Source: Chloroflexaceae bacterium (GTDB lineage: Bacteria > Chloroflexota > Chloroflexia > Chloroflexales > Chloroflexaceae). From it: 37,013 nucleotides of DNA. The number at the start of each line of letters is the position of its first letter. The first letter of the stretch is position 1. Shown piece after piece: positions 1 through 37,013 of this stretch. Location of the stretch: contig JANQID010000081.1 of NCBI GenBank assembly GCA_028282325.1, positions 1 through 37,013 on the forward strand, given 5' to 3'. The translations under genes were made by a program, and so were the position numbers. The notes beneath the pieces were generated by a model. That model ran no database searches. It saw nothing but the letters and a program-made list of their open reading frames with translations, and had not been told where the DNA came from.

Positions 1-154
1 CCGCATGGGGTCATTCTGAGCGCAGCGAAGAATCTCCGATTCCCCCAACGCCGAGACCCTTCACGCTGCCTGCGGCTCCGTTCAGGGTGACATGCGGCAT
101 GGGTTGTCATCCACGCTGCCGGCGGCGCCGTTCAGGGTGACATGCGGCATGGGT
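1..154. repeat. decayed dispersed intergenic repeat with a 43-nt tandem direct repeat
   Basis: Two 43-nt copies lie at 62-104 and 112-154, offset by exactly 50 nt and differing at only two positions (71/121 and 77/127). Each ends in the block TTCAGGGTGACATGCGGCAT. The first 40 nt carry CATTCTGAGCGCAGCGAAG, which I recognise as the core of a widespread intergenic repeat in Chloroflexi and other bacteria. The sequence is non-coding and sits upstream of panC. Its copy number elsewhere in the genome cannot be judged from this window. Confidence 0.7.
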
Positions 155-251
155 AGCATCGTTTGGTAGCTTCTGATAGAGTTCGTTTGGGCGGGGCGAT
201 GTGCAGCAGGTTTCGCCCTTCCTGATCGGTCTGGGATGGAGCGATGGATCT

Positions 252-1085
252 ATGGAGATTATCGACACGATCGCTGCGTTTCGCCAGGCGCGCGCGCGCT
301 TCGGCGAACTGGGGCTGGTTCCGACGATGGGCTATTTGCATGCGGGGCATCTGAGCCTCGTGCGACGCGCAAAGGCGGAGTGCGGCGCTGTTGCGACGAG
401 CATTTTCGTCAACCCGACCCAGTTTGGCCCCAACGAAGACCTGGAACGCTATCCGCGCGATATGGAGCGCGACCTGGCATTGCTGCGCGCCGAGGGCGTC
501 GATCTGGTCTTCGCCCCCGCCGCTGCCGAGATCTACCCCCAAGGCTTCAACACCTTCATCGACGTGGGCGGCGTCACCGAGATGCTGGAAGGTGCGGCGC
601 GCCCCGGCCACTTCCGCGGTGTGGCGACGGTGGTCTGCAAGCTATTCATGATCGTCCAGCCGACGCGTGCATATTTTGGCCAGAAAGATGCCCAACAAAC
701 AGTTGTGGTAAGCAAGATGATCCGCGACCTCAATTTGCCCGTCGAGGTTGTGGTGTGCCCGACGGTGCGCGAGCCAGACGGCCTGGCGCTGAGCAGCCGC
801 AACACCTATCTCACGCCTGAACAGCGCCAGGCCGCAACCGTGCTCTCGCGGGCGTTGACCGCGGCGCAACGCCGTTACGAGCAGGGCGAACGCAACGCCG
901 AGACTCTCCGCGAGGCAATGCATTCGCTTCTGGCCGCTGAGCCGCTGGCCCAGGTTGAGTATGTCAGCGCCGCCGACCCGCTGACCCTGCACGAACTGGA
1001 GGTGGTCGGTCCGCGCGGCGCGCTGCTTTCGCTGGCGGTGCGCATTGGCGCAACCCGCTTGATCGACAATGTAGCGCTGGAATAG
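252..1085 (+). CDS. panC: pantothenate synthetase (pantoate--beta-alanine ligase)
   Basis: Cytosolic ATP-dependent condensation of pantoate and beta-alanine, the last step of pantothenate (coenzyme A precursor) synthesis. The 277-residue product matches the family length. Visible signatures are the nucleotide-binding HxGH in MGYLHAGH (residues 27-33), FVNPTQF (52-58), GQKDAQQ (143-149) and the KMSKS-like LSSRN (180-184). The start is the ATG at 252 because PanC proteins begin just before the first beta strand (MEII...), and GGATGGAG stands 10 nt upstream. A GTG at 201 would add 17 residues with no family counterpart. It is followed after 91 nt by the polyamine genes aguB-aguA, with no obvious functional link. 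Confidence 0.96.
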   Translation: MEIIDTIAAFRQARARFGELGLVPTMGYLHAGHLSLVRRAKAECGAVATSIFVNPTQFGPNEDLERYPRDMERDLALLRAEGVDLVFAPAAAEIYPQGFNTFIDVGGVTEMLEGAARPGHFRGVATVVCKLFMIVQPTRAYFGQKDAQQTVVVSKMIRDLNLPVEVVVCPTVREPDGLALSSRNTYLTPEQRQAATVLSRALTAAQRRYEQGERNAETLREAMHSLLAAEPLAQVEYVSAADPLTLHELEVVGPRGALLSLAVRIGATRLIDNVALE

Positions 1086-1176
1086 CATATATCGGAGGCG
1101 AACGACGAGCGGAGCAGCCGGCGATAGTCGGCAATGCGCAGGACTTCAGGTTCCGCTTGCCAGATTATTCACTGCT

Positions 1177-2064
1177 ATGAAACATTCTCAAACCATAAAC
1201 ATCGGCCTGGCGCAGATGGTATGCGTCGTCGATCCGGACGAAAATCTCGACCGGGCGGTCAGCCTCGTGCGTAAGGCGGCGGCGCAAGGCGCGCAGATCG
1301 TCTGCCTGCCCGAGCTGTTCCGCTCGCTCTACTTCTGCCAGAGCGAGGATCATGACCATTTCGCGCTGGCCGAGCCGGTTCCCGGCCCGACGACCGCAAC
1401 ACTGGGTGCGCTGGCTGCGGAACTCGGCGTAGTGATTATCGCCAGCCTGTTCGAGCGCCGCGCCCCCGGCGTCTACCACAACACCACTGCCGTGCTTGAT
1501 GCCGATGGCGCATATCTAGGCAAGTATCGCAAGATGCACATCCCCGACGATCCGCTGTTCTACGAGAAATTCTACTTCACGCCGGGCGATCTGGGCTTCA
1601 AAGTCTTTGACACGCGCTTCGTGCGGTTGGGTGTGCTGATCTGCTGGGATCAATGGTACCCTGAAGCGGCCCGGTTGACCGCGCTGCGTGGAGCGGAAGT
1701 CCTTTTCTATCCCACCGCGATTGGCTGGCATCCGTCCGAGAAAGCCAAGCACGGCGCGATCCAGCACGCGAGCTGGGAGCTGATCCAACGCTCGCACGCG
1801 GTCGCCAACGGCTGCTACGTGGTCAGCGTGAATCGCACCGGCCACGAAGGCGCGCCCGACGGCGGGATCGAGTTTTGGGGCCAGAGCTTCGTCGCCGATC
1901 CGAGCAGTATGGTCATAGCGCGCGCGGCGGTCGATCGATCCGACGTTCTGGTGGTGAGCTGCGATCTCGGTCGCATCGACGTGCAGCGTACGCACTGGCC
2001 GTTCCTGCGCGATCGTCGCATCGACGCGTATGATGAAATCACGAAGCGCTATATCGACGAGTGA
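1177..2064 (+). CDS. aguB: N-carbamoylputrescine amidase
   Basis: Nitrilase-superfamily amidase that hydrolyses N-carbamoylputrescine to putrescine, CO2 and ammonia in the arginine-decarboxylase route of polyamine synthesis. The nitrilase catalytic triad is complete: Glu46 in CLPELF, Lys119 in KYRKMHIP and Cys156 in LICWDQWYPE. The stretch IPDDPLFYEKFYFTPGD is characteristic of the carbamoylputrescine branch rather than of generic amidases. The 295-residue length is normal. The next gene is agmatine deiminase, which makes its substrate, so the pair forms a two-step module. No arginine decarboxylase is present in the window. Confidence 0.95.
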   Translation: MKHSQTINIGLAQMVCVVDPDENLDRAVSLVRKAAAQGAQIVCLPELFRSLYFCQSEDHDHFALAEPVPGPTTATLGALAAELGVVIIASLFERRAPGVYHNTTAVLDADGAYLGKYRKMHIPDDPLFYEKFYFTPGDLGFKVFDTRFVRLGVLICWDQWYPEAARLTALRGAEVLFYPTAIGWHPSEKAKHGAIQHASWELIQRSHAVANGCYVVSVNRTGHEGAPDGGIEFWGQSFVADPSSMVIARAAVDRSDVLVVSCDLGRIDVQRTHWPFLRDRRIDAYDEITKRYIDE

Positions 2065-2115
2065 CGCGACGAACGTGTCGTGCAATCGCTTATTATTGAT
2101 GAACACAGAAACCTG

Positions 2116-3156
2116 ATGAACCCAAAAGCACAGGGCTACCGTATGCCCGCCGAGTGGGAGCCGCACCAGGCGACGTGGCTCTCGTGGCCGCACAAAGAGG
2201 AATCATGGCCGGGGAAATTGCATCTGATCCAGCCAGTGTATGCGCGTATGGTCGCTGAACTGGCGCGTTCAGAGATGGTGCATATCAACGTGAACGATGC
2301 CGCGATGGAAACGCAAGCCCGGTCGACTCTGCGCGCCGTCGGGGCGACGGGCGACATCCGCTTCCACCACTTCCCGACCGACGATGCCTGGTGCCGCGAC
2401 CACGGTGCGATATTCGTGCGGCGACCGCGGCCCGGCGGCGGCCACGAGATTGCCGCCACCGACTGGGACTACAACGCATGGGGAGAGAAATATCCGCCGT
2501 ACGATCGCGACAGCCAGATTCCGGCGCGGATGGCCGAGTATCTGGGTGCGCCCCGCTTCGTCGGCGGGATGGTGCTCGAAGGCGGCTCGATCGAGGTCAA
2601 CGGCGCAGGGCTGCTGCTGACCAGTGAATCTTGCCTGCTCAATCCGAATCGCAACCCGGACTTGAGTCGCGACCAGATCGAACAGCGCCTGATCGGAATG
2701 CTGGGCGTTGAACAGATCCTGTGGCTGGGCGAGGGCATTGTTGGCGACGATACCGACGGTCACGTCGATGACCTGGCGCGTTTCGTTGCAGTCGACACGA
2801 TTGTCACTGTCGTCGAGGATGATCCCGCCGACGCGAACTATGCTGCGTTGCAGGACAACCTGGCCCGACTGCACGCGATGCGCGACCAACACGAACGTGC
2901 GTTGCGCATCGTAACGCTGCCTATGCCGCCGCCCGTTGTCTATGAAGATCAGCGCTTGCCGGCATCCTACGCCAATTTCTATATTGCCAATCGATTCGTG
3001 CTACTTCCGTTCTACAACCATCCGAACGACGAACGCGCGCGACAGACGCTGCAAGAACTGTTTCCCGACCGCGAGGTCATCGGCATCGATTGCACCGACC
3101 TCGTGTGGGGGCTGGGTGCATTCCACTGTCTGACGCAGCAAGTTCCGGCGGTATGA
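2116..3156 (+). CDS. aguA: agmatine deiminase
   Basis: Guanidine-modifying enzyme (peptidyl-arginine-deiminase fold) converting agmatine to N-carbamoylputrescine and ammonia, which then feeds AguB. From the ATG at 2116 the product has 346 residues. Family landmarks are GYRMPAEWEPH near the N-terminus, DAWCRDHG (90-97), EGGSIEVNG (155-163), GDDTDGHVDD with the catalytic His216, and the nucleophile Cys338 in AFHCLTQQ close to the C-terminus. A GTG at 2080 would add 12 residues lacking family similarity, so I prefer 2116, although neither start has a strong ribosome-binding site. It lies 51 nt after aguB and converges with the minus-strand gene that ends at 3181. Confidence 0.95.
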   Translation: MNPKAQGYRMPAEWEPHQATWLSWPHKEESWPGKLHLIQPVYARMVAELARSEMVHINVNDAAMETQARSTLRAVGATGDIRFHHFPTDDAWCRDHGAIFVRRPRPGGGHEIAATDWDYNAWGEKYPPYDRDSQIPARMAEYLGAPRFVGGMVLEGGSIEVNGAGLLLTSESCLLNPNRNPDLSRDQIEQRLIGMLGVEQILWLGEGIVGDDTDGHVDDLARFVAVDTIVTVVEDDPADANYAALQDNLARLHAMRDQHERALRIVTLPMPPPVVYEDQRLPASYANFYIANRFVLLPFYNHPNDERARQTLQELFPDREVIGIDCTDLVWGLGAFHCLTQQVPAV

Positions 3157-3180
3157 GCGAACGCCGCGCCGAGATAGGGA

Positions 3181-3570
3181 TCAAAACAGGCTCAGTTGTT
3201 CGGCGTCAGCGTCGGGCGGCAACATTTCGCAACCGTGGGCGGCGGCCCACGCCGCATCGGGGCCACGCCAGCGGAAGCGTCGCATATCGATGCGCTCGTT
3301 AGCGCCGAAGCCGACGCCCTCAGCGATGAGCAGCTCGCGTTGCAGCAACCCGCGTGTGCTGATGCCGCCCTCTTTGTTCACGACGCGCTGCCAGGGTACA
3401 TCCTGGCCACCCTGCTTGGGAATCTCGTTCAGGGCATAGCCCACCTCGCGCGCTTCACAACCGCCGCCGACAATGCGCGCGATATCGCCGTAGCTGGCGA
3501 CCTGGCCCGGCGGAATTTCACGCACCACCGTATAAATCTTCTGATACAGGCGATAATCGCGATCGTTCAT
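3181..3570 (-). CDS. MGMT-family alkyltransferase-like protein (active-site Cys replaced by Trp)
   Basis: Small 129-residue protein with the DNA-binding domain of O6-alkylguanine-DNA alkyltransferases: the helix-turn-helix region (IPPGQVASYGDIARIVG, 19-35), the arginine-finger region REVGYALNEIP, and then PWQRVV where the enzyme would have PCHRV. Trp60 occupies the acceptor-cysteine position, so alkyl transfer is not expected. Known alkyltransferase-like proteins bind O6-alkylguanine and flag it for nucleotide excision repair. The start ATG has GGAG 7 nt upstream. It is the second gene of a two-gene unit, 15 nt after the threonine aldolase gene. The C-terminal tail (about 105-129) is acidic and not part of the core fold. 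Confidence 0.9.
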   Translation of the reverse strand: MNDRDYRLYQKIYTVVREIPPGQVASYGDIARIVGGGCEAREVGYALNEIPKQGGQDVPWQRVVNKEGGISTRGLLQRELLIAEGVGFGANERIDMRRFRWRGPDAAWAAAHGCEMLPPDADAEQLSLF

Positions 3571-3585
3571 TGCACACTCCCGGCG

Positions 3586-4635
3586 TCACCCTGCCAGAAT
3601 TTTGCGCAGGGTTGCAGCGGCGACCCGCATATCTTCAGCGCTGATGCCGTAGTGCGCCACCGCGCGCACTTTGCGCCCGCCCATTCCGCTGAGCAATACC
3701 CCGTGCCGCTCCGCTGAGGCGATCAACTGCTCTGGGCTAAAGCCAGAGACGGGATCAAGTTCGAAGATCACGATATTGCTCTGCACCCGCCCCAGATCAA
3801 GATCAACCCCCGGCAACCCGATCATCTGCTCTGCCAGGAAACGCGCATTGTCATGATCATCGGCCAGCCGCTCGACCATGTGCTCCAGCGCGACGATCCC
3901 CGCCGCCGCGATGATCCCCGCCTGGCGCATCCCGCCGCCGAGCATTTTGCGCACCCGGTGAGCGTGGGCGATGAAATTGCGTGATCCGGCCAGCAATGAG
4001 CCCACCGGCGCAGCCAGCCCTTTCGAGAGACAAAACTGAACGGTATCGACATGACGGGTCAACTCGCGCGCATCGATACCCAGCGCTATTGCAGCGTTGA
4101 ACACCCGTGCGCCGTCAAGATGCAATGGCACGCCAGCTTCCCGGGCTAATGCATGAGTCTGGGCCAGCACTTCCGGCGGCAACACCGCTCCGCCGCAGCG
4201 ATTGTGCGTATTTTCCAGGCACACCACCCCAGGCGGTGCGTGGTGCGAATCGCTGCCGTGACTCAACGCATTGCGCAGCGCCGCGAGATCGAGCGAGCCA
4301 TCGGGCAAGTTGGGCAGCGGATGGTACACAAGGCCGCCGAGAGCCGAAGCACCGCCCGCCTCATAATGATAGATATGGCACTCATCACCGAGAAGTACCT
4401 GCTGACCGCGCGTGCCATGGGCCAGCAGCGCTATCAGATTGCCCATCGTGCCGCTGGTGACCAGCAATGCCGCCTCTTTGCCGACCATAGCGGCGGCCAA
4501 TTCCTCCAGGCGATTGACCGTCGGATCTTCGCCGTACACATCATCGCCCAGAGGCGCGTTGGCAATCGCCTCGCGCATTGCCGGAGAAGGCAATGTCACC
4601 GTATCACTGCGTAGATCGATTACTTTGGCATCCAT
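3586..4635 (-). CDS. ltaE: low-specificity L-threonine aldolase
   Basis: PLP-dependent fold-type I enzyme cleaving L-threonine or L-allo-threonine to glycine and acetaldehyde in the cytosol. The family start DLRSDTVT (7-14), GDDVYGEDPTVNRLE (30-44), SGTMGNL (61-67), LENTHN (140-145), LHLDGARVFNAA (171-182) and the Schiff-base Lys205 in CLSKGLAAPVGS are all present. The 349-residue length is normal. It is the promoter-proximal gene of a minus-strand pair with the alkyltransferase-like gene, 15 nt apart. Its promoter must lie in the AT-rich divergent region shared with bchM. Confidence 0.94.
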   Translation of the reverse strand: MDAKVIDLRSDTVTLPSPAMREAIANAPLGDDVYGEDPTVNRLEELAAAMVGKEAALLVTSGTMGNLIALLAHGTRGQQVLLGDECHIYHYEAGGASALGGLVYHPLPNLPDGSLDLAALRNALSHGSDSHHAPPGVVCLENTHNRCGGAVLPPEVLAQTHALAREAGVPLHLDGARVFNAAIALGIDARELTRHVDTVQFCLSKGLAAPVGSLLAGSRNFIAHAHRVRKMLGGGMRQAGIIAAAGIVALEHMVERLADDHDNARFLAEQMIGLPGVDLDLGRVQSNIVIFELDPVSGFSPEQLIASAERHGVLLSGMGGRKVRAVAHYGISAEDMRVAAATLRKILAG

Positions 4636-5059
4636 ACATTCTGCTTCCGTATAGTTCTATTCAAGAAACATTCGACAACCTAAATGAAAGAAACAACAAC
4701 TCGAAAAAATATCGTTTGTTTATAAGTATTTTTTGCCCAATTGCGTTATCGCTCACAAGGTGTGAAAGTTATCGTTTGGAGCATATTAAAGCCAAATAGG
4801 TACTTTGCAAATATCATGTCCATTTTTTGCATATTGTTAGCACATCTTGACTCTCATGTTATAATCTGGTTGAAACCCGGTAGTTATGAGTCCATACTAC
4901 GATCGATTCGCTCATGCATATTGAGATTGATCGGCGGCAGCGGTTTTGACGCTATAGAAGCAGGCTGCCATATGGTTGTGATATGCATCGCGCGGTATGA
5001 TTTCGTCAAAGAGCCGCAAAGACGTTCTACGTAATGATTTCGTTAGGAGGCTACCGTCT
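4636..5059. other. AT-rich divergent intergenic region between ltaE and bchM
   Basis: About 420 nt without a convincing gene, far more AT-rich than the flanks. It holds the promoter candidate at 4837-4865. It also has two copies of TATCGTTTG, at 4710-4718 and 4770-4778, exactly 60 nt apart, which could be operator half-sites. A reading frame at 4741-5034 has no ribosome-binding site or recognisable family and is not called. Confidence 0.6.
4837..4865 (+). promoter_or_regulatory. predicted extended -10 sigma70 promoter for bchM/bchH
   Basis: A consensus -10 TATAAT at 4860-4865 is preceded by TG at 4857-4858, giving the extended form TGnTATAAT. A -35-like TTAGCA lies at 4837-4842 with a 17-nt spacer. 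Transcription would start near 4872, leaving a leader of roughly 190 nt before the bchM GTG. This is a pattern match only. Confidence 0.55.
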
Positions 5060-5755
5060 GTGACGAGCGCCACACAGCACAAAGCCCATCTGCGGGCATA
5101 TTTTGATGGTGTTGGCTTTGAACGTTGGTCAGCCATCTATGGCGAAGCCAAACTCTCGCTGGTGCGGCGTTCGATTCGTAATGGACACACTGCAATGCTC
5201 AACCTGGTCGGCAAATGGCTGGATGAGCATTATCCCCAAGTTCACGCAGATTTGCAAGCGCTCGACGCGGGTTGTGGCCCTGGCCTCTTAACGATGGAGT
5301 TGGCGCAACGTGATTTTTCGGTTACTGCGGTTGATATTGCCGAACAAATGGTAACAGCGACTAGGCAGAAGCTTCAGTCTGTCGGATTGGATCATCGTAT
5401 TCGCACTGTTGTGAGCGATCTCGAACATGTCAGCGGCAGTTATGACGTCGTCTGTTGCCTTGATGTGCTTATCCACTATGGACAACCCGGGTTTTCCTCA
5501 TTATGCAAACATCTGGCGCAGTTGTGCAAGGGCGTCCTTATCATTACCTACGCCCCCTATAGCCCCGCCCTTGCGTTGTTGCATCGGTTGGCATTACTTT
5601 TTCCTCGTAGCCAGCGCCGTACTGATATTCAAATGATTCCCGATCATGTCGTGCGTCAGACACTCGCTGCCGCTGGTATGCAGATCGGGCGAAGCACGCA
5701 AGTGAGTAACGGTTTTTACCACGTCACATTGCTTGAAGCATTCCGTACTGGTTAA
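5060..5755 (+). CDS. bchM: magnesium-protoporphyrin IX O-methyltransferase
   Basis: SAM-dependent methyltransferase esterifying the C13 propionate of Mg-protoporphyrin IX, directly after Mg chelatase in bacteriochlorophyll synthesis. The 231-residue product has the BchM-type N-terminus (HLRAYFDGVGFERWSAIYG, 10-28), Rossmann motif I in ALDAGCGPGLLTMELA (68-82), TAVDIAEQMV and LDVLIHY. I place the start at the GTG at 5060 because a perfect AGGAGG lies at 5045-5050, 9 nt upstream; an ATG at 4997 adds 21 residues and has no comparable site. The gene precedes bchH, whose product it is known in other phototrophs to work with. The 199-nt gap to bchH may hold an extra promoter. Confidence 0.93.
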   Translation: MTSATQHKAHLRAYFDGVGFERWSAIYGEAKLSLVRRSIRNGHTAMLNLVGKWLDEHYPQVHADLQALDAGCGPGLLTMELAQRDFSVTAVDIAEQMVTATRQKLQSVGLDHRIRTVVSDLEHVSGSYDVVCCLDVLIHYGQPGFSSLCKHLAQLCKGVLIITYAPYSPALALLHRLALLFPRSQRRTDIQMIPDHVVRQTLAAAGMQIGRSTQVSNGFYHVTLLEAFRTG

Positions 5756-5954
5756 GCCTATACACTACGCCTTTGTGCGCGGGAGCACCTGTAGAGACGC
5801 CGATGGCATCGTTGTGTCTGTAGTTCATATTTAAAACTACGTACTATCGAAAGTCGCGCTCTCCAGATTCCCGGCGTCGTCGCTTGAGATCTGTAGGCAG
5901 AGCAACCGGCGCGTCGAGACGTGACATAACTGAGAGCCGATTTCTGAGGTTCGT

Positions 5955-8900
5955 ATGCGCTTTATTTTTATTACAATGGATGGCAATCACGGTGCGGCGT
6001 TGCGTAATGCAGCCGCCACATTGCATCGTGAACATGGCGTTGAGCTTGGTCTCGGGTTGTACGATGCAACATCGTTGCGCAATGCAGCCGATTGGGAACG
6101 TCTGTCGCAAGATGTCGCCAAGGCCGATTTTGTTTTCGGTTCACGGCTGTTCGGCGAGGATTTTGTGCGTCCGCTGGATAATGCTCTGACACAGGCGACA
6201 TGCCCCGTCTGCATTATCACCAGCAACCCGACGCTGATGAACCACACCCGCATCGGGAAATTCAAGCTCGGCGGGTCTTCCGACGCCGATCACGAACCCG
6301 GATTGTTGCGCCAATGGATGAGCAAGCTGCGACCAAAGGGCAGTTCCAGCGAAGCCAGCCGCCAACTGGCTATTTTGCGCAATTTGAGCAAAGTGCTCAA
6401 GCTGATCCCCGGCAAGGCGCGCGATCTCTATACCTACATTGCGGCGCATCAGTACTGGCTGAATGGCTCGCCCGACAACCTGTATCGTATGCTCTGTCTG
6501 CTGGTTGAGCGCTATGTTCCCGGTTACAAGGGCAAGTTGCCGGTGCGGGATCCGATCATCTATCCCGATGTCGCGATTGTCCATCCCAATGCCCCCCAGC
6601 CCTTCGAGAGTCTGGAGAGTTATGAGAAGTGGCGGCGCGGCGATGCCAAAAAGCGCAAGCGCAGCAAAGGGCGCGCCGCGAGCGCCGCGCCGGAGAGCGA
6701 GGTTAGCTCCGCCGGATCGGTCGGTCTGCTGATCTTGCGTACGGTGGCGCTCAGCGGCAATACGGCTCACATCGATGCGCTGGTGCGTGCGCTGGAAACG
6801 CGCGGCATCGAGGTGCGGATGGCCTACGCCTCCGGCCTGGATATGCGCCCCGCCATCAAGAAGTTTTTCCTGAAGAGTGATAAAAGCGGCGCTCAGGGCG
6901 ATGGACGTAAAGCCGACATCGACGTGCTAATCAACGGCACCGGGTTTTCGCTGGTCGGCGGACCGGCCGAGAGCCGGCCTGATGACGCCCGCGCGGCCCT
7001 GGAAGAGCTTGATGTCGCCTACCTGAATATGATTCCACTGGCATTCCAGCGAGTTGAAGAGTGGCGTAACGATGACACAGGGCTTGTGCCGATCCATCTG
7101 GTGATGAATGTTGCGATCCCTGAGTTGGATGGCGCGGTGGAGCCGCTGGTGTTTGGCGGGCCATCGCTGGGCAGCGACTCGTTTGTCGCGTTGATGGATC
7201 AGATCGAATGGGCCGCCAATCGCATCGCTCGACGGGTGGCGCTCAATCATAAGTCCAACGCCGAAAAGCACATTGCTATTGCTATCTTCAGCTTCCCGCC
7301 GAACCTGGGCAACATCGGCACCGCCGCTTATCTCGATGTCTTCGCCAGTTTGCATCAGTTGCTTCAGGAATTGAAAGCGAATGGATATAGCGTCGAAGCA
7401 CCGGCGAGCGTCGAGGCGCTGCGCAGCGCGTTGACTGAAGGCAACGCCCTGCAATACGGCTCCGACGGCAATGTGGCGGCGCAACTGAGTGTAGATGATT
7501 ATCGCAAGCTCTTTCCCGGCTATGTCGATATTGAGCCCTTCTGGGGCGGCGCGCCCGGTGAGTTGTTAAACGATGGGCGCAGCTTCTACGTTCTGGGCCG
7601 TAAATTCGGGAATGTATTCGTTGGCATTCAGCCAAGCTTTGGCTACGAGCGCGACCCGATGCGTCTGCTGATGGCCAAGGATGCCGCCCCGCATCACGGC
7701 TTTGCGGCGTTCTACACCTGGATCGACCGGGTGTTCGACGCCGACGCAATCATTCACTTTGGCACGCATGGCGCGATGGAATTTATGCCCGGCAAGCAGT
7801 CGGGTCTCAGCAGCACGTGCTGGCCATTCCGCCTGCTGGGCGGGTTGCCGAGTTTCTACTACTACAGCATGAATAACCCCAGCGAGGCGACGATCGCCAA
7901 ACGTCGCGGCGCTTCGACGACGATCAGCTATCTGACGCCGCCGTTGCAGCAAGCCGGGCTGTACAAAGGCTTGCGCCTGCTCAAAGACACGCTGGATCGC
8001 TATCGCCAGAGTCCTGATGCATCGATGCTCGAAGATATTCGCCTCCAGGCCGACAAGCTGGGCATCGGCGTCGAACTGAAAGAGCAAGCGCTTGATGAAG
8101 AAAGCTACGTTGCCGCGCTCGCGCATGAATTGATCCAGATCGAGCAGCGCATGATCCCGATGGGCTTGCACGTGCTTGGCCAGGCGCCGTCGCCTGCCGA
8201 ACTGGTCGATTTCTTGGCGCTGTCATCGGCGTTCGCTCGCCCGCGCACCGGCCACGGCGATGAGACGCTGCTCCCCTTGCCGGAACTGGTCGCCAACGGT
8301 ATGGGCTGGGACTACGAGACTATCCGCGATACGATGAAGCATGATCGTACCGCGCAAGAGCGCTGGGAAAAGATCGACAAGATCATACGCGAGGCGATGC
8401 GGCGCTTTATCGACCTCTCCGATGCCGAGCGCAAGTCCGCTATGGCCGGCGGGCGGCATGGTTCGCACAACTCTGTTGATGCTTATCTGAGTACGGCTGC
8501 GAATATCAAGCCTGGTTCGCTCGCCCCGCTCTGGCATTTCCTGGGCGATCTTCTGGATCGCATCGTGCATGATCGCGAGATGTACGGGCTAGTTCACAGT
8601 CTCAACGGCGGTTACATTCCGCCGGTTCCGGGCAATGACGTGGTGCGCAACCCGGCAACCGTGCCGACCGGACGCAATATTCAGGGACTCGACCCCTACC
8701 GTGTGCCATCAGCGGTGGCGATGGAAAACGGCGCGCGGCTGATGATCGAGATGCTCGAACGCCAGACGCAGGAACAGGGCGGGCTGCCCGAAACCGTTGC
8801 GATGGTGCTCTGGGGAACCGACAACCTCAAGAGTGATTGCGAAGGCGTTGCCCAGGTGCTCGCGTTGCTCGGCGTACGTACGATCGTTGACGAACTGGGC

Positions 8901-9887
8901 AATGTCAGCAACATCGCCCTCATTCCGCTCTCCGAGTTGAAGCGCCCGCGCATCGACGCTGTCGTCACCGTCAGCGGCATCTTCCGCGACCTGCTCTCGC
9001 ACCAGATGACCTTGCTCGACAAAGCTGTGCGCCTGGTTGCGAACGCCGACGAGCCGGTCGAGTTCAACTTTGTGCGCAAGCACGCACTGCAACAGGCGCA
9101 AGAGCTGGGCATCAGCCTTGACGAAGCGGCCACGCGCGTCTTTGCGAACGCGCCGGGCAGCTATGGCGGCAATATCAACAATCTGGTCGAGAGCGGTACG
9201 TGGGACGAAGAAAGCCAGTTGAGCGATGCATTCTTGAGCCGTAAGAGCTTCGCGATGGGCGTTCAGGGCGAAACGTCGGCCGGACAGCAGGGCTGGCGCA
9301 ACGCTCGCTCGATTATGGAACGAGCGCTGTCCACGGTTGATCTCAGCTTCCAGAATATCGACAGTTTCGAAGTCGGCATCAGCGACATTGATGTTTACTA
9401 CGAAAGCCTGGGCGGCGTCACCAAGAGCGTCGAAGTGCTGAGTGGCAAACGCCCGCCAGTGATGGTGGCCGACGCGGTGGCGACAAACGATCGCCTCGGA
9501 ACGCTGGAACAGATGGTGCGCCTGGAAACGCGGGCCAAGCTGCTGAATCCGAAGTGGTACGAAGCGATGCTGAATCACGGCTACGAGGGCGTGCGTGAAA
9601 TCGAGTCTCGAGTGAATAACACCTATGGTTGGAGCGCAACGGCGGGCGCGGTTGAAGACTGGGTCTATCAGGGCGTTGCCGAAACGTTTGTCCTCGATGA
9701 AGCGATGCGCAAACGGTTGAGCCAACTCAACCCACATGCTGCCGCCGGAACGGTGCGCCGGTTGCTGGAGGCCAATAGCCGTGGCTTCTGGAATGCTGAC
9801 GAAGAGACGTTGAACGCGCTGTACGAAATCTATACCGACCTCGAAGATCTCCTTGAGGGAGTCGGCGAGATAAGTGTGGCTCAATAG
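5955..9887 (+). CDS. bchH: magnesium chelatase subunit H
   Basis: Large porphyrin-binding subunit of Mg chelatase (CobN/Mg-chelatase family), which inserts Mg2+ into protoporphyrin IX together with the BchI/BchD ATPases, not encoded here. The 1310 residues show the N-terminal H-subunit domain (MRFIFITMDGNHGAAL...) and then a Lys/Arg/Ala/Ser-rich linker at about 231-255 (KKRKRSKGRAASAAP). The CobN-like body follows, with HFGTHGAMEFMPGKQSGLSS starting at His601 and PGSYGGNINNLVESGTWDEE near 1070. TGAGG stands just upstream of the ATG. Green phototrophs can carry BchH, BchS and BchT paralogues; I cannot tell from this copy alone which it is, but its place beside bchM favours BchH. hemN follows after 14 nt. 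Confidence 0.95.
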   Translation: MRFIFITMDGNHGAALRNAAATLHREHGVELGLGLYDATSLRNAADWERLSQDVAKADFVFGSRLFGEDFVRPLDNALTQATCPVCIITSNPTLMNHTRIGKFKLGGSSDADHEPGLLRQWMSKLRPKGSSSEASRQLAILRNLSKVLKLIPGKARDLYTYIAAHQYWLNGSPDNLYRMLCLLVERYVPGYKGKLPVRDPIIYPDVAIVHPNAPQPFESLESYEKWRRGDAKKRKRSKGRAASAAPESEVSSAGSVGLLILRTVALSGNTAHIDALVRALETRGIEVRMAYASGLDMRPAIKKFFLKSDKSGAQGDGRKADIDVLINGTGFSLVGGPAESRPDDARAALEELDVAYLNMIPLAFQRVEEWRNDDTGLVPIHLVMNVAIPELDGAVEPLVFGGPSLGSDSFVALMDQIEWAANRIARRVALNHKSNAEKHIAIAIFSFPPNLGNIGTAAYLDVFASLHQLLQELKANGYSVEAPASVEALRSALTEGNALQYGSDGNVAAQLSVDDYRKLFPGYVDIEPFWGGAPGELLNDGRSFYVLGRKFGNVFVGIQPSFGYERDPMRLLMAKDAAPHHGFAAFYTWIDRVFDADAIIHFGTHGAMEFMPGKQSGLSSTCWPFRLLGGLPSFYYYSMNNPSEATIAKRRGASTTISYLTPPLQQAGLYKGLRLLKDTLDRYRQSPDASMLEDIRLQADKLGIGVELKEQALDEESYVAALAHELIQIEQRMIPMGLHVLGQAPSPAELVDFLALSSAFARPRTGHGDETLLPLPELVANGMGWDYETIRDTMKHDRTAQERWEKIDKIIREAMRRFIDLSDAERKSAMAGGRHGSHNSVDAYLSTAANIKPGSLAPLWHFLGDLLDRIVHDREMYGLVHSLNGGYIPPVPGNDVVRNPATVPTGRNIQGLDPYRVPSAVAMENGARLMIEMLERQTQEQGGLPETVAMVLWGTDNLKSDCEGVAQVLALLGVRTIVDELGNVSNIALIPLSELKRPRIDAVVTVSGIFRDLLSHQMTLLDKAVRLVANADEPVEFNFVRKHALQQAQELGISLDEAATRVFANAPGSYGGNINNLVESGTWDEESQLSDAFLSRKSFAMGVQGETSAGQQGWRNARSIMERALSTVDLSFQNIDSFEVGISDIDVYYESLGGVTKSVEVLSGKRPPVMVADAVATNDRLGTLEQMVRLETRAKLLNPKWYEAMLNHGYEGVREIESRVNNTYGWSATAGAVEDWVYQGVAETFVLDEAMRKRLSQLNPHAAAGTVRRLLEANSRGFWNADEETLNALYEIYTDLEDLLEGVGEISVAQ

Positions 9888-9901
9888 AGGAGCAAGTTGT
9901 T

Positions 9902-11281
9902 ATGTACGTAACGCCCGTTTCAAACGAGTTGTTGGAGCGCTATAACAAGCCTGGTCCACGCTATACCAGCTACCCGACGGTTCCGGTATGGAAGGCGGAT
10001 TTCGGCGAGGATGACTATCGCGCGGCATTGCGCGACCTCGCTGCACAAACCAATCCGATTGTCTCCCTCTACGTCCATATTCCCTTCTGCGCGACGCGTT
10101 GTTACTACTGCGGGTGCAATGCTACGGTCACGCGTCGGGAGGAGGTTGTTGATGTTTATCTTGATCGTGTTCAGCACGAATTGGAAATGGTAACGGAATC
10201 GCTGGGCAAGGGCAAGCGGGTTGTGCAGCTGCACTGGGGCGGTGGCACACCGAACTTTCTCACCAATGACCAGATGGAACGGTTGTTCAGAATGCTCGAC
10301 GATCACTTTGCGATTGATCGTGACGGCGAGCTGGCGATCGAGATCGATCCACGCATCGGTACGCGCGAGCAGATCGGTTTCCTCAAGCAACTAGGCTTTA
10401 ATCGAATCAGCCTAGGTGTGCAAGATTTTGATGACTTTGTGCAAGAGGCGATCGGGCGCATTCAGCCGATCGACCTGACACGCGAACAGTATTACGTAAG
10501 TCGTGAACTCGGCTTCGAAAGCGTCAATTTGGATATGGTGTACGGTCTGCCATTCCAGACGGCGGAGACATTCGAGATCACGCTGCAAGAAGTGATCAAC
10601 CTCAAGCCCGATCGCATCGCGTGTTTCAGCTATGCGCATGTGCCCTGGGTGAAGTCGAACCAGAAACGCATCGACACCAGCAAGTTGCCCGACACCAACA
10701 CCAAGTTTCAGCTTTTCCAGACCGCCATCGCTGCTTTCACCGAAGCCGGTTACGATTGGATCGGTATGGACCATTTCGCCCAGCATGACGACGAGATGGC
10801 GGTTGCGGTGCGCGAGCGTCGCTTGCATCGCAATTTTATGGGCTATACCACCCGGCCCGCGTTGCATATGATTGCCCTGGGAATGAGCGGCATCAGTGAC
10901 TTGGCCGGGCGCTTCGTTCAGAATGACCACAAGCTCGGCAGTTACCAAAAGACGTTGGACAGCGGTCATCTGCCGGTGGTGCGCGGGTATCATCTCAACG
11001 AAGATGATCGCATCCGGCGCCTAGCCATCACCCATCTAATGTGCAACCTGGAATTGCCCTTTGACCTGACGAAGGCCGAGTTTGGCGTACGTCTTGACGA
11101 AGTGGCTGGCGAAAGCCTGGAACGCCTGGAAGCCTATATCGATGAAGGCTTCGTTGAATTTACGCCGGATCGGCTCATCGTTACCCCGCTGGGCCGTTAT
11201 TTTGTTCGCAATCTGGCAATGGAATTGGACGCCCATTTGGAGAAGAACAGTGATCGTCCGATCTTCTCGAAGACGATCTGA
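9902..11281 (+). CDS. hemN: oxygen-independent coproporphyrinogen III oxidase (radical SAM)
   Basis: Radical SAM enzyme decarboxylating two propionates of coproporphyrinogen III to give protoporphyrinogen IX without oxygen. It is a genuine HemN rather than the haem chaperone HemW. It has the N-terminal GPRYTSYPT (18-26), the four-cysteine motif CxxxCxxCxC at Cys63, Cys67, Cys70 and Cys72, the SAM-binding LHWGGGTP, and the full HemN length of 459 residues. GAGGAG precedes the ATG and the gap to bchH is only 14 nt, so it is probably co-transcribed. The anaerobic enzyme fits an anoxygenic phototroph. Confidence 0.95.
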   Translation: MYVTPVSNELLERYNKPGPRYTSYPTVPVWKADFGEDDYRAALRDLAAQTNPIVSLYVHIPFCATRCYYCGCNATVTRREEVVDVYLDRVQHELEMVTESLGKGKRVVQLHWGGGTPNFLTNDQMERLFRMLDDHFAIDRDGELAIEIDPRIGTREQIGFLKQLGFNRISLGVQDFDDFVQEAIGRIQPIDLTREQYYVSRELGFESVNLDMVYGLPFQTAETFEITLQEVINLKPDRIACFSYAHVPWVKSNQKRIDTSKLPDTNTKFQLFQTAIAAFTEAGYDWIGMDHFAQHDDEMAVAVRERRLHRNFMGYTTRPALHMIALGMSGISDLAGRFVQNDHKLGSYQKTLDSGHLPVVRGYHLNEDDRIRRLAITHLMCNLELPFDLTKAEFGVRLDEVAGESLERLEAYIDEGFVEFTPDRLIVTPLGRYFVRNLAMELDAHLEKNSDRPIFSKTI

Positions 11282-11330
11282 CGATCACACGTTCTCGTAT
11301 TCACAGCTTGTGATGAGGGAGTTTGCAGGT

Positions 11331-13046
11331 ATGAATCGTCTACGCATTGTCGCCATTCTCATGCTGGCTATGATCCTTGCCGCATGTGGGGGCGCTGCCC
11401 AACCGGAAGCCCCAACCGCCGAGCCGCAGGCGACAGAACCGACGGAAGCCCTGGCGCAGGAGCCGACCGAGGCTGCCGAGCCAGCAGCCGAACCGACCGC
11501 TGAACCACAGACTGAAGAGGCGACTGAGGAAGTCGCAGACGACGGCCCCGTGATGGGCGGCAGCGTGACCCGTGCCCTGACATCGGAGCCGACCAGCCTC
11601 GACCCGGCCGGGCCGACGGGTTCCGGTCAGAACATCTTGATGCCCTACATCTACGACACGCTGGTTGTGCGTGATGCAAACGGCAAGGTTTATCCATCGC
11701 TGGCCGAAGACTGGGAAATCTCGGATGACGGAACCGAGATCACTTTCAATCTCCAAGAGGGGATTTTGTTCCACGACGGCACGCCGCTGAACGCCGAGGC
11801 AATCGCATTCAGCTATGCGCGTTTCCAGGAGCCGGACAACAAGTCGCCGCTGTCCGCCACCTTTAGGGACGCGACGATCGAGGCCGTCGATGAGCTGACG
11901 GTGAAGTTCACCTTCCCCAAAGCGTCGGCAGCGATTTTCAGCGCGTTGACTAAGCCTTACGCCGGCATCGCCAGCCCGACGGCGGTGGAAGAATACGGCG
12001 AGGAGTTCGGCCAGAATCCGGTCGGTAGCGGCCCGTTCAAGCTGGCCTCGTGGGATGCGGGTGTCGCGATCACGCTCGAGCGCAACGAAGATTACGTGTG
12101 GGGACCAACGCTAGTTGAGAATCAGGGAGCGCCTTACATCGACCAGGCAGTCTTCAAGGTTGTGCCCGATGCCGCCACCCAGATCGCCGCGCTGCAAGCG
12201 GGCGAAGTGGATGTCATCTTCGTGAACAACCCAGAGCAAGTCTTGGATCTGCAGCAAGACGAGAACATCCAGCTGATCGAGACCTACCTCAACAGCTTGA
12301 TCTTCCTCGCCTTCAACAACCAGAAGTCACCGTTTGACGATGTGTTGGTGCGCCGCGCACTGTCGCATGCAATCGATAAGAGCGTGATCGTCCAGGCAGC
12401 GTTGAACGGCGTGGGAACCGAAGCCTGGTCGTTTATGACGACGACGTTGCCCGGCTATGATCCAACTCTGGAAGAGCTCTCCCTGGGCTACGATCCGGAG
12501 CAGGCTCAGGCGCTGCTGGCGGAAGCCGGCTTCACGCAAGATGCAGACGGAATGCAGACAAAAGACGGCGAACCGCTGAGCGGCGTTCTGCTCACATCAA
12601 CCCGTGCGCCGAACCAGATTATCGCCGAGATCATCCAGAGCCAGTTCAAGGACATTGGCGTGGCGATGGAGATCCAACAGCTTGATGCGCCGACGGCAAT
12701 GCAAACCGCGGGCCAGGGCGAGTTTGACTTCTGGCTGTGGCGCTACGACTGGGACGACCCGGAGATCTTGAGCATCAAGTTCGCATCCGCTCGCGCCGGC
12801 AGCTCCAACCGCAGCTTCTATAACAACCCCGACGTTGATGCGCTGCTCGAACAGGCGGCGGTCGAGATGGATCCGGATGCACGTGCCCAACTGTATGTCG
12901 AAGCGCAGAAGCTGATTATGGCCGACGCGCCCTGGCAGCCGCTCTACGAACCAAAGAACTTCCTGGCTGTCAACAATCGCGTGCAGGGAGTGGTGATCGG
13001 TTCGATGGGCCGTATGATGCTCAACGATGCACAGATCGTCGAGTGA
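11331..13046 (+). CDS. ABC transporter substrate-binding lipoprotein, peptide/nickel (SBP_bac_5) family
   Basis: Extracytoplasmic solute-binding lipoprotein of 571 residues. The signal peptide ends in lipobox LAAC with the lipidated Cys19, followed by a Thr/Glu/Pro/Ala repeat linker (about 22-71) typical of Chloroflexi lipoproteins. The mature domain shows family landmarks: SEPTSLDPAGPTG, LAEDWEISDDGTEITFNL, GILFHDGTPLNAEAIAFSY, NPVGSGPFKL and VRRALSHAIDKSVI. The ATG at 11331 is chosen because GAGGGAG is 9 nt upstream and the signal peptide starts there; an upstream extension would bury the signal peptide. Two permease genes follow. The family binds oligopeptides, dipeptides, nickel and, in Dpp/Sap systems, haem or 5-aminolevulinate, so the hem/bch context makes a tetrapyrrole-related ligand possible but unproven. 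Confidence 0.92.
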   Translation: MNRLRIVAILMLAMILAACGGAAQPEAPTAEPQATEPTEALAQEPTEAAEPAAEPTAEPQTEEATEEVADDGPVMGGSVTRALTSEPTSLDPAGPTGSGQNILMPYIYDTLVVRDANGKVYPSLAEDWEISDDGTEITFNLQEGILFHDGTPLNAEAIAFSYARFQEPDNKSPLSATFRDATIEAVDELTVKFTFPKASAAIFSALTKPYAGIASPTAVEEYGEEFGQNPVGSGPFKLASWDAGVAITLERNEDYVWGPTLVENQGAPYIDQAVFKVVPDAATQIAALQAGEVDVIFVNNPEQVLDLQQDENIQLIETYLNSLIFLAFNNQKSPFDDVLVRRALSHAIDKSVIVQAALNGVGTEAWSFMTTTLPGYDPTLEELSLGYDPEQAQALLAEAGFTQDADGMQTKDGEPLSGVLLTSTRAPNQIIAEIIQSQFKDIGVAMEIQQLDAPTAMQTAGQGEFDFWLWRYDWDDPEILSIKFASARAGSSNRSFYNNPDVDALLEQAAVEMDPDARAQLYVEAQKLIMADAPWQPLYEPKNFLAVNNRVQGVVIGSMGRMMLNDAQIVE

Positions 13047-13073
13047 TGATCGAAGCGTTCGAATGGTGAGACG

Positions 13074-14006
13074 ATGGCGAGCTTTGTCATCAGACGAATA
13101 GGAAATGCGGCGCTTGTGCTGCTCGTGGTCAGCTTTCTGACCTATGCGCTCCTGGAGTTTGCGCCCAGCGATGCTGCGTTCACGCTGCTCGCAGGCGAGG
13201 AGGCATCTGCGGAGCAAATTGCAACACTGCGCCACGAGCTTGGTCTCGATAAGCCGCTTGCCGTGCGCTACCTTTCGTTTCTGTCAGGGGCAGTTTTGCA
13301 CGGCGACCTGGGGCAATCGATTATGAGCGGACGCGACGTGAGCGAATTACTAGGCGAACGTTTCGTCAATACGCTGATCCTGACGCTGATGGCGACGGTT
13401 CTTTCGCTGTCGATTGGTACGTTAGCCGGTATTCTGGCAGCTGCGCGGCCCGGAAGCTTCCTGGAGGCGGGAGTTATGTTCTTCGTCATCGTCGGGCTGG
13501 CTCTCCCAACCTTCTGGGTCGCGTTGCTCATGATTATGGTCTTTTCGCTGCATCTGGGATGGTTGCCGGTCGTCGGCGCCGGAACCTGGACGCACATGGT
13601 TCTGCCGACGGTTTCGCTCGCCCTGCCGACGACTGCCGTCGTCGCGCGGCTAGTGCGCGCCAGCGTTCTTGACGTGAAAGGCGCGGATCACGTGCGCACG
13701 GCGCGCTCAAAAGGATTGGACAGTCGGCAGACCTGGCAATATCACATCTTGCGCAACAGTATGATCCCGGTGATTACGCTGATCGGGCTCCACCTGGGTC
13801 ATCTCTTAAGCGGAACATTTATCATCGAGACGATCTTTGGCTGGCCTGGCCTGGGGCGTCTCGTCGTCCAGGCGATTTTTGATCGCGACCTGCCGGTCGT
13901 CGTCGGCGCAGTTATTTTGATCGCCGTCATTTTCCAGATTCTAAACCTGGCGGTTGATGTTGCGCATGCACGACTTGATCCGCGCGTAGGTCGCGAAGCT
14001 CTCTAG
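13074..14006 (+). CDS. ABC transporter permease, DppB/OppB type
   Basis: Inner-membrane permease of 310 residues with about six transmembrane segments. It shows the DppB N-terminal pattern (MASFVIRRIGNAALVLLVVS), the family-specific LGLDKPLAVRYL (57-67) and HGDLGQSIMSGRDV, and the cytoplasmic EAA loop around 204-220 (ADHVRTARSKGL) that docks an ABC ATPase. It sits 27 nt after the substrate-binding lipoprotein and 59 nt before the DppC-type partner. No DppD/DppF-like ATPase gene occurs anywhere in the window, so the ATPases must be supplied from elsewhere. Confidence 0.93.
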   Translation: MASFVIRRIGNAALVLLVVSFLTYALLEFAPSDAAFTLLAGEEASAEQIATLRHELGLDKPLAVRYLSFLSGAVLHGDLGQSIMSGRDVSELLGERFVNTLILTLMATVLSLSIGTLAGILAAARPGSFLEAGVMFFVIVGLALPTFWVALLMIMVFSLHLGWLPVVGAGTWTHMVLPTVSLALPTTAVVARLVRASVLDVKGADHVRTARSKGLDSRQTWQYHILRNSMIPVITLIGLHLGHLLSGTFIIETIFGWPGLGRLVVQAIFDRDLPVVVGAVILIAVIFQILNLAVDVAHARLDPRVGREAL

Positions 14007-14065
14007 TCCGCTGACAACGACCAGGGCATTGGTGTAACAGCGCACACAGTGCAACGGACAAAGCA

Positions 14066-15097
14066 ATGGCTATTCCGGCAAGCTCCACAACTGAACGAAC
14101 CGTGACGTTGTCGCCTTCCGGTCAGGTTGCGCTCCGCCAGAATGTACGACGATCAGCGTGGCGCTGGCCAGCGATTGTATCACCGCAACTGATCATCGGC
14201 AGCGCGCTGCTCGCACTGCTGATCATCGCGGCCATATTTGCGCCGATCCTGGCGATCAGCCCGCCGGATGAGATCGAGCCGGTGCAACGCCTGTTGCCGC
14301 CAAGCCCGGAACATCCTTTTGGCACTGACCAACTGGGACGCGATCTCTTTAGCCGCGTCATCTACGGGTCGCGCCTGGCCTTGCAGATGTCGGTGCTGTC
14401 GGTGGCGCTGTCGGCAATACCTGGCATTGTGTTGGGATTGATCGCCGGTTATTATCGCAACTGGATCAACATCGCGCTAACAATGGTAATGGATGCCTGG
14501 CTGTCGTTTCCTGGCTTGCTGCTAGCGATTGTGCTGGTAGCTCGAATGGGGCCGTCGCTGGGAACAACGGTGATCGCCCTGGGCATTGTGGGCGTTCCGG
14601 CGTTTTATCGCCTGGTGCGCAATAGCACGATGTCGGCTCGGCACGCGCTCTACATCGAGGCGGCGTATTCGATGGGCTTTAGCGAAGCGCGAATCTTGTT
14701 TCGCCATGTGCTGCCGAACCTGGCGTCACCGATTATCGTACTCACAACACTGCGTCTGGGCGCGATGTTGCTCGCCGGCGGCGGCTTGAGCTTCATCGGG
14801 CTGGGCGCCCAGCCGCCCGACCCCGAATGGGGCGCATTGCTGGCTGCGGGGCGCGATTCGATGGGGCGTGCATGGTGGCTGGCAACTTTCCCCGGCCTGG
14901 CAATCGCCCTGAGCGTTCTGGGGTTTAATCTGATGGGCGATGGGTTGCGCGACGCGCTTGCGCCCGATCAAAAAAGCCGGCGCAGCCACAAACCGAAAGT
15001 ACGGCGGATTGAACGTTGGCTAGCCGTCGCTCGCGGTCTCCGCGCAGGCGGCAAGCAGAGCGACCAGCAGGCCGCTTCATCAATGAACCAGGGCTGA
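14066..15097 (+). CDS. ABC transporter permease, DppC/OppC type
   Basis: Second permease of the importer, 343 residues. A longer hydrophilic N-terminus precedes the first membrane segment (about 40-62). Then come PFGTDQLGRDLFSRVIYGSR (84-103), the hallmark of DppC/OppC proteins, and an EAA loop at about 198-218 (IEAAYSMGFSEARILFRHVL). The C-terminal cytosolic tail (about 300-343) is basic and low in complexity. The SBP-DppB-DppC order is standard, but here the set is inserted between hemN and the protoporphyrinogen oxidase gene and lacks ATPases. Confidence 0.93.
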   Translation: MAIPASSTTERTVTLSPSGQVALRQNVRRSAWRWPAIVSPQLIIGSALLALLIIAAIFAPILAISPPDEIEPVQRLLPPSPEHPFGTDQLGRDLFSRVIYGSRLALQMSVLSVALSAIPGIVLGLIAGYYRNWINIALTMVMDAWLSFPGLLLAIVLVARMGPSLGTTVIALGIVGVPAFYRLVRNSTMSARHALYIEAAYSMGFSEARILFRHVLPNLASPIIVLTTLRLGAMLLAGGGLSFIGLGAQPPDPEWGALLAAGRDSMGRAWWLATFPGLAIALSVLGFNLMGDGLRDALAPDQKSRRSHKPKVRRIERWLAVARGLRAGGKQSDQQAASSMNQG

Positions 15098-15123
15098 AGA
15101 ATAGAAACAAGGTGTCAACGGCG

Positions 15124-16545
15124 ATGACAAACTATTCGTGTATCGTAGTCGGTGGCGGAATGAGCGGGCTGAGCGCAGCCTACGCATTGTATCAACGCGG
15201 AGTCAATGTCTTGCTGGTGGAAGCCAGCGAGTATGTCGGCGGCGCAATTCGCAGTGAGCAAACCGCCGATGGGTTTTCGCTGGAACATGGTACCAATACT
15301 GTCACCAGCAAAGCGCAGGAATTGTGGGATCATTTCGAAGATCTGGGGATTGCCGATCAGAAGCTGGTCGCCGCGCGCGAGGGCGGGCGCCGCTTCATCG
15401 TGCATAACGGCGCGCCAACATTGATCCCGATGTCGCCCCCGGCATTTTTGAAAAGCTCGCTGCTCTCGACAAAAGCCAAACTCCGGCTATTCGCCGAGCC
15501 ATTGATTCCACGCGCGGTTACACCCGATGAGAACATTCGCTCATTCTTTACCCGACGGCTTGGGACTGAACCCGCACAGGTGCTGGTCGATCCCTTCGTG
15601 TCGGGCGTCTACGCGGGAAATCCGCTGGAAACTTCGGTGCGTTCGGCATTTTCATCGATGTGGGAAGCTGAGCAACAATATGGCAGCATCGTGATCGGCA
15701 TGATCGCCGGAGGTCGCGCCAAAGCCAAAGCTCAGCCAAAGCCCAAAGGGCCGCGTCCGCGCAGCGTGCTCTTTACGTTCCAGGGTGGTCTCGCGTCCTG
15801 GCCCAATGCCATCGCCGACGCACTCGGCCCCGACCGCGTCTGGTTGAATAGCCCCGCCACCGGTCTGCGCAAGATCGATCGTGGATGGGAGCTGACCGTC
15901 AACCGCGCCGGGCAGCCGGAAACGCTCACCGCCGATCGTGTGGTGCTGGCATCGCCGGCGTACGTGTCCGCCGATCTGGTGGCCGATATTGACCCGGACG
16001 CCGCCAAAGCGTTGCGCAAGATTTTCTACCCGCCAATGGCAGTGGTACACCTTGGCTTCCGGCGCGAAGATGTGGAACACCCGATGGATGGCTTTGGGAT
16101 GCTTTGCCCGTCGCGCGAGCAGCGCAAGGTGTTGGGCGTGCTCTGGCCTTCAGCCCTGTTCCCCGGACGTGCGCCGGAGGGGGTGGTGTTGACTTCGTCG
16201 TTTGTTGGCGGCGCCCGGGTGCCCTATCTGGCGACACAGGACAACGACACGATCATCGATATGGTGATCAAGGAACATCAAGAACTGCTCGGCGCACGCG
16301 GCGAACCGGTGATGGCCAAAGTAGCGAACTGGCCGCGCGCAATCGCACAATACTTCGGCGGTCACGATCGTATCCTCACCGCAGTGAAGCGTATGGAAGC
16401 GATGTGGTCGGGACTGTATCTGATCGGCAACTATCGCGACGGCGTGAGCGTCGGTGATTGTTGGAAGAACGGGCGGGCTTTGGCCGAACGGATCGCCGAA
16501 TATGAACCGTCGCGCCTGTTAGAACAGGCTGTAGCTACAACCTGA
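15124..16545 (+). CDS. hemY: protoporphyrinogen oxidase (HemY/HemG-type FAD enzyme)
   Basis: FAD-dependent six-electron oxidation of protoporphyrinogen IX to protoporphyrin IX, the branch-point substrate for ferrochelatase and Mg chelatase. The 473-residue product starts with the dinucleotide-binding motif VVGGGMSGLSAAYAL (8-22) and has LVEASEYVGGAIRSE and FSLEHGTNTVTSK. The C-terminal FAD-proximal NYRDGVSVGDCWKNGRALAE completes the match to HemY-type PPO rather than carotenoid desaturase. A Lys/Ala/Pro stretch (about 199-214) is an unusual insertion. ATG 15124 is chosen from the GxGxxG distance and AAGGTG 9 nt upstream; GTG 15112 is an alternative. It lies 26 nt after the DppC-type gene. Confidence 0.92.
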   Translation: MTNYSCIVVGGGMSGLSAAYALYQRGVNVLLVEASEYVGGAIRSEQTADGFSLEHGTNTVTSKAQELWDHFEDLGIADQKLVAAREGGRRFIVHNGAPTLIPMSPPAFLKSSLLSTKAKLRLFAEPLIPRAVTPDENIRSFFTRRLGTEPAQVLVDPFVSGVYAGNPLETSVRSAFSSMWEAEQQYGSIVIGMIAGGRAKAKAQPKPKGPRPRSVLFTFQGGLASWPNAIADALGPDRVWLNSPATGLRKIDRGWELTVNRAGQPETLTADRVVLASPAYVSADLVADIDPDAAKALRKIFYPPMAVVHLGFRREDVEHPMDGFGMLCPSREQRKVLGVLWPSALFPGRAPEGVVLTSSFVGGARVPYLATQDNDTIIDMVIKEHQELLGARGEPVMAKVANWPRAIAQYFGGHDRILTAVKRMEAMWSGLYLIGNYRDGVSVGDCWKNGRALAERIAEYEPSRLLEQAVATT

Positions 16546-16552
16546 GTAGACG

Positions 16553-16590
16553 TATGTAAGTGGAAAATTTAAAAACTTTCCACTTACATA
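16553..16590 (+). terminator. long perfect inverted repeat after protoporphyrinogen oxidase (terminator or operator)
   Basis: Arms 16553-16566 and 16577-16590 are perfectly complementary over 14 bp (TATGTAAGTGGAAA and its complement), separated by a 10-nt A/T-rich loop. It begins 8 nt after the stop codon and is followed by a short T-rich run (TCTTTTG). The position fits termination of the bchM-hemY transcript. The low GC of the stem and weak U-tract leave open a protein-binding palindrome instead. Confidence 0.6.
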
Positions 16591-16594
16591 TCTT

Positions 16595-16623
16595 TTGATA
16601 GTAGTATTGGCTGTACGTATTAT
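16595..16623 (+). promoter_or_regulatory. predicted promoter of the PucC-family MFS gene
   Basis: TTGATA at 16595-16600 and TATTAT at 16618-16623 are separated by exactly 17 nt, a good sigma70-type match. The start point would fall near 16630, just at the ribosome-binding site, giving a very short leader. It lies directly downstream of the 14-bp inverted repeat, consistent with one transcription unit ending and another beginning here. Confidence 0.5.
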
Positions 16624-16642
16624 GTAGGCGGGAGAGCGCGCA

Positions 16643-17947
16643 GTGACAATCTTCAAGAATATTCGATTGGGATTGCTGCACGTCGCAGTCACTATCACCC
16701 TTGTCCCTATCACGGGTATGCTCAATCGAATTATGATTCACGAGTTTGGCTTGCTCGCCAGCGTCGTGGCATTTCTCGTGGTTCTGCCAAGCTTGCTCTC
16801 GCCGCTGCAAGTATGGGTCGGTCAATATTCCGACGCCCACCCGCGGTTCGGCTACCGGCGCACCCCCTACATCGTTGCTGGTGTGTTCCTCTGCGTGATC
16901 GGAGCCGTGCTAGCACCCCACGTCGCGCTCCTGATGGCCTCCAAATTTGGGATTGGGATCCTGGTCGGCGCGTTGGTCTTTGGCATCTGGGGCCTGGGGT
17001 TCAATATTGCGGTCGTGTCGTACCTCTCGCTGGCCAGCGATCTGGCGACGGATGAAAACCAGCGTTCGCGCACCATCGCCGTGATGTGGTTCATGATGAT
17101 CACTAGCGTGATACTCACGGCAATTCTTTCCGGCAACGCGGTTGAACCCTACAGCGACGCGAAACTCTTCCTGGTATTCCGGCTGGTCGGGATTATTTCG
17201 ATTGTGGTCGCCGCGCTTGGATTGATCGGTCTAGAACCGCGCTACAACGCGGTCGAACTTGAACAACGCACCAGTAACCGCGCTTCCATTCAGGCCGTTA
17301 TCAATAATCCGCACGCCCGTCTCTTCTTTGTATACCTCATCTTACTTCTCGCAGCCATTCTCGGTCAGGACGTCCTGCTAGAGCCGTTTGGCGCGCAGGC
17401 GTTCGCGATGAGCGTCAAAGAAACCACCCAACTCACCGCGACGTGGGGTAGTATGACACTGTTAGCGCTGGTTTTGCAAGGCTTTGTATTCAACCGCTGG
17501 CTATCCAACAAACAGGGCGCAGCTCTTGGCGGCGTCATCGCGTTTATCGGGCTCGTTACGATAGCGGTCAGCGGCATCCTCCATGTCGAGGCGCTTTTCG
17601 TTCCGGGAGTCGCCACGCTCGGATTTGGCACCGGCATTGCCACATCCACGAATCTTGCACTGATGCTCGGTATGACCACGCCGGAGCAAGTCGGGTTGTT
17701 CATCGGCGCGTGGGGCGTCGCCGACGCAATGGCCCGCGGGGTCGGCAACTTGCTCGGCGGGGTTGTACGCGATGTCATTGCCTACAGTACCGGCAGCGCC
17801 AGCGGCGCTTATGTAAGCGTCTTCTTAATCGAGGCCGTTATGCTCGGCTTCTCGCTGATCCTGTTGCATCGAATCAACGTCAAAGCATTCCACTCTCATC
17901 AGCAACCGTCGTTGACCCAGATCGTCGCTATCGCGGGGGACGCATAA
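16643..17947 (+). CDS. PucC/BCH-family MFS protein
   Basis: Integral membrane protein of 434 residues with about 12 predicted membrane segments. It belongs to the BCH/PucC branch of the major facilitator superfamily, which is linked to assembly of bacteriochlorophyll-protein complexes (PucC, LhaA) or pigment handling. Diagnostic features are NIRLGLLHVAVTITLVPITG near the start, the conserved DAHPRFGYRRTPYI loop, GQDVLLEPFG (241-250) and TPEQVGLFIGAWGVADAMARG. The start is GTG at 16643 with GGGAG about 8 nt upstream. It has its own predicted promoter and stands alone between the bch/hemY unit and the hemA unit, so the context supports a role in bacteriochlorophyll protein assembly. Confidence 0.9.
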   Translation: MTIFKNIRLGLLHVAVTITLVPITGMLNRIMIHEFGLLASVVAFLVVLPSLLSPLQVWVGQYSDAHPRFGYRRTPYIVAGVFLCVIGAVLAPHVALLMASKFGIGILVGALVFGIWGLGFNIAVVSYLSLASDLATDENQRSRTIAVMWFMMITSVILTAILSGNAVEPYSDAKLFLVFRLVGIISIVVAALGLIGLEPRYNAVELEQRTSNRASIQAVINNPHARLFFVYLILLLAAILGQDVLLEPFGAQAFAMSVKETTQLTATWGSMTLLALVLQGFVFNRWLSNKQGAALGGVIAFIGLVTIAVSGILHVEALFVPGVATLGFGTGIATSTNLALMLGMTTPEQVGLFIGAWGVADAMARGVGNLLGGVVRDVIAYSTGSASGAYVSVFLIEAVMLGFSLILLHRINVKAFHSHQQPSLTQIVAIAGDA

Positions 17948-17991
17948 CTATCGTTCGTGCGTTCTTCGAGGAGCATTGCCCAGTGTAGGGA

Positions 17992-18025
17992 CCGCTCTAC
18001 GTGAATATTCACAACCAGAGAGCGG
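17992..18025. promoter_or_regulatory. nested inverted repeats upstream of hemA
   Basis: An outer 7-bp stem (CCGCTCT 17992-17998 with AGAGCGG 18019-18025) encloses a perfect 12-bp palindrome GTGAATATTCAC at 18001-18012. A T-rich run follows at 18039-18043. It could be the terminator of the MFS transcript, while the inner palindrome has the look of a dimeric repressor site for hemA. No regulator can be named. Confidence 0.45.
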
Positions 18026-18057
18026 ATATGTTGTGACATTTTTCTTGTTCGCTGATA

Positions 18058-18083
18058 TTTAGGCAGATTTAGGTAGGTTTAGG
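18058..18083 (+). promoter_or_regulatory. three TTTAGG direct repeats phased at 10 bp, candidate hemA activator site
   Basis: TTTAGG occurs at 18058-18063, 18068-18073 and 18078-18083, exactly one helical turn apart, ending 47 nt before the hemA ATG. The last copy overlaps a possible -35 region (TTAGGC) that is 18 nt from a -10-like TATGTA at 18103-18108. Tandem direct repeats on one DNA face are typical of OmpR/PhoB-type response regulators, which is an inference only. Confidence 0.5.
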
Positions 18084-18130
18084 CATAGCTGTTGCTTAGA
18101 TTTATGTAATAGCTCACGGGGAAAACAACG

Positions 18131-19429
18131 ATGAAGCTCATTATGGTAGGGCTCGATCATACCACCGCGCCGGTTGTCATTCGTGAGCGTCTCGCATTCA
18201 ACGGCTCGCTGTTGCCAGACGCACTCAAACAATTGACCAGCCGACAAGGTGATCGGCGTCCGATCTTGTCCGAGGCGGTTATCCTTTCGACATGCAACCG
18301 TGTAGAGATTTACGGTGTAGCGAGGGAGGCGCACAAAGAGCGTGAGGTCGTGCGCTTTCTCTCCGAGTTCCACGAGATCCCTGAGGAGCAATTCGCTCAC
18401 TGTCTGCTGATCCACACGGGTGAAGCGGTTTCGCGCCACCTGGGGCAAACCGCCGCCGGGTTGCGTTCGCTGGTGTTGGGCGAGGCGCAGATTCAAGGCC
18501 AGGTGCGCACCGCCGCCGAAGAGGCGCAGAAGGTCGGCACGCTCGGCCCCGGGTTGGATCGCCTGTTCCGCAATGCGATTACTTCGGGCAAGCGCGTCCG
18601 CCACGAGACGACGCTCGGCCAGGGTGCGGCCAGTGTGTCGCAGGCCGGCGTCGAGTTGGCGCGCATGCGCCTGGGCTCGCTGGAAGGCGTCTCCGTAGCT
18701 TTGATCGGCAGCGGCGAAGTCAGCGAGCTGGCCGCCCAAAACTTGCTTGCAAACGGCGCCCGTAATCTGATGATCGTGAACCGCACCCTGGCCAACGCCG
18801 AGAAACTCGCCGAGCGGTATAGCGCACGGGCCTATTCCTTCGACAATCTGCATCACGTGCTTTCCCACGCCGATATCGTCATTAGCTCGACTGCCGCGCC
18901 TACAACTATCCTGCATCGCGATCAGATCGCCGACGCTCTTCAGGCCAAACGTGAACAGTGCGGCGATCAGCAGCAGGAAATGCTGTTGATCGACCTGGCG
19001 GTGCCGCGCGACATTGACGAGGATGTCGCTGAAATTCCGGGCGTCTATCTGGCCACCGTGGATGACCTGCGCGAAGTGATAAGCCATACCCTGGAGCTGC
19101 GCAACGCCGTTGCCGCGATCGCCGAACGCATCGTCGAGGAAGAAATGGAAAAGTTCAATGCCTGGCTGCGCAGCCAGGACGCGCTGCCGATCCTCTCCAC
19201 CATGCGTCAGCAGGCTGAGACGCTGCGCAGCTCCGAGGTTGAGCGCGCGATGCGTCGGCTCAACGATCTTTCGCCGGAACAGCAGTCGGTTATCGAAGCG
19301 TTCAGCCACGCTCTCGTCAACAAACTGCTCCACCACCCGACATTGCGGGTGAAGAGCGCCGCAGCTCAGGGCGAAGGGCAGCGCTACGCGATGATTCTTC
19401 GCGATCTGTTCGATATTGAGACGATCTGA
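18131..19429 (+). CDS. hemA: glutamyl-tRNA reductase
   Basis: NADPH-dependent reduction of glutamyl-tRNA to glutamate-1-semialdehyde, the first committed and usually rate-controlling step of the C5 tetrapyrrole pathway. The 432 residues include the catalytic domain with nucleophile Cys55 in [10 protein letters not shown], the [12 protein letters not shown] motif (about 114-125), the NADPH-binding stretch [16 protein letters not shown] (about 186-201) and a C-terminal helical dimerisation domain. GGGGA lies about 8 nt before the ATG. It heads a hemA-C-D-B-E-L gene run. The nested palindrome and phased TTTAGG repeats just upstream suggest this is the control point of the unit. Its product is the substrate of HemL, the last gene in the run. 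Confidence 0.96.
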
Positions 19430-19471
19430 TCTGTTTTCTGTGGTTTGTCTTTGATGCAGTAGGAAGAGTAT

Positions 19472-20425
19472 ATGACGAAGTTGACCATTGGCACCCGCGG
19501 CAGCAAGCTGGCCCTCACGCAATCGGAAATGATGGCGGCGGCGTTGCGCGCCCTTTATCCCGATCTGGACATCGAGATGCAAATCATCTCAACGCAGGGT
19601 GACCGCATTCTCGATGTGGCGCTCTCTGCCGTGGGCGACAAGGGGCTGTTTGTGAAGGAGCTGGAGACGGCGCTGTTGAACGGTGAAGTTGATTTTGCTG
19701 TGCATAGTGGCAAGGATATGCCTTCCGAACAGCCTGAAGGCTTGACGCTGGTTGCGTTTCCGCAGCGCGTCGATCCGCGTGACGCCTTGATTCTGCCCGC
19801 AGACCGAACCGATGTTGATCCCGATGTTGCGGCGCTTGATCTGTTGCCCCAGGGCGCTCACGTCGGTACCAGCAGCTTGCGACGCACATGCCAGTTGCGC
19901 GCGCTGCGTCCCGACCTGCGGATCAGCGATGTGCGGGGCAATGTGGATACCCGCCTGCGCAAGCTTGACGAGGGTCAGTACGATGCGTTGATTCTGGCTG
20001 CTGCCGGATTGACGCGCCTGGGCCTGGGAGCGCGGATCACGCGCTCGTTGCCTGCCGATGTGATGATTCCTGCGGTGGCCCAGGGTGCCCTGGCGATCGA
20101 AGCGCGCGTCGATGACGACGCTACGCTTGGTCGTCTCAAAGCGCTTGATCACTACGCCACGCGCGTCGCCGTTCTGGCCGAACGCGCATTCTTGCGACGG
20201 CTGGAAGGCGGCTGTCAGGTCCCTATTGCCGCCTACGCCATCCTCGATGAAGCTACGTCCGCACTTACACTCAATGGACTGGTCGGCTCACTGGATGGGA
20301 CAACGATTATCCGCGATCAGCGTGTCGGCAGCGTGGATGACCCGGAGAGTCTGGGGATCGCGCTGGCCGAGGATCTCCTCGTACGCGGCGCTGATCATAT
20401 CCTGGCTGACATCCGAGCAGTATAG
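19472..20425 (+). CDS. hemC: hydroxymethylbilane synthase (porphobilinogen deaminase)
   Basis: Polymerises four porphobilinogen units to hydroxymethylbilane. The 317-residue protein has RGSKLALTQ (9-17), DFAVHSGKDMP (74-84), GTSSLRRTCQL (132-142), RGNVDTRLRKL (155-165), and the dipyrromethane-cofactor attachment Cys248 in RLEGGCQVPI. AGGAAGAG precedes the ATG. It sits 42 nt after hemA and 8 nt before hemD. Confidence 0.96.
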   Translation: MTKLTIGTRGSKLALTQSEMMAAALRALYPDLDIEMQIISTQGDRILDVALSAVGDKGLFVKELETALLNGEVDFAVHSGKDMPSEQPEGLTLVAFPQRVDPRDALILPADRTDVDPDVAALDLLPQGAHVGTSSLRRTCQLRALRPDLRISDVRGNVDTRLRKLDEGQYDALILAAAGLTRLGLGARITRSLPADVMIPAVAQGALAIEARVDDDATLGRLKALDHYATRVAVLAERAFLRRLEGGCQVPIAAYAILDEATSALTLNGLVGSLDGTTIIRDQRVGSVDDPESLGIALAEDLLVRGADHILADIRAV

Positions 20426-20433
20426 AGGAAGCA

Positions 20434-21255
20434 ATGATCTGGAGTCAAACGTCAGGCCACTGTCCCGATCCATCTCAATCGCCGTTGGCCGGCAAGCGCA
20501 TTGTGATCACGCGGCCCGAAGATCGCGCCGATACGCTGGTCGATCATTTGCGCCACCTGGGGGCCGAGCCAGTCGTCTATCCGACTATCGCATTCGTTCC
20601 GCCGGAAGACACAGCGCCGCTCGATGCGGCGTTGCAACAACTGGCCGCCGGGGCTTACGACTGGCTCGTGCTTTCAAGCGTGACCGGCGTGCATATGGTG
20701 CATCAACGATTGTCGGCGCTACACATCGACCTGCGCAATGCAATCGCCCGCATCGCGGCGGTCGGCCCGGTGACCGCCGAAGAGTGCCGCGATTTTCTGG
20801 GCGTCCAACCTGCCGTAGTGCCGGAGAAGTTTGTCGGCGAGGCGTTGGCCGAAGCGTTGGGCGATACCAACGGCTTGCGTATTCTGCTGGCCAATGCCGA
20901 CATCGCCCGCCCGGCCCTGGAGGAGCGGCTGCGCGAGGCCGGGGCTCAGGTTGAACGCGCGATCGCGTACCGTACCGTTCCGGCGACCGGCGGCGATGTT
21001 GATCTGCCGGGATTGCTCGCTAGCGGCGTGATCGATTTTATTACCTTTACCAGTGGATCAACCGTGCGCAACTTTCTGGATCGCATTGGCCCCGATGCCG
21101 CGAAGCATATGCATCGCACCGCAATTGCCTGCATCGGCCCGATAACGGCAAAAGTCGTCGAAGAACTGGGAATGACGCCGGCTGTTGTCGCCGAGCAATA
21201 CACCGAGGAAGGTCTGGTTGGCGCATTGGTCGCCTACGCCCAGCGTGACCAATGA
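20434..21255 (+). CDS. hemD: uroporphyrinogen-III synthase
   Basis: Cyclises hydroxymethylbilane with inversion of ring D to uroporphyrinogen III. HemD proteins are poorly conserved; support comes from the two-lobe pattern KRIVITRPEDRADTLVDHL (21-39) and VVYPTIAF, LVLSSVTGVHMV, AAVGPVTAEEC, and the C-terminal DFITFTSGSTVRNFL and ACIGPITAKVVEELG. Position between hemC and hemB supports the call. The length is 273 residues and the start has GAGGAAG overlapping the end of hemC, suggesting translational coupling. Confidence 0.92.
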   Translation: MIWSQTSGHCPDPSQSPLAGKRIVITRPEDRADTLVDHLRHLGAEPVVYPTIAFVPPEDTAPLDAALQQLAAGAYDWLVLSSVTGVHMVHQRLSALHIDLRNAIARIAAVGPVTAEECRDFLGVQPAVVPEKFVGEALAEALGDTNGLRILLANADIARPALEERLREAGAQVERAIAYRTVPATGGDVDLPGLLASGVIDFITFTSGSTVRNFLDRIGPDAAKHMHRTAIACIGPITAKVVEELGMTPAVVAEQYTEEGLVGALVAYAQRDQ

Positions 21256-21310
21256 TACCGGCGCGGTCTGCATCTTGTCAGGAAGCGCCGCATTTGAAGG
21301 AGATCGCATT

Positions 21311-22324
21311 ATGAGTCATTATCCCGTCTTGCGCCCACGCCGCCTACGTATGAACCAGAATCTGCGCCGCATGGTTCGCGAAACGACATTGAGCGTCGAT
21401 AATCTGATCGCGCCGCTGTTTGTGCGCCACGGCCAAGGCGTTGAACGCCCGATTGTCTCGATGCCCGGCCACAACCAGTTGTCGGTTGACATGGCGGTGC
21501 GCGAGGCCGAGACATTGGCCGAGATGGGCATTCCCGCCGTGTTGCTGTTTGGCATTCCGCAGGTGAAAGACGCGACCGGCAGCGAGAATTATGATCCCGA
21601 AGGCATCGTTCCCCAGGCGATCCGTGCGATCAAAGCCGCCGTTCCTGAGATGATCGTGATCTCGGACATGTGCTGCTGCGAATATACCGACCATGGTCAC
21701 TGCGGCATCCTGAACGCCATCGACTCGCCCGGCTACGACTCCCATTTGCCTGAAGGCTACCTACTCAACGATCAGACCCTGGAGATCCTGGGGCACGCGT
21801 CGACGGTGCATGCCGAGGCCGGCGTCGATATTATCGCGCCGTCGGGCATGATGGACGGCATGGTCGGCGCGATCCGGCAAGCGCTGGATGCAGCCGGTTT
21901 CGCCCATACAACCATTATGAGCTATTCGGCCAAGTTCGCCAGCGGCTTCTACGGACCCTTCCGCGACGCCGCCGAGAGTCCGCCCAGCTTTGGCGACCGG
22001 AGCCAGTACCAGATGGATCCGCCGAACTCGCGCGAGGCGCTGAAGGAAGTCTCGCTCGATGTGGAAGAAGGCGCGGACATCCTGATGGTCAAACCGGCGC
22101 TGGCGTATCTCGACATCATCCAGCGCATCAAGGACGAGTTCGCGCTTCCACTGGCCGCCTATCAGGTAAGCGGCGAGTTCAGCATGGTCAAAGCTGCGGC
22201 AGCTCAGGGCTGGATCGACGAGGATCGCGTGGCTCTGGAGTCGCTCTACGCCATTCGCCGCGCCGGCGCAGATATGATCATCACCTACTTCGCTAAAGAC
22301 GCTGTTCGCTGGCTGAAAGGGTAA
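21311..22324 (+). CDS. hemB: porphobilinogen synthase (delta-aminolevulinic acid dehydratase), zinc-type
   Basis: Condenses two 5-aminolevulinate molecules to porphobilinogen. From ATG 21311, which has AAGGAGAT at 21298-21305, the product has 337 residues. An upstream in-frame extension of 42 codons overlaps hemD and lacks family similarity. The zinc-binding triad Cys121, Cys123 and Cys131 lies in DMCCCEYTDHGHCG, marking the zinc-dependent class. The Schiff-base lysines are Lys208 in SYSAKFASGFYGPF and Lys261 in MVKPALAYLD. It is 55 nt after hemD. Confidence 0.96.
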   Translation: MSHYPVLRPRRLRMNQNLRRMVRETTLSVDNLIAPLFVRHGQGVERPIVSMPGHNQLSVDMAVREAETLAEMGIPAVLLFGIPQVKDATGSENYDPEGIVPQAIRAIKAAVPEMIVISDMCCCEYTDHGHCGILNAIDSPGYDSHLPEGYLLNDQTLEILGHASTVHAEAGVDIIAPSGMMDGMVGAIRQALDAAGFAHTTIMSYSAKFASGFYGPFRDAAESPPSFGDRSQYQMDPPNSREALKEVSLDVEEGADILMVKPALAYLDIIQRIKDEFALPLAAYQVSGEFSMVKAAAAQGWIDEDRVALESLYAIRRAGADMIITYFAKDAVRWLKG

Positions 22325-22333
22325 GATGCGCGC

Positions 22334-22365
22334 CGCTCCTCCGGGGAGCGCAGGCCGCTGGCCTG
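22334..22365 (+). other. two tandem GC-rich hairpins between hemB and hemE
   Basis: CGCTCC (22334-22339) pairs with GGAGCG (22345-22350). Immediately after, CAGGCC (22351-22356) pairs with GGCCTG (22360-22365). A further CGGGCA/TGCCCG pair lies at 22392-22397 and 22412-22417. No T-tract follows, so mRNA stabilisation or attenuation within the hem operon is as likely as termination. Confidence 0.4.
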
Positions 22366-22471
22366 TATGAGCGCAAGGCGTCATTGCAGACCGGGCAGGT
22401 TCCCGAAAATTTGCCCGATCCGTCAACCTTGTACGGTTCACGTTTGACCTGAAGATAACGGAGTCACTTGC

Positions 22472-23530
22472 ATGCTCAATGATCGTTTTCTCCGCGCCTG
22501 CCGTCGTGAGGCGGTCGATTGTACGCCCGTGTGGCTAATGCGCCAGGCCGGGCGCTATATGTCCGAATATCGCGCCGTGCGCGAACGCTATGGCTTTTTG
22601 CAAATGGTCAAGACGCCCGAAGTCGCGACCGAGGTGACGCTCCAGCCGATCAACGCCTACGATGTCGATGCGGCGATCATCTTCGCCGATATTCTGCCGC
22701 CGTTGGAAGGGCTGGGGATCACGCTGACCTACGAGAAGGGCGAAGGCCCGGTCATTCACAATCCGGTGCGCACGGCGAATGACGTTGCTGCGCTGCGCGA
22801 GGTTGACCCCCGCGAGACGGTGGCCTACACGATCGAGGCAGTTCGCCTGACCAAGCAAGCTCTGGCGGATCGCGTCCCGCTCATCGGCTTCAGCGGTGCG
22901 CCGTTTACCCTGGCAAGCTATACCATCGAAGGTGGCGGCTCGCGCGAGTATCGCCGCACCAAAGCGCTGATGTACAGCGAACCGGAGGTTTGGCGCGAAC
23001 TGATGGGCAAGCTGACCAGTCTGGTGAGCAGCTACCTGATCGCGCAGGTCGAGGCCGGTGCCGACGCCGTGCAGATTTTCGATAGTTGGGCCGGCGCGCT
23101 GTCGCCGGGCGACTTTGCCGAGTATGTGCTGCCCTATGTCCAGCAGGCCATCGCCGACTTCCGCGCGGCAACCGGCCCGACCGCGCCGCCGGTGATCTAC
23201 TTCGGCACGGATATGAGCGGTATGTACAGCCTGCTGCATCAGACCGGCGCCGATGTGCTGGGAGCCGACTGGCGGATCTACCTGGACAACGCCTGGGAGC
23301 AGATCGGGCCGGACATCGGCGTACAGGGCAATCTCGATCCGAACGTGCTCTTCGCGCCCTGGCCCGAAGTGCAGCGCCGCGCCGCCGATATTCTCGATCG
23401 CGCGGGCGGGCGGCCCGGCCATATCTTCAACCTGGGCCACGGGATTATGACCGAAACGCCGGTGGAGAATGTTCGCCAGCTTGTCGAGTTCGTCCACGAG
23501 TATTCGGCGACGATCAAAGCGAATGGTTAA
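22472..23530 (+). CDS. hemE: uroporphyrinogen decarboxylase
   Basis: Removes four carboxyl groups from uroporphyrinogen III to make coproporphyrinogen III, the substrate of HemN. The 352-residue protein carries the family signature [17 protein letters not shown] (18-34) with substrate-binding Arg24 and Arg28, the catalytic Asp73 in [31 protein letters not shown], and [10 protein letters not shown] near the C-terminus. CGGAG is 8 nt before the ATG. The 147-nt gap from hemB contains tandem hairpins. hemL follows after 18 nt. Confidence 0.96.
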
Positions 23531-23548
23531 TAATTCAGGAGATGATAT

Positions 23549-24859
<1,311 letters not shown>

Positions 24860-24870
24860 ACAAATGCATA

Positions 24871-24905
24871 GAGGACTGCCGATCCTTGAAGGACCGGCAG
24901 TCCTC
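24871..24905 (+). terminator. strong hairpin after hemL
   Basis: GAGGACTGCCG (24871-24881) pairs perfectly with CGGCAGTCCTC (24895-24905). The intervening bases TCCTTGAAGGA can extend the stem after one mismatch, giving a nearly continuous 16-bp structure. There is no U-tract in either direction, so a Rho-independent terminator is not certain. It ends only 9 nt before the start of the next gene and could act on that gene's translation. Confidence 0.55.
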
Positions 24906-24914
24906 AGAGGAACT

Positions 24915-25559
24915 ATGCCCCCATCGCTGACCGGACGCCGCTGGATGATCGCGTTGGGCGCGCTTGTCGGCGCCGCCGTGCTGGATCGGCGGGTGTTGCG
25001 TCCCTGGTACGAACGTTGGGGCGCCGGCGACGCGGAACGCACGCTGCCCCTCCCCGGCGATGAGCTGCTTCCCGACGCGCAACATATCGTCACCCGCGCC
25101 ATTGCCATCAACGCGCCCGCCGCCGACATCTGACCCTGGCTGCGGCAACTCGGTCAGGAGCGGGGCGGATTCTACAGCTACGCCTGGTTCGAGAACCTGC
25201 TGGGGTGCAATATCCGCAACGTCCATCACCTCGACCCGGCGCTCCAGATCGGCGCCGTCGGCGAGCAGGTGCGGCTGGGCGAACCGAAGGGCTTCCCCGT
25301 CTACACCGTCGCGCGGCTCGACCCCGAGCGAGCGCTGGTCCTGCTCAACAGCGATCCCGCCTTTACCGCCGCCTGGCAATTCATTCTCCGGCCCGGCGAC
25401 ACCACCGCCACCCGGCTGATTGTGCGCACCCGCGCCCGCTGGAAGCCCGACATCGCCCTGGAGTTGGTCAACAACCTGCTGATCCCGCCGGGCCATTTCA
25501 TCATGGAACGCAAGATGCTCCTGACGATCAAAGCGCTGGCGGAAGGCGAGCGGCGCTGA
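24915..25559 (+). pseudogene. SRPBCC-like gene interrupted by a single in-frame TGA
   Basis: From ATG 24915 (AGAGGAAC upstream) to 25559 one frame stays open except for TGA at 25131-25133, codon 73. An N-terminal hydrophobic segment (about 11-24) precedes the domain. Around the stop the frame reads INAPAADI, stop, PWLRQLGQERGGFYSY. In the SRPBCC-type family I recall, a Trp stands here (WPWL...GQ.RGGFYSY), so one G-to-A change at 25133 explains the stop. Downstream landmarks (ENLLGCNIRNVHHL, RLGEPKGFPVYTVARLDPERALVL) are intact, so the event is recent or a sequence error. The SRPBCC fold binds hydrophobic ligands; a specific role is unknown. Confidence 0.75.
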
Positions 25560-25640
25560 TCGCGGGCGCGCGCCGCATACCCCCGTCCCGCCGCCGGTTC
25601 GCCGTTCCCGTATTCAGTGATCTGGCGTTGCATTTGCTGC

Positions 25641-25668
25641 TTGACATCCGCATTCTCAGTGATATACT
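25641..25668 (+). promoter_or_regulatory. near-consensus extended -10 promoter with no gene behind it
   Basis: TTGACA at 25641-25646, a 16-nt spacer, then TATACT at 25663-25668 preceded by TG at 25660-25661. It fires rightward, antisense through the integrase stub and toward the cassettes, with no intact gene for about 460 nt. It may be an extra cassette promoter, drive a small RNA, or be a remnant. Confidence 0.55.
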
Positions 25669-25788
25669 CAAATCATCCACTCTAACATTCCACCACATAA
25701 TCATTAGCTGTATACGCTGGAAACGAATATCCCTCAGCGGGTAATCGGGTCGTTGTGCGGAGGTGATCGCCGGTTCCTCGCTGAACAG

Positions 25789-25923
25789 TTAGTGCAACGC
25801 CTCGCAGTAATGGATGCAGCGCCGCACCCAACTGACAGATACCGCTTCGGTGCGGATCGCGGAGGGTTTCCGGCGCACGGCCTGGCGGACCTGATCGAGC
25901 AACCGGGGCGGGGATGCGTCCAT
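25789..25923 (-). pseudogene. N-terminal remnant of an integron-type tyrosine recombinase (IntI-like)
   Basis: A 44-codon frame starts at ATG 25923 (GGAGGAG about 11 nt upstream) and stops at TAA 25789-25791. It encodes PPRLLDQVRQAVRRK, then IRTEAVSVSWVRRCIHY. This matches the IntI/XerC-like core-binding N-terminus, whose usual form is roughly LLDQVR...R.KHYS-IRTEQAYV.WVRRFI.FH. The characteristic HYS and QAY residues are lost, and the catalytic domain with the R-H-R-Y residues is absent. It points away from the cassettes, as intI does in integrons. I infer inactivation by deletion, with cassette movement now possible only with an integrase supplied in trans. Confidence 0.75.
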
Positions 25924-25961
25924 GGTGATAGCTGCTCCTCCCCGCAACAACATGCAGATTC

Positions 25962-25990
25962 TTGACCATACATGTGTTGCTTGTTATGCT
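25962..25990 (+). promoter_or_regulatory. Pc-like cassette promoter
   Basis: TTGACC at 25962-25967 and TATGCT at 25985-25990 are spaced by 17 nt, and TG at 25982-25983 makes the -10 element extended. It lies between the integrase stub and the attI-like site and reads into cassette 1, the standard location of a Pc promoter in integrons. Confidence 0.6.
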
Positions 25991-26050
25991 GATAGGCAGC
26001 AAACGTGTCTGTCTATTTATACCGTTGGGGGTGTATAGATGGATGGGCAG

Positions 26051-26106
26051 CGGCCTAAAATGATGCGCAATAGGCGGATACAGTCGGCCTACTTCATGTT
26101 AGGTGC
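26051..26106 (+). other. attI-like recombination site
   Basis: The crossover core GTTAGGTGC (26098-26106) opens cassette 1. To its left are direct repeats CGGCCTA at 26051-26057 and 26085-26091, in the place where attI sites have integrase-binding direct repeats. The left flank cannot fold with a partner AAC arm as an attC would, which argues for attI rather than the attC of a lost cassette. The exact left edge is uncertain. Confidence 0.6.
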
Positions 26107-26959
26107 AATCAAGAATCAGAGTAAAGCGAGTTGTTCGAGAATTATATTGAATTTATAAAGCATCAACCTTTCAGCCTCAACCAAGATAAACTACCAGATG
26201 AGCTATTGATTGAAGAGCTTGGTGAGCTATCTGTTTATTATGCTCCTTTTGATTATATTAATACTGAAGCACGGATAGTTATCTGTGGTATTACTCCTGG
26301 GTTTCAACAGGCGATACTTGCGCTTGATGAGGCGAACAAACAATTAAAACGAGGAGCTACGCCAGCGGCTGCAAAGCTTGCGGCCAAAAAAACTGCTAGT
26401 TTTGGCGGCCCAATGCGCTCTAATCTTGTACGCTTGCTCGATTATATTGGCATTCCAAAAAAACTGAATATTGGTTCGTGCTCCGAGCTGTTTGGAAGTA
26501 AGTCTGACCTCGTTCATTACACTTCAGCTTTGCGTTATCCAGTGTTTAAGTCACTCAAAAACTATAGCGGCACACCTTCAATGGTTGCCAATTCTTTGTT
26601 ACGTAAACAACTGGAACAATATTTATTACCTGAGTTGGCCCAGCTGAGTTCATCCGCCATACTTGTGCCGCTTGGCCCAAAAGTGGAAGATGCATTGAGT
26701 TTTGCAGCAAAAGCAGGCTCTATAAACCAAGAGCAAGTACTAGGTGGTTTACCGCATCCTTCAGGCGCGAACGCCGAAAGAATTGCTTATTTTCTTGGCG
26801 AAAAACCTGCGGATAAATTATCAGCTAAAACAAACCCATTAAAAATTGATATTGCCAAAGAAAAAGTAATGGCTAAAGTAGCGTGCATCTAGCACCTAAC
26901 AAGCGCATGTTGCCGGACTGGTTTTCCGCTGCGCTCCAAACCAGCCGCAAATGCGGGCG
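26099..26959 (+). mobile_element. integron gene cassette 1 (861 bp)
   Basis: The 5' end starts within G|TTAGGTGC and the 3' end carries GCACCTAAC (26892-26900), a perfect 9-bp complement of its own 5' arm. This is expected because both arms come from the single attC of the circular cassette. The attC stem follows and the cassette ends at G26959. One gene on the plus strand fills it. Confidence 0.8.
26131..26892 (+). CDS. uracil-DNA-glycosylase-superfamily-like protein (cassette-encoded)
   Basis: A 253-residue protein that I do not recognise as a named enzyme. It has two motifs spaced as in the uracil-DNA-glycosylase fold: CGITPGFQQA (52-61), like the water-activating GxxPG loop, and GGLPHPSGAN (205-214), like the HPSGxN DNA-intercalation loop. 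The typical catalytic Asp/His of classical UDG after GxxPG is not evident, so a binding or altered activity is possible. The start is TTG at 26131 with a weak AAAGCGAG upstream. The stop TAG overlaps the attC arm, the tight packing typical of cassettes. Base composition is clearly more AT-rich than the hem region. A repair, immunity or DNA-modification role is unproven. Confidence 0.7.
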   Translation: MFENYIEFIKHQPFSLNQDKLPDELLIEELGELSVYYAPFDYINTEARIVICGITPGFQQAILALDEANKQLKRGATPAAAKLAAKKTASFGGPMRSNLVRLLDYIGIPKKLNIGSCSELFGSKSDLVHYTSALRYPVFKSLKNYSGTPSMVANSLLRKQLEQYLLPELAQLSSSAILVPLGPKVEDALSFAAKAGSINQEQVLGGLPHPSGANAERIAYFLGEKPADKLSAKTNPLKIDIAKEKVMAKVACI

Positions 26960-26968
26960 TTATATGGC
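26892..26968 (+). other. attC site of cassette 1
   Basis: The outer arms are AAC (26898-26900) and GTT (26959-26961). Between them the left side reads CGCAT-G-TTGC-C-GG-A-CTGGTTT. The right side, taken as its complement, reads CGCAT-TTGC-GG-CTGGTTT, so G, C and A protrude as three extrahelical bases. The terminal loop is about 13 nt. Imperfect hairpins with unpaired bases on one strand are how integron integrases recognise the bottom strand of attC. The total is about 70 nt. Confidence 0.85.
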
Positions 26969-27048
26969 TGAAACTCGATACCATAATCCGTACAACACAT
27001 AAATGATAAATTTTGATACCGGAATTTTATATCCAAAAAACTGCGAGG

Positions 27049-27183
27049 GTGGCCAGTAAAAAACTTCTTTCCAAATTGAAGGCACTTGGCCCGGCCCTTG
27101 CCCTCGTGATTTATCTCATAAAATTACAAACTACATTTGGCAAAGTCTATAGCAAAGAAATTATTGTTCCCGAACTTGAGTAA
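27049..27183 (+). CDS. possible 44-aa small protein in the cassette 2 leader
   Basis: A GTG-initiated frame encodes a basic N-terminus (ASKKLLSKLKALG), a short hydrophobic stretch (ALALVIYLIKL) and an acidic tail ending VPELE. It has no good ribosome-binding site and could start further upstream at a TTG. It is reported because the 290-nt leader is otherwise empty and small membrane peptides are common in conflict modules, but it may be chance. Confidence 0.25.
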   Translation: MASKKLLSKLKALGPALALVIYLIKLQTTFGKVYSKEIIVPELE

Positions 27184-27258
27184 TCATAATTGGTGCTACT
27201 AAAAGTATGTATGCTACAAGCTGACATAACACTTGATAGCCGAGAGGATGTTTAGTCA

Positions 27259-28542
27259 ATGAATTCGCAAATCAAACAACATTTAATGGACTTCAATCCA
27301 GAATATAAGTCACCTGAATTTTGGTTAGAAAAGTTACCCGACCCCGACAAAACCCTTCTCTCTCTAGAGGAAATCCAAACACTCAATAATCAACTCGCTA
27401 CAACTTTTACTCCAACTGCTAATCCACTGGACTTAGAACATCTATCTAAGGGTGAAATCGGAAATTATATTGAAAGCACAGGGTCTCTACCTAATCGGGT
27501 ATACTTTCAGGGGAATATTCTATCCGAAGAATTACGAAAACAGCTAGAAACAGGTCAAAATCGTACAAATGTAGCCTCATATACTGGTAACTTGTATGGA
27601 TTGACGGTGCGAAGAACCAGTGTGCGGGCTTATCCCTCAGATTGGATAATTACGGAAGAAGAAAATGATCTTGAATTTGACTTATTACAACATCTTTCGA
27701 TAGACACTGCTACACCTCTAGCCATTCTTCATTCCAGTGTTGATAAGGAATGGTATTTTTGTTTGGTACCTTACTATTTTGGATGGGTACGTCGAAAAGA
27801 TGTAGCAACCAGTTCGAACAAATTAGACATTGTGGATTACGTGGAAGATAGTAACTGTGTGATCGTTACTGACAGTTGGTTCAGGCTGCCGATACAAGAC
27901 GAGGTTTTACTCTTTCAAATGGGCAGTAGATTGACATATACTAATAGATCAGGTAGTAAGTTGGTGTTAAAAATACCAATCAAAACAAAAGAAGGCGAAC
28001 TCAGTTGGTATTTAGCTGAATTGGAAGATTACGCTAATAAAGTATCATTCGGCTATTTACCTTACACAATGAAAAACATCTTTAAGCAAGCATTTAAAAT
28101 GCTAGATGAACCATATGCTTGGGGAGACCTTAGACAAGGACAACCAGGCCGAGACTGCTCACGGTTTATACAAGATATATTTAAAGTAGTTGGTATTTTG
28201 TTGCCGCGAGATAGTACACCACAGTGTAGCGTTTTACCTAATCTGTCTAATTTCAACCAAATAGGTTCTTACGAAACTCGGCGACAAGAGATGATCGCAG
28301 TTGATCCCAAGGGTATTGTTCTATGTATGCCAGGACATATCATGTTATATTTAGGGCATGATAAGGAGTTACCCTTCGCTATTCACTGTTTATGGGCTTA
28401 TTCCTTTGGTAGTAACAAGTCTGCTCAAGATGAAATAATCATATTAAATAAAGTTGTAGTAACATCCCTAAATATTGGTATGGGATCAAAACGTGGGACT
28501 TTTTTGGAACGTCTGTCTTCTGTAAGACAGGTAACTCTGTGA
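27259..28542 (+). CDS. SH3-domain NlpC/P60 cysteine hydrolase without signal peptide
   Basis: A 427-residue protein with an N-terminal helical region (about 1-110), an SH3-like region from YGLTVRRTSVRAYPSDW (about 113-260, probably two SH3 units), and a C-terminal NlpC/P60 domain. Catalytic residues fit Cys300 in PGRDCSRFIQDIF, His360 in MPGHIMLYLG and His376 in AIHCLWAY. This order resembles NlpC/P60 peptidases that cut gamma-D-Glu-diaminopimelate bonds in murein peptides. Those are normally exported or act on recycled peptides; here no signal peptide or lipobox is seen, so it should be cytosolic. GAGAGGA lies 10 nt before the ATG. It is first in the three-gene cassette operon, 56 nt before the ATPase gene. 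It may be an effector or a muropeptide-processing enzyme. Confidence 0.85.
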   Translation: MNSQIKQHLMDFNPEYKSPEFWLEKLPDPDKTLLSLEEIQTLNNQLATTFTPTANPLDLEHLSKGEIGNYIESTGSLPNRVYFQGNILSEELRKQLETGQNRTNVASYTGNLYGLTVRRTSVRAYPSDWIITEEENDLEFDLLQHLSIDTATPLAILHSSVDKEWYFCLVPYYFGWVRRKDVATSSNKLDIVDYVEDSNCVIVTDSWFRLPIQDEVLLFQMGSRLTYTNRSGSKLVLKIPIKTKEGELSWYLAELEDYANKVSFGYLPYTMKNIFKQAFKMLDEPYAWGDLRQGQPGRDCSRFIQDIFKVVGILLPRDSTPQCSVLPNLSNFNQIGSYETRRQEMIAVDPKGIVLCMPGHIMLYLGHDKELPFAIHCLWAYSFGSNKSAQDEIIILNKVVVTSLNIGMGSKRGTFLERLSSVRQVTL

Positions 28543-28598
28543 AGTGTATTACCGATAGTAAATGTAAAATGTTTTCTTCATAAGGAAAAAGACAGAAA

Positions 28599-31500
28599 AT
28601 GAAAAATCAGATTGTAGCTCTTCAAAACCAAATCAAATTGATTAGGGATAACTTGAATACTTTGGAGTTACGTCAAGCAAAATATGGTCTGGACATCCCA
28701 ATATCACTTATTAACGAGGTCAAGGAACTTCGAACTGAATCACAAAAGAAAGAACAAGAATTACACCACCTACTTCAAATTCAGCCAGAAATTCACGAAC
28801 TTTATAGTAAATTGGATATAATCTTAGAGGAAGAAGACTACGAAAAGGCTGTTAATCTATGTGACCAGATAGCAAAATTGTACCCTGGATATCGTGATGT
28901 ATTGGAAAAAAGAATGCTTGCACAAAGCAAGCTAGACGAAAAGAAACAACAAGAAAAAGATGAGCAAGAAATTACTATCGCTGTGGAAAGCATCGCGAAT
29001 CTTATAAAAGACGATGCCATTTTAGAATCACGGATAGAACTTATTTCCTTACTGAGGAGTCATCCCTACAACGAGATGCTGGTTGCTCTTGCTCAAAAAG
29101 TAGATCTGAATTTGCTTTCGCAACAACATTTTGCAGGTAGAGATAATCTGTTGACAAAGATAAAGAGTTATATTCCTGCTTGTCTAAGAGGACAAGGATC
29201 GGTTCTGCTCGTAACGGGTGAACCTGGTGCTGGAAAAACATATTTGGTTAGTGAGTTTGTTAGACAGGTGCAAGCTGAATATTCAAATATAATTGCCACA
29301 TTTGGAGCATGTAGTCCATATGGAGATGCCAGTGAAGCCTATGAGCCCTTTCGAGAGGCACTAAATTTTCTGGTTGGAACGACCCGGTTAGCGTGGGATG
29401 AAGATTATATGTCATCTCTTGAAAATTTCATTAGAGTTTTCCGATGTAGCCATTTAACACGCGAAGCAATAATAGAACAAGGACCAGGATTGATAGACAC
29501 TTTTATTAGTTCAAATGACTTGGGACAAGGTGTTGAGGTTGATCAAAGTACAACTGGTCAAACTGGCTTATTCCATCAATTCACTAGTGTGATTGAACAG
29601 GTTACCAAAGACACTCCTTTGATTTTTGTGCTGGATGATTTCCAATGGGCTAACCTTTCATCTATTCACTTATTTTCCTATTTGGCTAGAAATGCAAGAA
29701 CACTTCCCCTTCTTTTAATTGTTATCTATCGAAATACAGATTTAGCAATCGTCCAATCTGATAAACAACACCCGTTTCTTCACATACTTTCTGAGCTTAA
29801 GCGGCGATATGGTGATATCGAAATCTCAATTTCATCAAGCACCACAGATACAGATAGTTTTGTGAAAGACTATATTGACGCTATATATACACCTCATAAG
29901 TTTCATTCCCAATTTGTGCATACCATTGCTAAACGTACAAGAGATAATGCCTTATTTATTTCCGAACTTCTACAGTATCTAAATGATAATGGTTCTATTT
30001 ATCCTGATGAAACAGGGAACTGGGTTTGTCCGAAGTTAATTGACATCGACTCGCTGCCAGCCAGAATTGAGGCTGTTATTGAAGAAAGAATTAGCCGGCT
30101 TGAAGATAACTTAAGCGATATTCTAATCAGTGCTAGTGTCGAAGGAGAGGAATTCACTGCTCAAGTTTTGAGTAGTATTCAAAAAGTAGAAGAAAGACAA
30201 ATTCTGAAACACCTTACTCAAAGTCTGAGCCGTCGTTACAGACTAATTGAAGAACAAGGTGCAAGAATATTTGGGAAACGACGTTTGTACTTTTTCCGCT
30301 TTCGTCACATACTATTTCAACAGTACATCTATAATAGTCTAACAGATGTTGAAAAAGAAATTATCCATCAAGATGTTGGTTTATGCTTAGAGGAACTATG
30401 TAGCTCAAATTTGGAAGAGGTTAGTCACTTGCTTGTACGACATTTCCGAGAAGCGCACATGCTTGATAAAGTTGTAAAGTATTCTGCAATGGCAGCCCAA
30501 CGAATGGCTAAATCTTTTGCTTATCATGAAGCCATATCTTTCTATAATCAAATACTTGAGGCTACATCACGCTTAGAATTAGATCCATATGACACAAACG
30601 GTGAGATGGAATTGGATGAAGTAAAAGCGAAAGCGTTGCAAGGTCGTGGCGATATTTTACTTCAACTAGAGAAATTAAAAGAAGCTATACATGATTACGA
30701 ACAAGCGTTAACGTTAGACGTATTGCCTAGAGTTGAATTACTCAAGCAAATTGGTCGAGCTAAAGAATTTATGGGATTCTGGAATGAGGCTTTTGGTTAT
30801 TATCAGGAGTGTATAGAAAGTTACAGGACTTCAAAAAATGAATTAGGTGTCATCGAGATTAACATTCGGCTAGGTGCTATATCAAAACAGATGGGAGATT
30901 GGGATAAAGCGCTAGGCTTTTTATTCCAAGCATTGGAACAAGCAAGAAAAATGGAAAATGAGTACTGGGAAGCCAGAACAGCTTGTAATATTGGTATGGT
31001 CTATTATCGTAAACAAAATTGGGATTCTTCCCTAAGTTATTACAAGAAAGACTTGGATATATCCAGAAAACTCAATGATTTGGTAGGTATTGAACGATCC
31101 CTTGCTAACACAGGCGAAGTATATCTGGAAATTGGCAACATTAATAAAGCAATTGAGTCAATGCTTGAAGCTATAGAGATAAACAAAAAACTGGGCGGCG
31201 AACCTAGTCCGGTGACGCATCGTAATGTAGGTGTTTCCTGCCTAAGACTAAATGACATTGAGCAGGCCGAAAGGCATCTCCAAATCAGCCTGGATGCGGC
31301 TCTGAAACAAGATTGGATGCAAGAAGCCTCCTGGACTTTGTATGAGATTGGGAAACTGCAAATTGAAAAAGGGAATATTCAAACAGCAAAAGATAGTCTT
31401 GTTAAAAGTATTGAATATGCAGAAAAAATTAATGATCGTTGGCGATTATCGTATTCTATATTTGCCCTAGCACAAATTGCTAAAAAAGAAGAAAAAACTC

Positions 31501-31628
31501 AAGAAGCTATAAGTACATTAGAAAAAGCGCATACCTTAGCCAGTGAAGTTGGTGATAGTAATTTGCTTGGGCAAATTACCGAGTCTTTGAATAGCCTTCA
31601 ATCTAAAAGCCAAGAAAGAAATGAATAG
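28599..31628 (+). CDS. STAND-like AAA ATPase with N-terminal helical motif and C-terminal TPR repeats
   Basis: A 1009-residue protein. Residues 1-60 form a helical hairpin with AKYGLDIPISLINEVKELR (27-45), a pattern I recall at the N-termini of many bacterial conflict proteins. A short TPR-like segment and a charged coil follow (about 65-130). Then comes a COG3899-type NTPase: FAGRDNLL (178-185), Walker A GEPGAGKT (207-214, Lys213) and Walker B FVLDDFQWAN (343-352). From about 640 to 1000 there are repeated TPR units, for example GDILLQLEKLKEAIHDYEQA and the helices ending in AIEINKKLG. No DNA-binding or cyclase domain is visible. Such architectures act as ligand-triggered oligomerising switches. 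It overlaps the next gene by 8 nt, so it is translated together with it. Confidence 0.88.
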   Translation: MKNQIVALQNQIKLIRDNLNTLELRQAKYGLDIPISLINEVKELRTESQKKEQELHHLLQIQPEIHELYSKLDIILEEEDYEKAVNLCDQIAKLYPGYRDVLEKRMLAQSKLDEKKQQEKDEQEITIAVESIANLIKDDAILESRIELISLLRSHPYNEMLVALAQKVDLNLLSQQHFAGRDNLLTKIKSYIPACLRGQGSVLLVTGEPGAGKTYLVSEFVRQVQAEYSNIIATFGACSPYGDASEAYEPFREALNFLVGTTRLAWDEDYMSSLENFIRVFRCSHLTREAIIEQGPGLIDTFISSNDLGQGVEVDQSTTGQTGLFHQFTSVIEQVTKDTPLIFVLDDFQWANLSSIHLFSYLARNARTLPLLLIVIYRNTDLAIVQSDKQHPFLHILSELKRRYGDIEISISSSTTDTDSFVKDYIDAIYTPHKFHSQFVHTIAKRTRDNALFISELLQYLNDNGSIYPDETGNWVCPKLIDIDSLPARIEAVIEERISRLEDNLSDILISASVEGEEFTAQVLSSIQKVEERQILKHLTQSLSRRYRLIEEQGARIFGKRRLYFFRFRHILFQQYIYNSLTDVEKEIIHQDVGLCLEELCSSNLEEVSHLLVRHFREAHMLDKVVKYSAMAAQRMAKSFAYHEAISFYNQILEATSRLELDPYDTNGEMELDEVKAKALQGRGDILLQLEKLKEAIHDYEQALTLDVLPRVELLKQIGRAKEFMGFWNEAFGYYQECIESYRTSKNELGVIEINIRLGAISKQMGDWDKALGFLFQALEQARKMENEYWEARTACNIGMVYYRKQNWDSSLSYYKKDLDISRKLNDLVGIERSLANTGEVYLEIGNINKAIESMLEAIEINKKLGGEPSPVTHRNVGVSCLRLNDIEQAERHLQISLDAALKQDWMQEASWTLYEIGKLQIEKGNIQTAKDSLVKSIEYAEKINDRWRLSYSIFALAQIAKKEEKTQEAISTLEKAHTLASEVGDSNLLGQITESLNSLQSKSQERNE

Positions 31629-32433
31629 ACCTATTAGTTTGTTAGAAGCAAGAATTAAAACAGAAGCACTACTCACTGGTGGAACAATCGGGATTTACTT
31701 TCAAGATTTAGCTGATGGCGAAACCATTCAATTCAATGAAAACCTTATCTTTCCCTCTGCTAGTGTCATCAAAATCCCGATCATGGTTCACATAATAAAA
31801 TTAGTTGAAATAGACGAGTTAACCCTTCATACTACAATAGATATGGATTTGTCTTTACCAGAATATCAGCAGGATGAAGGTTCTGGGATTCTTACGCACC
31901 TTACATCTAAGATTTCTTTGAATATCAGAGATTTAGTGATGTTGATGATTATTGAAAGTGATAACTTAGCAACAAATCAACTCTTGAAACTCGTTAGAAT
32001 GCTCAATATTAATGAGACAATGAGCAGTTTTAATTTGCAGCATACCAGGGTTACCAGACCTATTGATGATTTTGAAGCCCTTCGTGAAGACACTAGCAAC
32101 CCTGCTACACCAAAAGAAATAGCTACCCTCCTCAAAAACATATTTTACAAAAAAATTTATTTAAGTGATCTTATGATTGAGATGCTCAAGGAGCAAAAAT
32201 ATGCCTCACGTATACCCTTCTTATTACCAGATGATGACAAGGATTTAAAAATAGCCCACAAAACAGGAACATTAGACGGAATAGTCCACGATGTAGGACT
32301 AATTCTTTATCCGCGATTCAATTATGTTTTATCGATAATGACAAAAAACCAGCAATCTAACCTAAATGCTACCCTTGCTATAGCCCGCATTTCCGAAATT
32401 ATTTATCAATATATGCTAACAAAATATGTGTAA
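31621..32433 (+). CDS. class A beta-lactamase-fold serine hydrolase without signal peptide
   Basis: A 270-residue protein of the Beta-lactamase2 type. It has the SxxK motif at Ser48-Lys51 in FPSASVIKIP, the SDN motif at 113-115 in MIIESDNLATNQ, and KTG at 214-216 in AHKTGTLDG. The omega-loop region reads DDFEALREDTSNPATPKE, which resembles non-resistance serine hydrolases more than true penicillinases, and a deacylating Glu166 cannot be placed confidently. There is no signal peptide or lipobox, so periplasmic antibiotic hydrolysis is unlikely. The ATG lies inside the end of the ATPase gene (ATGAATAG, 8-nt overlap), implying translational coupling and a linked function. A cytosolic amidase or peptidase effector is a guess. 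Confidence 0.85.
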   Translation: MNRPISLLEARIKTEALLTGGTIGIYFQDLADGETIQFNENLIFPSASVIKIPIMVHIIKLVEIDELTLHTTIDMDLSLPEYQQDEGSGILTHLTSKISLNIRDLVMLMIIESDNLATNQLLKLVRMLNINETMSSFNLQHTRVTRPIDDFEALREDTSNPATPKEIATLLKNIFYKKIYLSDLMIEMLKEQKYASRIPFLLPDDDKDLKIAHKTGTLDGIVHDVGLILYPRFNYVLSIMTKNQQSNLNATLAIARISEIIYQYMLTKYV

Positions 32434-32496
32434 TTTTTATAAAAAGTCATAGTGTTACATCCTAAATCTCGCAACAGTTCAAGGTATCCTGTTAAT

Positions 32497-32628
32497 GCCA
32501 TATAACAAGCCCCTTCAACCCGAATTGCTACCCTTCCGTTTTTTGAAATTGGTTGCGCTGGCGATGTTGTTTTCCAATCAAAGCTTATGTACCTACCCGC
32601 AATCGGGTTAAGGGGAGTGTTAGGTTTC
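32497..32628 (+). other. attC site of cassette 2
   Basis: The arm GCCATATAAC (32497-32506) is followed by CCCCTT-C-AACCCG-A-ATTGC. The complement of the right side reads CCCCTT-AACCCG-ATTGC, so the stem is perfect apart from a protruding C and a protruding A. The site closes with GTTAGGTTTC (32619-32628), the start of the next unit. The apical region is long (about 70 nt), giving a site of about 120 nt within the known attC size range. It differs in sequence from the attC of cassette 1, suggesting a separate origin. Confidence 0.85.
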
Positions 32629-32641
32629 TTTTTCGAGGCGT

Positions 32642-33784
32642 TTACACACCAGCTAAACCAATTTTTTCAAGCCACTCGATGACTGTATCCAACAACACCC
32701 CAATATTGCCGACCTGACAATGGTTTTGGGCGTGATCTAATTTTGTAAAAACTCGGTCGGTTACTGACTTGGCATTAGCCAGTGCTTTGACTTGTTGGTT
32801 ATGCAATCGAATCGGAATAAAATGATCGTCTTGCCCAGAGATGAACAACACATCTTGCGTAATTTGATCAGCATACATATTTTCTCGCGATAAACTCAAG
32901 TTTAGCTGCGCCCCTTCAAAGGGTGTTTCAGATTTGGTGATCCGCATGGTGTTGCCGATCTCCCATTTCATCCGTGGATTCTTCTCCATCTTCGCATACG
33001 CACTTTTGTTGAAAAAGTTCTCATATTTCATGAAGTACTTGAAAATCCAACCTATAAAGGACGGAACAATATCCATGTAGTGGATGGCGTGCCCGGAAGC
33101 AACCACTCGTTTGATACGAGACTCACAGGCCGCAGCTCGTAGACACAGCCAACCACCCATGGATAAACCAAACAGGGTCACATCATCCAAATCAAAATAA
33201 TCCAGAATCGCAGCTGTCGGTTTTTCCCATTCGATATCCAAAGCCAATCCAGCTTTGATCAATGCAGCACCTTGTCCCGGCCCTTCGAATCCGATTACTT
33301 CGTATCCATCCTGGGAAAGATACTTGAGCATCAAATACCATTCCTCGAGAAATGAATCGTAGCCCCCATGTAAAACTATCGTGCCGTTCTTATCTCCAAC
33401 AGCAGGAATTCTAATTGCAGGCAGATAGCCACCGTCATAGGGGATTTTGTGCCGTTGAATTTGATCGGCGGCAAAAGCCTGGTAGAAAAGTTCGCTGAAT
33501 TTATCATAGAGTAATTCTTTGTCAGAATCCTGGTAGTGCGTGAAAAATTCGGCACTGCGGTAGTAGATCGCGGCATTCATCAGGCGATTTTCGCTTTCAG
33601 CCTGCTGTGCGATTCTGATCATCTCAGGCTTCCAATCTTCATACTTCTTGATATTCTTCCCAGCTGTCAGCATATCATCATATCTGGCCAGCCCAATCGA
33701 ATACCAGCGATTCAGTTGAAAGTTGAAGAATTGGGTTTTGTGGAATCTATGGTAGCCCACTGGGAAAGAAATCTTGTTATTCAT
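32642..33784 (-). CDS. alpha/beta hydrolase (FrsA/DUF1100-like)
   Basis: A 380-residue cytosolic hydrolase with a helical N-terminal extension (about 1-115) before the alpha/beta core. The nucleophile is Ser208 in FGLSMGGWL. Asp319 or Asp320 in SGQDDHFIP and His355 in DHAQNHCQ complete the triad. TIVLHGGYDSF (135-145) supplies the oxyanion region and FEGPGQGAAL is typical of this branch. The ATG at 33782-33784 has AAAGGAC upstream and is preferred over an upstream extension that runs into the preceding gene. It is the last gene of a six-gene minus-strand operon and ends 23 nt from the attC crossover. Substrate unknown. Confidence 0.85.
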   Translation of the reverse strand: MNNKISFPVGYHRFHKTQFFNFQLNRWYSIGLARYDDMLTAGKNIKKYEDWKPEMIRIAQQAESENRLMNAAIYYRSAEFFTHYQDSDKELLYDKFSELFYQAFAADQIQRHKIPYDGGYLPAIRIPAVGDKNGTIVLHGGYDSFLEEWYLMLKYLSQDGYEVIGFEGPGQGAALIKAGLALDIEWEKPTAAILDYFDLDDVTLFGLSMGGWLCLRAAACESRIKRVVASGHAIHYMDIVPSFIGWIFKYFMKYENFFNKSAYAKMEKNPRMKWEIGNTMRITKSETPFEGAQLNLSLSRENMYADQITQDVLFISGQDDHFIPIRLHNQQVKALANAKSVTDRVFTKLDHAQNHCQVGNIGVLLDTVIEWLEKIGLAGV

Positions 33785-33795
33785 TTTGTTGTCCT

Positions 33796-34242
33796 TTAGT
33801 TCTTGTAAAATTTTCGCATACTGGGCATCAAGATGATGATCAGGATCAACCCGCCCATAACTGCCGTAGCATAAGTGATTGGCCACCAACCCACCAGCCA
33901 GCCTTCATAGCCTAACCAGATGGTAATGATCCCTACCAATACCAGGCACCCTGTCCAAGACCAGTGGTGTTTACTCCACTGGAAAAAGCGATTAATCCAA
34001 CCCCAGCTTGGTTTGGCAATTAATGTATATGCCAGAAAAAGTGGGAATATCCCCATAACGATGAGTAGAAAAAGACCAGGCAAAATGAAATTCGAAACGG
34101 GCAAGTCTGGTAGCATTTCACCAAAATCTAAATATCCACCGTTTGCAGGGTCAGCTAACATCGGGATTCCCCCAGAAAAACCTCCCATAGCTAAAAAGAC
34201 AAGTACCAAAACTAAGGGCCAGAGCATAAACGGGCGCTTCAT
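33796..34242 (-). CDS. hypothetical membrane protein (four predicted TM segments)
   Basis: A 148-residue protein with hydrophobic segments near 7-26, 50-75, 98-112 and 121-140, and many Trp residues between them. I do not recognise the family. AAAGGAG precedes the ATG. It lies 11 nt upstream of the hydrolase gene and 11 nt downstream of the 80-aa gene, so it belongs to the same operon. Confidence 0.75.
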   Translation of the reverse strand: MKRPFMLWPLVLVLVFLAMGGFSGGIPMLADPANGGYLDFGEMLPDLPVSNFILPGLFLLIVMGIFPLFLAYTLIAKPSWGWINRFFQWSKHHWSWTGCLVLVGIITIWLGYEGWLVGWWPITYATAVMGGLILIIILMPSMRKFYKN

Positions 34243-34253
34243 TTGAATCTCCT

Positions 34254-34496
34254 TTAATCAATATAGATCACTGAAATCAACGGTAAACCAAGAGTGTAGA
34301 GACGTCGTAATACACTTTGCAAGGCAGCCTGATCAACGGTGACGGTCAGGGTTGTGATTGGTAGGCCAACATTATCTTTACCAACCCTAATCGACATTTC
34401 ACCGTCAATATGTATCCACGTTTCCTTCAGAACTCCCGGCACGCTGACTTGGTAGGTTGCCAGTTGATCTAAGGTAAGTTTATTTTTGTTTTTCAT
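34254..34496 (-). CDS. hypothetical 80-aa protein
   Basis: A small soluble protein starting MKNKNKLTLDQLATYQVSVP, with GVLKETWIHIDGEMSIRVG and a C-terminal LQSVLRRLYTLGLPLISV. I do not recognise a named family. The ATG at 34494-34496 lies within the 3' end of the upstream DUF4386-like gene (17-nt overlap), indicating translational coupling. A GTG at 34520 is an alternative start. Confidence 0.7.
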   Translation of the reverse strand: MKNKNKLTLDQLATYQVSVPGVLKETWIHIDGEMSIRVGKDNVGLPITTLTVTVDQAALQSVLRRLYTLGLPLISVIYID

Positions 34497-35190
34497 TGCT
34501 ATTATGATGGACACTTGCACCTTTGATCAGCAGCCAAAACCCAATGGTGAGTTCAAATGGCAAGTTAGGAATAAAAACCCACAAGGGAACTTCAATGCCC
34601 AACAAGGTGACCAATTCTCCGATGAAAGCCAGCGGCGCGGCGATGAGACCAAAGGTAGCCAACCAGCGGGGGACATATCTTGACTGGTATAGCAAAACGT
34701 AGAAGAGTGTGCCCCCAAGAGTGAAAAAGATCACGTTGAGCGAGTAGGCTGTATTCTGGGTATTGAAGAGAATCTCTCCTATAGTCTGTAAATATGAGGG
34801 GCTGCCCTCCAGCACAAATGCCTGACTGACGTTCAGGAATGCGAACATGAAGATCTTGCTGACAGCCAGGAGCGCCACTTCGGTGAGACGCAGTCCCAAT
34901 GCCACGAAGGCTAGATTTTGATTTTGTCTTTTTAGGGTTAGATAGAGCAATACACTCAGGATGACCAGGGCGGTCACCGTGACCATTTCTATTAGGATAG
35001 CCACCCGCACCTGTGTGACCTGATTGGCAAAATTGGTCATTGTTGTGGTGATATCCCCTGGCACCTTCAAGGGTTCGATGATCCCTAACCCGACGATGGC
35101 CGAGGCGACTGCCTGGAGCAGGAATGCTGTGCCAATGTGCCGGGGGGTGTTCTTATTTGTTTCTGAGAAATTTCTCGTTGTCGACTTCAT
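34480..35190 (-). CDS. DUF4386-like integral membrane protein
   Basis: A 236-residue protein with about six transmembrane segments. It has the pattern of the DUF4386 family: TPRHIGTAFLLQAVASAIVG near the N-terminus, LRLTEVALLAVSKI, a lipid-facing middle, and LPFELTIGFWLLIKG at the C-terminus. The function of the family is unknown. The start is the ATG at 35188-35190, preceded by GGAG at 7 nt. It is a paralogue or partner of the next upstream gene (35229-35915), 38 nt away. Confidence 0.75.
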   Translation of the reverse strand: MKSTTRNFSETNKNTPRHIGTAFLLQAVASAIVGLGIIEPLKVPGDITTTMTNFANQVTQVRVAILIEMVTVTALVILSVLLYLTLKRQNQNLAFVALGLRLTEVALLAVSKIFMFAFLNVSQAFVLEGSPSYLQTIGEILFNTQNTAYSLNVIFFTLGGTLFYVLLYQSRYVPRWLATFGLIAAPLAFIGELVTLLGIEVPLWVFIPNLPFELTIGFWLLIKGASVHHNSNEKQK

Positions 35191-35228
35191 TTTTATCTCC
35201 ATTTTCGTAGGAGTGTTTCTAACAAGGG

Positions 35229-35915
35229 TTATTTGCCACCCTTGACTGCCAGCCATAGGACGAGGGCTAACTCACCAATCAGGCAAGGTCCCATCAGAAC
35301 TAACCAAACGATTTCTGGGAAGTTTGGTGAAAGGATGACCCCGACGCTATTCACGAGATAACCTGCGGATGCAATCATCAATAGTATGCTTAGAATTTTG
35401 GGGACATAGCCCGATTTGTAAACCAGATATCCGAGGATTCCTAAATGGAAGCTGAAGAAGAATAAGCCAAATTGGAATCCATAGGTATACGCATTGGAGA
35501 ACAGTAATGCCAGCGCTCGCATTTGATTGGGATCCAACACCGTCAAGTAGTCGGCCCCACTGATGAGTGCCGAGCCTAAAACAAGATTGATCAGGGCGGC
35601 ACCAAAAATGGCATCATGAATCAACATGAACCAGGCCGAAAACAATGCCAGGCTCTTGTTCACCGGTTTGAAAAACACATAGAACGCCCAAGCCCTGACG
35701 ATATCACCCAGGATGGCAACCAGAAATCCAAATATGCCTGCCATAACATGATTGGCCGTTATCGCGGCATCTCCGATATTTACATTGCCAGAAGCGAAGA
35801 TCGCTCCAGCAAAGGATATCAGGAATCCAATCCCTGCAAAAATAGCGGCTTTGCGCAGTGAAATATCAGGGATTCCGACGCTCTTCTTCGAGTTTGTATT
35901 TTCTTTGGTGTTCAT
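35229..35915 (-). CDS. DUF4386-like integral membrane protein
   Basis: A 228-residue protein with about six transmembrane segments: LRKAAIFAGIGFLISFAGAI, a loop with ANHVMAGIFGFLVAILGDIVRAWAFYVFF, FGLFFFSFHLGILGYLVYKSG and the C-terminal ELALVLWLAVKGGK. It matches the DUF4386 layout better than its downstream neighbour does. AAGGAG is about 8 nt before the ATG. It is the second gene of the minus-strand operon after the MDR oxidoreductase. Two adjacent members of the family may form a heteromer (inference). Confidence 0.8.
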   Translation of the reverse strand: MNTKENTNSKKSVGIPDISLRKAAIFAGIGFLISFAGAIFASGNVNIGDAAITANHVMAGIFGFLVAILGDIVRAWAFYVFFKPVNKSLALFSAWFMLIHDAIFGAALINLVLGSALISGADYLTVLDPNQMRALALLFSNAYTYGFQFGLFFFSFHLGILGYLVYKSGYVPKILSILLMIASAGYLVNSVGVILSPNFPEIVWLVLMGPCLIGELALVLWLAVKGGK

Positions 35916-35984
35916 CTTTTTTCTCCTTTTGATATATTTCTGGTTGATACAACTTGAGACAATTTGTGCGTTCGAAACTTCAAT

Positions 35985-36956
35985 TTATACGATGATGACG
36001 ACCTTTGCGCGGGCGTGCCCTTCTTCGAGATAACGGATTGCTTCTGGGACTTCACTCAGCGAATACTGCCGATCGATAACGGGGACAACGTTGCCAGATT
36101 CCAACAGTTCTTTCAAGACAGCCAGATCACTTTCATCTTCTTTGGGGTTCAGCATGCCCAATGTTTGACTGCCACTCTTTGAAATCCGGGGACCCTGGAT
36201 GTTCACTTTGATCATATGGAGCAGGGATGAAAAACCGACCACAACACAAATTCCATTTGGTTTGAGTGACCGCTTCAAAACTGAAAGGGAATAGTTGGCC
36301 ACCATATCAATGATCACGTCATACTGCTGTCCATTTTGGGTGAAATCTTCCTGGGTGTAATCGATGACCTGATCAGAGCCAATCGAGCGCACCAGATCCA
36401 GATTTCGGGTGCTGCACACGCCGGTCACCTCCGCACCATAGGCTTTGGCTATTTGCACAGCAAAGGTCCCTACGCCACCCGAGGCCCCGTTTATCAAAAC
36501 CTTTTGCCCGGTTTTGACCTGGCCGGCGTCACGTATGGCGTGTAAGGCTGTGAATGCGGCTTGAGGTACGGCAGCGGCCTGCTCAAAAGTTAGATTGGCC
36601 GGTTTTTGAGCGACGGATTTCTCAGGAATGGTGACATATTCAGCAAAAGCGCCAAACCCGCACCAATACAAGTCTCCATAAACTTCATCACCAGGTTGAA
36701 ATCCCTTGACGTTCGAGCCAACCGCCTCAACCATTCCGGCGACATCTGCGCCGAGAATCTTGTCTTTTGGTTTTAGCAACCCGGTTTCCAGCCTTTGTAA
36801 GAAGGGTGTGCCTCTTAGGGCATGCCAATCTCCAGGATTGACAGAAGCAGCCTGAACTTTTACTAAAACCTCATCAGCCTTAGGGTTTGGTTTTTTCACT
36901 TCTTTGAACTGCAGAACGTCAGGTGGCCCGTATTTCTCGTAAACAATGGCTTTCAT
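35985..36956 (-). CDS. zinc-independent MDR alcohol dehydrogenase/quinone oxidoreductase-like protein
   Basis: A 323-residue NAD(P)H-dependent oxidoreductase of the medium-chain superfamily. The N-terminal GroES-like domain (MKAIVYEKYGPPDVLQ, ASVNPGDWH, GADVAGMVEAVG) is followed by a Rossmann fold with NGASGGVGTFAVQIAKAYGA (about 156-175). The structural four-cysteine lobe of zinc ADHs is absent, as in quinone oxidoreductases. Two adjacent ATGs (36959, 36956) are possible; GAGGAG spacing favours the second. It heads the six-gene minus-strand operon in this window; upstream DNA is cut off 54 nt later. Confidence 0.9.
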   Translation of the reverse strand: MKAIVYEKYGPPDVLQFKEVKKPNPKADEVLVKVQAASVNPGDWHALRGTPFLQRLETGLLKPKDKILGADVAGMVEAVGSNVKGFQPGDEVYGDLYWCGFGAFAEYVTIPEKSVAQKPANLTFEQAAAVPQAAFTALHAIRDAGQVKTGQKVLINGASGGVGTFAVQIAKAYGAEVTGVCSTRNLDLVRSIGSDQVIDYTQEDFTQNGQQYDVIIDMVANYSLSVLKRSLKPNGICVVVGFSSLLHMIKVNIQGPRISKSGSQTLGMLNPKEDESDLAVLKELLESGNVVPVIDRQYSLSEVPEAIRYLEEGHARAKVVIIV

Positions 36957-37013
36957 CATATTCTCCTCATTATTTGAAGCTGGTCGTAATCATGGATTTA
37001 CATTGCTTGTAAA

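Follow-up and report, generated by a model that had tools for sequence, protein, structure and literature searches.

Streptomyces BldC, a developmental regulator of 68 residues with no further domain, is described in PMC5859096 as binding 9-bp direct repeats with the consensus AATTXXXX(C), its protomers being arranged head to tail. CarH is described in PMC9304148 as binding three or four 11-bp repeats of the form TnnACA that overlap promoter elements. As far as these two accounts go, the system analyzed here shares with BldC a winged helix-turn-helix (HTH) of the same kind and tandem direct repeats in variable number, and its repeats in Herpetosiphonaceae recur every 9 bp, as BldC sites do. 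It differs from BldC in an extra C-terminal domain of the regulator, in the word AGRTTT, in a spacing that is mostly 10 bp, and in its heme-gene targets. With CarH and LitR, on the same footing, it has in common MerR-type heads and tandem direct repeats overlapping promoter elements, whereas neither 11-bp TnnACA repeats nor a B12 domain was seen in it. In the literature searched, from which subscription journals were mostly missing, we found no account of how Chloroflexota regulate the transcription of genes for heme or bacteriochlorophyll-precursor synthesis.

Two further systems offer partial parallels. In Streptomyces, the gene of the repressor Rex lies upstream of hemACD, and Rex controls the adjoining hemA; the neighborhood of repressor gene and hemA is alike, but the protein family and the palindromic operator of Rex are not. 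RpaB of cyanobacteria, an OmpR-family response regulator with photosystem targets, is associated with HLR1 elements, direct repeats near promoters that have the same 10-bp phase but a different word, regulator family and target set. Against this background, we analyzed a 37,013-nt stretch of Chloroflexaceae DNA (the window), in which three phased repeats precede hemA. Judged from sequence comparison, these repeats probably form the hemA operator of a previously undescribed BldC-type repressor of heme biosynthesis in Chloroflexota, which would also control its own gene. The finding supplies a concrete operator of defined phase and position, together with a candidate regulator and a short list of targets, and would carry over to a metabolic regulon the mode known from BldC and CarH, in which MerR-type heads occupy tandem direct repeats.

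The repeat array in front of hemA

The presumed controlled gene, at 18131..19429 on the + strand, was identified as hemA (glutamyl-tRNA reductase) by Pfam matches to GlutR_N, Shikimate_DH and GlutR_dimer, in agreement with its earlier assignment. Domain matches placed hemC, hemD, hemB, hemE and hemL behind it (19472..24859, + strand), and their order and strand indicate that they are probably co-transcribed with hemA. The gene immediately preceding the promoter region of hemA is PucC-like (16643..17947, + strand, domain match). Also upstream are hemY, encoding protoporphyrinogen oxidase (15016..16545, + strand, TIGR00562), and hemN, bchH-like and bchM-like genes, with an oligopeptide-type ABC transporter (11082-15097) between hemN and hemY.

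The original prediction of three TTTAGG hexamers at exact 10-bp phase was confirmed. The sequence TTTAGGcagaTTTAGGtaggTTTAGG occupies 18058-18083 on the + strand, which leaves 47 nt between its end and the ATG of hemA at 18131. At up to three mismatches the triple pattern had a single match in the window, while shuffled windows gave a mean of 0.01 matches (1 of 100 shuffles had one). The shorter pattern TTTAGGN4TTTAGG had two overlapping matches in the 4,617,442-base genome, both at the hemA site and none elsewhere, making the array unique in this genome. TTTAGG itself was considered as the conserved word and rejected: TTTAGGN4TTTAGG recurred in just 2 of 40 other family genomes, and the hemA upstream sequences show AGRTTT. 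By this comparison, AGRTTT is the conserved word, and the trailing AGG of TTTAGG lies outside the conserved part. The candidate operator array, delimited by pattern and profile searches to 18055..18083 on the + strand and containing the TTTAGG triplet, thus consists of three 10-bp-phased units, a degenerate ATATTT (18055-18060), AGATTT (18065-18070) and AGGTTT (18075-18080), all on the + strand.

An operator profile trained without the source genome gave its two highest scores in the window at 18055 and 18065 (22.3 and 21.6 bits), followed by 13.6 bits at the next best place. By this profile none of the bch promoters of the window has the AGRTTT motif, and no second AGRTTT pair at up to one mismatch was detected at the other promoters of the window. 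In the whole source genome, TAGRTTTN3TAGRTTT at up to two mismatches had 17 matches against 42 for a reversed-pattern control, indicating that weak matches in this genome are mostly due to chance.

Conservation and promoter position in relatives

Apart from the source genome itself, the genomes searched came from outside the source genus, and hemA was present in 39 of 41 of them, the source genome counted. Pairs of AGRTTT at period 10 were scored within 200 nt upstream of hemA; the word had been picked after viewing the same upstream sequences, and the rows of the test are genomes, with several genera contributing two or more, so that the following counts are not fully independent. At up to one mismatch, a pair preceded hemA in 15 of the 24 other genomes of the family (shuffles, mean 0.08), and at up to two mismatches in 19 of 24 (shuffles, mean 1.01, maximum 5). 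Hence the repeats were conserved across the family, whereas their absence before hemA in close relatives, along with a start site elsewhere, had been named as the outcome that would refute the proposed control site. At up to one mismatch, pairs were also found before the regulator gene discussed below (10 of 25; shuffles, mean 0.03) and before DUF4491 (14 of 19; shuffles, mean 0.05), while control periods of 7-9 and 11-14 gave 0-2 and the reverse strand at period 10 gave 0 AGRTTT pairs. Examples of phased units upstream of hemA are AGATTTACGT, AGATTTAGAC and AGTTTTGCTG at locus L019 and AGATTTGAGT, AGTTTTCGGT, AGTTTTTCGC and AGCTTTGATA at locus L024. Five of the 24 family genomes (L005, L006, L015, L016, L017) had no site upstream of hemA at two mismatches, and these represent two whole genera and one genome of a third. 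This conservation supports the predicted character of the array as a tandem, helically phased candidate site for protein binding. The original observation fell short of the full case, and its interpretation was about half right.

The placement of the array was compared with that of the promoter elements. Upstream of hemA in the window, a possible but weak -35 element, TTGTGA, was matched at 18031..18036, and, with the promoters of relatives as a guide, GATATT at 18054..18059 is a possible -10 element (both + strand), which overlaps the degenerate unit 1. With their 17-nt spacing the two hexamers have 8 of 12 consensus matches, and no site passed a standard promoter scan at this hemA. The array of the window thus overlaps the presumed -10 rather than following it. 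In the relatives, the array mostly lies 11-15 nt downstream of the -10 of a TTGACA-17-TANNNT promoter; where the promoter is clear, the first strong unit mostly begins 11-12 nt after the -10 hexamer at hemA and 15 nt after it at DUF4491. These distances suggest that in relatives the array sits at the transcription start and not on the -35 element, and the overlap with a -35 region that had been proposed was not borne out.

Outside Chloroflexaceae (f1), we considered Herpetosiphonaceae (f3), which are not known to be phototrophic, and two further families of the order (f2 and f4). Of the genomes of these other families, 14 yielded a hemA, and every one of the 14 has the regulator gene upstream of it in the same orientation, with gaps of 31 to 756 nt by match ends. 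Repeats at 10 bp stand upstream of the regulator in 5 of 5 genomes of f2, and repeats of the same word at 9 bp stand before a regulator-hemA operon in 6 of 6 Herpetosiphonaceae genomes (L227, L232-L236). No clear site was found before the regulator in f4, with a 10-bp pair in 0 of 5 genomes and a 9-bp pair in 1 of 5. Families with 9-bp and 10-bp repeats provide a natural comparison of repeat spacing. Matches to the regulator at E 0.001 occurred in 44 of 46 relatives, the weakest covering the HTH alone, and 150 of the 301 Chloroflexota genomes sampled had one at E 1e-15. From outside the order, 20 regulator loci were fetched, namely the 17 best listed and 3 that ranked lower; hemA, hemC, hemH or hemY was present in the fetched stretch in 12 of them, and a 10-bp operator in 5.

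DUF4491, hemH and the late steps of heme synthesis

Across 41 whole family genomes, TAGRTTTN3TAGRTTT had 17 sites at zero mismatches, of which 8 stood before hemA, 7 before DUF4491, 1 before a gene for a regulator-type HTH (in G016) and 1 without an assigned gene. DUF4491 (PF14898) is a small gene whose product looks like a membrane protein. A second DUF4491 gene follows the first in 18 of 19 loci, and beyond the pair 4 of 8 loci read farther (L302-L305) continue with a gene for a hemY-like flavin oxidase. In the source genome, the DUF4491 promoter is TTGACA-17-TAGAAT followed by three phased units; its site has three mismatches to TAGRTTTN3TAGRTTT and was located by going to the gene. The original prediction had called for a search of other bch and hem promoters for 10-bp-phased TTTAGG; the operator, with AGRTTT as its word, stands at hemA and hemH, and no bch promoter of the window has it.

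Canonical hemH carried the operator in 5 of 5 genomes from two genera (L258-L262), while no operator was found before a more distant hemH (L263) or before six divergent PF00762 copies, one of which is a fragment. Among the 28 genomes of f1 searched, 19 had DUF4491, and 0 of these 19 had canonical hemH. Of the nine lacking DUF4491, five had the operator-bearing hemH and one (G017) the more distant hemH, and the remaining three (G006, G016, G022) are 71-86% complete. On this evidence, DUF4491 and canonical operator-bearing hemH exclude each other in the family (loci L239-L257, L258-L263, L286-L300). A divergent PF00762 copy was present in 5 of the 19 DUF4491 genomes, the source genome among them, and no PF00762 ferrochelatase was found in 27 of 41 family genomes, including complete single-contig genomes of the genus Chloroflexus (g9). 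For Chloroflexus aurantiacus, the genome paper lists hemA, C, D, B, E, L, F, hemN and hemG/Y, and in its main text the terms hemH and ferrochelatase are absent (PMC3150298); Chloroflexota are presented in a review as combining enzymes of three heme pathways (PMC10991733).

The alternation of DUF4491 and hemH within one regulon points to a possible role in late heme synthesis for an uncharacterized family of membrane proteins. Since the operator stands on DUF4491a-b(-hemY) where canonical hemH is lacking and on hemH where DUF4491 is lacking, the observations could be taken further, to a phylum-wide heme regulon under a new tetrapyrrole sensor in which, in Chloroflexaceae, the pair of small DUF4491 membrane proteins replaces ferrochelatase or removes the need for canonical HemH. 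We regard this wider proposal as speculative and rather unlikely.

The candidate regulator and competing explanations

The protein that recurs with the motif is about 205-215 aa long, with an N-terminal HTH_17/MerR_1 head and a conserved C-terminal region. In a profile search against the PDB its HTH matched the BldC structures 6ama (E 8.7e-9) and 6amk (E 1.6e-8), and its NCBIfam HTH_BldC score was 42, below the cut-off of 77. The best match by E-value was 8jbs, a putative cobalamin-binding protein, which covers the HTH and linker only. No solved relative in the PDB was found for the C-terminal domain (about 120 aa). Its invariant residues are W95, R108, G139, Y142, F163, R164 and R191, with no invariant histidine among them. 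Weak protoglobin matches of the C-terminal region were obtained for 3 of 24 members (best E 0.049), and residues 127-204 of the L212 protein matched protoglobin at E 0.1; a single-sequence structure model of the regulator had a mean pLDDT of 52.7. The regulator of the source genome (G000:C47) is 57% identical to the query, and its promoter has a weak reverse-strand site alone (11.7 bits), which makes autoregulation doubtful in this genome. A PucC-like gene follows the regulator gene there (L237:3260-5311), and the same pairing of genes recurs at 16 further loci of the family as well as at L355 and L356. At L152/L188 (G016:C712) the HTH of the regulator carries a different, unrelated C-terminal half, which we take to resemble the regulatory domain of 2-isopropylmalate synthase, while the usual C-terminal half of G016 lies on another contig; G016:C712 may be a fusion or a chimeric assembly.

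The operator and its 10-bp phase, its position in relatives, the target set, the regulator's own operator and the linkage to heme genes are seen in the sequences, and on them we base a probable model of repression by this BldC-type protein. Over two to four AGRTTT units spaced by a helical turn, the regulator would place one protomer on each, forming a head-to-tail row along a single face of the DNA. Because the array of relatives lies just past the -10 and over the transcription start, blocking of initiation is the simplest effect of the bound protein, which would then be a repressor. In most genomes it would control its own gene as well. From the target list alone we infer feedback by heme or a tetrapyrrole, acting on hemA (the first committed step), on hemH or on the DUF4491(-hemY) operon; the C-terminal domain would probably report heme or tetrapyrrole status, although the lack of an invariant histidine and of an identified C-terminal relative makes heme sensing a guess.

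A MerR-superfamily head could also serve activation, the protein reshaping the hemA promoter in the manner of MerR. BldC distorts DNA (PMC5859096), and the window promoter is weak, with the array over its presumed -10. In most relatives, however, the array is located downstream of the -10 in promoters that are close to consensus and have a 17-nt spacer; such promoters need no rescue, and we consider activation unlikely. The original prediction favored a tandem site for an OmpR/PhoB-type response regulator under light or redox control. Such regulators can bind direct repeats, according to the same source, and bch and hem genes are plentiful in the window. The recurrent partner of the motif is instead a MerR/BldC-type winged-HTH gene that carries the same operator, and a response-regulator site gained no support. 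Nor did a light or redox signal, since the motif tracks heme genes rather than bch genes and both motif and regulator occur in the Herpetosiphonaceae, which are not known to be phototrophic. Judged by the regulator genes that recur with the motif, an OmpR/PhoB site is improbable.

Action of the repeats at the RNA level, whether within a leader structure or as a binding site for a protein, would fit their location in the presumed 5' leader of relatives, always on the coding strand, and the window leader folds better than its shuffles (z -2.6). Over 33 leaders, however, the mean folding z was 0.06, with 2 below -2, no Rfam family was matched, and the spacing is 10 or 9 without 1-nt drift within a family, as the DNA helix demands; we give this explanation very little credence. 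A B12-dependent light repressor like CarH or LitR would likewise place tandem direct repeats and a MerR-type head at a promoter. Yet the match of the regulator head to CarH is less close than that to BldC, the NCBIfam CarH score is 15 against a cut-off of 400, no cobalamin-binding domain was among the families shown for 24 regulators, and the repeats are AGRTTT at 10 or 9 bp rather than TnnACA at 11 bp, which leaves a CarH-like repressor barely credible.

Some other features of the window were recorded. At 18072-18105 the third repeat can pair in RNA with the downstream TGCTTAGATTTAT, using many G-U pairs, in an arrangement that is not common to the relatives. At two distant loci of Chloroflexota (L346, L348), the gene of the regulator has homologs of the ABC transporter at 11082-15097 beside it, which suggests a link to transport of heme or a precursor. 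Between 26000 and 37013 the G+C content drops from about 0.63 to 0.36-0.49, and the genes there include those for an AAA-TPR protein, an NlpC/P60 protein, a beta-lactamase-fold protein, DUF4386 and an alcohol dehydrogenase.
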